Source: an uncultured Actinomycetes bacterium
GTDB lineage: Bacteria > Actinomycetota > Actinomycetes > Nanopelagicales > Nanopelagicaceae
Direction of reading: 5' to 3'
DNA: 53,746 nt
Assembly (NCBI GenBank): GCA_903873185.1
Contig: CAIQNN010000059.1
Coordinates: forward strand, 1-53,746
The position numbers and the translations under genes were made by a program. The first letter of the stretch is position 1. Every line of letters starts with the position of its first letter. The notes beneath the pieces are model-generated. The model did no database searches. It was given only the letters and a program-made list of their open reading frames with translations, and was not told the origin of the DNA. This document shows positions 1-53,746 of the stretch, one piece after another.

Positions 1-655
1 CGGCCGCAGCGATCATCTCTTGTTCAATTTCTTTCCCGATATCAGTTGGATTCGAATCTAAGAACTTCACCAAATTAGTTGCCATGGCTTTATGTTCTTC
101 AGGGCTGATCCAATTAACACATGGTGCAGCGCACTTTCCGATATCACCCAGAAGGCACTGACGCTTTGTTCTTACGGCGCGCTGAAAATTAGAATCTCCG
201 CATGACCTAATTGGATATAACTTTAGGAGTACGTCGAAAGTGCTGCGCAGCGCCCAAGTATGCGCGAACGGTCCAAAGTACTTAACACCCGGCTTCTTCT
301 TGGCGCGCGAGATAAAAATTCTGGGGAACTCATCCTTCAAGCTAATAGCTAGGTATGGGTATGACTTGTCATCCCGGAATTGGATATTAAATCGCGGACT
401 CTCGGTTTTGATCCAAGTGAACTCCAGCTGGAGCGCCTCAACTTCAGTTCCGACAATGGTCCAATCCACACGCACCGCGGTGTGCACCATTTGAAAAGTT
501 TTTTCGGGCAGATTGCTTTGAAAATAAGAAGACAACCTGGAGCGCAGATTCTTTGCCTTGCCTACATAAATAATGCGATCTGCCGCATCAAAGAAACGAT
601 AGACCCCAGGGCTCGTTGGGATATTGGTTGGTCGGTAACTCTGGGGATCGCTCAT
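1..655 (-). CDS. uvrC: UvrABC excinuclease subunit C, N-terminal part (3' end outside window)
   Basis: UvrC makes both incisions flanking a DNA lesion in nucleotide excision repair, after UvrA and UvrB have located it. The 218 visible codons start at ATG 655 and contain the GIY-YIG nuclease domain: GVY near residues 17-19, YVGKAKNLRSR near 30-40, and the following stretch typical of UvrC (EFPRIFIS, YFGPFA, then CVNWISPEEH). The reading frame is open to base 1, so the UvrB-binding and C-terminal nuclease parts lie outside. The start is 19 bases downstream of the uvrA stop with only a weak Shine-Dalgarno, so it is probably the last gene of the coaE-uvrB-uvrA-uvrC run. Identity is certain; only the extent is incomplete. 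Confidence 0.95.
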   Translation of the reverse strand, partial: MSDPQSYRPTNIPTSPGVYRFFDAADRIIYVGKAKNLRSRLSSYFQSNLPEKTFQMVHTAVRVDWTIVGTEVEALQLEFTWIKTESPRFNIQFRDDKSYPYLAISLKDEFPRIFISRAKKKPGVKYFGPFAHTWALRSTFDVLLKLYPIRSCGDSNFQRAVRTKRQCLLGDIGKCAAPCVNWISPEEHKAMATNLVKFLDSNPTDIGKEIEQEMIAAA

Positions 656-674
656 CGTCAACTCGGATTAAAGG

Positions 675-3527
675 CTAAACCCGTACGCCAGAGAGTACTT
701 CGGCCAGAAAATGTCCGGTAAAGCTAGCAGGATTTTTGGCAACCTCTTCCGGCGTGCCTTCGGCAACAACCAATCCACCTCTGGAACCACCTTCTGGACC
801 CAAGTCGATTACCCAATCTGCCGATTTGATTACATCGAGGTTGTGCTCGATGACGATCACAGTGTTGCCAGTTTCAACCAACCGGTTCAAGACCAACAGC
901 AATTTGCGGACATCTTCGAAGTGCAGTCCAGTGGTCGGCTCATCCAAGACATAGATAGTTCGTCCCGTTGAACGGCGCTGAAGTTCCGTTGCCAGTTTTA
1001 CTCGCTGTGCCTCACCGCCAGAGAGAGTTGGGGCGGATTGGCCAAGCCGGACATAGCCCAAACCAACTTCATTAAGAGTTTTCAAATAGCGAGAAATCGC
1101 TGGTACGGCCTCAAAGAAATGGCTCGCCTCTTCGATCGGCATATTTAATACATCCGCGATCGTCTTGCCTTTGTAATGTACTTCTAGAGTTTCGCGGTTG
1201 TATCTGGCTCCATGGCAAACTTCGCAAGGGACATAAACATCGGGTAAAAAGTTCATCTCGATAGTTATAGTTCCATCACCAGAACAGTTCTCGCAGCGAC
1301 CACCCTTAACGTTGAAAGAGAAACGCCCTTGCTGATAGCCACGAATTTTGGCTTCTGTGGTTTCGGCAAAGAGGGCACGTACTTTGTCAAAGAGCCCGGT
1401 ATAGGTAGCCGGGTTTGACCTGGGAGTTCGACCAATTGGTGATTGATCAACATGAACGACTTTATCTAGTTGATCTAACCCAGTAACGGTTCGATGCCGA
1501 CCCGGCACGATTCGGGCGCCGTTCAATTTGTTGGCTAAGGTCGCGTAGAGAATGTCATTTACCAGCGTCGACTTTCCGGAGCCACTGACGCCAGTTACCG
1601 CAACAAAGGCACCAAGCGGAAAAGTTACATCGATATTCTGCAGATTGTTTTCGCGCGCCGATTTAACCGTGATCGAGCGACCTTTTTCTAACGGACGACG
1701 AACTGACGGAATCTCAATTTTGCTTCGCCCCGAAAGATAAGCACCGGTTATGGAGGTTGGGGCGTCGATCAAAGATTGGTAATCGCCGGAGGAGACAACG
1801 TGGCCGCCATGCTCGCCGGCACCTGGTCCAATATCTACGATCCAATCGGCGGTCCGAATCGTATCCTCATCGTGTTCAACCACAATCAAGGTGTTTCCTA
1901 GATCTCGCAACCTGGTCAGGGTTTCAATCAACTTGCGGTTATCTTTTTGATGTAGCCCAATGCTTGGTTCATCTAATACATAGAGAACTCCCACGAGTCC
2001 GGAGCCGATCTGCGTTGCTAAGCGAATTCGCTGCGCTTCGCCACCAGAGAGCGTTCCCGCTGGCCGAGCTAAGGATAAATAATCCAACCCAACATCTAAC
2101 AAGAAGCCCATGCGGGCATGGACCTCTTTTAGGACGCGCTCGGCAATCTGCTTTTCGCGGGCGTTCAAAGCAATCTTTTGAAGGAAGATGGCGCACTCAG
2201 AGATTGAGAGTTCGGCAATTTGCGAGATGGATTTGCCGCCGAGCGTTACTGCCAGGACTTCTGGCTTTAAGCGCGCTCCTTTGCAGACGGGACATGGAAT
2301 CTCGCGCATGTAGGACTCGTACTTCTCGCGGCTGTATTCGCTATCGGTCTCGCCATGTTTACGGTGAATGAACGGAACGACACCTTCGAAACCAGTGGAG
2401 TAATTTCGAACTCGACCGTAGCGATTCTTGTATTTCACATGGACTTCGTAATCCCAGCCATGCAGGATCGCGGTTTTGGCTTTAACAGATAACTTTTTCC
2501 AGGGATTATCCAGCGAGAATTTCAAATCTTCCGATAGCCCTTCGAGCAGCCTGGTGAAATATTCCGCAAAGTGTCCGCTGGACCATGGTGCGATAGCACC
2601 TTCATTTATTGAGATCGAGTCATCGGGAATAATAAGTTCTTCATCTACTTCAAGACGGGTACCAATTCCAGAACAATCTGGGCAGGCACCAAATGGCGAG
2701 TTGAAGGAGAAGGAGCGTGGTTCGAGCTCTTCAAAGGAGAGTCCGCAATCGTGGCAGGCCATGTGCTCGCTATAGGTGTGCTCCTTGCCTTCAGCGCCTT
2801 CTTTCAAATCTACAAAGTCCAGCACTACCATTCCGCTGGCCAGCCGAAGCGCAGTTTCGATCGAATCAGTTAAGCGCGTCTTTGAATCGGCCTTTGCGGT
2901 AAGTCGGTCTACCACTACTTCGATGGTGTGTTTCTCTTGCTTCTTTAATTTTGGGACATCTGCAAGTTGATAGACAACGCCATCTACTCGGGCCCGGGAA
3001 AATCCTTGGATCGTAAATTCCTTAAAGAGATCGACAAACTCACCTTTACGGGCCCGAACTACCGGCGCAAGAACTTGGAATCTAGTGGTGGCTGGCATTT
3101 CAAGAATTTGATCAACGATATTTTGCGGCGTCTGTTTTGCAATTGCCTTGCCGCAATTTGGGCAGTGTGGCCGACCGGCGCGGGCAAAGAGCAGACGGAG
3201 ATAGTCGTAGACCTCGGTGATGGTGCCCACTGTAGAACGAGGATTTCGGTTGGTGGATTTCTGATCGATCGAAACTGCCGGTGAAAGACCTTCGATGAAA
3301 TCTACATCGGGCTTATCCATCTGGCCCAAGAATTGCCGGGCATAGGCAGAGAGGGATTCAACGTAGCGACGTTGACCCTCGGCAAAGATCGTGTCAAAAG
3401 CGAGCGATGACTTGCCGGAGCCTGAAAGGCCGGTAAAGACAATTAGCGCGTTGCGCGGGAGATCCAAGGAGATGTTCTTTAAGTTGTGCTCGCGCGCACC
3501 TCTAATGATTAGTCGATCTGAGTTCAC
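675..3527 (-). CDS. uvrA: UvrABC excinuclease subunit A
   Basis: UvrA is the dimeric ABC-type ATPase that scans DNA for distortions and loads UvrB. The 950-residue length is normal. Walker A1 GLSGSGKS lies at residues 33-40 and the second, GVSGSGKST, near residue 640. Zinc-binding Cys pairs are visible in CPNCGK, in CHDCG/CPDCSG and in [14 protein letters not shown], and both ABC signatures read LSGGEAQR. It starts with GTG, overlapping the uvrB stop by four bases (GTGA), which indicates translational coupling. In many larger actinobacterial genomes uvrA and uvrB are separated by other genes; here they are fused into one unit with uvrC. Confidence 0.98.
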
Positions 3528-5608
3528 GTGCCAGCCTCTTCCATCCCTCGGAGTTCGCGCTTTAATTCGCGAATCTCATCTCTTAATCTGGCGGCCAACT
3601 CGAACTGCAGATCTGCGGCCGATGACCGCATTTGGTCCGTGAGGGATTCTATGAGAGCCATCAACTCTTGTCTTGGCAGAGAGGCGAGATCTTTGGCATG
3701 GATTCCGATTGCTACGCTCTTTGGCGATCGGGCGCCACGATGGGCGGCAACGGTCAACTCTTCAGTGTCGGCAATCTCGCGGGTGATCAGATCAGTTATA
3801 TCTGCAATCTTCTTGCGAAGCGGGGTGGGATCAATTCCATGCAGGGTGTTGTAAGCGATCTGCTTATCCCGGCGACGATTGGTCTCATCGATCGCCTGCG
3901 CCATCGATTTAGTTAGGTTATCGGCGTACATGTGGACTTCGCCCGAGACATTTCGTGCCGCTCTACCAATTGTTTGAATTAGCGCGGTCGCAGAACGCAA
4001 GAAGCCTTCTTTGTCGGCATCAAGGATGGCAACGAGTGAGACTTCAGGCAGATCTAGTCCTTCGCGAAGCAGATTGATTCCGATCAGCACGTCATATTCG
4101 CCAGAGCGTAGTTCGCGGAGCAACTCAACGCGGCGCAGAGTATCGACTTCGGAGTGGAGATAGCGGACCTTCACGCCCAAACCCAAAAGGTAATCGGTTA
4201 AATCCTCGGACATCTTCTTGGTCAACGTGGTTACAAGAACGCGCTCATTCTTGGCCGCACGAATATTGATCTCGTGAAGGAGATCATCAATCTGACCCTT
4301 GATTGGTTTTAAAATAATTTGTGGATCTATTAAACCGGTCGGTCTGATAACTTGTTCGACAACATCGCCGGCGACCTTCGCCATCTCATATTTCCCGGGC
4401 GTTGCCGAGAGATAGACCGTCTGACCTTTGCGTTCGAGAAACTCATCAAAGCGCAGCGGCCGATTGTCCATGGCGCTCGGCAGCCGGAAGCCGTGCTCGA
4501 CCAAGGTTCGCTTTCTGGAGGCATCACCTTCATGCATGGCACCGATTTGTGGAACACTCACGTGGGACTCATCAATTACAACTAAGAAATCTTCGGGGAA
4601 ATAGTCCAATAGGCAGTTAGGTGCCGAACCCGGTGAGCGGCCGTCAATATGTCTGGAGTAGTTCTCGATGCCGGAACAGAAGCCAAGTTGGCGCATCATC
4701 TCGATATCAAAGGTGGTCCGCATCCGAATCCGTTGCGCCTCAAGGAGCTTATTTTGGCGCTCGAATTCGGCAACCTTGCTCTCCATCTCAATGTCGATGG
4801 CGGCGATGGCGCGCTCCATAGTTTCGGGCCCGGCTGAATAGTGGCTGGCAGGAAAGACATACATTTCGGTCTCGTCGCGAACGATCTCGCCGGTTAACGG
4901 ATGGAGCGTCATAATCCGCTCTATCTCATCGCCAAACATTTCGATTCGGAGGGCAAGCTCTTCGTACATGGGAATTATTTCAATCGTATCCCCGCGCACT
5001 CTAAATGTGCCGCGTTCGAAGGCAATATCGTTCCGTTTATATTGGATATCGACGAATCTTCGAAGGAGCGCATTTCGTTCGATGTTATCGCCTACTTTGA
5101 GGCGCACCATACGATCTACATATTCCTGAGGCGTTCCTAAACCATAGATACATGAGACCGTAGCCACGACAATTACATCTCGGCGAGTTAACAGTGAATT
5201 TGTTGCGGAATGGCGAAGCCGCTCTACCTCACTGTTAACCGAGCTATCTTTTTCGATGAAGGTATCAGTCTGGGGTACGTAAGCTTCAGGTTGGTAATAG
5301 TCGTAATAAGAGACGAAATATTCCACCGCATTATTGGGCATAAGTTCACGGAATTCATTTGCCAACTGTGCAGCCAAGGTCTTATTTGGCGCCAGCACCA
5401 AGGTAGGACGCTGCAATTTCTCGATCAGCCAAGCAGTGGTTGCGGACTTTCCGGTACCAGTAGCGCCGAGTAAGACGACATCCTGATCGCCCCGTTCAAT
5501 TCGAGTAACGAGTTCGGCGATGGCAGCCGGCTGGTCGCCGGAGGGAATGTAATCGCTGATAACTTGGAAAGGATTCACCTTTCGCTGGAGATCTGTTACT
5601 GGTCGCAT
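3524..5608 (-). CDS. uvrB: UvrABC excinuclease subunit B
   Basis: UvrB is the helicase-like damage-verification subunit handed to DNA by UvrA; it then recruits UvrC. The 694 residues carry Walker A GATGTGKS at 48-55, the beta-hairpin region ([16 protein letters not shown]) that clamps one strand, the DEAD-like box IDESH, helicase motif [11 protein letters not shown] and a C-terminal UVR motif ([20 protein letters not shown]) that contacts UvrC. The ATG overlaps the coaE stop by one base (TAATG) and the stop overlaps the uvrA start. Everything expected is present. Confidence 0.98.
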
Positions 5609-6207
5609 TAAAACCCGGGGACTCTGGGCAGGAGAAAATCTTCCCAGATATTTTCTACTTGTCTTAATAATTTATCTTCATCGCCGTCATTGGTAATTAC
5701 ATGATCAGCAATTGCAATTCGGTCAGCATCAGAAGCCTGGGCTGCTATCCGTTGACGAATTTCAAAACTCTTCATTCCGCGCTCGATCAAGCGCGAATGG
5801 CGCAGCTCTTCGGGGGCAACAATTGCAATAACCAAATCAAAGCGAGACTTGCCAGACGTTTCCACCAAGAGTGGAATCTGATTGATGATGATGGAATTTT
5901 CTGGTGCCGAACTAACTATTTGGGCTAGAGCCTCACGTATTAGTGGATGAGTGATCGCTTCGAGATCGGCTCGAGCAATGGGATCAGTGAAGACAATCTC
6001 CCCTAACTTCCTGCGATCCAAATTACCTTGGGTAAGTACCTCATCGCCAAAACGAGTCACGATCTCATCGAAGCCAGAAGTACCACGCTCTACGACGTCG
6101 CGGGCGAGTTGATCGGAGTCAACAACGATAGCCCCAAGTTCGGCGAAGAAGGCGGCGGCGTGGGATTTGCCAGATCCGATTCCGCCAGTGAGGGCAACAA
6201 GTAGCAC
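5608..6207 (-). CDS. coaE: Dephospho-CoA kinase
   Basis: CoaE phosphorylates the 3'-hydroxyl of dephospho-CoA, the last step of coenzyme A synthesis. The 199-residue protein begins with the P-loop GGIGSGKS (residues 8-15), followed by [11 protein letters not shown] and LEAITHPLI typical of the family. The length matches the short bacterial form; the extra C-terminal UPF0157 domain found on mycobacterial CoaE is absent. The start is GTG at 6207, with TAGGTAGG about 10 bases upstream. It follows rpsA and the terminator at 6263-6292, and precedes uvrB with a one-base overlap. Confidence 0.95.
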
Positions 6208-6262
6208 CTACGAAGCCTACCTACCGAGGCTGACAGCCGCAGATGGCCATGGAAGTCAAAGG

Positions 6263-6292
6263 AAAAAGGCCCCGACTAATGTCAGGGCCTTT
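6263..6292 (-). terminator. Rho-independent terminator downstream of rpsA
   Basis: On the minus strand an 8-bp perfect arm pair (AAAGGCCC / GGGCCTTT, 6285-6292 with 6265-6272) is extended inside by GAC/GTC across one mismatch and runs into five T residues. It sits 36 bases after the rpsA stop and before coaE. This is the clearest canonical terminator in the window and separates highly expressed rpsA from the repair genes. Confidence 0.85.
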
Positions 6293-6328
6293 AACTCTAG
6301 TGGGGCCGATTTTCGGCCGATCAGCGCA

Positions 6329-7699
6329 TTATTCTGCGACTGGTGCAGCTTCGCTCTCGGAAACATAAGGTGCGGATTCCGCAGCAGCATCTGCAGCTTT
6401 GGCCTCTTCCTTCTGCTTCTTGTGAGCCAAGAATCGGGCTTGGGCTTCAGCGTACTGACGCTCCCATGCTTCACGTTGGCTTTCAAAACCTGGTTGCCAT
6501 TCTTGCGAATCAGCATCGAAGCCTTCTGGATAGATGAAGTTGCCTTCAGCATCGTAACGAGCAGGCATTCCGTATTGGGTTGGATCAAATGCTTCGATCT
6601 CAACTTCATGGCCCTCGTTGGCTTGCTTTAATGAGAGCGAGATCCGACGTCGCTCTAGATCGATATCAATAATCTTTACAAAGAGCTCATCGCCAACCTG
6701 AACAACCTGCTCTGGAATCTCGACGTGGCGTTCGGCCAACTCGGAGATATGAACCAAACCTTCGATTCCTTCAAAGACGCGAACGAAGGCGCCGAATGGA
6801 ACGAGCTTGGTAACTTCACCAGGAACAACTTGGTTGATGGTGTGGGTACGAGCAAATGCCTGCCAAGGATCTTCTTGGGTAGCCTTCAATGAGAGTGAAA
6901 CGCGCTCGCGCTCGAAATCAACTTCAAGAACCTCGACCGTTACCTCGTCGCCAACTTCAACAACTTCGGATGGGTGATCGATGTGCTTCCATGAAAGTTC
7001 AGAGACGTGAACCAAACCGTCAACGCCACCAAGGTCCACGAAGGCACCGAAGTTGACGATTGAGGAGACAACGCCGGAGCGAACTTGACCCTTGAGAAGC
7101 TGGTTTAGGAAGGTGGTGCGTGATTCTGATTGAGTCTGCTCGAGATAGGCGCGACGAGAGAGCACAACATTGTTGCGATTCTTATCAAGTTCGATAATGC
7201 GAGCTTCAACCTGCTTGCCAATGTATGGCGTTAGATCGCGGACGCGGCGCATTTCTACCAAAGAGGCAGGCAAGAATCCGCGAAGTCCGATATCTACAAT
7301 CAAACCGCCCTTAACAACTTCAATAACAATTCCGGTGACGACTTCGTCCCGCTCTTTCTTGCCTTCGATTTCGCCCCAGGCGCGCTCGTATTGAGCTCGC
7401 TTCTTGGAGAGAATCAAACGACCTTCTTTATCTTCTTTCTGGAGAACCAAAGCCTCAACGCGATCGCCAACCTTGACGATTTCGGAGGGATCAATATCGT
7501 GACGAATTGATAGTTCGCGGGAAGGAATTACACCCTCGGTCTTATAGCCAATGTCGAGAAGGACCTCTTCGCGATCAACTTGTACGACAATTCCGGAAAC
7601 TAAATCGCCATCATTAAAATTCTTGATGGTGCCTTCAATAGCGGCTAAGAAATCTTCTGCTGAACCAATATCATTTACAGTAATTTGAAAGGTACTCAA
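6329..7699 (-). CDS. rpsA: 30S ribosomal protein S1
   Basis: S1 binds mRNA on the 30S subunit and helps start translation. The 456-residue protein has four S1 (OB-fold) repeats at about 31-100, 117-185, 204-272 and 289-358, each with the G-x-V...G-x-F/L-V-x-x core, then an acidic, Ala/Glu-rich tail. Six-repeat E. coli S1 is longer; four repeats are usual in actinobacteria. The start is TTG at 7699 with GGAG four bases upstream. The N-terminal VNDIGSAEDFLAAI matches the family start, and in-frame sequence further upstream does not resemble S1, which supports the TTG. It is transcribed away from the MFS gene across a 106-base gap. Confidence 0.97.
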   Translation of the reverse strand: MSTFQITVNDIGSAEDFLAAIEGTIKNFNDGDLVSGIVVQVDREEVLLDIGYKTEGVIPSRELSIRHDIDPSEIVKVGDRVEALVLQKEDKEGRLILSKKRAQYERAWGEIEGKKERDEVVTGIVIEVVKGGLIVDIGLRGFLPASLVEMRRVRDLTPYIGKQVEARIIELDKNRNNVVLSRRAYLEQTQSESRTTFLNQLLKGQVRSGVVSSIVNFGAFVDLGGVDGLVHVSELSWKHIDHPSEVVEVGDEVTVEVLEVDFERERVSLSLKATQEDPWQAFARTHTINQVVPGEVTKLVPFGAFVRVFEGIEGLVHISELAERHVEIPEQVVQVGDELFVKIIDIDLERRRISLSLKQANEGHEVEIEAFDPTQYGMPARYDAEGNFIYPEGFDADSQEWQPGFESQREAWERQYAEAQARFLAHKKQKEEAKAADAAAESAPYVSESEAAPVAE

Positions 7700-7793
7700 G
7701 GTGCTCCAGTTGGGATAGAAGTAGTAGGGATAGGACAGGCAAGGGTACCTTTACGCACAAATAATGGTCAAACGAGCGTATTTCACCTAGGGC

Positions 7794-7799
7794 TAAGAT
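7794..7799 (+). promoter_or_regulatory. Probable leaderless -10 box of the MFS gene
   Basis: TAAGAT ends six bases before the ATG at 7806, and there is no Shine-Dalgarno before that ATG. This spacing puts the transcription start at or next to the A of ATG. No convincing -35 is seen. The same hexamer and spacing occur before sepF. Confidence 0.55.
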
Positions 7800-7805
7800 G
7801 AGCAA

Positions 7806-9032
7806 ATGCGCTCATACCTGGATATCTTGCGACTTCGCGGGGCGCAAGCGCTGTTAATTAGCGCCTTTCCAGCCCGATTGGCTTACGGGATGATCGGTTT
7901 GGGCATTTACTTCAAAGTGCAGCACGCAACTCATTCGATCTCCCTTGCTGGTCTGGCCGTTGGGTTAAATGGCCTTTCGGGCGCTTTAACGGCTGGATTG
8001 CGCGGTTCAATCATGGATCGTTGGGGTTTGAAATGGCCACTTCGAACTTTTGTGCCGGCTTATGGCACCTTGATTATCATCTTCAACTTGGGTCACGGAA
8101 AAATTCAATTAATTTTGCTCGCCTTCATTTTGGGCTTCACTGCTCCCCCAATAAATCTTTCGGTTCGCCCAATGTGGAAAATAACAGTTCCCCCGAGCAG
8201 TATTCGAACTGCTTACGCAATTGATACTGCAATGATGAATTTGGTCGGCGTCATCGGGCCCGTATTAGTGACAGCGCTAGCCCTTTCGAAACACCCGGCA
8301 TTAGCGCTAAATATCTGCGCCAGCCTTATGTACTTAGGTGGCGGGATGATGGCGCTCTTGCCCGCCACCAAGAATTGGATTCCAGAGAAGAAGGTAAAAG
8401 GCGAGCTTCCAATCTGGCGAGTCCCGGCAATTAGATTGCTGATGCTCGAGGGCGCTTTCATTGGCTTTGGTTGGGGGGCATTCTTTATCGGCGTTCCAGC
8501 ATTTACGACGCTACAAAACCTCTCAAGTCGAACCGGGACGATCTTGGGAATTTTGGCAGGATTTACCGTGCTCGGTGGACTGGTGGCAGGTTTAGTTTCG
8601 CGCAAAACTTCATCGCTCAAAGCCTTTAGGTATCTCTACTTGGCTTGGTTTATCTTCACGCTTCCACTGCCATTCACTTTTCCGGATTGGCGTTTAATGA
8701 GTTGCGTAGCATTTATCGGTTTGGTAAATGGCGGGCTACAGGTTTTCTACTGGGAAATTACCGAAGCTGTTAGGCCGCGGGGTTCAGCGGTTGCTGCCTT
8801 AGGTTGGCTCTGGACGGTTGAAGGCAGCTTTGCCGCATTGGGTGAAACGAGTGGGGGTTATATTTCCGAGCACTTCTCCCCCAGGTATTGCCTGGCAACA
8901 ACCTCCATTGCGATTGCAATCGGTTTGGTGGTAATTAACCTCGGCAAGAACCGGCTTAAAGCGGCTGATCGGATCCCCACGCCAGAGGCTGATACTGAAG
9001 CTATCGGAGATGTTGTTTCGGCTGAAATTTAA
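7806..9032 (+). CDS. Major facilitator superfamily transporter, substrate unknown
   Basis: A 408-residue integral membrane protein with about 12 hydrophobic segments and the MFS loop 2-3 signature region (GLRGSIMDRWGLKWPL near residues 64-79), so a secondary transporter moving a small solute across the inner membrane. The Arg-rich RGSIMDRWG resembles the GxxxDRxGR motif of drug-efflux and sugar-efflux families. The substrate cannot be read from the sequence. It stands alone between divergent rpsA and convergent polA, and its stop overlaps the polA stop by four bases with no terminator between them. The ATG is preceded by a leaderless-type -10 box rather than a ribosome binding site. Confidence 0.85.
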   Translation: MRSYLDILRLRGAQALLISAFPARLAYGMIGLGIYFKVQHATHSISLAGLAVGLNGLSGALTAGLRGSIMDRWGLKWPLRTFVPAYGTLIIIFNLGHGKIQLILLAFILGFTAPPINLSVRPMWKITVPPSSIRTAYAIDTAMMNLVGVIGPVLVTALALSKHPALALNICASLMYLGGGMMALLPATKNWIPEKKVKGELPIWRVPAIRLLMLEGAFIGFGWGAFFIGVPAFTTLQNLSSRTGTILGILAGFTVLGGLVAGLVSRKTSSLKAFRYLYLAWFIFTLPLPFTFPDWRLMSCVAFIGLVNGGLQVFYWEITEAVRPRGSAVAALGWLWTVEGSFAALGETSGGYISEHFSPRYCLATTSIAIAIGLVVINLGKNRLKAADRIPTPEADTEAIGDVVSAEI

Positions 9033-11611
9033 TGCGCTGCTAGATCCCAACTAAGCCCAGTTCCGATATTTACATCTAGTGGCACCAGCAATTTAAAGGC
9101 CGAACCCATCTCGCGTTTCACTAATTCGCTGAGCGCTGCCTTCTCTCCTGGATAAATTTCGAAGATCAATTCATCATGAACTTGAAGCAGCAATCGTGAC
9201 TTCAACGCTTCCTTCTTCATTGCGCTTCGAGCGTTAATCATCGCAACTTTAATAATGTCTGCTGCTGAACCTTGAATGGGGGCGTTAAGCGCCATTCGCT
9301 CTGCAATTTCTCGTCGTTGGCGATTCTCTTGGGTCAGGTCGGGTAGATAACGTTTGCGACCCATAATGGTTTCTGTATACCCGACTTCACGAGCAGCCTC
9401 GACTACGGTCTTTAAATAATCTCTGATGCCGCCAAAGCGCGCAAAATAGTTCTCCATTAGTGCGCTGGCCTCACCTGGCGATAAATCAAGTTGTTGCGCC
9501 AAGCCATAAGAAGAAAGTCCATAAGCCAACCCGTAAGACATAGCTTTGATCTGGCGACGCATCTCGGGATCAACTTGATCGGCTGTAACTCCAAATACCA
9601 GTGAAGCAACGGTCGAATGAAGATCCTCACCGCTCTTGAAGGCGGCGATCAATCCGGCATCATTTGAAAGGTGAGCCATGATTCGCATTTCGATTTGACT
9701 GTAATCGGCTGTTAATAACTCCGTATAGGGCGATATTGCTACGAAGCAATCACGAATCTTTCGCCCCTCTTCGGTACGTACGGGGATATTTTGCAGGTTG
9801 GGATTTGTCGAAGAGAGTCGGCCCGTTGCGGCAACGGTCTGCTGGAAGTCGGTATGAATCCGACCATCTGTGGCAATTGCTGAGATCAGACTTTCAATTG
9901 TGGTCAATAATTTGCTGGTCTCTCGAATTCGAAGCAGATGAGAAAGTAATGGGTGTGCAGTCTTTGCTAAAAGCCACTCCAGCCCTTCGGCGTCGGTGGT
10001 ATATCCAGTCTTAATCTTCTTGGTTTTGGGGAGATTCAATTCGTCAAAAAGGATTACTTGAAGTTGCTTGGGGGAACCGACATTGAACTCCTTGCCCGCA
10101 GCCTGATAGGCGCCTTGGGTTTCGCGTTCAACTTCGCCGCGGAAGAAATCAGCTAACTCGCCAAGCTTGGCTCGATCCACGCCAATACCGATAGCTTCCA
10201 TCTCGGCGAGATCCACCATCACGGGAATTTCCAACTTCGATAAAAGCTCGCTCATCGCTCGCTCTTGCAGTGATTTTTCCAGCACTGGAACCAATTCCAA
10301 AATGCTTACTACCCCTTGAGTATCAAAACTGGAGAACAAGTCTTGGGCTTGTTCGGCATTTACGCGGCCAAGGAATCTTTCAGAGAGATCGCTTAAGGTC
10401 AGATTGCGACCGCCCGGAGCAATTAAGTACGCAGCTAGCTCGGTATCAAAGGTAATCCCTTGGCAGCCGTGGCTACGCAGAATTTCCTTGCCACCGTGAA
10501 CCCACTTAGGCACGGTTGGCTCCGAAAACCAATCGCCGATTCTAGAATCTCGAACCACATAAATTTCATTCTCACTCAATGCAACGGCATACTCTAGAAG
10601 CACACCGGCTTGGATCAACGCATCAACGGCTATTGGCGCGGTTCGACCAACAAGAATCTCTGATAGCTCCTCGGAGTTTATTTCGGAATGCAAAACTACT
10701 TGGGCTTTGACTGGCGCGGCGACAGGTTCTGACCCTGCCCCAGTTAGAGCTTTAGCGCGTTCTTTAAGAGCGCGAATCTCTAATAATTCCAAGAGGGCAT
10801 TTAGTTCAAGCGCATTGGCGCCCTCCCATTTCAAATCCGAGATTTCAGCATCGATGGACATGGTGCGCTGAAGTTCGGTCAGCTCTCGGTTAAGCAGAAC
10901 GTTGGCCAAATTTTCTCGAAGCGCTTCACCGGCTTTACCTTTAACTTCATTAACCCGGGCTACTAATTGTGAAAGGGATCCATAATCTTGGATCCATTTA
11001 GTAGCGGTCTTTTCGCCGACGCCTGGAACTGATGGCAGATTATCGCTTGGATCGCCACGCAACGCGGCAAAATCTGGATATTGAATTGGCGTTAGCCCAT
11101 ATTTCGCTTCAACTGCAGTTGGCGTCATTCGGGCTAAATCAGCTACCCCTTTGCGTGGATAGAGCACCGTAGTGTTTTCAGTAACTAACTGAAATGAGTC
11201 ACGATCACCAGTGCAGATCAGGGTCTCGAATCCTGCGGCCTCGGCCTTGGTTGCAAATGTGGCGATGATGTCGTCAGCTTCAAATCCTTCAACGGCAAAG
11301 TGACGAATCCCCATGGCATGAACTAGTTCGAAGAGAAAACTGGTTTGGGAGCGGAAGGCATCGGGCGTTGCACTTCGGTTCGCTTTATATTCGGGAAATC
11401 TTTCGCTGCGAAAGGTTTTACGGGATAGATCAAAGGCCGCCGCAATATGGGTTGGTTTCTCGTCACGAATTAGATTGAAAAGCATTGATGCAAAGCCATA
11501 GACCGCATTGGTCGGCTGCCCTGAGGAAGTCGCGAAATTCTCAACCGGTAGCGCATAGAAGGCTCGGTAAGCCAGCGAGTGGCCATCTATCAGGAGCAAT
11601 CGGTTCGCCAT
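9029..11611 (-). CDS. polA: DNA polymerase I
   Basis: Pol I fills gaps after excision repair and removes RNA primers. Residues 1 to about 290 form the 5'-nuclease domain (LLIDGHSLAYRAFYALP, then EADDIIATFA and LRGDPSDN). The central region is of the 3'-5' exonuclease fold but lacks the DxE catalytic pattern, as usual in actinobacteria. The C-terminal polymerase has motif A DYSQIEMRI, motif B KAMSYGLAYG and motif C HDE at 812-814. In motif B the residue equivalent to E. coli Phe762 is Tyr. The 860-residue length is slightly below the roughly 900 of mycobacterial PolA. The ATG has a TAGAAT box six bases upstream and no strong Shine-Dalgarno. Its product works downstream of UvrABC, encoded nearby. 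Confidence 0.97.
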   Translation of the reverse strand: MANRLLLIDGHSLAYRAFYALPVENFATSSGQPTNAVYGFASMLFNLIRDEKPTHIAAAFDLSRKTFRSERFPEYKANRSATPDAFRSQTSFLFELVHAMGIRHFAVEGFEADDIIATFATKAEAAGFETLICTGDRDSFQLVTENTTVLYPRKGVADLARMTPTAVEAKYGLTPIQYPDFAALRGDPSDNLPSVPGVGEKTATKWIQDYGSLSQLVARVNEVKGKAGEALRENLANVLLNRELTELQRTMSIDAEISDLKWEGANALELNALLELLEIRALKERAKALTGAGSEPVAAPVKAQVVLHSEINSEELSEILVGRTAPIAVDALIQAGVLLEYAVALSENEIYVVRDSRIGDWFSEPTVPKWVHGGKEILRSHGCQGITFDTELAAYLIAPGGRNLTLSDLSERFLGRVNAEQAQDLFSSFDTQGVVSILELVPVLEKSLQERAMSELLSKLEIPVMVDLAEMEAIGIGVDRAKLGELADFFRGEVERETQGAYQAAGKEFNVGSPKQLQVILFDELNLPKTKKIKTGYTTDAEGLEWLLAKTAHPLLSHLLRIRETSKLLTTIESLISAIATDGRIHTDFQQTVAATGRLSSTNPNLQNIPVRTEEGRKIRDCFVAISPYTELLTADYSQIEMRIMAHLSNDAGLIAAFKSGEDLHSTVASLVFGVTADQVDPEMRRQIKAMSYGLAYGLSSYGLAQQLDLSPGEASALMENYFARFGGIRDYLKTVVEAAREVGYTETIMGRKRYLPDLTQENRQRREIAERMALNAPIQGSAADIIKVAMINARSAMKKEALKSRLLLQVHDELIFEIYPGEKAALSELVKREMGSAFKLLVPLDVNIGTGLSWDLAAH

Positions 11612-11617
11612 GCTCCG

Positions 11618-11623
11618 ATTCTA
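11618..11623 (-). promoter_or_regulatory. Probable leaderless -10 box of polA
   Basis: On the minus strand TAGAAT ends six bases before the polA ATG (11611). The six-base gap CGGAGC leaves no room for a Shine-Dalgarno at normal spacing, so the transcript probably begins at the start codon. The identical hexamer and spacing precede hisD. Confidence 0.6.
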
Positions 11624-11647
11624 GGTCTATTCATTGGCATCAGAAGT

Positions 11648-11653
11648 TAGACT
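11648..11653 (+). promoter_or_regulatory. Probable leaderless -10 box of the thioesterase gene
   Basis: TAGACT ends seven bases before ATG 11661, with no Shine-Dalgarno in between. It lies 25 bases from the divergent polA -10 box, so the two promoters share a 49-base intergenic region and their -35 zones overlap. Confidence 0.45.
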
Positions 11654-11660
11654 TTCAGGT

Positions 11661-12068
11661 ATGAGCGAATTTCTAGAAGAGATCAAAAAACGGGGCCGCG
11701 GCGCGCTAGATGAAAAAATGGGCATTGAAATAGTTGAAGCCAGCCCACAACGGTTAGTAGCAACCATGCCAGTTGCCGGGAATACTCAACCCATGGGGCT
11801 TCTGCATGGCGGGGCAAATGTCGTCCTTGCGGAGAGCTTGGGATCTATCGGAACACAACTGCATGCTGGCCGCGATCGCCGAATAGTTGGCGTGGACATC
11901 AACGCCACACACCATAAATCTGCAACAGCTGGAATCGTAACTGCGGTAGCAACAGCAATTTCGCTCGGCAAGACGCTCTGCTGCTACGAAGTTGTGATCA
12001 GCAACGACAAAGGCGAGCGAACTTGTACCGCCAGAATTACTTGTTTGATCTTGGCCGAACGAAGTTAG
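11661..12068 (+). CDS. PaaI-type hotdog-fold thioesterase
   Basis: A 135-residue single hotdog domain hydrolysing an acyl-CoA thioester, with the substrate not determinable. The active-site segment is NTQPMGLLHGGANVVLAES (residues 41-59), with the HGG turn and the catalytic acidic residue Glu58 as in PaaI/YdiI/EntH-like enzymes. A longer reading from TTG 11634 is possible, but ATG 11661 fits the family N-terminus (MSEFLEEIKKRG) and the leaderless-type -10 box, so I chose it. The homologous gene often sits between polA and neighbouring genes in actinobacteria. The stop overlaps the convergent livF stop. Confidence 0.85.
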   Translation: MSEFLEEIKKRGRGALDEKMGIEIVEASPQRLVATMPVAGNTQPMGLLHGGANVVLAESLGSIGTQLHAGRDRRIVGVDINATHHKSATAGIVTAVATAISLGKTLCCYEVVISNDKGERTCTARITCLILAERS

Positions 12069-12790
12069 TGGTTAGCCGCGCCGGTTCCTAGATATGCAGC
12101 TCGAACCGCTGGGTCATTAAGCAGATCTGAAGCCTTCGCTTCTTTAACAACGTGACCAGTTTCAAGAACGTAGGCACGATGTGCGCGTTGCAGCGCTTGC
12201 TGCGCATTCTGTTCAACCAGCAGGATTGTTGTACCCGTATTGTTGATCTCAGTAATGATGCGGAAAATATTAGCGATCATCATCGGTGCTAGGCCCATTG
12301 AAGGTTCATCCAACAAAAGTACCTTTGGACGAGCCATCAAAGCGCGGCCAATAGCCAACATCTGTTGCTCACCACCAGAAAGGGTTCCGCCAGCTTGAGT
12401 TGCACGTTCTTTCAATCGAGGAAAGAGGCTATAGACCTTTTCTAGGTCTTCGACCATCTCACTCTTGCGCTCTTTGCGAAAATACTTTCCGATCTCAAGG
12501 TTCTCTAAAACGGTCATGCCAGGAAAAATTCCGCGACCTTCCGGAGCTTGCGAGATTCCGAGTCCAACCCGCTCATGGGCTGGAACCTTTGAAATATCTT
12601 TGCCATCGAAAAGAATCTGTCCGCTAGCAACTGGGCGAAGACCTGAGATGGTTTTGAGCATGGTGGTCTTGCCAGCGCCGTTAGCACCAATCAAGGTGAC
12701 AATTTCGCCTTGATTAACTGTGATGCTAATACCTTTGATCGCTTCGATCTTCCCGTAAAAAACGTGGAGATCCTTAATTTCAAGACGCAT
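12065..12790 (-). CDS. livF: Branched-chain amino-acid ABC transporter ATP-binding protein LivF
   Basis: One of two ATPases that power branched-chain amino-acid uptake. It is 241 residues long, with Walker A GANGAGKT at 35-42, signature LSGGEQQ at 137-143 and Walker B LLLDEP at 158-163; FYGKIEAIKGIS and APEGRGIFPGMTVLENL are LivF hallmarks. The ATG lies inside the livG 3' end (11-base overlap), showing tight coupling. It is the last gene of the liv operon, ending convergently with the thioesterase gene. Confidence 0.93.
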   Translation of the reverse strand: MRLEIKDLHVFYGKIEAIKGISITVNQGEIVTLIGANGAGKTTMLKTISGLRPVASGQILFDGKDISKVPAHERVGLGISQAPEGRGIFPGMTVLENLEIGKYFRKERKSEMVEDLEKVYSLFPRLKERATQAGGTLSGGEQQMLAIGRALMARPKVLLLDEPSMGLAPMMIANIFRIITEINNTGTTILLVEQNAQQALQRAHRAYVLETGHVVKEAKASDLLNDPAVRAAYLGTGAANH

Positions 12791-13556
12791 CGGCAGGTGC
12801 TCCTAAATAGGCTTCAATAACCTTCGGATCATTTTGAACAACCGATGGGATGTCATCGGCAATCTTTACACCAAAGTCCAATACCGAAACGCGATCGGAG
12901 ATTCCCATGATCAGTGACATGTCGTGCTCGATCAAGAGAACGGTATAACCGGCATCTCTAATTTTGCGAATAGTTTCGGCTAGCGCAACTTTTTCAGCAG
13001 GGTTGAAGCCGGCGGCCGGCTCATCCAACAGGAGAAGCTTTGGTTCGGTGCCAAGTGCGCGGGCAATCTCAAGGCGTCGTTGATCGCCATAGGGCAGATT
13101 CTTACCGAGTTGGTCAGAGCGATGATCGATCCCCATAAACTTCAAGAGTTCGTGGGCGCGCTCTATCCCTTCACGCTCTTCCCGTCGAGCCCGTGGCGTG
13201 CCAAATAGCGCACCGACTAGACCAGATTTCTTGTGAACATCAGAGGCGGTCATGACATTTTCGAGCGAAGTCATTTCGCCAAAGAGGCGCACGTTCTGGA
13301 AGGTACGAGCAATACCGGATTCGGTAATTACATTTCGCTTCTTGCCAATCAAAGATTCGCCGTTAAAGAGGATCTCACCGCTGGTTGGTGTGTAAACACC
13401 AGTAACCACATTGAACACTGTCGTCTTGCCAGCACCGTTAGGCCCGATCAAGGCGCAAATCTCACCCTTATTGACGTGAAAGTTAACGCCATCCAGTGCG
13501 GAGACGCCGCCGAAGCGCATAGTGACATTTTGAAGATCTAGCACGCGATCAGACAT
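12780..13556 (-). CDS. livG: Branched-chain amino-acid ABC transporter ATP-binding protein LivG
   Basis: The partner ATPase of LivF in the branched-chain amino-acid importer. Its 258 residues carry Walker A GPNGAGKT at 38-45, the LivG-type signature LPYGDQRRLEIARAL in place of LSGGQ, Walker B LLLLDEPAAG and the GISDRVSVLDFG C-terminal segment. The start ATG 13556 lies within livM (8-base overlap). Its position between livM and livF matches the standard livHMGF order. Confidence 0.94.
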   Translation of the reverse strand: MSDRVLDLQNVTMRFGGVSALDGVNFHVNKGEICALIGPNGAGKTTVFNVVTGVYTPTSGEILFNGESLIGKKRNVITESGIARTFQNVRLFGEMTSLENVMTASDVHKKSGLVGALFGTPRARREEREGIERAHELLKFMGIDHRSDQLGKNLPYGDQRRLEIARALGTEPKLLLLDEPAAGFNPAEKVALAETIRKIRDAGYTVLLIEHDMSLIMGISDRVSVLDFGVKIADDIPSVVQNDPKVIEAYLGAPADAS

Positions 13557-14604
13557 TCTGCTCCCCTTCTACTGCCAATGGCTGAACTGTTTTGTGCAAT
13601 TTCTCTCGCTTCTTTCGCGGCAAGAGACCATCGGGGCGAACGTTCATAATAATTACTAAGGCCAAGCCGAAGACTAATTGACGGGCATTGGAGATAAAGC
13701 GGATGCGCTCGGGAAGGTAGGCCAAGATTGTTCCACCGAGTACAACTCCCCAAATATTTCCCATTCCGCCAAAGACCACGCAACTTAGAATGAGTACTGA
13801 AATATTGAAGGTGAACATATCTGGTGCGACGTACATGGATTTGGAGGCGAAGATTACGCCGGCAGCTCCACCGATGGCGGCACCGATACTAAAAGACCAA
13901 ATCTTATACTTGAGCGTTGCAACTCCCATAAGCATGGCAACATCTTCATCTTGGCGAATGGCTTCCCAAGCGCGACCAGGTCGACGAATTGAGAGACGAC
14001 GAACCATCCAAATCACCAACAAAATCATCACCAAGATAATCCAGAAGAAGCCCTGCATATTATCCAGCGCAAACCGGACGCCAAAAATAGATGGTGGGTT
14101 TGGCACGTTTGCAATTCCGTTAGGTCCGCCAGTTGCGCGGTTATTTACAGCCACAATTCGAACAATTTCACCGAAGCCCAAAGTTACGATTGCTAAGTAG
14201 TCGCCTCGGAGTCTAAGAGTAGGCAGACCAAGGAGCACGCCCGAAAGCATCGCCAATCCCATACCAATTGGCATGATCTCCCAAATATTAAGATGCGTTT
14301 TGGTCCCAAGAATTGCGGCGGTGTAAGCGCCGATTGCAAAGAAGGCTACGTAACCTAAGTCGAGCAGACCGCTTTTACCCACCACAATATTGAGGCCCAA
14401 GGACATTAGAACGAAAATGCCAACCGGATAAACCAATACCGCTTGATAGGAAGAGATCGGGGTATTAAGAAAGCTCGAGAAGGAGTAATCCCCGGCGAAG
14501 GGCAAGAGCACTATGACTGCCAAAAGTAGGATTACAAAGGTAGTTCGCTTAGGCCGATTCCAGTTCTCCCAAAGTTCGGCACCACGATCGCGGATATTTA
14601 TCAT
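13549..14604 (-). CDS. livM: Branched-chain amino-acid ABC transporter permease LivM
   Basis: An inner-membrane permease of 351 residues with about nine or ten hydrophobic segments. It forms the channel with LivH. LivM features include SLGLNIVVGKSGLLDLGYVA, RLRGDYLAIVTLGFGEIVR and GGAAGVIFASKSM followed by VVFGGMGNIWGVVLGG. A charged C-terminal tail follows the last membrane span. It starts two bases after the livH stop and overlaps livG. Confidence 0.93.
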   Translation of the reverse strand: MINIRDRGAELWENWNRPKRTTFVILLLAVIVLLPFAGDYSFSSFLNTPISSYQAVLVYPVGIFVLMSLGLNIVVGKSGLLDLGYVAFFAIGAYTAAILGTKTHLNIWEIMPIGMGLAMLSGVLLGLPTLRLRGDYLAIVTLGFGEIVRIVAVNNRATGGPNGIANVPNPPSIFGVRFALDNMQGFFWIILVMILLVIWMVRRLSIRRPGRAWEAIRQDEDVAMLMGVATLKYKIWSFSIGAAIGGAAGVIFASKSMYVAPDMFTFNISVLILSCVVFGGMGNIWGVVLGGTILAYLPERIRFISNARQLVFGLALVIIMNVRPDGLLPRKKREKLHKTVQPLAVEGEQNV

Positions 14605-14606
14605 CG

Positions 14607-15560
14607 CTATACCCTCGTTTGCTGAACAGCTTCACCAAAGAGGCCGTTCGGTTTGAATAGTAGGACCAAGACCAGAACTAAAAAGACGGTAACTGATTTC
14701 CACTGTGTGCCCAAAATTGCGGCTGCAAATTCCTCGAGCAATCCAAGAGAGAGGCCGCCAAGGAAGGCACCGCGCAGGTTTCCGATTCCCCCAAGGACAG
14801 CGGCCGTGAATGCCGCCAGACCAATAGAGAAGCCGACGTTATATTTGGTATTTTCGTAAACCGTTTCGTACAAGAAAGCGGCGGCACCAGTCATCATTCC
14901 ACCTATGAGGAAGGTCGCTGAAATAACGCGGTTTAGATTCACGCCCATGAGCTTTGAAGTTTCCTCGCTCATTGATACCGCACGAATAGCCTTACCGAGC
15001 AAGGTTTTACTAACGAAACGATCTACCAAGAAGAAAAGAATCGCAGCGAAGAAAATTACCAAAAGTGTGTCGACGCGCAATCCAACTGAGCCGATATTGA
15101 AAATGTAGGCCTTACGCAATAAGCGCGGGTTCGACATCGGAACTGAGTGCGTCAGAATTCGAACGCCTTCTTGCAGAATAATTGAGACGCCGATTGCGGA
15201 AATTAGGCTCGCAAGACGGTTAGTGCCCTTCGCGCGCAGGCGGCGGTAGGCGACAATTTCAACAAGCACTGCGGTTACGCCGGAAACCAACATTGAGGCC
15301 AACAAACATGCGCCCAAGGTATAGACCAACTTAAAGCCGTGCAGCGGGTCGGTATTTTGATTAAAGCCAAAGAAATTCCGCGAGACGATCACGGTAGCAA
15401 AAGTGCCCACCATGAAGATTTCCGAGTTGGCAAAGTTGATCAGGCGAAGAACGCCATAAACCATGGTGTAACCCAGGGAGATCAAAACATAGATAAAACC
15501 AAGGGCGAGACCATTAATTAACAATGGCCAGAACTGCGACACCACAACGGAAAAGTTCAT
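14607..15560 (-). CDS. livH: Branched-chain amino-acid ABC transporter permease LivH
   Basis: Second channel-forming permease of the branched-chain amino-acid importer, 317 residues with about eight spans. Typical LivH segments are LALGFIYVLISLGYTMVYGVLRLINFA near the N-terminus, the cytoplasmic loop GKAIRAVSMSEETSKLMGVN and AAVLGGIGNLRGAFLGG. The frame extends to TTG 15581, but ATG 15560 places the first membrane span at the usual distance and is preferred. No strong Shine-Dalgarno is seen for either. A 16-bp hairpin separates it from livJ, probably lowering permease output relative to the binding protein. Confidence 0.92.
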   Translation of the reverse strand: MNFSVVVSQFWPLLINGLALGFIYVLISLGYTMVYGVLRLINFANSEIFMVGTFATVIVSRNFFGFNQNTDPLHGFKLVYTLGACLLASMLVSGVTAVLVEIVAYRRLRAKGTNRLASLISAIGVSIILQEGVRILTHSVPMSNPRLLRKAYIFNIGSVGLRVDTLLVIFFAAILFFLVDRFVSKTLLGKAIRAVSMSEETSKLMGVNLNRVISATFLIGGMMTGAAAFLYETVYENTKYNVGFSIGLAAFTAAVLGGIGNLRGAFLGGLSLGLLEEFAAAILGTQWKSVTVFLVLVLVLLFKPNGLFGEAVQQTRV

Positions 15561-15609
15561 TAGACCCAATTCATGAAACAAAATTTAATGAGAATTCTTC
15601 TAACATTTG

Positions 15610-15644
15610 AAATATCTCCCAGCGCTTTGCGCTGGGAGATATTT
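15610..15644 (-). terminator. Perfect 16-bp hairpin between livJ and livH
   Basis: Positions 15610-15625 and 15629-15644 are exact inverted complements around a three-base loop. The G+C-rich core is CTCCCAGCGC/GCGCTGGGAG, flanked by A/T pairs. There is no long T tract after it on the minus strand (ATATTTCAAATG), so it is either a leaky terminator or a 3'-protecting stem for livJ mRNA. It lies 35 bases after the livJ stop, inside the operon. Confidence 0.75.
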
Positions 15645-15679
15645 AACTAATCTTTACTGCTTATCAATAACTTCGAGGC

Positions 15680-16846
15680 TTAAACTGCGCCGAAGTACTT
15701 GATGATTCCCTTAACAACCTGGAAGCCACCAACTGGTGCGCCACCAACAACTTCACCCTGACGGGTGAACTTGAGAACAGTCTTGCCATCTAGAGCAAGG
15801 AAGGTTCCGGTAGCAACACACTGCTGGATACCAGCGCGAGTTAGCTTGCCAAGCTTGATGCAAGACAAGAAAACGTTGGTTGCGTTAAAGGTTTCAGTTA
15901 CGTAGACGTGGCCAGCAGCAGTCTTAAGGCCAGTGGCCTTTGTGAATGCGACTTGCTGAGCATCTGTTGCAGCGGTTTCGAATGGAACTGCTGGAGCGGT
16001 GAACTTTGCGCCTTCGGCAGCAGCTTTACCAGCTACACCAATAAATGCATCGTTCAAGACGCCGTCGCCGCCGGCGAAGACGCCAGCCCAACCGGAGTCA
16101 TTCAGAGCCTTGGCAAGTGCGCCACCATCTGGGTAGTAACCGGTGTAGATAACAACGTTGGCCTTTGAGTTCTTGATCTTGGCAACAGTTGCGGTGTAAT
16201 CAGAAGTCTTCTGAACAACAGAGTCAGAACCGACTTCATTAACCTTCATCTTCTTGATGTAAGCGGTTGCAGCTTGTGCAAGTCCGGTTCCATAAGGAGT
16301 CTGGTCATCGATTACGTAAACCTTTGGTGATGAAACGCCATCAATTGACCAACGAACAACAGCTGGACCTTGAAGCGCATCGTTACCAACAACGCGGTGG
16401 AAGAATGGGAATCCATTGTCTGGTGACTTTGCATCGGTCAAGGTTACGCGAGTCGCAGATGGTGAAACCATCGTCAAGCGGGTTGCCTTGTATGAAGGGA
16501 ATGATGCGATTGAAGCGCCAGAGTATGCAGGTCCAATAAGTCCGATGACATTCTTGTTAGCAGCAACACCAGGTGCGACGGTTCCGGCAACTGCGCCTTC
16601 GCCTTGATCGTCAGCGGTGATGAGGGTGACCTTAACTGCAGGGTTTGAATCGTTGTACATCTGAACTGCTGTCTTTGCACCTAGCAGCTCATCTTGACCG
16701 GTCTGAGCATCAGTTCCGGTTAGTGGGCCTTGGTAAACCAAGGTGACTGACTTTGTTGCGGCTTGTGCGGTGGTAAGTGCAACTGAACCCAAAACAAGGG
16801 CTGCGGCAGCTACTACGCCAAGAACGCGCTGTGAGTTCTTGTTCAT
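15680..16846 (-). CDS. livJ: Branched-chain amino-acid ABC transporter substrate-binding protein LivJ
   Basis: Periplasmic-type binding protein (type I fold, Peripla_BP_6) that delivers Leu, Ile, Val or related substrates to LivHMGF. The 388-residue product starts at ATG 16846 with GGAAGG five bases upstream; the longer frame to 16918 adds residues without homologous character. Residues 1-29 are a Sec signal peptide (hydrophobic core VLGVVAAAALVLGSVAL, likely cut after TAQA). There is no Cys in this region, hence no lipobox, which is unusual for a binding protein in a single-membrane bacterium. The Ala/Gly/Lys/Val-rich composition with preferred codons suggests high expression. Substrate range is inferred from the family. 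Confidence 0.93.
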   Translation of the reverse strand: MNKNSQRVLGVVAAAALVLGSVALTTAQAATKSVTLVYQGPLTGTDAQTGQDELLGAKTAVQMYNDSNPAVKVTLITADDQGEGAVAGTVAPGVAANKNVIGLIGPAYSGASIASFPSYKATRLTMVSPSATRVTLTDAKSPDNGFPFFHRVVGNDALQGPAVVRWSIDGVSSPKVYVIDDQTPYGTGLAQAATAYIKKMKVNEVGSDSVVQKTSDYTATVAKIKNSKANVVIYTGYYPDGGALAKALNDSGWAGVFAGGDGVLNDAFIGVAGKAAAEGAKFTAPAVPFETAATDAQQVAFTKATGLKTAAGHVYVTETFNATNVFLSCIKLGKLTRAGIQQCVATGTFLALDGKTVLKFTRQGEVVGGAPVGGFQVVKGIIKYFGAV

Positions 16847-16890
16847 GTAGACCTTCCTGTTACTTAATCCCGGGACAGGGAGGAGTGAAG

Positions 16891-16918
16891 GGTATAGGTG
16901 AACAGGTGGTGAATTCAA
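16891..16918 (-). promoter_or_regulatory. Probable livJ promoter
   Basis: On the minus strand TTGAAT (16913-16918) is followed after 16 bases by TATACC (16891-16896). Transcription would start about 35-40 bases before the livJ ATG, leaving room for its GGAAGG ribosome binding site. It is the only promoter-like match in the 139-base gap between the regulator and livJ. Confidence 0.5.
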
Positions 16919-16985
16919 ACAAAAAGGGCGCTATTTGATAACGATTTGGTCGCTTTTAGACGTGTCGTATGAATGTAACAAAGAA

Positions 16986-17588
16986 TTAACGTTCCGGAAC
17001 CGACTCTGGGGAGATTACGGCTTGGGCAACCTGTTTCATCGTCATTCGGCGATCCATCGCAGCCCGCTGGATCCAACTGAAAGCCGCCGGCTCCGAAAGA
17101 TTTAAGGCTTGCATGAGGATGCCTTTTGCTCGATCGATGACTTTGCGAGCCTCAAGCCGCTCGTGTAGATCGGCAACCTCAGTTTGCAGCGCGCGTAGCT
17201 GTTGATGGCGACTCATGGCAATTTCTATGGCAGGAACTAGATCAGAGATACTGAAAGGTTTCACGACATAGGCCATGGCGCCCGCATCGCGAGCGCGCTC
17301 TACTAATTCTCGCTGGCTAAAGGCGGTAAGCATCAGGCAGGGCGCGATTGCAATAATCTCTTGCGCTGCTGAGATCCCATCAAGCTCCGGCATTTTTACA
17401 TCCAGAATAGCCAAATCAGGCTTATGAGCTTTTGCGAGCGCGATCGCCTCTACCCCGTTGCTAGCTTGAGCAACGACCTCATAGCCGGCCTCAGTCAGCA
17501 TTTCGACCAGATCTAATCGAATAATTGCCTCATCTTCGGCAACCAGAATTCGCCCTCTTGAGGCTGGAAGTGGCGTAATGGAGCTCAT
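16986..17588 (-). CDS. pdtaR: ANTAR-domain response regulator (PdtaR/Rv1626 type)
   Basis: A 200-residue two-component regulator acting on RNA rather than DNA. The receiver domain spans about residues 12-128, with the acidic pair Glu18/Asp19, phosphoacceptor Asp63 (LDVKMPELDG), Thr88 and Lys110. A short helical linker leads to an ANTAR domain at about 135-191 (KVIDRAKGILM...), which in related proteins binds paired stem-loops and prevents termination. The histidine kinase PdtaS is not in the window. The only plausible start is ATG 17588, one base after the discriminator base of the upstream tRNA, so it has no ribosome binding site of its own. Its position ahead of the liv operon matches other actinobacteria; a role in liv control is not shown by the sequence. 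Confidence 0.9.
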   Translation of the reverse strand: MSSITPLPASRGRILVAEDEAIIRLDLVEMLTEAGYEVVAQASNGVEAIALAKAHKPDLAILDVKMPELDGISAAQEIIAIAPCLMLTAFSQRELVERARDAGAMAYVVKPFSISDLVPAIEIAMSRHQQLRALQTEVADLHERLEARKVIDRAKGILMQALNLSEPAAFSWIQRAAMDRRMTMKQVAQAVISPESVPER

Positions 17589-17589
17589 G

Positions 17590-17662
17590 TGCCTCGAGTC
17601 GGATTTGAACCGACACTGTGCGGATTTTGAGTCCGCCCTCTCTACCGTTGGAGTACCGAGGC
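17590..17662 (-). tRNA. tRNA with anticodon CAA (leucine codon UUG), short variable loop
   Basis: A 73-base cloverleaf can be drawn: acceptor GCCTCGG pairing with TCGAGGC (one G-U), D arm with 3 pairs (CTC/GAG) and the GG of the loop, anticodon stem GCGGA/TCCGC with loop CTCAAAA (anticodon CAA, U33 and A37 present), variable loop ACAGT of only five bases, T arm GTCGG-TTCAAAT-CCGAC and discriminator A. CCA is not encoded. The anticodon predicts leucine, but bacterial tRNA-Leu normally has a long variable arm, so this is a class I body with a leucine anticodon. Position 13-22 is a C-A mismatch and position 21 is G. It lies between pyk and the ANTAR regulator. That it is a tRNA-like gene is near certain; the amino acid it carries is less so. 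Confidence 0.88.
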
Positions 17663-17691
17663 CCTCGCAACAACAGGTGCTGCGACGGGCA

Positions 17692-17697
17692 ATTATA
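17692..17697 (-). promoter_or_regulatory. -10 box (TATAAT) of the tRNA-regulator transcript
   Basis: A perfect TATAAT on the minus strand, 29 bases before the tRNA 5' end and 22 bases after the pyk stop, would start transcription near 17685. A -35 is not obvious. It implies the tRNA and the following regulator gene have their own promoter, independent of pyk. Confidence 0.65.
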
Positions 17698-17718
17698 AGC
17701 AGTTATAGAGGTGCGGTG

Positions 17719-19161
17719 TTACTTCCGATAGGCCAGCGCTACGCCCTCAACGGCATCGCCAATTTTATGAACTCTCATCGCATTGGTGGAGCCCGGAATT
17801 CCTGGGGGTGCGCCTGCAACGATCATGATCGTCTCGCCTTTTTGGGCTCGTCCGGTGGAGAGTAATAAGGAATCAACCTGTTTTACCATTTCATCGGTGT
17901 GATCAACGGTCGGGGTAATCATTGACTCAACCCCCCATGAAAGGGCGAGTTGGTTATAGACCGCGATCTCAGGAGTTAACGCCAGGATTGGAATTGCTGA
18001 GCGCAACCTGGCCATCCGACGAGCCGAATCGCCACTTTGCGTGAAGGCAACCAAGAACTTGGCGCCGACTATGGCTCCAACCTCAGCTGCAGCTTTGGTT
18101 ATTGCTCCACCCTTGGTTCGTGGGTTGTGTTTTAGCGCTGGAATCTGATCGAGCATCGCCTCTTCGGTCCGCTCAACAATTCGCGCCATCGTTTGAACTG
18201 CTTGAATCGCAAAATCGCCAACGCTGGTCTCCCCCGAAAGCATTAACGCATCGGCGCCATCTAAAACGGCATTTGCGCAGTCGGTCGCCTCAGCTCGAGT
18301 AGGAGTGGAGTTGGTAATCATAGAATCGAGCATCTGGGTGGCAACGATTACTGGCTTTGCCGACTCTCGAGCAAGCGTGACGCATCTTTTCTGAACTAAT
18401 GGAACTTCCTCAATTGGAAGTTCAACGCCTAAATCACCGCGGGCAACCATGATGCCATCAAACGCCGCCACGATCTCTTCGAGATTCTCTACCGCTTGTG
18501 GCTTTTCGATCTTTGCAATAACTGGTCTGCGGATACCTTCTTCATCCATGATGCGGTGAACATCTTTGATGTCATCAGCGCTGCGCACAAAAGAGAGCGC
18601 AATAAAATCAGCGCCAGCGTGGAGCCCCCAACGAAGATCTTCAATATCTTTCTCCGACATTGCGGGAACTGATACGGCAACACCAGGAAGATTTATACCT
18701 TTATTATTAGAAACAAATCCAGGTTGGATAACTTTGGTTACAACATCGTTTCCTTTAACTTCGAGAACTTCGACGGTAACTTTGCCATCGTCGATAAGAA
18801 TGCGATCACCGGCTTTGCAATCACCGGGTAAGCCTTTAAAGGTAGTTCCGACTCGCTCCTTGGTTCCAACAACCTCATCGGTAGTAATCGTGAAAATATC
18901 GCCGCGAAAGAGTTCATGCGGACCAGCAGCAAAGCGCGCCAAGCGAATCTTTGGGCCCTGGAGATCGACCAAAATTGCCACGGGTCGACCCGCAGCTGCG
19001 GCTGCGGCACGAACTAGGTCTAGTCGACTTTGGTGCTCCGGATAACCACCGTGGGAGAGATTTAGCCTTGCCATATTCATTCCGGCGGCAATTAGCTCAT
19101 GAACCTTTTCTGGCGATTCAACAGCTGGACCCATGGTGCAAACAATCTTCGCTCTACGCAT
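17719..19161 (-). CDS. pyk: Pyruvate kinase
   Basis: Transfers phosphate from phosphoenolpyruvate to ADP, the last step of glycolysis. The 480 residues begin RRAKIVCTMGPA, carry the substrate loop MNMARLNLSHG, the active-site segment RPVIAKIEKPQAVENL with the catalytic Lys, MVARGDLGVELP and DGADALMLSGETSVG, and end in the allosteric domain. The length is typical of actinobacterial enzymes. ATG 19161 follows the gltD stop by ten bases and has no clear Shine-Dalgarno; a TAAGGT hexamer seven bases upstream could give a leaderless transcript. Confidence 0.97.
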   Translation of the reverse strand: MRRAKIVCTMGPAVESPEKVHELIAAGMNMARLNLSHGGYPEHQSRLDLVRAAAAAAGRPVAILVDLQGPKIRLARFAAGPHELFRGDIFTITTDEVVGTKERVGTTFKGLPGDCKAGDRILIDDGKVTVEVLEVKGNDVVTKVIQPGFVSNNKGINLPGVAVSVPAMSEKDIEDLRWGLHAGADFIALSFVRSADDIKDVHRIMDEEGIRRPVIAKIEKPQAVENLEEIVAAFDGIMVARGDLGVELPIEEVPLVQKRCVTLARESAKPVIVATQMLDSMITNSTPTRAEATDCANAVLDGADALMLSGETSVGDFAIQAVQTMARIVERTEEAMLDQIPALKHNPRTKGGAITKAAAEVGAIVGAKFLVAFTQSGDSARRMARLRSAIPILALTPEIAVYNQLALSWGVESMITPTVDHTDEMVKQVDSLLLSTGRAQKGETIMIVAGAPPGIPGSTNAMRVHKIGDAVEGVALAYRK

Positions 19162-19168
19162 GTCGATA

Positions 19169-19174
19169 ACCTTA
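19169..19174 (-). promoter_or_regulatory. Possible leaderless -10 box of pyk
   Basis: TAAGGT on the minus strand ends seven bases before the pyk ATG and overlaps the gltD stop. It is a weaker match than the boxes before polA, hisD and sepF; read-through from gltD is the alternative. Confidence 0.35.
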
Positions 19175-20629
19175 AACCATCATAGATCGGGCAGTGGGGG
19201 CAATAGGTGCGGGAAGTTGCGTAACTCCCACCAAATATTCATCTACGGCGGCGGCGGCACTGCGTCCTTCGGCAATGGCCCAAACAATCAATGATTGGCC
19301 ACGACCGGCATCACCGCAAACGAAAACACCTTCAGTAGTGGATTGATAATTTAAATCGCGTTTGATATTTCCACGTTCATCAAGTTCTACCTCTAGTTGT
19401 GAAATCAACGCACTTTTCTCGGGGCCGACAAATCCCATGGCAAGAAAAACTAGTTCCGCAGGTAGCTCTCGCTCTGACCCAGGAACTTTTTCAAACTTTC
19501 CGTTAACGAAGGTCGTCTCTACTAATTTAATCGCTCTTAGATTTCCATCGCTATCACCCAGGAACTCTTCAGTCGATACGGCGTAGATTCGCTCCCCCGC
19601 CTCTTCATGTGCGCTACTTACGCGATAGAGCATGGGATAAGTTGGCCAAGGCTGGGAAGTTGGTCGCTCCTCAGTTGGTCTTGGCATGATCTCTAATTGC
19701 GTGACGCTGGCAGCACCTTGGCGAATCGCGGTTCCTAAACAATCGGCCCCGGTGTCACCGCCGCCCAATATCACTACGTGTTTTCCACTGGCATTGATCG
19801 GCGGCTCTCCAGGTAGTTCAGCTAGCGCTTGTTTATTTCCCCAAGGTAAATATTCCATCGCTTGATAGATGCCCTTTAATTCGCGTCCAGGTACGGAAAG
19901 GTCACGCCAGTTGGTCGAGCCAACAGCAAGAACTACAGCGTCGTATTTAACTCGAAGTTGCGAACCAGTTATCTCTTCGCCAACGTTAACCCCAGCTCGA
20001 AAGCGAGTTCCTTCGGCCGCCATTTGATTTAGCCTGCGATCCAAAATTGATTTCTCCATCTTGAATTCTGGAATTCCATAACGCATCAAGCCGCCGATTT
20101 TTTCGGCACGTTCATAAACCGCCACCGTATGACCGGCGCGAGTCAACTGCTGAGCTGCGGCCAATCCCGCTGGACCAGATCCAATGACCGCCACCGTCTT
20201 TCCAGTAAGGCGATCTGGAGGAAGTGGAACCACGTTGCCATTTGAGAATGCCTCTTCGATGGTGCGAAGTTCAACCTGCTTGATTGTGACGGCATCAGCG
20301 TTGATTCCTACAACGCAAGCGCTCTCGCAAGGCGCTGGACATAACCGTCCGGTGAATTCTGGAAAGTTATTGGTCGCATGCAATCTGGCGATCGCTTCGA
20401 TCTTTTCGCCGCGCCAAATCAAATCATTCCATTCCGGAATTAAATTCCCGAGCGGACAACCTTCGTGGCAGAACGGAATTCCGCAATCCATGCATCGGCC
20501 CGCCTGCTTTTGGAGATCGCCAAAATCTTGAGGCTGATAGACCTCTTTCCAATCTTGAATTCGAACATCGACGGGACGTCTGATTGGGAGTGCTCTTGGT
20601 GTCGTTAAAAATCCGCGTGGATCAGCCAT
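19172..20629 (-). CDS. gltD: Glutamate synthase small subunit (NADPH, beta)
   Basis: Passes electrons from NADPH via FAD and iron-sulfur clusters to the GltB subunit. The 485-residue protein has an N-terminal ferredoxin-like segment with two Cys clusters ([13 protein letters not shown] and CPAPCESAC), an FAD-binding [13 protein letters not shown] and an NADPH-binding [11 protein letters not shown], plus the C-terminal [12 protein letters not shown]. The ATG overlaps the gltB stop by 8 bases, consistent with equimolar production. Confidence 0.96.
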
Positions 20630-23600
20630 TGAGTGCCTCCATGATTACCTTGTCGACGTTTAAACCTTCTCGTTCGGCACGTTCAATTGCCGACAGCACT
20701 CGGGCATAATCTCTTGGCATAACTAAGGAGATTCGGCTCTTGGCACTTGCCCAATCTGCTTCCAATTCGTGCGCAATCGGTGAGCCAGTCTCGGCATAGA
20801 AAGCAGAAATCAAAGAGCGAACCAGCTCCTCTTGGTCTGCGGGCAATCCGAGCACATCAACCATCTCTGTGTTCACCAGGCGAGGATCCAGATCGAGAAC
20901 GAAGGCTCGGCCACCCGACATACCGGCAGCAAAGTTTCGACCAATCTTTCCTAAAATCAGCGCGACGCCACCAGTCATGTATTCACAACCATGATCACCG
21001 ACGCCTTCAACAATTGCAGTGGCGCCAGAGTTTCGAACACAGAAGCGTTCACCTACGACGCCGCGAATCATTATCTGACCCGAAGTTGCACCGTAGCCGA
21101 TGACATTTCCGGCAATTACATTCTCGTGAGAGGCAAAGGTTGCGTTTTCATCGGGGCGAACAATGATGTGCCCACCAGATAGGCCTTTACCGACGAAGTC
21201 ATTGGTATCGCCGTACAACCTAAGCGAAATGCCACTAGGCAAAAATGCTCCGAGGGATTGTCCTGCTGAACCATGAAATGAAATGTCGATCGTTCCAGCT
21301 GGAAGGCCAGAGCCACCATAGCGACGAGTTACTTCTGCCCCGAGCATGGTTCCGACCGTTCGATTTACATTGCGAATTGGAAGTTCAATGCGAACTGGCT
21401 TAGCGGCTGTAAGCGCTTCTGCTGCCAGCTCGATGAGCTTGTTGTCGAGTGCGGCAGCAAGACCATGATCTTGAGCAATCAAGTTCTTGCGTGGGGTGTT
21501 CTCATCGCCAACTGGAGATTCCAATAGTGGTGAGAGATCTAAGCCGCTAGCCTTCCAATGATCAACGGCCACTGTTGTATCCAGGAATTCCACCTGTCCG
21601 ATTGCTTCATCGAGCGAGCGGAATCCAAGTTTCGCTAACCACTCTCTAACTTCTTCGGCAATGTACTCAAAGAAGGTCTCGACGAACTCTGGCTTACCCG
21701 AGAAGCGCTTGCGCAGCTCTGGGTTTTGAGTAGCAACTCCAACGGGGCAGGTATCTAAATGACAGACGCGCATCATTACACAACCTGAAACCACCAGCGG
21801 CGCGGTCGCAAAGCCGAACTCCTCAGCGCCAAGTAGCGCGCCAATAATTACATCTCGGCCGGTTTTCATTTGGCCATCAACTTGAACCACGATGCGATCG
21901 CGCAGGCCGTTGAGAATCAGGGTTTGTTGCGTCTCGGCCAATCCAAGTTCCCATGGCGCTCCAGCATGCTTGAGCGAAGTTAGCGGTGATGCACCCGTGC
22001 CACCATCATGGCCGGAAATCAAAACCACATCGGCGTGCGCCTTGCTAACACCAGCAGCAACAGTTCCCACACCAACTTCGGCAACAAGTTTGACGTGAAC
22101 TCTCGCCCGATTGTTTGCATTTTTGAGATCATGAATTAGCTGAGCTAAATCTTCGATCGAATAAATATCATGGTGAGGTGGCGGAGAAATTAGACCGACA
22201 CCTGGTGTTGAGTAGCGGACTTTTGCAATCCAGGGGTAAACCTTATTTCCCGGAAGTTGACCGCCCTCGCCAGGCTTCGCACCTTGGGCCATTTTGATCT
22301 GAATATCATCAGCATTGACCAAGTATTCGGAGGTGACACCAAAACGACCGCTGGCTACCTGTTTGATGGAAGAGCGCTTAGAGTCACCATTGGCTTCAAG
22401 TACATAGCGCTCCGGGTCTTCGCCACCTTCGCCAGTGTTGGACTTTCCGCCGATGCGATTCATTGCGATTGCCAAAGTCTCGTGAACCTCTTTAGAAACC
22501 GAACCATAGGACATGGCACCGGTAGCAAAGCGCTTGATAATTTCCGAAATGGGTTCAACTTCATCTATTGAAATTGCAGGCCGCATGCCTTCATTGAATG
22601 AAAAGAGGCCGCGCAATGTCATCAACGAATGAGATTGATCATCAATCTTCTTGGTGTAGCGCTTGAAAATGTCATAGCGCTTGGACCTGGTTGAATGTTG
22701 AAGGGTGAATACCGTCTCTGGATCAAAGAGGTGCGGTTCGCCTTCGCGGCGCCATTGGTACTCGCCACCAATAGGAAGTCGTTTAGTACCGGGAACTTCG
22801 CCACCTGGCGGATAGGCAATGTGATGGCGCTTTATGGTCTCTTCCGCAATTACACCGAGACTGATTCCACCAAGACGGGAAGTCACGCCAGTGAAATATT
22901 CATCAACTACATCGCGCGATAGACCAATAGCTTCGAAAACTTGAGCACCGGTATAAGAGGCAATCGTTGAGATGCCCATCTTGGACATAACTTTCAAAAC
23001 GCCTTTGCCTAATGACTTGATTAAATTGCCAACTGCCTTTTCGGGCGTGATTCCCGTGATAACGCCTTGGCGAACCAAGTCCTCGGCGCTCTCCATGGCA
23101 AGATATGGATTTACAGCCGCAGCGCCGAAACCAATTAGTAGGGCAACGTGGTGAACTTCGCGAACTTCACCGGTTTCAACAACAAGCCCAACTTTGGTTC
23201 GGGTCTTTTCCCGAATCAGATGATGATGTACGGCTGCCGTCAGAAGAAGTGAAGGAATCGGCGCATTCTCGGAGTCGCCATCTCGATCAGAGAGCACAAT
23301 GATTCGAGCACCTTCTGCAATTGCATTAGAGACTTCAATTCGGATCTCGGCGATTCGCTCTTCAAGAGCTTCACCCCCGCCTTGAACTGGAAAGAGCCCG
23401 CGAACCACATGCGTGGCAAAGCCTGGATGGTCGCCGTCGACATTTACGTGGATGATCTTGGCGAGTTCATCATTATCAATAACTGGAAAGGCAAGTGAAA
23501 TTTGACGGCATGAGAACGGCCCCGGATCGAGCAAATTGTGCTCTGGACCAATAGTTCCACCTAGGCTGGTTACCAATTCTTCGCGAATCGCATCCAGCGG

Positions 23601-25142
23601 TGGATTAGTGACTTGAGCGAATAGTTGGGCAAAGTAATCAAAGAGAATGCGCGGCTTATTAGAGAGCGCAGCAATCGGAGTATCAGTACCCATGGAACCT
23701 AGCGGCTCCATTCCATTCTTTGCCATCGGGGTAATAATGATTCGCAGCTCTTCTTCGGTGTAACCGAAGGCGCGTTGCCGACGAACTACCGATGAGTGCG
23801 GGTAAACAATGTGTTCGCGCGCTGGAAGATCGGCGAGCTGAACTATTCCGCTGTGAAGCCATTCACCATAAGGAGCGGAGTCGGCAAGTTCATTCTTGAT
23901 CTCATCATCTTCGATGATTCGACCTTGTTCGATGTCAACTAGGAACATCTTTCCTGGTTGCAATCGTCCCTTCCGAGCGACGTTTGCTGGGGCAATATCA
24001 AGTACTCCGACCTCGCTGGCGAGAACTACTAAACCGTCCTTAGTAACCCAATACCTAGATGGTCGCAGACCATTTCGATCAAGCACTGCGCCTACTTGGC
24101 GACCATCGGTAAATGTCACGCAAGCCGGGCCATCCCAAGGTTCCATCATTGAGGAGTGGAAGGCGTAGAAGTCGCGTCGATTCTGCGGCATAGTGGCGTG
24201 ATTTTCCCAAGCTTCAGGAATCATCATCAAGATTGAATGCGGCAAGGAGCGGCCACCTAGATATAACAACTCTAAGACTTCATCGAAAGATGCCGTATCG
24301 CTACCGGCTTGATCAACAATTGGAAATAGGCGCGAAATATCACCAGGAATAACTTCGCTCTCGAGCATAGCTTCCCGAGCTCGCATCCAGTTTCGGTTTC
24401 CGCGAACGGTATTAATTTCACCGTTGTGCGCAATAAAACGATAAGGGTGGGCAAGCGGCCAAGATGGAAAGGTATTAGTTGAAAAACGAGAGTGAACTAG
24501 CGCCAGCGTAGAAATTACGCGGGGATCCGACAAATCTGGAAAGAACTCTTCAAGTTGTCCCGTAGTCAACATGCCCTTGTAGACAATGGTTCGAGATGAG
24601 AGCGATGGGAAATAGATCGGCAGCTCACGTTCTACGCGCTTACGAAAGGCGAAGGCCATTCGATCAAGGATTAAATCCGATTCGCCATTTTTACCAGCAA
24701 TAAATAGTTGTTCAAATTGCGGCATAACCGAAAGTGCCGTCTTACCAAGTGAAGTTGAATTGACTGGAAGTTGACGCCAACCCAGAATTGTCAGGCTCTC
24801 TTCGGCCGCGATGCTTTCAATTAAATTGCGATCCGTGAGAGAGGGATCGATAAAGGCGACTCCAGTTGCATAGTGCGCCGGTGCCGGCAATTCAAACTTT
24901 ACCTCTTCGCGATAAAAAGTATCGGGGATGCAAATTAGGATACCCGCGCCATCACCACTATCTGGTTCCGCTCCCGAAGCTCCACGGTGCTCTAAATTGC
25001 GAAGTGCAGTTAGCGCTTGGGCGACGATCTGATGAGTCGCAACCTTGTTTAACGTAGCCACCATCGCTACGCCACATGAGTCATGTTCCTGTGCTGGGTC
25101 ATAGAGACCTTGGGCAACAGGCAGGTTGCTAAAAAGAGTCAC
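20622..25142 (-). CDS. gltB: Glutamate synthase large subunit (alpha)
   Basis: Makes two glutamates from glutamine and 2-oxoglutarate, the main ammonium-assimilation exit with glutamine synthetase. I start it at GTG 25142 because AGGAG lies five bases upstream; the frame is open to TTG 25181 without such a site. That gives 1506 residues. Residues 1-22 would be a propeptide removed to expose the nucleophile Cys23 (HDSCGVAMV) of the class II amidotransferase domain. The FMN/synthase domain follows, with Cys residues for the 3Fe-4S cluster in [15 protein letters not shown], and a GXGXG C-terminal helix domain ([16 protein letters not shown]). Paired with gltD. Confidence 0.97.
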
Positions 25143-25262
25143 GATCGCTCCTAGTGAACGGTCGGGACGGCGATGGCCCAACTAGCGGAAAAAAGCTTCG
25201 TCAGTTCAAAAAAGATCGGGGATAGATCTAGTCAGAGCTTGTGGAGCAGGAAAGAGTAGCAA

Positions 25263-25970
25263 CTAGATGCCCGAAAGATGAACCAATGAACCAATTCCTG
25301 CGGTGATCGCCATTCCGACGCTGCCGCCGATCAGAATTCTAAGCGTGGTCTTAACCACCCCAGAGCCCGCCAACCTTGCGCTGACAACTCCGGTTCCAAT
25401 CAGACCCACGATCGTGAAGGCCACAATGCTCCAGACCTTGGCCCCCATGGTCGGGGCGAGCGCACCCAAAAAGGGAACGATGCCACCGGCGGTGTAGCTA
25501 AGCGAAGAGGCAATTGAAGCTTGAACTGGACGGGCCTTTGTGTGCTCAAATTGGCCAAGTTCATCGCGAAGATGAGCCTCGAGCGCATCGCGCTCATGCA
25601 TGGTGTGAGCGACCTGCTCGGCTAATTCACGTGTGAGCCCACGATTCATATAAATATGAATCAACTCTTCGAGTTCGCCTTCTGGGTCCAGGGCTAGATG
25701 CTGAATCTCTAAATTGCGATCCGACTCCTCGATATCGCTCTGCGAGCGCACGGAGATGTACTCCCCGACTGCCATTGACATCGCTCCGGCGACGATCCCG
25801 GCTACGGCGGCGGTAATTAGAAAACTAGAAGATACGCGTGCTGCCGAAACGCCAATCATCAAACTGGCAGTGGCGATCAGACCATCATTGGCACCCAGAA
25901 CCGCAGCGCGCAGCCAACCAGCTTTGTGAGTTCGGTGCTCTTCATTACGGATATGGACATCTTCAATCAT
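25263..25970 (-). CDS. VIT1/CCC1-family iron/manganese transporter
   Basis: A 235-residue membrane protein of the vacuolar iron transporter family. The N-terminal HKAGWLRAAVLGANDGLIATASLMIGV and GAMSMAVGEYISVRSQSD are family hallmarks. A cytoplasmic helical stretch rich in Glu, His and Met (residues about 85-145) corresponds to the metal-binding domain, followed by three more spans. Homologues export or store Fe2+/Mn2+; direction here is unknown. The ATG lies nine bases after the lgt stop, with TAGACT six bases upstream and no Shine-Dalgarno, so it may have its own leaderless transcript. Confidence 0.88.
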   Translation of the reverse strand: MIEDVHIRNEEHRTHKAGWLRAAVLGANDGLIATASLMIGVSAARVSSSFLITAAVAGIVAGAMSMAVGEYISVRSQSDIEESDRNLEIQHLALDPEGELEELIHIYMNRGLTRELAEQVAHTMHERDALEAHLRDELGQFEHTKARPVQASIASSLSYTAGGIVPFLGALAPTMGAKVWSIVAFTIVGLIGTGVVSARLAGSGVVKTTLRILIGGSVGMAITAGIGSLVHLSGI

Positions 25971-25976
25971 GTGCCA

Positions 25977-25982
25977 AGTCTA
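25977..25982 (-). promoter_or_regulatory. Probable leaderless -10 box of the VIT-family gene
   Basis: TAGACT on the minus strand ends six bases before ATG 25970 and includes the lgt stop codon TAG. The same hexamer precedes the thioesterase gene at a similar spacing. Confidence 0.45.
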
Positions 25983-26795
25983 ACTGGCTGCAGGAGTGGT
26001 CGGCTTTCGCCCAGATCTAATAAGTGCCAGCACGGAGATGAACAAGAGGGTGGCGCTTACCCAAACATTTAGGCGCCAGCCCAATATCTTGTGCGCCTGA
26101 TCGATTCGAAGGGCTTCGATCCAGGTCCGCCCTGCGGTATAAAGTGCGATGTAGGCCACAAATAGATAACCGGCCGGCAATTTCTTGAAATATGGCAGAT
26201 AAATCAAGACAGCGGCGGCGGCAAAGCACCAGAGCGATTCGTAAAGAAAAGTTGGATGGTAGGTAGAAAATTGTTCGTAGCCAACTGGCCGAAAGCCAAA
26301 GGGGATCTCTAGCCCCCAAGGCAAAGTGGTCGGCTTGCCAAATAATTCTGCATTAAACCAGTTACCCCATCGACCCACTCCTTGGGCAATTAACAGCGCC
26401 GGTGCTACCGCATCTAACGCCTGAGAAAAACTTAAACTTTTAGCTATCTTGGCAAAACGCAGTCGAGCGACAATTACACCAAGCGCGATGGCGCCCCAGA
26501 TTCCCATCCCACCTTGCCAAATCTTTAAGGCATTAAGCGGATGACCACCGGCGCCGAAGTAAGCATCGGGTGAAGTTATAACGTGATAAAGCCGACCACC
26601 AATAATTCCTGCCGGTATCGCCCAGAGCGCTAAATCCGAAACTTCGTCCGGGTCACCGCCAGCCCGGCGATATCGATATCGAGTTAACAAAATTGCGAGT
26701 ACCGCACCAACCAAAATTGACAACGCGTAAAAATGGATAGTGATCGGTCCCAACGCCACCCAAGATCGGGTTGGCGTTGGGATAAAAAAACGCAT
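25980..26795 (-). CDS. lgt: Prolipoprotein diacylglyceryl transferase
   Basis: Lgt adds diacylglycerol to the lipobox Cys of prelipoproteins before LspA cleaves the signal peptide. The 271-residue protein has about seven membrane spans and the family signature GRWGNWFNAELFG (141-153), an essential-Arg region GGRLYHVITSPD (66-77) and WQGGMGIWGAI near residue 93. It begins three bases after the dsbA-like stop, so they are probably cotranscribed. LspA, the next enzyme of this pathway, is encoded at 42.2-42.8 kb. Confidence 0.95.
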   Translation of the reverse strand: MRFFIPTPTRSWVALGPITIHFYALSILVGAVLAILLTRYRYRRAGGDPDEVSDLALWAIPAGIIGGRLYHVITSPDAYFGAGGHPLNALKIWQGGMGIWGAIALGVIVARLRFAKIAKSLSFSQALDAVAPALLIAQGVGRWGNWFNAELFGKPTTLPWGLEIPFGFRPVGYEQFSTYHPTFLYESLWCFAAAAVLIYLPYFKKLPAGYLFVAYIALYTAGRTWIEALRIDQAHKILGWRLNVWVSATLLFISVLALIRSGRKPTTPAAS

Positions 26796-26798
26796 TAG

Positions 26799-27473
26799 TT
26801 AAGCGATACCGCCAGCGACAAGGGCCGCTTTAAAAGCGGCGGCATCCATGTACTGGGTAGCACGATCGAGCTCCTTGCCATTTACAAAAATGGTTGGGGT
26901 TGCTGTGATGTTCTTCTTGGCAGCATCTGTTTCGATGTTCTTGGTCCAATTTATATATTTGCCAGAATTCACACACGAGGCAAAGTTTTTATCGGCGATA
27001 CCAGAAGCTCCACCCAAAACGATCAACAGCGGATTTGTCCAAGTGCCAGAGTTTTCGGTAGCCGGTTGATTTTGATAGAGAGCGGTATGGAATTCTAAGA
27101 ACTTGCCCGAATCTGCAGCACAAGCCGCGGCGGCCGCGGAGGTTACCGATTCCGCACCGATAAAGGACATGGTGTGGTAAACAACTTTAGCTTTACCGGC
27201 ACGAACAATTGAATTCATATAGTTGCCATTTAGCGCTTCGAAGCGTTGGCAGATGGGGCATTGAAAATCTTCCCAAACATCGATCACTGGCTTTTTGGCG
27301 CCATTGAAAACTATGCCATAACCATCAGCTTTGGAAACAGCCGATGGGATAGCCACATGGTTTCTGGAATTGGCACTAACGACCGAGAAGACCACGCCTA
27401 CAAGAACTACAAAGACCACCATTCCGATAACCAGAATTCGAGTTGCCTTATCGCCACCACTCTTTTGAGCCAC
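26799..27473 (-). CDS. Membrane-anchored DsbA-like thiol oxidoreductase
   Basis: A thioredoxin-fold protein (DsbA/Thioredoxin_4 family) on the outer face of the membrane that probably forms disulfides in exported proteins. I choose GTG 27473, with GGGAG seven bases upstream, giving 224 residues; the frame extends to TTG 27521 without a ribosome site. A single membrane anchor spans about residues 12-33. The active site is CPIC (72-75), in FQCPICQRF, with the cis-Pro loop ATPTIFVNG near the C-terminus. Two further Cys (ACAADSG and ASCVNSG) could pair with each other, as in actinobacterial homologues. The reoxidising partner (VKOR or DsbB) is not in the window. Confidence 0.9.
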   Translation of the reverse strand: MAQKSGGDKATRILVIGMVVFVVLVGVVFSVVSANSRNHVAIPSAVSKADGYGIVFNGAKKPVIDVWEDFQCPICQRFEALNGNYMNSIVRAGKAKVVYHTMSFIGAESVTSAAAAACAADSGKFLEFHTALYQNQPATENSGTWTNPLLIVLGGASGIADKNFASCVNSGKYINWTKNIETDAAKKNITATPTIFVNGKELDRATQYMDAAAFKAALVAGGIA

Positions 27474-27492
27474 GTATCTACTCCCATTCGAG

Positions 27493-27517
27493 AAAACCAA
27501 TGCGCGTACCGTCGCGC
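27493..27517 (-). terminator. Weak possible terminator after trpA
   Basis: On the minus strand GCGCG and CGCGC (27513-27517 with 27502-27506) flank a six-base loop and are followed by a T-rich stretch (ATTGGTTTTC). The stem has only five pairs, so termination here would be partial at best. It is the only hairpin in the 75-base gap between trpA and the dsbA-like gene. Confidence 0.3.
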
Positions 27518-27548
27518 TCAATGAGGCAAACTTACCTCACCAAATCTC

Positions 27549-28349
27549 CTAGCGATGCACGCCAAGGGCTAAGGCTGCTGCCAATTCCCTCACTTTTTGC
27601 AATCCGACCTCGGCTGAAGGTGCCTCTTGAATCAGCCTAATAAAGGCTGAGCCAACTATTACACCGTCGGCATAAGAGGCAACTTCGTGCGCTTGTTCCT
27701 GAGTGGAGACGCCAAGTCCAACTGCGACTGGAGTCGAAGTGGTTTCGCGAATTCGTTGGACTAGGGATTTTGCGCCACTAGCGACTGCCGTTCGGGTTCC
27801 GGTTACCCCCATCAAACTTGCGGCATACACAAAACCAGAACACTGAGCAGTTACCTTTGGCAACCGGTCCGGGCTGGTGCTCGGCGCCACAACGTAAATT
27901 CGATTTATCGCTGCGGAGTTTGCCGCGTTAGCCCACGCCGCGGACTCTTCAATGGTTAGGTCAGGAGTTACAACACCGGAACCACCAGCAGCTTTTAAGC
28001 TTTGCGCGAATTTCGCCACGCCATATTTTTCGATTGGGTTCCAGTAGGTCATGACAACTGCTGGTACACCCAGGGCGGTTGTCGCAGCTAAGGTTTCAAA
28101 AACATCGCTCGCACTAGTGCCAGCTTTCAAGGACTGATCTGCGGCGGCTTGGATGATCGGACCATCCATTACTGGATCGCTATATGGGAAGCCAATCTCG
28201 ATCGCATCTACTCCCCCATCAACCATCGCCTTTATAACTTCGATGCAGCCTGCCTTCGATGGAAACCCGGCTGGGACGTAACCGATTAGCGCGGCTCGGT
28301 TTTCCAACTTCAATTTGGCAAATAGTTGCGCGAGTGGAGTTGAGTTCAT
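27549..28349 (-). CDS. trpA: Tryptophan synthase alpha chain
   Basis: Cleaves indole-3-glycerol phosphate and channels indole to TrpB. 266 residues; the catalytic acids are Glu51 (in [11 protein letters not shown]) and Asp62 (MDGP), matching Glu49 and Asp60 of Salmonella. The phosphate-binding end includes [17 protein letters not shown] 28349 overlaps the trpB stop by four bases (ATGA). It is the last gene of the his-trp cluster. Confidence 0.97.
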
Positions 28350-29557
28350 AGCTGAATCCCAAAATAATCGGCGGCAGTTTGAACATCTTTATCGCCACGT
28401 CCGGAGAGATTAATTAGAAGAACGGCGTCACCTTTTCCTTCCGCCGCCAACTCTTTCCCTACTTTCATCGCGCCAGCAAGAGCATGAGCAGTTTCAATCG
28501 CAGGAATTATTCCCTCTGTCTTACAGAGCAATGAGAATGCTTCCATAGCCTCATCATCTGTGATCGCGCGATATTCGGCGCGGCCGATGTCATGAAGATA
28601 AGCATGCTCGGGACCAACGCCAGGGTAATCCAAGCCCGCTGAGATCGAATGTGATTCAACAGTTTGACCATTGGCATCCTGTAAAACATAAGAGCGAGTA
28701 CCGTGAAGCACCCCGGGGCTTCCGCCAGTTATTGTCGCCGCGTGCAACCCAGTTAGGACGCCACTGCCGCCAGCTTCCAATCCGATCAATCGAACGCCCG
28801 CATCATCGATAAAGGGGTGAAAGATTCCAATCGCATTTGAGCCGCCGCCAACACAAGCCAAAATCACATCGGGAAGTTTTCCCGTTAATTCCAAGACTTG
28901 AGCTCTGGCCTCAACACCAATAATTCGATGAAAATCTCGCACCATCGTTGGAAATGGATGTGGACCTGCGACCGTGCCCAGTAAGTAATGAGTGGTATCA
29001 ACATTCGTAACCCAGTCGCGCATCGCTTCGTTGATTGCATCCTTCAAGGTGCGAGAGCCTTGAGTAACTGGAATGACTTCAGCGCCTAATAATTTCATTC
29101 GTGCGACATTGAGCGCTTGTCGCCTGGTGTCTTCTTCGCCCATGTATACAACGCAGTCCAACCCCATCAATGCCGCAGCGGTTGCAGATGCCACACCATG
29201 TTGGCCAGCGCCGGTCTCCGCGATAATTCTTTTCTTGCCCATTCGCTTGGTTAGGAGCGCCTGGCCCAAGACATTGTTGATCTTGTGGCTGCCAGTGTGG
29301 TTTAAATCTTCCCGCTTCAAGAGGATTCGAACCCCGCCGGCATGCTCGGCAAAGCGCGGAACTTCGGTGATGATGCTAGGTCGGCCGGTATAGGTCTTAT
29401 GAAGATGGGCTAACTCTGCTTGGAAAAGCGGATCTTTCTGGGCAGACAAATGAGCTGCTTCTAGTTCATCGAGCGCGGAAATTAGCGCTTCTGGTACGAA
29501 GCGGCCGCCATAGGGACCAAAATGACCCAGAACATTGGCCGATGACTCGCTACTCAT
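28346..29557 (-). CDS. trpB: Tryptophan synthase beta chain
   Basis: PLP enzyme that condenses indole with serine. 403 residues with the PLP lysine Lys92 in HTGSHKINN, the phosphate-binding GGGSNAIG and the conserved [13 protein letters not shown]-terminus, so it is of the TrpB1 type that partners TrpA. The ATG has an AAAGG site about nine bases upstream. It is separated from trpC by 117 bases, the only sizeable gap in the trp part of the cluster. Confidence 0.97.
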
Positions 29558-29594
29558 TCATATTGCCTTTCTATATCTTTATCTTCTATTGACT

Positions 29595-29690
29595 TTATCG
29601 GCTATTGAATCCAAAGTAATTTGGTCGAAGTTTACGCAGTTCGGCGCCAGCCTGCCCAGCGGTTTGATGTGAGATTACTTCCCAAGCAAT
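29595..29690 (-). other. Possible small ORF in the trpC-trpB gap (31 codons, ATT start)
   Basis: The trpC-trpB spacer (29558-29674) holds no recognised gene. One frame is open from inside trpC to the stop at 29595 and would encode a 31-residue peptide if translation began at ATT 29690 (AWEVISHQTAG...NYFGFNSR). It has no ATG, GTG or TTG. A second frame from TTG 29685 to 29632 gives 17 residues with two Trp codons, but no terminator follows it. Neither is supported beyond an open frame, and chance is likely. Confidence 0.15.
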
Positions 29691-30448
29691 AGTTTTATCC
29701 CCGTCAGAGGATCGCTGGCTCTAACCAGAGTCTCGCCTACCAATATCGCCTGCGCCCCTAGCCCTTCGATCTCTTCGACTTCGGAACGAGTTGAGATCCC
29801 GGATTCGGCTATGCGAGTTAATTCGCTGGGAATTAGTGGCAGCAATCGAGCGAAAGCACCGCGATTAATTTCCAAAGTTTTCAAATTGCGGGAATTTACT
29901 CCGATTATTCGCGGCGAGATCGCCAACGCCCGCTCAATTTCGAGTTCGTCATGAACTTCAACCAATACCGCTAATCCCAGTTCGGTTGCGAGTTGATGGA
30001 AATCTTTAAGCTGCGAATCACTCAACCCGGCAACGATTAGAAGGAGCAAATCAGCTCCGATCGCACGAGTTTCGATGACTTGGTATTCAGTAACGATGAA
30101 ATCCTTTCGCAAGACCGGCAGATCAATTGCGCTTCGCACTTTCACGAGATCGGCAATCGAGCCGCCAAAACGTCTTCCTTCAGTTAGAACACTTACGACG
30201 TTTGCGCCACCGTTTTGGTATTGAAGCGCTAGCTCGGCCGGATCTGAAATTGAAGCTAAAGCGCCTTTACTTGGCGAGGAGCGTTTAACTTCAGCGATCA
30301 AAGCTAACTGACCAATATTTAGCGAACCATATGCATCTCGGATCGCCGCTGCACCCGCCAGTTGCTCTCGCAATTGCGAAAGTGGGAGCTTGCGAGCATC
30401 AAGGTCTTCTAATACTCCTTCGATGATCGAAGCTAGCGCCGAACTCAT
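29675..30448 (-). CDS. trpC: Indole-3-glycerol phosphate synthase
   Basis: Closes the indole ring from CdRP. The 257-residue TIM barrel has the family signature IAEVKRSSPSKG, with Glu53 and the catalytic Lys55, then VLRKDFIV with the second Lys, VEVHDELE, GVNSRNLKT and AESGIST. It is not fused to TrpF, and no separate trpF exists nearby. ATG 30448 overlaps the stop of the small membrane-protein gene by four bases. Confidence 0.97.
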   Translation of the reverse strand: MSSALASIIEGVLEDLDARKLPLSQLREQLAGAAAIRDAYGSLNIGQLALIAEVKRSSPSKGALASISDPAELALQYQNGGANVVSVLTEGRRFGGSIADLVKVRSAIDLPVLRKDFIVTEYQVIETRAIGADLLLLIVAGLSDSQLKDFHQLATELGLAVLVEVHDELEIERALAISPRIIGVNSRNLKTLEINRGAFARLLPLIPSELTRIAESGISTRSEVEEIEGLGAQAILVGETLVRASDPLTGIKLLLGK

Positions 30449-30684
30449 AACGTGGGATCGATTCCATCAGAAAGAGCGCTCCAGGGAGAGAGCGACTTTC
30501 GTTCATATTTTGGTGAGATTCCGCGGCGCAATAATCGCTTTGATATCTGGACCACCAACCCGACAAGGACGATTGATAGGAGCACAAAAATCGGAAGTGA
30601 AAATTTGTGCTGCAGCGCTTTGGTTAAAATTGCGCCAATAATTAATAGCCCTAATGAAATAGATAGGTTTACTCGGCGCTTCAT
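30445..30684 (-). CDS. Small two-span membrane protein between trpE and trpC
   Basis: A 79-residue protein with two hydrophobic spans (about residues 6-24, ISLGLLIIGAILTKAL, and 30-48, LPIFVLLSIVLVGLVVQI) and a basic, Ser-rich cytoplasmic tail (SKRLLRRGISPKYERKSLS). Both ends overlap its neighbours by four bases (ATGA), showing it is a real, coupled member of the operon. Other actinobacteria have Trp-associated membrane proteins at this locus (TIGR02234-type and HGxxPAAW-type), but I see no HGxxPAAW motif and it is much shorter than TIGR02234 proteins. Function is unknown; a link to tryptophan metabolism or transport is inference from position. Confidence 0.8.
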   Translation of the reverse strand: MKRRVNLSISLGLLIIGAILTKALQHKFSLPIFVLLSIVLVGLVVQISKRLLRRGISPKYERKSLSPWSALSDGIDPTL

Positions 30685-32165
30685 ATCGCTCGCATGGAAT
30701 TTGCCGAGGCAATTGCGCCCAAAACTGCTGCTGCTTTATTCAAGCATTCTTGGTTTTCTAACTCTGGAACTGAGTCAGCAACAATCCCAGCGCCAGCTTG
30801 AACGTAGGCGTTGCCATCTTTGATCACTGCGGTTCGGATCGCTATGCAGGTATCAATATTGCCCGTGAAGTCTAAATATCCGATGGTGCCACCGTAAATT
30901 CCACGCCGAGTCGGTTCTGAGTTTTCGATAATTTCCATTGCTCGCGGTTTTGGTGCACCAGATAGCGTGCCCGCTGGGAAGACCGAGAAGAGGGCGTCAA
31001 CCGGGGTCTTATCCGCGGCCAGTTTTCCAACAACTGTGGAGACGATATGCATCACGTGCGAGAAGCGTTCTACGTGCATGAATTCGACGACATCCACGGT
31101 TCCAGGAGCACAAACTCGACCCAAATCATTTCTGCCCAAATCAACCAGCATGAGATGTTCGGCTCGCTCCTTGGGATCGGCTAGTAGTTCCTCGCCAAGG
31201 GCAATATCAATTTCCGGATCGTTGGAGCGCTTGCGAGTTCCCGCAAGTGGATGAATCATTACTTCGGCATCAGTCACTTTGACTAGCGCTTCCGGGCTGG
31301 AGCCGACGATCTCAAGTCCATCCGCGAAACGAAGCAGGTACATATAGGGACTGGGGTTGTGAAGCCGAAGCGCACGATAAACATCTAACGCTGAAGCCGA
31401 ACATTTCATTGTGAACCGTTGCGACAACACAACTTGGAATGCCTCACCCGATCGAATTTCTTCCTTTATCTTCTCTACCTCTGATTCATAACGCTCTGAG
31501 GTCATATTGCGTTCAAATTCCGGTTGAATTCTCTCGGCTAACTGCGCGATGTGGGATTCAAGTGGCGCCTTTAGCAGTAACTCCATTTGATCTAGGCGAT
31601 GGTTGGAATCTTCGAAGGCGGCTTCGACACCATCATTATTGCCATTCCAATTAATTGCGTTTGCAATCAGCGTAAGCGTTCCGTCTTGATGATCAAAGAC
31701 CGCCAGATCGGATGTCAACATAAATGCTAATTCTGGAAGAGCTAAATCTTTTTTAGCAATATTTGAAATTCTTTCTAGTCGGCGAACTACTTCATAGCCC
31801 ATATAGCCAACCAAACCACCGGTCAATGGTGGCAAATGTGGAATTCTAGGTGAGCGCAAATGTTGGGCGGCAATCTTTAGGGCAGCCAACGGATCAATCC
31901 CATGAGGGGCACCAGCCGGCATCACGCCTTCCCAAATAGCTAGGCCATCCTTCTCCGTCAATGTGGCTTGGGAGTTCACTCCGATAAAGGAGTAGCGCGA
32001 CCAGACACCGCCATGTTCGGCAGACTCCAGCAGAAAGGTTCCGGAGCGATCGCCAGCTAATTTTCTAAAGAGCGTAAGTGGCGTCTCGCTATCGGCGAGA
32101 AACTTTCGCCAAACTGGAATCACATTATGAGTTTTGGCGTGCTCCTGGAACTCTTCTAAATTCAT
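30681..32165 (-). CDS. trpE: Anthranilate synthase component I
   Basis: Makes anthranilate from chorismate, using ammonia from a TrpG partner. 494 residues: the N-terminal regulatory part contains the LLES segment and SRYSF involved in tryptophan feedback inhibition, and the chorismate-binding domain contains RSGEAFQVVLSQRF, HPLAGTRKR, LVDLGRNDLGRV and AGTLSGAPKPRAMEII. The trpG partner is not in the window; a trpG or pabA elsewhere is expected. ATG 32165 overlaps the hisI stop by four bases. Confidence 0.96.
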   Translation of the reverse strand: MNLEEFQEHAKTHNVIPVWRKFLADSETPLTLFRKLAGDRSGTFLLESAEHGGVWSRYSFIGVNSQATLTEKDGLAIWEGVMPAGAPHGIDPLAALKIAAQHLRSPRIPHLPPLTGGLVGYMGYEVVRRLERISNIAKKDLALPELAFMLTSDLAVFDHQDGTLTLIANAINWNGNNDGVEAAFEDSNHRLDQMELLLKAPLESHIAQLAERIQPEFERNMTSERYESEVEKIKEEIRSGEAFQVVLSQRFTMKCSASALDVYRALRLHNPSPYMYLLRFADGLEIVGSSPEALVKVTDAEVMIHPLAGTRKRSNDPEIDIALGEELLADPKERAEHLMLVDLGRNDLGRVCAPGTVDVVEFMHVERFSHVMHIVSTVVGKLAADKTPVDALFSVFPAGTLSGAPKPRAMEIIENSEPTRRGIYGGTIGYLDFTGNIDTCIAIRTAVIKDGNAYVQAGAGIVADSVPELENQECLNKAAAVLGAIASANSMRAI

Positions 32166-32521
32166 GAAGTCGCCTCGCCTAATTTTGTAATCTCAAGATC
32201 GCGGTGAAAACAGCTTCGATCCCCGGTATGACAGGCGGCCCCAACTTGGTTCACTTTATACAAAATGGCATCGCCATCGCAGTCATAGCTAACCGAAATG
32301 ACGGTCTGCTCGTGTCCTGATGTTTCCCCTTTTACCCAAAGTTCATTGCGGCTTCGACTCCAGTAAGTGCCCCGGCCGGTGGCCAAAGTGGCTTCCAGCG
32401 CCTCGCGATTTGCCCAAGCGAGCATCAGCACTTCTAGCGTCGCCTCATCTTGAGCGATAACCGCAACCAATTCACCGCGCTCAAAGCGCTCAACAATTTC
32501 CGCTGGAAGCATCTGGTTCAT
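32162..32521 (-). CDS. hisI: Phosphoribosyl-AMP cyclohydrolase
   Basis: Opens the purine ring of PR-AMP in the third step of histidine synthesis. 119 residues, so the monofunctional form without the HisE pyrophosphohydrolase domain. The metal sites are visible: Asp80, Asp82 and Asp84 in YDCDGD, with Cys81, Cys97 and Cys104 as zinc ligands. It follows hisF by 24 bases and overlaps trpE by four, which makes it the junction between his and trp parts of the cluster. Confidence 0.96.
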   Translation of the reverse strand: MNQMLPAEIVERFERGELVAVIAQDEATLEVLMLAWANREALEATLATGRGTYWSRSRNELWVKGETSGHEQTVISVSYDCDGDAILYKVNQVGAACHTGDRSCFHRDLEITKLGEATS

Positions 32522-32545
32522 CTGCCTATTCTGCCCTGTTCCCCA

Positions 32546-33307
32546 CTACTGGCGAACGGGATATCCCTCAGCGGCCAAATAGCGCTTAACTTCGCCAATT
32601 TTATGCACCCCAAAGTGGAAGACACTGGCCGCCAATAGCGCATCTGCGCCAGCATTTAGGGCGAGTGCGAAATCGTTCATGGCCCCAGCCCCACCGCTAG
32701 CAATAATTGGCACACTGGAGATCGCCCGAACCGCGGCAATCATCTCAATGTCATAACCAGCCCTGGTGCCATCAGCATCCATCGAATTTAGGAGAATTTC
32801 ACCGACTCCTCTGGTGATTGCGGCTTCGACCCAAGCTAAAGCGTCAATCTCGGTTCCTTGGCGACCGCCATGGGTGGTGACCTCAAAGCCCGAGGGAGTT
32901 CGGCCACGGCGAGCATCCACCGACAGAACTAGAACTTGATTGCCAAAACGATCAGCAATCTCATTAATTAATTCGGGCCGAGCAATCGCAGCGGTATTTA
33001 TTGAAACTTTGTCGGCACCATTTCTGAGCAGATTATTAACATCATCAGTAGATCTAATTCCGCCGCCAACTGTAAGTGGGATAAAAACTTGCTCGGCAGT
33101 TTGTCGAACTATCTCTATTGTGGTTTTTCGCTCTTCAACGCTGGCCGAGATATCCAAAAAGGTGAGCTCATCGGCTCCCTCCTCGCCGTAACGCTTTGCC
33201 AATTCCACCGGATCGCCGGCATCTACTAGATTTACAAAATTTACGCCTTTGACTACCCGACCGCCGGCAACATCGAGGCACGGGATAATTCGTTTTGCTA
33301 GTGTCAT
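32546..33307 (-). CDS. hisF: Imidazole glycerol phosphate synthase, cyclase subunit
   Basis: With HisH it makes imidazole-glycerol phosphate and AICAR from PRFAR. The 253-residue beta-alpha barrel has the catalytic pair Asp12 (IIPCLDV) and Asp131 (LSVDARRG), plus the phosphate loops GGGIRS and ASGGAGAM. Its ATG overlaps the priA stop (ATGA). Confidence 0.97.
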
Positions 33308-34032
33308 TTGTAACTAACCTGTAGCGCCGCTTCAAGGGTGAACGCCCCGGCATAAAGCGCCTTTCCGACAATCGCACCTTCGATACCAATTTCAACTAGC
33401 GACCTGAGGGCTACAAGGTCAGAGAGCTCTGCAACGCCGCCGCTGGCGATGACCGGACGATCGGTTGCGGCACAAACTGACTTCAACAATTCCAGGTTAG
33501 GACCAGTAAGCGTTCCATCTTTAGCGACATCGGTCACGATGTAACGGGCGCATCCGTCGCGGTCAAGCCGAGCCAAAGTTTCGAAGAGATCGCCACCCGC
33601 TTTGGTCCAACCTCTAGCCGCTAACGTATGGCCACGAACATCTAAACCAACTGCGATTCGATCGCCGAACTCTTCAATAACTTTAGCGGTCCAATCAGGA
33701 TTCTCGAGCGCCGCTGTTCCTAGGTTTACTCGCCGGCAGCCGGTAGCAAGCGCGCGACGTAAGGAATCGTCATCTCTTATGCCGCCAGATAGTTCAACAT
33801 CGATATCAACGGCTGCGATCACTTCAGCTAGTAGTTCGGCATTGCTGCCGATTCCAAAAGCGGCATCTAAATCGACTAGGTGAATCCACTTGGCACCAGC
33901 CGCTACAAATTCGCGGGCCACTTCAATTGGTTCACCATAAATGCTCTCGTGTGCCAGCTCACCTTGTACTAATCGAACGGCACGGCCATCCTTAACATCA
34001 ATTGCAGGTAAAAGTTCCAGCTGGGAGCTCAT
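33304..34032 (-). CDS. priA: Bifunctional HisA/TrpF isomerase (PriA)
   Basis: PriA isomerises ProFAR in histidine synthesis and, in many actinobacteria, PRA in tryptophan synthesis. I start it at ATG 34032, which gives the same ATGA overlap with hisH as its neighbours; an upstream TTG (34047) is less likely. In the 242 residues Asp12, Arg20, Ser82, Asp131, Arg140, Trp142 and Asp168 match residues known to matter for both reactions in the mycobacterial enzyme (Asp11, Arg19, Ser81, Asp130, Arg143, Trp145, Asp175). The RGW loop is specific to PriA rather than single-function HisA. The absence of trpF beside trpC agrees. Confidence 0.93.
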
Positions 34033-34625
34033 AGCGTATTGACCCAATTCTTGATTAGTTGAGCGCCAGCGTCGCCACTCTTTTCGGGATGAAATTGTGT
34101 AGCAACAACATATTCTGCTTCGACAGCAGCGAGAAAGGGCTCGCCATATTCGCAGAAGGTATTAATCGCTTGTGGAACCTGGCTCTTGGCTGCAAAGGAA
34201 TGAACGAAATAGAAGGATTGATCTGCAACCCCGTTAAACAATATGGAATCGGTTGCCGCAGTAACGGTATTCCAACCGATGTGAGGCAGGATCGGAGCGG
34301 CGATTGGGCTAACTTCACCCGGCCAAATACCAAGACCTGAACTTCCATTTTTTTCGGTGCCGCCATCGAAGAAGATTTGCATTCCCACACAGATACCAAA
34401 AATCTTGCGCTTCATGGAAAGACGAGCGGCAATTATTTCCTCACCTGCGATGGAGCGCAGTTGTTCCATGCAGGCGCTGTAAGCGCCAACTCCGGGAACG
34501 ACTAGGCCATCAGCCGAAAGGCAGAGTTCCGGGTCAGAAGTAACGATTACTTCTTGGCCAGTCAGAGCAAAAGCGCGCTCGGCAGATCTAAGATTTCCGG
34601 ATCCGTAATCCAAAATAGCGATCAA
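34029..34625 (-). CDS. hisH: Imidazole glycerol phosphate synthase, glutaminase subunit
   Basis: A class I amidotransferase that feeds ammonia to HisF. 198 residues with nucleophile Cys79 in GICVGMQ and the His179/Glu181 pair in QFHPEKSG. The start is TTG 34625, overlapping the hisB stop as TTGA; no in-frame ATG is close enough to serve and the protein would lose its first strand ([10 protein letters not shown]) otherwise. Confidence 0.95.
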
Positions 34626-35206
34626 AGAACACCCTTTGTTGACGGAATTCCGGTGATGCGGCCATCGATCGCAACAGCATCGCGCAGCGCGCGAGCCACT
34701 GCCTTGAATTGCGCCTCAAAGACGTGATGAGCGTTGCGTCCTTCTAACACTCGAATGTGAAGCGCGATCCGAGCTTCGGCAACAATTGACTCCCAAATAT
34801 GGCGCCCAAGGGTGGTATCAAAAGTCCCAATCAGCTCCACGATTTCAGGTTGGCGATGTACTAAGTATGGGCGACCAGAAAGATCTACCGCAGCTTGAAC
34901 TAATACCTCATCGAGCGGAACCATGGCATCGCCGAACCGTCGAATCCCGGCTTTATCACCGAGCGCCTCGCGTAGCGCCTGACCAAATGCCAACGAGGTA
35001 TCTTCAACGGTGTGATGGGAATCAACATCTACATCGCCTCGGGTTACAACAGTGAGATCAAAGCCAGCGTGCTTACCTAATTGAGAGAGCATATGGTCAA
35101 AGAATGGCACGCCGGTATCTATAGAGATTAGGCCGCTGCCATCCAAATTCAAATCGACGCTGACGGCTGACTCTTTAGTCTCGCGACTTACATGAGCAGT
35201 TCTCAT
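34622..35206 (-). CDS. hisB: Imidazoleglycerol-phosphate dehydratase
   Basis: Dehydrates imidazole-glycerol phosphate. 194 residues, the monofunctional form without histidinol phosphatase. Manganese-binding motifs are DSHHTVEDT and, near the C-terminus, NAHHVFEAQFKA. ATG 35206 has GGGAG six bases upstream, one of the best ribosome sites in the cluster; a 52-base gap separates it from hisC. Confidence 0.96.
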   Translation of the reverse strand: MRTAHVSRETKESAVSVDLNLDGSGLISIDTGVPFFDHMLSQLGKHAGFDLTVVTRGDVDVDSHHTVEDTSLAFGQALREALGDKAGIRRFGDAMVPLDEVLVQAAVDLSGRPYLVHRQPEIVELIGTFDTTLGRHIWESIVAEARIALHIRVLEGRNAHHVFEAQFKAVARALRDAVAIDGRITGIPSTKGVL

Positions 35207-35258
35207 TCTTCTCCCTGACTATGAAGGTGTGCAGTTGGAATCTTCGAGCAGAGGAACA

Positions 35259-36368
35259 TTATGGCGCAAGCCGTTGGAGCAACGCCAAAAAGTGATCATT
35301 TTCAGCGGCAGTACCCACAGTTACGCGCAGGTAGCCAGGTAGGCCCACATCTCTGATTAGTACGCCGCCATCTAGGAACTCTTGCCAAAGGAGCTCGGCC
35401 GACTTTCTAAATCCAGTGAAGAGCAGAAAATTCGCGCTACTTGGAATTACAGATAACCCCAACGCAATAATTGCCGCCGCGATTCGGTTGCGTTCTGCGA
35501 TCAAAATTTGCACCTCGGCTTGTAATTCGCTTTGGTGCTTTAGAGCAACTTGAGCTGCCGCTTGCGTCAAGGAACTCAGGTGATAAGGAAGTCTTGCTAT
35601 TAACATGGCATCAATGACCTCGGGACGCGCGATGAGGTAACCAACCCGCGCTCCTGCAAATGCAAAGGCCTTTGACATCGTCCGAGTCACGACGATATTT
35701 GGAAATTCTGAAATTAGAGTTACCGCTGAAAGTTCATTAGAAAATTCTTGATAAGCCTCATCTACTACCAGCAGCGCGCCAACATTCAGAGCGGCGATAG
35801 CAAGCTCTCTTATCTCGTTGATGGCTAGAGCATTCCCGGTTGGATTGTTAGGTGTAGTAATAAAAACTAAGGCTGGTGCGATCGTTGAAATTTCCAAAAC
35901 CGCCGCTGGAGCATCCAATGTGAAATCTGCATTTCTGCTCCCTGACTTCCATGGCGTGCCCGTTATTTTCGCAATTAACGGATGGACCGAATACGAAGGA
36001 GTGAATCCCAAAACTAAGGAATCAACGCCACCGCATGCAAGAAGCAAAGTTTGCAGAATTTCATTGCTGCCATTCGCAGCCCATACGTTATTTAAATCGA
36101 AGTCGGTTCCAGCTGCAAGATTGATGTAGTTGGCTAAGTCAGTTCTCAGTGTCGCCGCATCACGATCTGGATATCGATTTAAAGAGGATGCAATCACTTC
36201 AATCCGGGCTCGAAGTGCTTCGGCAACTGCCTTGGGAAGTTCAAACGGGTTCTCATTGGTATTGAGGTGAATTACATTGGCAATTTGTGGCGCCCCATAT
36301 GGCTTTAGCTCTCGAAGCTCCGAACGTATCGGGAGCCAGGCCGGCCAGAGTTCGTTATCGGCTGGCAT
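35259..36368 (-). CDS. hisC: Histidinol-phosphate aminotransferase
   Basis: PLP aminotransferase that makes histidinol phosphate. I start it at ATG 36368 (369 residues), overlapping hisD by 14 bases; the frame stays open to 36422, but that extension lies wholly within hisD and looks unlike HisC. Visible motifs are [37 protein letters not shown], and the PLP lysine in [15 protein letters not shown]. Confidence 0.94.
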
Positions 36369-37683
36369 TGTCTTCAAATCTCGCGCTGATTGCTTCACCG
36401 TGGGCTGGCAGATCTTCGGCATTAGCTAGAGTCACAACATTTGGCGCAATGTCCATGAATGCCGCCTCGGAGTAGTTAATAAAAGTTAAACCGCGAAGAA
36501 AGCTTTGAACCGATAAGCCGCTGGAGTGACAAGCACAGCCACCGGTAGGAAGCACATGGTTTGAACCAGCGGAATAATCGCCCAACGAGACTGGTGAGAA
36601 TCGGCCAAGAAATACGGCGCCGGCATTTCGAATCTGAACCGCGGCTGCCCGAGGATCGGCGACGATGAGTTCTAGATGTTCTGCGGCGTAAGCGTTCACT
36701 ACATCAAGTCCCTGCGCTAAATCTTCGACCAAAACAATCGCAGACTGAATTCCAGAAAGCGCCTCAAAGATTCGCTCGCTGTGCTTTGTGCTGGCAACAC
36801 GCATTGCCAATTCACCACGAACCGAATCGGCCAATTCAACCGAGGTTGTTACCAAGATGGCGGCGGCGATGGTGTCATGCTCGGCTTGGCTAATAAGGTC
36901 TGAGGCAACTTCGCCCGCAATGGCAGTCTCATCAGCAAGGACGGCAACTTCAGTCGGCCCAGCTTCGGAATCAATTCCAATCTTTCCCCGTAAGGCGCGC
37001 TTAGCAGCGGCGACATAAATATTTCCAGGGCCGGTAACCATATCTACCGATTCGCAAACACCTGCGACGCCATATGCAAACATTGCCACCGCTTGAGCAC
37101 CACCAATTGCATAAACTTCAGTGATTCCAAGAAGCGCGCAGGTTGCGAGAATTGTTTGATTTGGTAATCCACCATTGTTCGCTTGAGGTGGCGAGGCAAC
37201 TGCAATGCTGGATACTTTGGCAATCTGTGCTGGGACGACATTCATGATTACCGAGCTTGGGTAAACCGCCTTGCCACCAGGAACATAAAGGCCGACTCGA
37301 TCAACTGGGATCCAACGTTGAACGACTTCGCCTCCTGGGACAACTTCGGTGCGGACTTCACTTCTGACCTGGTCGCTATGAACTTTGGTGATGCGGCGAA
37401 TAGCTTCTTCTAGGGCGCTGCGAATTTCTGGCGCTAAATCTGTAAGGGCTTGATTAATCGCAGCTTCTGGGACCCTGATCTGGGGCGGCCGAACGCCATC
37501 AAATTCTTGGCAAAGATCGAGCAGATCCGATTCCGAACCCCCATTTACGCGCTTTAAAATCGGAGTGATCGCGATTACTGCAGCTTCAACATCCATCGCT
37601 GCTCGGGGTAATTCGCGCTGATAGCCGGACTTCGAGAGTCGTTTACCCCGCAGATCAAGGGTACGAATCGGAATCTCACGCAT
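36355..37683 (-). CDS. hisD: Histidinol dehydrogenase
   Basis: NAD- and zinc-dependent enzyme that oxidises histidinol to histidine in two steps. 442 residues with [54 protein letters not shown], the zinc-site SQAEHDT and [13 protein letters not shown]. It is the first gene of the his-trp cluster. The ATG lacks a Shine-Dalgarno but has TAGAAT six bases upstream, so I expect a leaderless transcript starting here. Confidence 0.97.
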
Positions 37684-37689
37684 GGGGCA

Positions 37690-37695
37690 ATTCTA
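37690..37695 (-). promoter_or_regulatory. Probable leaderless -10 box of the his-trp operon
   Basis: TAGAAT on the minus strand ends six bases before the hisD ATG, identical in sequence and spacing to the box before polA. The 52-base gap to dnaE holds no other promoter match and no attenuator-like hairpin, so no histidine leader peptide is apparent. Confidence 0.6.
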
Positions 37696-37735
37696 GAGGC
37701 ACTGCACCTGCTCGGGCTTACTGATTACCTAGCGG

Positions 37736-40700
37736 CTAAACCAGACAATCTGGTCCCAAAATGGATTTCAAATCTGCACTGAGGCTGGGCGAAGCAGTGA
37801 CTTTTAGCCCATCATCTAGCTTCATAACCAAGCTTTTCTCACCATCAGCTAGCTTGAGGTGGACCTCGCGCGAACCCGGATGAGAACGGAGAATTTCCTT
37901 CATCCGCTCAACTACTGGTGGAGTACAACGGAGGGCATCGAGGGTCACGATCAACGGGCCTGTCGGAGCTTGATTGATATCGGGCAAACTCATCTCAATT
38001 ACCGTGATTCGAGGCTGTTCTTCGCGCTTATCAATCCGGCCACGAAGGACGACGACTCGATCTTCAGTTAAATTCATGGCGTACTGCTCATAAACCTTAG
38101 AGAAGAACATGGCATCGATTGCACCTTCAAGATCTTCAATGGTAACAATGGCCCACGAAGTTCCTTGGCGCGAAACTTTCCGTTGAATTTGTGTGATTAA
38201 CCCGCCGATCGTGACGATCTGCTCATGACCAATACTGTCATCGGAGATCTGACTAAGCGGAATATCGGTTGCTGCTTTAAGAATATGTTCTACTCCGAAT
38301 AGTGGGTGATCCGAGACATAAAGCCCAAGCATCTCGCGCTCATAACTCAGGAGGAGCATCTTCTCCCATTCCCCGCGCGGAATATCTAGTTCAACCCCAC
38401 TAACGGTTGTGTTCGCTCCCCCAGGTTCTGCGCCAAAGAGATCAAATTGTCCAATTGCCTCCGCGCGCTTCGTTTCGCTCACAGAATCGATCGCCTCGAG
38501 ATAGACCATCGTTAAACCTTTGCGGGTGTGATTTAGTGAATCGAAGGCACCTGCCTTAATTAGCGATTCAATAGTTTTCTTATTGCATACCTGTGCATCA
38601 ACCTTGGCCAAGAAATCACCGAAGGAGGAGTAACGGCCTTTGAGGACGCGATTGGTTGTAATCGATGCAACAACGTTCTCGCCGACATTTCGAATCGCCG
38701 TCAAGCCGAAGCGAATATCAGTGCCGAGCGGCGTGTAGTCCGATGCCGACTCATTTACATCAGGTGGTAAAACCTGAATTCCCATTCGGCGACATTCATT
38801 CAAATAGAGCGCACTCTTATCTTTATCATCACGCACGCTGGTTAACAGCGCCGCCATGTATTCGGCCGGGAAATTCGCTTTTAGATATGCCGTCCAATAT
38901 GAAACTAGGCCATAGCCGGCGCTGTGTGCTCGGTTGAAGGCGTAATCCGAGAATGGGATCAGGGTTTCCCATAACTTATCAATAGCCGCTTTGGAGAAAT
39001 TATTGGCTTTCATGCCAACTTCGAAATTCACATATTCCTTGTCCAGGATATCCTTATTCTTTTTACCCATGGCTTTACGCAATAAATCTGCGCGACCAAG
39101 CGAAAACCCAGCGACCTTTTGAGCGATTGCCATTACTTGTTCCTGATAGACGATGAGGCCGTAGGTATCGCCCAAGATCTCTTTAAGCGGTTCTTCTAAT
39201 TCCGGATGAATTGGATCAACCTTCTGGCGACCGTTTTTGCGATCGGCATAATCAGTATGAGCATTTACCCCCATCGGTCCAGGGCGATAAAGCGCAATCA
39301 CAGCCGAGATATCTTCAAAAGAATCTGGCGACATCTGGCGAAGTAGTGCGCGCATTGGACCACCATCGAGCTGAAAAACTCCCAGAGTATCCCCACGACC
39401 AAGCAGTTCGAATGTCAACGGGTCATCGAGCGTCAATAGCGCTAAGTCCACAACCTGACCACGATTTGCTTTGATATTTAGCAAGCAGTCATCGAGAACC
39501 GAAAGGTTTCTAAGCCCCAAGAAATCCATTTTGAGTAAGCCAATAGATTCACAGGCTCCCATATCGAACTGAGTAATAATCGCGCCATCTGCTTCGCGGC
39601 GGTGAATCGGAATGACATCTAACAGCGGTTCCTTGGAGAGAATAACGCCTGCAGCATGCACTCCCCATTGGCGTTTGAGACCCTCGAGGCCACGCGCGGT
39701 ATCAACAATTCGCTTTGCATCTGGATCAGTTTCGTAAAGCGTGCGAAATTCTCCGGCTTCGGAGTAGCGATCATTCTGAACATCGAAAACACCACCCAAG
39801 GAAATATCTTTACCCATCACCGAAGGTGGCAGCGCTTTGGTAAGGCGTTCACCGATTGCGTATGGGTAGCCAAGCACTCGCGTCGAATCCTTGAGAGCTT
39901 GCTTTGATTTGATAGTTCCGTAAGTGATTATTTGAGCAACGCGATCTTCACCATATTTCGTGGTGGCGTACTGGATCATTTCGCTGCGACGACGCTCGTC
40001 GAAGTCCAGGTCGATATCTGGCATAGAAATACGTTCTGGGTTTAGGAAGCGCTCGAACAACAGACCATGATGGATTGGATCAAGCTGGGTAATGCCTAGC
40101 ACCCATGAGACCAGGGAACCGGCTGCCGAGCCTCGCCCTGGGCCAACTCGAATTCCAACTTCACGGGCGTGCGAACACAGATCCGCAACCACCAAGAAGT
40201 AACCTGGGAAACCCATCTTGATCATTACCTCGAGCTCGTAATCCAGCCGAGCTTGGTAATTTTCCGGAATTTGGCCGTTCATTCGTTCGACTAATCCTAG
40301 TTGTGAAGTTTTCCGCAACCACGAGTCTTCGGTCTCGCCCACTGGCACGGTAAATTGTGGAAGAAGATTCTCACCTTCGCGCATCGTGATATTGCAACGT
40401 TCTGCAATCAAAAGGGTGTTGTCACAACTGCCTGGAATATCAGCGAAGAGCGTTCGCATTTGCGCGGCGGTCTTTAAATAGAACTCATCGTTCTCAAATT
40501 TGAATCGCTTAGGGTCTGCTAACGTCGAACCGGATTGCACGCAGAGAAGCGCTTCATGAGCAACGGAATCTTCATGTTTTGTATAGTGCAGATCGTTTGT
40601 GGCAAGAAATGGCAATTTCAATTCGTTGCCGAGTTTTATCAGGTCGGCCTTTACTCGACTTTCAATCTCAATATTGTGATCCATGATTTCCAAGAAGAAA

Positions 40701-41260
40701 TTATCGGCTCCGAAAATATCGCGCAATTCGCTGGCAGCAATCTTGGCCTCTTTGTATGCGCCCATCCGCAATCGAGTCTGGATTTCGCCACCTGGGCAAC
40801 CAGTGGTGGCGATAATTCCTTGGGAATATTGCGAAAGCAATTGTCGATCCATCCGAGGTTTGTAGTAATAACCTTCGAGGGAAGCCAACGATGAGAGCTT
40901 AAATAGATTTGAAAGCCCAACATTGTTTTCGGCCAATAGCGTCATGTGGGTATAGGCACCGCCACCGGAAACATCGTCCTCGCCGCCTTGGGCCCATTTA
41001 ACTCGACGCTTATCAAAGCGAGATTCCGGCGCTACATAAGCCTCGATGCCGATGATTGGCTTGACGCCCACCTTCTTGGCTTGCTTATTGAACTCAAATG
41101 CTCCAAAGACATTGCCGTGATCGGTGATGGCAATTGCCGGCATCTCTAGCCGCGCAACTTCTCGTACTAACTCTTCAACTCGAGCGGCGCCATCCAACAT
41201 CGAATACTCCGTATGCACATGAAGGTGCACGAAGTTCTCAGAAGTTGGGTTGGAAGACAT
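37736..41260 (-). CDS. dnaE: DNA polymerase III alpha subunit (DnaE1)
   Basis: The replicative polymerase. 1174 residues. The N-terminal PHP domain keeps metal ligands (His12, His14 in HLHVHTEYSMLDG, ITDHGNVFG, then GIEAYVAP), so it may proofread, as DnaE1 does in mycobacteria. The palm has PDIDLDFDERRR with the catalytic Asp residues and GRGSAAGSLV. A tandem helix-hairpin-helix, an OB-fold (VTIGGLITQIQRKVSRQG) and a tau-binding C-terminus follow. The length fits DnaE1, not the lesion-bypass DnaE2. The ATG has no clear Shine-Dalgarno. Confidence 0.97.
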   Translation of the reverse strand: MSSNPTSENFVHLHVHTEYSMLDGAARVEELVREVARLEMPAIAITDHGNVFGAFEFNKQAKKVGVKPIIGIEAYVAPESRFDKRRVKWAQGGEDDVSGGGAYTHMTLLAENNVGLSNLFKLSSLASLEGYYYKPRMDRQLLSQYSQGIIATTGCPGGEIQTRLRMGAYKEAKIAASELRDIFGADNFFLEIMDHNIEIESRVKADLIKLGNELKLPFLATNDLHYTKHEDSVAHEALLCVQSGSTLADPKRFKFENDEFYLKTAAQMRTLFADIPGSCDNTLLIAERCNITMREGENLLPQFTVPVGETEDSWLRKTSQLGLVERMNGQIPENYQARLDYELEVMIKMGFPGYFLVVADLCSHAREVGIRVGPGRGSAAGSLVSWVLGITQLDPIHHGLLFERFLNPERISMPDIDLDFDERRRSEMIQYATTKYGEDRVAQIITYGTIKSKQALKDSTRVLGYPYAIGERLTKALPPSVMGKDISLGGVFDVQNDRYSEAGEFRTLYETDPDAKRIVDTARGLEGLKRQWGVHAAGVILSKEPLLDVIPIHRREADGAIITQFDMGACESIGLLKMDFLGLRNLSVLDDCLLNIKANRGQVVDLALLTLDDPLTFELLGRGDTLGVFQLDGGPMRALLRQMSPDSFEDISAVIALYRPGPMGVNAHTDYADRKNGRQKVDPIHPELEEPLKEILGDTYGLIVYQEQVMAIAQKVAGFSLGRADLLRKAMGKKNKDILDKEYVNFEVGMKANNFSKAAIDKLWETLIPFSDYAFNRAHSAGYGLVSYWTAYLKANFPAEYMAALLTSVRDDKDKSALYLNECRRMGIQVLPPDVNESASDYTPLGTDIRFGLTAIRNVGENVVASITTNRVLKGRYSSFGDFLAKVDAQVCNKKTIESLIKAGAFDSLNHTRKGLTMVYLEAIDSVSETKRAEAIGQFDLFGAEPGGANTTVSGVELDIPRGEWEKMLLLSYEREMLGLYVSDHPLFGVEHILKAATDIPLSQISDDSIGHEQIVTIGGLITQIQRKVSRQGTSWAIVTIEDLEGAIDAMFFSKVYEQYAMNLTEDRVVVLRGRIDKREEQPRITVIEMSLPDINQAPTGPLIVTLDALRCTPPVVERMKEILRSHPGSREVHLKLADGEKSLVMKLDDGLKVTASPSLSADLKSILGPDCLV

Positions 41261-41268
41261 GGATCGTG

Positions 41269-41274
41269 AGTTTA
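41269..41274 (-). promoter_or_regulatory. Possible leaderless -10 box of dnaE
   Basis: TAAACT on the minus strand ends eight bases before the dnaE ATG, in the 24-base gap after rluD. The spacing is longer than in the stronger cases; coupling to rluD is the alternative. Confidence 0.35.
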
Positions 41275-41284
41275 CTTCGGTTGC

Positions 41285-42226
41285 CTAATTGCGGAGCTGA
41301 TTAGCGGCCAAGATAGCCAGTGAGCGTGTCAGGTCTTCTGGATATTCTGCGAAGAATTCGAGCGCCTCGCCAGTTATTGGATGGCGAAACTTTAACTCGC
41401 GAGCATGCAGCCACGGGCGATTGATCTGAAGTCGCTCTGAAATCGTATGATCGGCTCCGTAAGTTAGATCCCCAACTAAAGGGTGATGCAGCGCCGAGAA
41501 ATGAACTCGAATTTGGTGGGTACGGCCGGTTTCCAGTTCAACTTCCATTAATGAGACAGCTGGAAAAAGTTCTAGCGCCTTGTAGTGCGTAACCGAAGGC
41601 TTCCCATCCGCCACAACCGCAAAGCGATAATCTTCCTTTGGATGGCGATTGATTGGTGCATCAATTGTCCCCTCGGTCGGATCCATATGTCCTTGGATCA
41701 TCGCGTGATAAACCTTGGTCACAGTGCGATCGCGAAATTGGTCCTTTAAATCACTATAAGAAATTTCATCTTTGGCAACAACCATCAGCCCGGTTGTTCC
41801 AACATCGAGCCGGTGCACAACGCCTTGGCGCTCCGCCGCCCCACTGGTGGAAACTCGATACCCAGCAGCGACGATGCCACCTATAACCGTGGTGCCTTGC
41901 CAGCCCGGGCTGGGATGGGCCGCGACTCCTGCTGGCTTATCAATCACGATTACATGGTCATCGTTGTAGACCACTTTCATGCCTTCGATTGGCGTGGCAG
42001 TAAGTGCTGGAGCACGTTTCGCTGCGGGCATTAAAATTTCAATTACATCGTCGCTGGCGACTTTGTCGGACTTAATCATGGCCTTACCGTTGCGAATTAC
42101 TTCACCCGCTTCAATTAACGAAACAACCACCGAACGTGAGAGTCCAAGAAAACGCGCGAGCGCGGTATCTACCCGATCTTGATCTAAGCCTTCGGGAATC
42201 GAGATGATTTTCTGCTCTCGCTCCAT
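41285..42226 (-). CDS. rluD: 23S rRNA pseudouridine synthase, RluA/RluD family
   Basis: Converts uridines of large-subunit rRNA to pseudouridine. I start it at ATG 42226 (313 residues), with a GGGA ribosome site in the lspA end. An N-terminal S4 RNA-binding domain (about residues 10-70) is followed by the catalytic domain with Asp141 in HRLDVGTTGLM, VIDKPAGVAAHP, the LETGRTHQIRVH segment and PWLHARELKF. The target position cannot be told from sequence; RluD-like specificity is assumed from the lspA neighbour, as in E. coli and most actinobacteria. Confidence 0.92.
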   Translation of the reverse strand: MEREQKIISIPEGLDQDRVDTALARFLGLSRSVVVSLIEAGEVIRNGKAMIKSDKVASDDVIEILMPAAKRAPALTATPIEGMKVVYNDDHVIVIDKPAGVAAHPSPGWQGTTVIGGIVAAGYRVSTSGAAERQGVVHRLDVGTTGLMVVAKDEISYSDLKDQFRDRTVTKVYHAMIQGHMDPTEGTIDAPINRHPKEDYRFAVVADGKPSVTHYKALELFPAVSLMEVELETGRTHQIRVHFSALHHPLVGDLTYGADHTISERLQINRPWLHARELKFRHPITGEALEFFAEYPEDLTRSLAILAANQLRN

Positions 42227-42227
42227 T

Positions 42228-42782
42228 TTATTTCCCACTTCCAGTTGTTGGATATCGATCACTTGGTGCTTGAGATGTGGGTTCATCGGGAGCTACAGGT
42301 TTGATATTCCGTGCGGATAAATAGACCATCAGAATCGCTGCTATAACAATAGAGGTATCGGCCAGATTAAATGTGGGCCAATGTGGCAACTCGATCCAGT
42401 CGACCACTTGCCCGCGCAATCCACCTGGAGGGCGAAAAATTCGATCCGAAAGATTACCCAGAATCCCGCCGAGGACGAACCCCAAAGCTGCTGCCCAACG
42501 ACCATCGGTCACTTTTCGACCAAAAAAGAGAACGCCCGCGACGGCGATCCACGCAAATGAGGAGAGCCAGATTGTCCGCGAGGTTGCGATACTAAAGGCC
42601 GCTCCAGAATTGAACTGCAGGTTCAACTTCAGCAAACTGCCGATCACTCGAATTGAATGGTCCGGGAGATAGCGAATGGCGGCGATCTTGCTCAAATCAT
42701 CCAGCAGGAAAATAGAAAAAGCGATTAGTGCAATCCGCTTTCTAGCGGCGAGATTTAGCGACGTTCTTCTTTTTGCTTGCAT
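42228..42782 (-). CDS. lspA: Lipoprotein signal peptidase
   Basis: Aspartyl protease in the membrane that removes the signal peptide from lipidated prolipoproteins after Lgt. From ATG 42782 it has 184 residues and four membrane spans, with conserved NSGAAFSI (58-65), and the catalytic Asp113 (GNLSDRIFR) and Asp142 (FNLADTSI). The N-terminus overlaps the traR-like gene by 28 bases and begins with a basic segment (QAKRRTSLNLAARKR). The frame is open further upstream to 42845 but lies inside the neighbour gene. Confidence 0.92.
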   Translation of the reverse strand: MQAKRRTSLNLAARKRIALIAFSIFLLDDLSKIAAIRYLPDHSIRVIGSLLKLNLQFNSGAAFSIATSRTIWLSSFAWIAVAGVLFFGRKVTDGRWAAALGFVLGGILGNLSDRIFRPPGGLRGQVVDWIELPHWPTFNLADTSIVIAAILMVYLSARNIKPVAPDEPTSQAPSDRYPTTGSGK

Positions 42783-43645
42783 GCCATGCACAATGTGGCG
42801 CGCGGGAAGACGTTTAGCCGTTCTTTCCCGACTGAATTTCCACATTCTTCGCAGCGCCCGTAACTCTTGTTCTCGATTCGCTCGAGTGCGCGTTCGGTCT
42901 GAAGCACCATATCTCGGGCGTTATAGACCAATGACATTTCATGCTCTCGCTCGAAAGTTTTGGTTCCGGCATCGGCCTGATCATCGCCCGCCCCAACTCC
43001 GGCAGAACTGATCAAGTCATCCATTTCACTTTCGGCCTCAGCTAATTCACCCTGCAACCGAAGCAGATCCTTTGACAGTTCAACTCGCATCGCTTTGAGT
43101 TCGGCCGCTGACCATGGATCTTCGCCAACCTGAACTACAAGTGGCGCTGGCGCACCCTTAATAGGCTTTAGCAGCGACTTCTTGGTTGATTTAGCTGGTC
43201 TTGGTGGTGGTGGCATAACTAAACGTCGCTCTTCGATAACTGGTTCTGGACCAACGTTAGCTTCATGCGGTGTGACGGTGATCGTGGTGGAATCTCCCGT
43301 GGTGGTGCTCTGCAACTTCGCTGGGTATGCCTTGGCCGCCGCTTTCTTAGCCGGCTTTGCCAACGTAGGTTTCACAATATTTGGTGAACGGGTAGCGGGC
43401 GCAGCTTTTGTGACGGCGGCTTTTACGGCTGCCTTCTTAACTGGTGCCTTCTTAACTGGTGCAGCTTTAGTCACTGGGGTCACTTTCTTTGGCGCAGGCG
43501 CCTTCTTGGCCGTAGTTTTCTTGGGAGCAATTTTCGGTGTTACCTTCGTGGGTGCGCCCTTAGGCGCGACTTTCTTCGGGGTTGATGCCGCCTTCTTGGC
43601 AGCAGCCTTCTTTTGGGCAACTTTTGCCACAATTTTCATCACCAT
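42755..43645 (-). CDS. DksA/TraR-type zinc-finger protein with long Lys/Ala/Pro-rich N-terminal tail
   Basis: A 296-residue protein from ATG 43645, with GGAGG seven bases upstream; the frame extends upstream but has no homologous character there. Residues 1 to about 105 are a repetitive Lys/Ala/Pro/Val tail (KKAPVKKAAVK-type repeats) like histone H1 or mycobacterial HupB tails, followed by a Pro-rich linker (MPPPPRPAKSTKKS). The C-terminal half holds a coiled-coil hairpin and the C4 zinc finger Cys265, Cys268, Cys286, Cys289 (CEECG...CMACK). DksA/TraR proteins bind RNA polymerase or DNA; the tail should bind nucleic acid. Similar proteins occur beside lspA in other actinobacteria. The exact role is unknown. 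Confidence 0.85.
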   Translation of the reverse strand: MVMKIVAKVAQKKAAAKKAASTPKKVAPKGAPTKVTPKIAPKKTTAKKAPAPKKVTPVTKAAPVKKAPVKKAAVKAAVTKAAPATRSPNIVKPTLAKPAKKAAAKAYPAKLQSTTTGDSTTITVTPHEANVGPEPVIEERRLVMPPPPRPAKSTKKSLLKPIKGAPAPLVVQVGEDPWSAAELKAMRVELSKDLLRLQGELAEAESEMDDLISSAGVGAGDDQADAGTKTFEREHEMSLVYNARDMVLQTERALERIENKSYGRCEECGNSVGKERLNVFPRATLCMACKQKEERR

Positions 43646-43668
43646 AAGAAATCCTCCACGCGGCGCAC

Positions 43669-43698
43669 AGGCTAGAACTATTACGAGCGAAACGCCAA
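43669..43698 (-). promoter_or_regulatory. Probable promoter of the traR-like gene
   Basis: On the minus strand TTGGCG (43693-43698) and TAGCCT (43669-43674) are 18 bases apart, placing a start near 43662 and the GGAGG ribosome site within the short leader. It is divergent from the ileS promoter. Confidence 0.45.
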
Positions 43699-43754
43699 CT
43701 TTGCGATTATTCCGTACCTTTCTTCTAATCGGGCTGATCAACCGCCAGTATTGG

Positions 43755-43760
43755 TAGACT
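43755..43760 (+). promoter_or_regulatory. Probable -10 box of the ileS T-box transcript
   Basis: TAGACT lies 11 bases ahead of the first stem of the T-box, so transcription would start near 43767 and the leader would be about 225 bases. The -35 region is not recognisable. Confidence 0.45.
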
Positions 43761-43770
43761 TTCTTTACTT

Positions 43771-43990
43771 GGAGCGCAGGCTTTGACGGGGCAATCACCC
43801 CTGAGCCACCAGAAGAGTCGGATCGGTTGGCCATTTGGTCGCCCGGCCGAGGTAGAACTGGTCTCTCGGCAGTTAAAAAGTGGTATTTCCAAGGAATTTT
43901 GGCTTGGAAGTGCAAGGCGGGTGGTACCGCGGTCAGATGGCCGTCCCTCCATTGTCAGGTAATTACTTGAGAATGTTCCAGAGGAGACGA
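43771..43990 (+). promoter_or_regulatory. T-box riboswitch of ileS
   Basis: A T-box leader senses uncharged tRNA. The T-box sequence itself is clear at 43915-43932 (AGGCGG followed by GTGGTACCGCGG). A short stem I is seen at about 43779-43807: GGGG (43788-43791) and CCCC (43798-43801) close a six-base loop CAATCA holding the isoleucine codon ATC at 43794-43796. Further hairpins follow: GCCGAG/CTCGGC (43846-43869 region) and TTCCAAG/CTTGGAA (43887-43909). After the T-box there is no terminator; instead CCCTCC (about 43955-43960) can pair with the GAGGAG ribosome site at 43981-43986. This fits translational control, as known for actinobacterial ileS leaders with ultrashort stem I. The 347-base stretch 43646-43992 holds this element and two divergent promoters. 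Confidence 0.9.
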
Positions 43991-43992
43991 AA

Positions 43993-46900
43993 TTGCCGAA
44001 ATTTAATGCGCTCTCGCCGCAGATTGATCTGCCTAAAACCGAGCACACCATTCTCTCCTTTTGGGAATCGAACGATATTTTTACAAAATCAGTAACGCAG
44101 CGCCAAGGCGCACCTCGATGGAGTTTTTACGAAGGCCCACCAACCGCCAATGGAATGCCGGGAACCCACCACATCGAGGCTCGAGTATTTAAAGATCTCT
44201 TCCCTAGGTATCAGACGATGAAAGGCCATCAAGTAATCCGCAAAGCTGGGTGGGATTGCCATGGACTACCAGTTGAGATCGCAGTTGAAAAAGAACTTGG
44301 CTTTGCTGGCAAAGGTGACATTGAAAAATATGGCATCGCTGCCTTTAACGAAAAATGTCGTGAATCAGTTCAGCGCCATGTAAGTGCCTTCACTGACATG
44401 ACTCATCGAATGGGCTTCTGGGTTGATTTCGATGAGGCATATTGGACGATGTCCAGCGAGTACGTTGAGAGCGTCTGGTGGTCGCTGCAACAAATTTGGA
44501 AAAAGGGTCTTTTAGTTCAGGACCACCGAGTCGCGCCTTACTGCCCACGATGTGGAACTGGTCTATCCGATCATGAATTAGCCCAAGGTTACGAAACCGT
44601 CACAGACCCTTCGGTCTACGTGCGCTTCCCTGCCACCTCCGGTCCAATTGCAGAGTTCGGTGCCGCATTCTTGGTTTGGACTACTACGCCGTGGACTTTG
44701 GTTTCAAATACCGCCATAGCCGTTAACCCCACAGTTGAGTACCAAGTAATAGAAATTCCCAACGGCGATGGCGTAGAACGCCTAGTGGTTGCGGAAAATT
44801 TGGCACATGTCTTAGGAGAAGAGCGCGTTGTACTCGCGACTTACCTTGGTAGCGAATTAGAACGAACAACTTATAGTCGACCTTTTGACTTAGTTGAGAT
44901 CCCAGATTCTCATTTCATCGTCTTGGCCGACTATGTCACGGTTGAAGATGGAACTGGCTTGGTACATCAAGCTCCAGCTTTTGGCGCGGATGATTTACAA
45001 ATCTGTCGCAGTTATGACCTGCCCGTTGTCAATCCCATCGCACCTGACGGCACATTTCTAAAAGGCCTAGAACTTATTGGTGGCCTCTTTTTTAAAGATG
45101 CCGACAAACTACTGATAAAAGATCTCAAAGCGCGCAATCTAATGTTTCGCCATACTCAATTCGAGCACTCCTACCCTCATTGCTGGCGCTGCCACACCGT
45201 ATTAATTTATTACGCACAACCTTCCTGGTACATCAAGACCACCGCAATTAAAGATGCGCTACTTCGTGAAAATGAAAAGACCGATTGGCATCCCGAAACT
45301 ATTAAGACCGGCCGATATGGCGATTGGCTAAATAACAACATTGACTGGGCGGTCTCTAGAAATCGTTATTGGGGCACGCCACTGCCAATTTGGCGCTGTG
45401 AAAATGGACACGACCATTGCATCGGCTCTCTTGCCGAACTAAGTCAATTATCTGGAACGGAAGTTGCTGGCACCGATCCACATCGACCATATGTTGATGA
45501 CATTTCATTTCCATGCCCGGAATGTTCCGCAAAGATGTTCCGCGTCAAAGAGGTAATCGACGGCTGGTACGACTCCGGCTCCATGCCATTTGCACAATGG
45601 GGTTACCCGCACAAGCCAGGTTCAAAAGAAGAGTTCGAAGCTGCTTACCCGGCAGATTTCATTGCCGAGGCGATCGATCAAACTCGTGGTTGGTTTTATA
45701 CGTTGATGGCGGTAGGAACCTTGGTCTTTGATCAGAGCTCCTACAAGACCGTACTTTGTTTGGGTCACATCCAAGATAAAGATGGCCGCAAGATGAGTAA
45801 GCATTTAGGAAATGTGCTTGAACCAATGGCCCTGATGGATCAGTACGGGGCAGATGCTGTTCGTTGGTACATGCTCGCTGCCGGATCACCTTGGTCGGCT
45901 CGAAGAGTGGGCCATGATGCAATTTCCGATGTAGTTCGAAAAACTTTATTAACTTATTGGAATACCGTCTCCTTCTTTACCTTATACGCCCGAGCTTCAG
46001 ACTTTGAAGTAGGTAGCGCCGAAGTAGTTCCAACCACCCTTGATCGATGGATTATCTCCGAATTAAATCAGTTGATCGCTGGCGTTGATAAAGCGCTTTC
46101 GGTCTATGACTCACAAGAGTCCGGACGTTTGTTAGCCGCCTTTATCGACGACCTCTCGAACTGGTATATCCGCAGATCCCGACGTCGCTTCTGGGATGGC
46201 GATACCACCGCGCTTGCCACGCTCTATACCTGCCTTAAAGAGCTAACTTTGTTGCTTGCGCCAATGATTCCATTTACCACCGAGCATGTATGGCAAGAAC
46301 TCGTTCGCGTTGGTGAACCAGGCATTAGCGAATCGGTTCACTTAATGAACTTTCCGGTCGCCAATTCAGCCTTGATCGACCTTCCGCTTTCGGAGTCGGT
46401 ACAACTTTCAAGACGGCTTGTGGAACTAGGCCGCGCCGCCAGAGCAGAATCGAAAGTCAAAATTCGCCAACCACTCGGCCGGGCGCTGGTTTCAGCCGCT
46501 GGCTGGGAGAAGATGGATGCTGAAATCAGATCGCACGTCTCTGAAGAATTGAATGTTCTGGCACTGGACGAACTAGCTTCAGCAGGTGGTGAACTAGTAA
46601 ACGTTGCTATCAAGGCCAACTTTAGAAGTATTGGTTTGAGATATGGCGGCGATGTCCAAGCTATTGCCACAGTTATTACTGCGACGACTCCGGCTGATTT
46701 AGTTTCGCAACTGCGAACCAACGGGCGCGCGGATTTGAATTATCAAGTCGCAGGGGAATCGAAAGTTGCCCAAATCCAATTGGAAGATTTGGTTATCACC
46801 GAAACCCCAAAGGAGGGTTGGTCCGTTGCTAGCCATGGCGGGGAAAGCCTTGCTCTTGATCTTGAACTGACTCCGGAACTAATAGCAGCTGGAAATGCTC

Positions 46901-47124
46901 GCGAGGTAATAAGAGCAATTCAAGAAGCTCGCAAGAATTCTGGTTTCGATATCAGCGACCGGATTTTCGTGAAATGGAATGCGCCGGAAGAGATCGCAAC
47001 TGCGATAACCGGCGCACTCGAACTCATTTGCAGCGAAGTTCTGGCGGTGGGTTTTGAGCGAGCTCCGAACGAGACCACTGACGAAAACGAAATCGGCTTG
47101 TGGCTTTCGTTAACGAAGGCATAA
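43993..47124 (+). CDS. ileS: Isoleucyl-tRNA synthetase
   Basis: Charges tRNA-Ile. The 1043-residue protein starts at TTG 43993 with GAGGAG six bases upstream. It is of the long, eukaryote-like class typical of actinobacteria: the HIGH motif is GTHH (57-60), the WDCHGLPVE segment follows, the CP1 editing domain contains WTTTPWTLVSN, and KMSK is at 600-603. It lacks the C-terminal zinc finger of the E. coli form. Such type 2 enzymes are commonly insensitive to mupirocin, but that cannot be read directly. Control is by the T-box upstream. It runs convergently toward yggT with a 13-base gap and no clear terminator. Confidence 0.97.
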   Translation: MPKFNALSPQIDLPKTEHTILSFWESNDIFTKSVTQRQGAPRWSFYEGPPTANGMPGTHHIEARVFKDLFPRYQTMKGHQVIRKAGWDCHGLPVEIAVEKELGFAGKGDIEKYGIAAFNEKCRESVQRHVSAFTDMTHRMGFWVDFDEAYWTMSSEYVESVWWSLQQIWKKGLLVQDHRVAPYCPRCGTGLSDHELAQGYETVTDPSVYVRFPATSGPIAEFGAAFLVWTTTPWTLVSNTAIAVNPTVEYQVIEIPNGDGVERLVVAENLAHVLGEERVVLATYLGSELERTTYSRPFDLVEIPDSHFIVLADYVTVEDGTGLVHQAPAFGADDLQICRSYDLPVVNPIAPDGTFLKGLELIGGLFFKDADKLLIKDLKARNLMFRHTQFEHSYPHCWRCHTVLIYYAQPSWYIKTTAIKDALLRENEKTDWHPETIKTGRYGDWLNNNIDWAVSRNRYWGTPLPIWRCENGHDHCIGSLAELSQLSGTEVAGTDPHRPYVDDISFPCPECSAKMFRVKEVIDGWYDSGSMPFAQWGYPHKPGSKEEFEAAYPADFIAEAIDQTRGWFYTLMAVGTLVFDQSSYKTVLCLGHIQDKDGRKMSKHLGNVLEPMALMDQYGADAVRWYMLAAGSPWSARRVGHDAISDVVRKTLLTYWNTVSFFTLYARASDFEVGSAEVVPTTLDRWIISELNQLIAGVDKALSVYDSQESGRLLAAFIDDLSNWYIRRSRRRFWDGDTTALATLYTCLKELTLLLAPMIPFTTEHVWQELVRVGEPGISESVHLMNFPVANSALIDLPLSESVQLSRRLVELGRAARAESKVKIRQPLGRALVSAAGWEKMDAEIRSHVSEELNVLALDELASAGGELVNVAIKANFRSIGLRYGGDVQAIATVITATTPADLVSQLRTNGRADLNYQVAGESKVAQIQLEDLVITETPKEGWSVASHGGESLALDLELTPELIAAGNAREVIRAIQEARKNSGFDISDRIFVKWNAPEEIATAITGALELICSEVLAVGFERAPNETTDENEIGLWLSLTKA

Positions 47125-47137
47125 CTTCCTGTAACTA

Positions 47138-47425
47138 CTAAGGAATAAGAAGAACCGCGCGCGCGAGCATTTGAATCGCGAAATAGACCACTATAAAAGA
47201 GAGGTCTAAATTGACCGCCCCGAGCCGCAGGGGCGGAACAAAACGTCGAACGAACTTCAGAGGTGGATCCGTAATTGCAAATACAACTTCAGCGATTGCT
47301 AAGACGAAGCCACGGGGGCGCCAATTTCGAGCAAACATGCGCGCGTAATCAAGAATTAAGCGGGCAAAGAGAGCTATCAGAAATACTTGGATTAAAGATG
47401 AAAGTATTCGACCGATACTAAACAT
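47138..47425 (-). CDS. YggT-family membrane protein
   Basis: A 95-residue protein with two hydrophobic parts (about 8-25 and 73-92) around the YggT motif region ITDPPLKFVRRFVPPLRLGAVNLDLSFIVVYF (quoted in two parts: ITDPPLKFVRRFVPP and LDLSFIVVYF). YggT proteins sit in the membrane beside sepF and divIVA in Gram-positive bacteria and are linked to envelope maintenance; the molecular role is unknown. It follows sepF by 23 bases and is the last gene of the division cluster here. Confidence 0.9.
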   Translation of the reverse strand: MFSIGRILSSLIQVFLIALFARLILDYARMFARNWRPRGFVLAIAEVVFAITDPPLKFVRRFVPPLRLGAVNLDLSFIVVYFAIQMLARAVLLIP

Positions 47426-47448
47426 TAATGAGCTTCAATGTATGTAAC

Positions 47449-47937
47449 TCAGCTCTGATTAAAGAAACTGGCTTCAGCAGCTGCAGTTTTATCTTCAACG
47501 CTAACCATCACATTAGGTGGGGTGAGCAAAAATACCTTTGAAGTAACGCGTTCGATGCTGCCATGATGTCCAAAGACCAAACCCGACGCGAAGTCGACCA
47601 AGCGTTTGCGCTCAGACTCTTCCATATCGCTCAAATTCATAATTACTGGCTGGCCCTCGCGATAATGCTCGCCAATATTTCGCGCCTCATTATAAAAGCG
47701 CGGATGGATGGTAATGATTCGATCCATGATTGGCAGTTCTCGTTGTTGCGCTACTGGCGCTGCTCGACCTGGAAGGGTAGTTACGGCCGGAGCGTTCTGT
47801 GCCCAAGAAGGGGTAGCAGATGGCAATGGTCGAACACTTCGACGTGGTTCTGCAACCACTTGGGTGCTCTCTATTTCCATCTCTTCTTCCTCGACCAAGC
47901 CGAGGAAACCTGCCATCTTTTTGAATGCATTAGCCAT
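47449..47937 (-). CDS. sepF: Cell-division protein SepF
   Basis: SepF tethers FtsZ to the membrane, replacing FtsA and ZipA in actinobacteria. 162 residues: a short amphipathic N-terminal membrane helix (ANAFKKMAGFLGLVE), an acidic and Pro/Ala-rich linker, then the FtsZ-binding core from about residue 72 (IITIHPRFYNEARNIGEHYREG, quoted as IITIHPRF and ARNIGEHYREG; PVIMNLSDM; VDFASGLVFG; KVFLLTPPNV). ATG 47937 has TAAGAT six bases upstream and no Shine-Dalgarno. Confidence 0.94.
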   Translation of the reverse strand: MANAFKKMAGFLGLVEEEEMEIESTQVVAEPRRSVRPLPSATPSWAQNAPAVTTLPGRAAPVAQQRELPIMDRIITIHPRFYNEARNIGEHYREGQPVIMNLSDMEESERKRLVDFASGLVFGHHGSIERVTSKVFLLTPPNVMVSVEDKTAAAEASFFNQS

Positions 47938-47943
47938 AGGTCA

Positions 47944-47949
47944 ATCTTA
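47944..47949 (-). promoter_or_regulatory. Probable leaderless -10 box of sepF
   Basis: TAAGAT on the minus strand ends six bases before the sepF ATG, identical in sequence and spacing to the box before the MFS gene. It lies in the 21-base gap after yggS, so sepF-yggT may be transcribed on their own. Confidence 0.55.
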
Positions 47950-47958
47950 GATCAATGG

Positions 47959-48636
47959 CTACCTCGAGCCGAGGATTGAGCTTCCTACTCGGATATGTGT
48001 CGCGCCTGCAGCGATAGCTGCTTCAAAATCCCCGCTCATTCCACAAGAGAGATAGCGAGACTCCGGGTAGCTAGCCCGCACTTGCGAGTGAATCTGACTC
48101 AACCTAGAAAAAGCCAATTGAGGCTCTTCCCCCAGAGGAGCCACGGCCATCAAGCCCATAACTTTCAAGTTCGTTAGTGATTGCAGGCTGGCTAGGAGAT
48201 CGTCCAATCCGAGTATCGGTACTCCCCCGCGGTCAGGACTTGCTGGAGTTTGCAGATCCACTTGAACAAAAACTTCAATAGGCGAAGTCGCGATTTCGTT
48301 GAGCTTGATCGCATGAGAATATTGATCTAAGGAATGAATGGTCTGTGCCCACGAAGCAATCGAACGCAATTTTTTGCTCTGTATCTGTCCTTGGAAATGC
48401 CAGTGAATATCGGATGGAAGCGAGCCGGCCTTAGGCGCCCCTTCTTGATCTCGATTCTCGCCGAAATTTCGCAGCCCCAATTCATAAAGAATTTCTAAAT
48501 CTGAAGTTGGAAAAGTTTTTGTTACGACAATCAGATTAACCTCTGAAGGTGGGCGATTTGCTGCAACTGCCGCTCTTTCGACTCGGCCTCTAACCTCGGC
48601 TAGATTTTCAATTATCTCTCGCGATCTAATAGTCAC
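47959..48636 (-). CDS. yggS: YggS/PLPBP-family pyridoxal-phosphate homeostasis protein
   Basis: A single-domain PLP-binding barrel that buffers free PLP. I start it at GTG 48636, which overlaps the pgeF stop as GTGA, giving 225 residues; the frame is open to 48723 but that part lies in pgeF. Lys40 (IVVTKTFP) should bind PLP; NFGENR, WHFQGQIQSKK, GLMAVAP and SCGMSGDFEAAIAAGATHIRVGSS (seen as CGMSGDFEAAI and HIRVGSSILG) are family motifs. Its place between pgeF and sepF is conserved in Gram-positive division clusters. Confidence 0.94.
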   Translation of the reverse strand: MTIRSREIIENLAEVRGRVERAAVAANRPPSEVNLIVVTKTFPTSDLEILYELGLRNFGENRDQEGAPKAGSLPSDIHWHFQGQIQSKKLRSIASWAQTIHSLDQYSHAIKLNEIATSPIEVFVQVDLQTPASPDRGGVPILGLDDLLASLQSLTNLKVMGLMAVAPLGEEPQLAFSRLSQIHSQVRASYPESRYLSCGMSGDFEAAIAAGATHIRVGSSILGSR

Positions 48637-49298
48637 AGCGAAATTATCCCCGCTTGCCGACCAGTAACACCATCTCGACGATAGGAGAAATAACCTACAT
48701 CGTGCATCGTGCATCGATTCCAATCGGTTACTTCAACTCCGCGGCTCGTAAGCAAATTCAAAGTCCCTGATTTCAAATCTAACCGGTGCTTTGCCTCCGA
48801 GGTAGCTGACGATGGATAACGGGCAACAACTTCTTGGTAGGTAGCCGGATCTACTTCATAACACTGCCCACAAATCGCCGGACCAATATCAGCAGTTATC
48901 GGGCCACTTGAAAAAATTTGGAATTGATCGATTACAGCTTCGACTATTCCTGCGAGCAGACCACGGCGACCTACATGTACTGCGGCAACCATATTGTTGG
49001 TCTTTAGCAACAAGGGAATACAGTCGGCCACCATAACCGCAAGTGCAATATTTGGCTCTCGGGTAAAAATTGCATCACAATCTAAAACGCCATTTTCGGT
49101 TGAACTCACTTCAGTGATTTTCGCGCTATGGCTCTGATTCATAAATATCAAGGCCGGCGAAGAAAACTCCTTGCGAAGAAGTTCTCGATTTGCTGCTACT
49201 GCTATTGGATCGTCACCAACATGCAAACCCAAATTCAAACTCTCAAATGGGGAAAGGCTGCTCCCGCCATATTTGGAAGTAAATAGCGTTCTAGCCAA
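48633..49298 (-). CDS. pgeF: Peptidoglycan editing factor PgeF (YfiH/DUF152)
   Basis: A laccase-fold zinc enzyme; E. coli YfiH removes mis-incorporated L-Ser from UDP-MurNAc precursors, while relatives act on purine nucleosides. 221 residues with the metal and active-site set His57 (MNQSHS), Cys93 (VADCIPLL) and His108 (AVHVGRRGL). The start is TTG 49298, seven bases after the ftsZ stop, since no ATG or GTG fits the family N-terminus. Coupled to yggS by a four-base overlap. Confidence 0.9.
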   Translation of the reverse strand: MARTLFTSKYGGSSLSPFESLNLGLHVGDDPIAVAANRELLRKEFSSPALIFMNQSHSAKITEVSSTENGVLDCDAIFTREPNIALAVMVADCIPLLLKTNNMVAAVHVGRRGLLAGIVEAVIDQFQIFSSGPITADIGPAICGQCYEVDPATYQEVVARYPSSATSEAKHRLDLKSGTLNLLTSRGVEVTDWNRCTMHDVGYFSYRRDGVTGRQAGIISL

Positions 49299-49305
49299 TG
49301 TTCAA

Positions 49306-50457
49306 CTACTTCATAAAATCTGGTACATCTATTTCATCCTCAGTTACCAACTCTTCGAAGGTAATCTGTCGCTTTGCCTGGGAAGGTGTCGCGGCCGGTT
49401 GAGATATTGGCAATTCAAGGGCAACTGCAATTGGATCGTTCGAAGGAATCGGATCGGCATTACCGCTGAGGGCCGCGGCGCTGATTGTAGGAACCGAAAC
49501 CCATTTCGGAGCCCCACCATCAAAGCCAGCAGCAATTACAGTTACCCGAACTTCATCGCCCAAGGCATCATCGATGACGGTACCAAAAATGATATTTGCA
49601 TCTGGGTGGGCTGATGCCGCGACCAGCTCGGCCGCTTCGCTCAATTCAAATAGCCCTAGATCAGAACCGCCAGCGATAGAGAGAAGCACGCCGTGGGCGC
49701 CATCAATAGATGCCTCAAGTAGCGGACTTGAGATTGCGAGTTCGGCAGCTCTAGTCGCTCGAGCTTCACCGCGAGCCGAACCGATACCCATCAACGCTGA
49801 TCCAGCACCTGACATCACACTTTTAACATCCGCAAAATCTAAGTTAATCAGCCCAGGCGTTGTAATTAGATCGGTAATCCCTTGTACTCCAGAGAGGAGA
49901 ACTTGATCGGCACTGCGGAATGCTTCCAATTGGCTGATTGAACGATCCGAGATCGCGAGCAATCGATCGTTGGGAATAACAATTAAGGTATCAACTTCGG
50001 CCCGTAAAAGCGCTATACCTTCTTCAGCTTGGCTGGATCGGCGTTTGCCTTCAAAGGTAAATGGCTTAGTCACAACACCAACGGTTAGTGCGCCTAAATC
50101 TCTGGATATCTTTGCAACGATTGGTGCGCCACCGGTGCCAGTTCCGCCACCTTCGCCAGCGGTAACAAAAACCATATCCGCCCCGCGCAGAACTTCTTCA
50201 ATCTCTTCGGTGTGATCAAGCGCTGCTTGACGACCAATCTCTGGTGCTGCACCTGCACCAAGTCCGCGAGTTAACTTTCGACCAATATCTAACTTAACAT
50301 CGGCATCACTCATGATCAGTTGTTGTGCATCAGTATTGATTGCAATGAACTCAACACCTTTTAACCCGGCTTCAATCATGCGATTCACTGCATTCACACC
50401 GCCGCCGCCAATACCAACGACCTTGATAACTGCCAAGTAATTCTGCGGTGTTGCCAC
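49306..50457 (-). CDS. ftsZ: Cell-division protein FtsZ
   Basis: The tubulin-like GTPase that forms the division ring. 383 residues, with the tubulin signature GGGTGTG at 103-109, N-terminal [17 protein letters not shown], the T7 loop [11 protein letters not shown] and a conserved C-terminal peptide ([10 protein letters not shown]) for SepF and FtsW contacts. The linker (about 315-365) is short and Pro/Ala-rich. The start is GTG 50457, with AAAGGAG nine bases upstream in a 134-base leader that carries a promoter and an inverted repeat. Confidence 0.98.
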
Positions 50458-50469
50458 GATGTACCTCTC

Positions 50470-50502
50470 CTTTGACTCTAAATCTCAACTAGAGACTTAA
50501 AG
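50470..50502 (-). repeat. Imperfect inverted repeat overlapping the ftsZ ribosome site
   Basis: Arms at 50490-50502 and 50470-50480 pair as CTTTAAGTCTCTA with TAGAGTCAAAG, with a two-base bulge and a nine-base loop. The downstream arm covers the first four bases (AAAG) of the AAAGGAG Shine-Dalgarno at 50467-50473. It could be an operator or a hairpin that masks ftsZ translation; either is inference. Confidence 0.4.
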
Positions 50503-50523
50503 TTATGATAATTCTCTCGAGTT

Positions 50524-50552
50524 AAATTAAACCGCACATGAGCAGCAATCAA
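50524..50552 (-). promoter_or_regulatory. Probable ftsZ promoter
   Basis: On the minus strand TTGATT (50547-50552) and TAATTT (50524-50529) are exactly 17 bases apart. A start near 50517 gives a leader of about 60 bases containing the inverted repeat and a strong ribosome site. Confidence 0.55.
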
Positions 50553-50591
50553 TGACCGACACGAACTATAAGAATGTAAATAAAGTTTTTA

Positions 50592-51305
50592 CTATTTAAC
50601 AATTGGCGCTGTAGCAGCCGACAAGTCAAAGATATTAGCTTTGGAGTTTTCTGGCAGTGTGAAAAGTGCCCGTAATACCTTGGTTTTTAGCACCATATCG
50701 CGATTATCCCCCCAACGAATAGTTATTGTGCGGGAAGAGAATTTGGTACTCATTTCAATCATCGCAGGTGATGAAACTCGCATTCCGGCTAATCCTGAGA
50801 GCAGGTCTGAGGGAAGTTCCGAAAGTAATTCTGCAACCGCCTTGCGAGCTGCGGGATCGGTGGTTGTGAATTCGATAACTGGCAATCCAGCGTTTGCCGC
50901 GAGCGATGTGAACTCGGCGCCTGATGCGTCGAAGAGCTTCACCTCGCCGCTTGCAGTTGTGAAGGTAGCAATCGGAGTGCGCTCAGAAATTTGAATTGTG
51001 ATTGTGCCGTTAATCCAACTTCGAGTGACCTTTGCCTCGCCCACCCAAGAGATGTGCAGCAACGAACTTCTAATTACTCGCAGGTCTACTCGAGCGAGAG
51101 GTTTTCCGATCTGCAAATGCGCTGAAGTTTGATTCAAGGTTTGTTGCACGCTGCTGACTTGGGTAGTTCCCGAAATTTCAATTTTCTTCACTGACAATAG
51201 ATTTGACCATCCCAGCGCATAAACCAAAGATATGGTTGCAATCAGTATTAACGCCAATACCCCTTTGATCTTTCGCGCACGTCTTACTTCATATTCAGTG
51301 CTCAT
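50592..51305 (-). CDS. ftsQ: Cell-division protein FtsQ
   Basis: Divisome membrane protein bridging early and late proteins. 237 residues: a short basic cytoplasmic tail, one membrane span at about 14-33 (VLALILIATISLVYALGW), a POTRA domain from about residue 38 (VKKIEISGTTQVSSVQQTL, then VDLRVIRSSLLHISWVGEAKVTRSW) and the FtsQ beta domain. The ATG overlaps the murC stop by four bases. Confidence 0.92.
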   Translation of the reverse strand: MSTEYEVRRARKIKGVLALILIATISLVYALGWSNLLSVKKIEISGTTQVSSVQQTLNQTSAHLQIGKPLARVDLRVIRSSLLHISWVGEAKVTRSWINGTITIQISERTPIATFTTASGEVKLFDASGAEFTSLAANAGLPVIEFTTTDPAARKAVAELLSELPSDLLSGLAGMRVSSPAMIEMSTKFSSRTITIRWGDNRDMVLKTKVLRALFTLPENSKANIFDLSAATAPIVK

Positions 51306-52684
51306 TGCTCTGCTAAGGCGGTGAGAATCACCGGCGCTAACGAACTTACATCGCCTGCTCCAAGTGTGATGATCAAATCTGCGACTTTTGCCTGCGCTAT
51401 TACATGATCAATTACCTCGATAAGTGAGGATTCGAGAGTTACCTGATCCTGGGGTAACAACTGGGAAATGAGTTCTGATGTGACTCCCGGAATGGGTGTC
51501 TCGCTAGCTGCGTAGATATCGAGCAGATAAATATGGTCAGCCTTTGACAGAGCTGCGGCAAATTCGGGTGCGAAAGCCTTAGTACGGCTGTAGCGATGTG
51601 GCTGAAAGATCACCAGCAACCGGCCGGGTTCAACATATCTACGAGCCGCATCTAAAGTTACGGCAATCTCCGTTGGATGATGACCGTAATCATCGATAAC
51701 TCTCACGCCCCGCGCCTCGCCTTTGAATTCGAATCGGCGACGGGTGCCGGAAAATATTTCTAAACCCGAAATGAAATCTATTGGGGAGGCGCCTAAAGTT
51801 AAACCGGCAGCTAAGGCCGCGGTAGCGTTCAATACATTGTGAGCGCCGGGCACCTGAAGCCTAAGTTCACCCAATACCCGGCCATTCTGTGTTATGCGAG
51901 CGGTACTTTCCATTGGGGAGAGGTGGACTCTAGATATCGAAAAGTTAGCTTCAGCACCGTAAGTGATTACCTCAATATCGGTTCTGGTGATCTCACTCGC
52001 TAACCGAGCGGCGCCTGGATCATCATTGCAAAGAACAAGAAATCCACCACTCTTTATGGTTTTCACAAACTGATGGAAAATCGCCAGCACCGAATCGAAA
52101 TCTGCGAAATGATCCACGTGATCCAATTCAATATTGGTGATAATTGCTCCGAATGGTTGGTATGCCAGAAATGAGCCATCGGACTCATCGGCCTCCGCAA
52201 CGAAAATTTCTCCGGTGCCTAAATGCGCATTAGTTCCAGAACTATTTATTAACCCCCCGATTGCAAAAGAGGGATCGAATCCAGCTTTTTGCAGCGCAAC
52301 CGTTAACATCGAAGTTGTTGTAGTTTTTCCGTGCGTTCCAGCTACCGCAATTGAAATCGACTCCGACATCAAGATTGCCAGCGCGCTGGCTCTAGGAATG
52401 ACTGGAATTGCCTTTGCAATTGCCGCCTCATACTCAACATTCGAGTTCGATATTGCGCCCGAGACGACAACTAAATCAACGCCATCGATATTAGAAGGAG
52501 CGTGCCCAATGGCTACCTGCGCGCCTAACACCTGTAAGCCGGTCAAGACTTGTGACTCTTTAACATCAGACCCTGAAACTGAAATTCCAAGATCAAGCAT
52601 AATTCGTGCCAAGCCACTCATCCCCGCGCCACCGATACCAATAAAATGTACCCGCATTTGTTTGAGCGCTGTTAAGGAAATCAT
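51302..52684 (-). CDS. murC: UDP-N-acetylmuramate--L-alanine ligase
   Basis: Adds the first amino acid of the peptidoglycan stem peptide. I start it at ATG 52684, which forms TAATG with the murG stop and gives 460 residues; the frame is open upstream but only inside murG. Motifs are GIGGAGMSG (16-24), the ATP-loop GTHGKTTTT (116-124), NIELDHVDHF, NVLNATAA and the C-terminal FQPHRYSRTKAF. Coupled to murG and ftsQ. Confidence 0.97.
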   Translation of the reverse strand: MISLTALKQMRVHFIGIGGAGMSGLARIMLDLGISVSGSDVKESQVLTGLQVLGAQVAIGHAPSNIDGVDLVVVSGAISNSNVEYEAAIAKAIPVIPRASALAILMSESISIAVAGTHGKTTTTSMLTVALQKAGFDPSFAIGGLINSSGTNAHLGTGEIFVAEADESDGSFLAYQPFGAIITNIELDHVDHFADFDSVLAIFHQFVKTIKSGGFLVLCNDDPGAARLASEITRTDIEVITYGAEANFSISRVHLSPMESTARITQNGRVLGELRLQVPGAHNVLNATAALAAGLTLGASPIDFISGLEIFSGTRRRFEFKGEARGVRVIDDYGHHPTEIAVTLDAARRYVEPGRLLVIFQPHRYSRTKAFAPEFAAALSKADHIYLLDIYAASETPIPGVTSELISQLLPQDQVTLESSLIEVIDHVIAQAKVADLIITLGAGDVSSLAPVILTALAEQ

Positions 52685-53746
52685 TATTTGGGCCGCGCCG
52701 ATCCAAGGTTGTGAAGCTTCACAACCCATTCTCCCAATATTTTTGCGGAATTCATTGGAACTTTCGGGGTACGTGCTGCTGCAAGTTGCCGTCCCGACTC
52801 AAGCAACCTATCAATGTTGCTCATCAACCACTCGCTAGTGATGTGGGAGTTTTCAATAAGTTCAGCGCGCTTTGCTGACACTAATTCCATTGCATTTGCG
52901 CTTTGCTCGCCATTACCGATCGGAAGTGGAATAAAGAGTGCATAATCTTGGACAGCAGCAATCTCAGCACAAGTAACGGCACCACTACGTGCAATAACAA
53001 GATCAGCCGCAGCGTAGAAAATGGCCATATTGGCGATGTAGTCCAACGGCAGATAAGTATCACTTCGCACCGGAAGCGGCTCTGCCCTGCCAATTCCGTG
53101 TATAACTTGGATCCCTAGCTGCTCTAGTTCAACTCGGGCATCACGAATCGTTTCATTAATCCGCTTTGCGCCCTGAGAACCTCCGAAGATGAGCACAATG
53201 GGCTTCGAGCTATCGAAACCAATTTCCCGGCACAACTCATTTCGCATTGCCAGTCTTTCAGCAGTGGAAAGCGAAGCAACTTCGACAATATTCTTTCGAA
53301 GCGGCATCCCAACAAGTTCGGCCGCGCTCCATTTGGCACCAGTCGAACGGGCGCCATCAAAGGCAACCGAAAGGTTCGAGGTCAGATTCGACCCTAAATT
53401 ATTAGCCCACCCGGGTTTGCTGTTTTGCTCATGAATCAAAGTTGGAATCCGCAATAATTTTGCGGCTACATATGCTGGTGCGGCGACATAGCCACCAAAG
53501 CCAACAACTACTGAAGTGGAACTTAGCGCTCTGTATGTTTGACCTAAAGCTTGAATCAGCCGAATCGGCCAGATAAGTGCTGAAAGCGAGATTCTCCGAG
53601 GCGCTGGAGCCTTCTCGATTATTCGCAGCGGAAAACCAGCCTGGGGAATCAGGGTGCTCTCTAACCCCGAAGCGGTACCTATAAATTCGCACTTTAACTC
53701 CGGATGCTCCTGGCGCAACCAATTTGCCACAGCTAAAGCTGGTTCA
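52684..53746 (-). CDS. murG: UDP-GlcNAc:lipid I N-acetylglucosaminyltransferase, 5' end outside window
   Basis: MurG makes lipid II at the inner face of the membrane. The frame stays open to the right edge with EPALAVANWLRQEHPEL at the boundary, so only the first strand and the glycine loop (usually GGTGGH) are missing; a GTG at 53730 is internal, not the start. The 353 visible residues include GFGGYVAAPAYVAA, HEQNSKPGWAN, the donor-site loop GGSQGAKRINE and a C-terminal Rossmann half (ARSGAVTCAEIAAV). It heads the murG-murC-ftsQ overlap group. Confidence 0.95.
   Translation of the reverse strand, partial: EPALAVANWLRQEHPELKCEFIGTASGLESTLIPQAGFPLRIIEKAPAPRRISLSALIWPIRLIQALGQTYRALSSTSVVVGFGGYVAAPAYVAAKLLRIPTLIHEQNSKPGWANNLGSNLTSNLSVAFDGARSTGAKWSAAELVGMPLRKNIVEVASLSTAERLAMRNELCREIGFDSSKPIVLIFGGSQGAKRINETIRDARVELEQLGIQVIHGIGRAEPLPVRSDTYLPLDYIANMAIFYAAADLVIARSGAVTCAEIAAVQDYALFIPLPIGNGEQSANAMELVSAKRAELIENSHITSEWLMSNIDRLLESGRQLAAARTPKVPMNSAKILGEWVVKLHNLGSARPK

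Follow-up and report, generated by a model that had tools for sequence, protein, structure and literature searches.

Textbooks and reviews hold that bacterial tRNA-Leu is class II, with an obligatory long extra arm. The locus described here raises the question of what a bacterial tRNA can be when it carries a leucine anticodon on a body with a five-base variable loop. It lies in a 53,746-nt contig of an uncultured member of the Nanopelagicaceae (the whole of this stretch is called the window below), and a preliminary description offered three readings: a real but atypical leucine acceptor, a tRNA charged by another synthetase with UUG recoded, or a tRNA-like regulatory RNA. Of the three, the first is the one that our analysis supports. 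We hold with high confidence that the gene encodes a functional, plain tRNA-Leu for UUG with a class I body, a member of a single actinobacterial class I group and most likely charged by LeuRS, and that its locus has undergone swaps of tRNA class and a family-specific inversion.

Structure of the tRNA gene

Positions 17662..17590 of the minus strand encode an intact class I tRNA, 73 nt long, whose anticodon is CAA; ARAGORN calls it tRNA-Leu (caa). A covariance search places the gene well within the tRNA family: Rfam RF00005 matches 17590-17662 with 55.7 bits (E 5.6e-11), above the gathering score of 29. The sequence reads GCCUCGG UA CUCC AACGGUAG AGAG G GCGGA CUCAAAA UCCGC ACAGU GUCGG UUCAAAU CCGAC UCGAGGC A. 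Its cloverleaf is intact, with an acceptor stem of 7 bp, an anticodon stem of 5 bp and a D stem of only 3 bp, and the complete fold, CAA anticodon and 5-nt variable loop claimed at first are all borne out. The relevant features are as follows.

17590..17662, minus strand: tRNA-Leu(CAA), class I body, 73 nt, without encoded CCA (ARAGORN; Rfam tRNA, 55.7 bits)
17627..17629, minus strand: anticodon CAA, in loop CUCAAAA (sequence, ARAGORN)
17615..17619, minus strand: variable loop ACAGU, 5 nt, the final base being U48 of the A15-U48 pair (sequence and locus comparison)
17638..17653, minus strand: D arm with the tRNA-Leu features A14, A15, G18G19, A20a, G21 and unpaired C13/A22 (sequence and comparison)

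The variable loop falls in the class I range of 4-5 nt, as do those of all 41 class I members found at the same locus in other genomes (see below), and is far from the 10 nt or more of a class II arm. The C13-A22 mismatch and G21, taken at first as signs of an atypical molecule, are indeed present but are not atypical: both G21 and an unpaired 13-22 occur in the majority of the 57 tRNA-Leu genes at this locus, in both classes. On the plus strand, 17589-17662 gives a sub-threshold Rfam match to the Plastid-ycf2 5'UTR (34.1 bits against a threshold of 65.7), which we set aside; that family perhaps holds an antisense tRNA-like stretch.

UUA and UUG are decoded as leucine

UUG is the commonest leucine codon in the window, at 23 per 1000 with UUA at 14.8 per 1000, and together the two account for 632 of the 1686 leucine codons in its main genes (37%). 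We compared the UvrA gene with 29 homologues from genomes of the phylum. Leucine stands in the homologues at 83% for UUA positions and 75% for UUG positions, against 71-85% for CUN, with no sign that UUG corresponds to another amino acid. UUA or UUG fills 18 of the 46 conserved leucine columns, and the homologues mostly have CUG or CUC at these positions. Judged from this alignment, UUA and UUG are decoded as leucine in the organism. A point on the other side is that UUG may be read in part by tRNA-Leu(UAA) too.

This comparison refutes the suggestion that a synthetase other than LeuRS charges the tRNA and that UUG is thereby recoded. A class I body without a long arm would suit synthetases other than LeuRS. 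We reject recoding because UUA and UUG match leucine in the UvrA homologues about as well as CUN does and because the assembly contains a full-length bacterial LeuRS gene (a single one, at G000:C51). It is further contradicted by tRNA-Leu(UAA), the sole UUA reader found in closed relatives, which shares the same class I body; by the full and invariant set of LeuRS-type D-arm and hinge bases together with A73; and by sister genomes that carry a class II tRNA-Leu at the same locus. Taken together, these points make recoding extremely improbable.

Leucine identity without a long arm

E. coli LeuRS needs A73, A15-U48, G18G19 and A20a, and the long arm is dispensable; charging persists even in a truncated tRNA-Leu that has lost both the variable arm and the anticodon arm (reviewed in PMC9976931). 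Human mitochondrial tRNA-Leu(UUR), also devoid of the long arm, is recognised via A73 and A14 (PMC9976931). The window tRNA carries the full set given in that review: A73, A14, A15-U48, G18G19 and A20a. In the same genome, A15-U48 and A73 are also found in the other four leucine tRNAs, class I and class II alike, and 28 of the 37 non-leucine tRNAs have G15-C48. All 57 tRNA-Leu(CAA) genes at the locus, of both classes, have U8, A14, A15, A20a, A22, U48 and A73.

The window tRNA is most likely charged by the ordinary bacterial LeuRS through A73 and the D-loop and hinge elements A14, A15-U48, G18G19 and A20a, none of which requires a long arm. A parallel in a well-known system is animal mitochondrial tRNA-Leu(UUR), likewise a leucine acceptor without a long arm and recognised by A73 and A14 (PMC9976931). 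It is organellar, however, and served by its own mt-LeuRS, whereas the window tRNA belongs to a bacterium that has tRNA-Leu of both classes.

Leucine tRNAs of the genome and its closed relatives

In the genome that contains the window, the tRNA-Leu species with anticodons UAG, GAG and CAG are class II, and those with UAA (G000:C60:48-120) and CAA are class I. As the assembly is a draft, its tRNA list alone cannot prove a class II copy absent, and we therefore listed the tRNAs of two closed relatives, each a single contig and 100% complete. Both have six tRNAs of at least 79 nt, namely Leu UAG, Leu GAG, three Ser and Tyr; their UAA and CAA tRNAs are class I. The second, class II tRNA-Leu(CAA) whose existence the preliminary description had asked about was thus not found in these two relatives, nor was any other class II tRNA-Leu(YAA). 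In the window's own assembly (97.7% complete) tRNA-Phe, Asp, Glu(UUC) and Lys(UUU) were not found, which probably reflects a collapsed or absent tRNA cluster. One closed relative also has a low-scoring tRNA of 44 bits with an odd body, called Ala(TGC), at G018:C1:958859-958932 (L373).

Comparison among the genera of the window's family that were examined shows stems that are identical or changed in compensated pairs, the anticodon stem included, with the CAA anticodon constant; neither lost pairing nor a freely varying anticodon, as in a decaying tRNA, is seen among the relatives. An apparent loss of the CAA tRNA in several genera was rejected: the gene is present at the ANTAR locus there with the anticodon loop CUCAAAC, and our search pattern had required A38.

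These observations bear on the possibility that the element is a tRNA-like regulator or ANTAR leader without a translational role, or a tRNA in decay. Such a role would fit the 1-nt spacing between the tRNA and the start codon of ANTAR, conserved as described below. It is at odds with the closed relatives, where the CAA tRNA found is the class I gene only, one of just two kinds of YAA tRNA found there, and with the compensated stem changes around a constant anticodon. Outside the family, moreover, the same tRNA nearly always lies on the strand opposite to ANTAR, so that its conservation does not depend on a leader role. We consider a non-translational or decaying element very improbable.

Class I tRNA-Leu across Actinobacteria

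A pattern combining the tRNA-Leu D-arm spacing with a short loop matches at least 117 stretches in public genomes. Among the matches listed, most come from Actinobacteria (Mycobacterium, Nocardia, Corynebacterium, Bifidobacterium, Streptomyces, Nocardioides and others) and few from other phyla. Within 36 genomes checked with patterns that are not exhaustive, class I UAA is the only UAA form matched in many named actinobacteria, and the CAA form is either class I or class II; a Mycolicibacter genome has class I UAA and CAA. Far from being a peculiarity of the genome studied here, class I tRNA-Leu(UAA/CAA) occurs widely among Actinobacteria.

The actinobacterial class I tRNA-Leu(UAA) shares with the window tRNA the 5-nt loop, the D arm, A15-U48 and A73, and differs in its anticodon and locus. 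A mixed set like that of the window's genome is also suggested for M. tuberculosis: one report names tRNA-Leu-2, 3 and 5 as long-loop, which implies that the others are short, apparently without remarking on this (PMC11541572). One short-loop tRNA-Leu(TAG) has been reported from a mycobacterial tRNA cluster (PMC6582537).

Two further cases stand apart. A Rokuibacteriota MAG (the genome of L069) apparently has both class I and class II tRNA-Leu(UAA), at G174:C123:627-655 and G174:C245:29108-29146. An Actinomycetes MAG contig carries two tandem class I tRNA genes with YAA anticodons and unusual bodies (L101:4934-5059), perhaps part of a phage-like tRNA array.

Class switching at the ANTAR locus

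The nearest neighbours of the tRNA are the ANTAR gene and pyruvate kinase.

16986..17588, minus strand: ANTAR-type response regulator gene (family name from the first reading), start codon 1 nt after the tRNA
17719..19161, minus strand: pyruvate kinase gene, next to the tRNA on its upstream side; relatives likewise show the C-terminal reading frame of this gene upstream of the tRNA

The neighbours claimed at the outset, the ANTAR regulator at 16986-17588 and a branched-chain importer, are present, the latter as Liv-type importer genes at 12065-16918. A functional tie was proposed for both. Its ANTAR part is borne out to some extent by conserved adjacency and, in the window's family, by the 1-nt junction; for leucine sensing or a link with the importer we found nothing in support.

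We surveyed the locus by a class-wide search for the ANTAR protein followed by tRNA calls, which gave 60 loci; twelve belong to the window's family. A tRNA-Leu(CAA) adjoins the ANTAR gene in 57 of the 60; 41 are class I and 16 class II, and the class sometimes differs within one family or even one genus (f19 g35). Across sister genomes the class II tRNA-Leu(CAA) of this locus has the same anticodon, A73, A14, A15-U48, G18G19, A20a and unpaired 13-22, but nearly all class I members, besides being without the long arm, have A9 where class II has G9, and C13 where it has G13.

Mapped onto the ANTAR protein tree, the distribution of classes is most simply explained by 11 switches, of which at least seven are forced by well-supported branches. 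When the variable region is left out of the tree of tRNA bodies, a single branch (SH-aLRT 98) separates class I from class II, and a tree from the acceptor and T arm only needs three class changes; both trees rest on few columns, and the differences at positions 9 and 13 may be structural consequences of the arm. Because at least seven switches on the ANTAR tree coincide with class I bodies that form one sequence group, the history of the locus is likely one of repeated in-place replacement of the whole gene from two old tRNA-Leu lineages. The clean split of bodies by class could in part reflect structural co-variation instead of replacement.

For the evolutionary step alone, repeated deletion of the class II variable arm in place offers another route to class I bodies, and at least seven switches at one locus would agree with it. 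We regard it as unlikely: the class I bodies of many families still cluster when the comparison is restricted to acceptor and T-arm columns, and class I and class II bodies from one family share about 66% of positions, fewer than the 74% shared by class I bodies across families. Under replacement, the preferred reading, the two classes have taken each other's place several times at the locus, which suggests that they are interchangeable in function there and that the long arm is optional.

The tRNA-ANTAR junction in the window's family

In other families the tRNA and ANTAR almost always occupy opposite strands, and genus g6 of the window's family retains this arrangement. In the other family genera examined the tRNA is inverted and shares the strand of ANTAR. 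A separate same-strand case is L344 (G181, family f7), with roughly 100 nt between the tRNA-Leu(CAA) and the conserved protein motif. Two features of the window are relevant here.

17589..17589, minus strand: one C separating A73 of the tRNA from the start codon of ANTAR (locus comparison)
17692..17697, minus strand: TATAAT, candidate -10 element of the putative tRNA-ANTAR transcript (sequence, TANANT enrichment; inference)

At 64 distinct loci, exactly one C stands between A73 and the start codon, which is ATG at 56 and GTG at 8, so that the tRNA all but abuts the coding sequence on the same strand; the codons that come next diverge freely. The ANTAR protein of L290 begins MAYRIVVAEDE, which leaves no other plausible start. 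A TANANT element is found upstream of the tRNA at 84% of the 64 loci compared with 26% in shuffles, a form picked after viewing these sequences, and part of the enrichment may stem from pyk stop codons (TAG/TAA) in the stretch. A strict -10 score of TATAAT matches is not clearly above shuffles (33% vs 26%).

The junction at 64 loci and the upstream TANANT together suggest a single tRNA-mRNA transcript. As a result of the inversion, the 3' end of the tRNA stands 1 nt short of the start codon of ANTAR; the tRNA and ANTAR are probably transcribed as one, and cleavage after A73 would leave an almost leaderless mRNA starting 5'-C-AUG. In mycobacteria, leaderless messages with ATG or GTG starts are translated efficiently (PMC4633059), and the predicted ANTAR message would differ from such actinobacterial mRNAs by one extra C. 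The arrangement recalls mitochondrial tRNA punctuation, where a tRNA abuts a start codon, but would concern just one gene, in a bacterium, with a C added ahead of the start codon and putative processing.

We tentatively propose, with somewhat less than even confidence, that in this family the tRNA replaces the 5' leader of ANTAR and that maturation of its 3' end releases the C-AUG message, tying synthesis of the presumed RNA-binding regulator to the transcription and maturation of the UUG tRNA, with the long arm exchangeable in evolution. As regards the processing step, the 1-nt junction might instead be a by-product of genome compaction, with ANTAR translated from an unprocessed or partly processed transcript and the acceptor-strand GAGG acting as its ribosome-binding site. 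This competing account, possible although rather doubtful, draws on the small genomes of the family (0.7-2.2 Mb) and on the GAGG or GGGG just before C-A-C-AUG; against it, all 64 distinct loci have the same spacing despite free divergence of the codons after the start, and pairing within the tRNA engages the G-rich strand.

Discussion

The gene itself is an ordinary tRNA annotation. A search of the searchable literature, in which subscription coverage is limited and a prior description is possible, returned no direct account of class I bacterial tRNA-Leu or of a tRNA-punctuated bacterial mRNA. What appears undescribed there is that a major bacterial class departs from the class II rule for tRNA-Leu, with switching in place, and likewise the strict tRNA-ANTAR junction.

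The findings bear on tRNA gene-calling rules that hold a short-arm tRNA-Leu suspect. The repeated exchange of the two tRNA classes at a single locus is a natural series that makes LeuRS recognition testable without engineered mutants, and the ANTAR junction is a candidate for a bacterial tRNA-punctuated message. Class I UAA or CAA tRNAs are found in genomes of mycobacteria, Streptomyces and Bifidobacterium as well, and in the small-genome actinobacterial family of the window the only decoders of UUA and UUG found are class I, contrary to the class II rule of the reviews.
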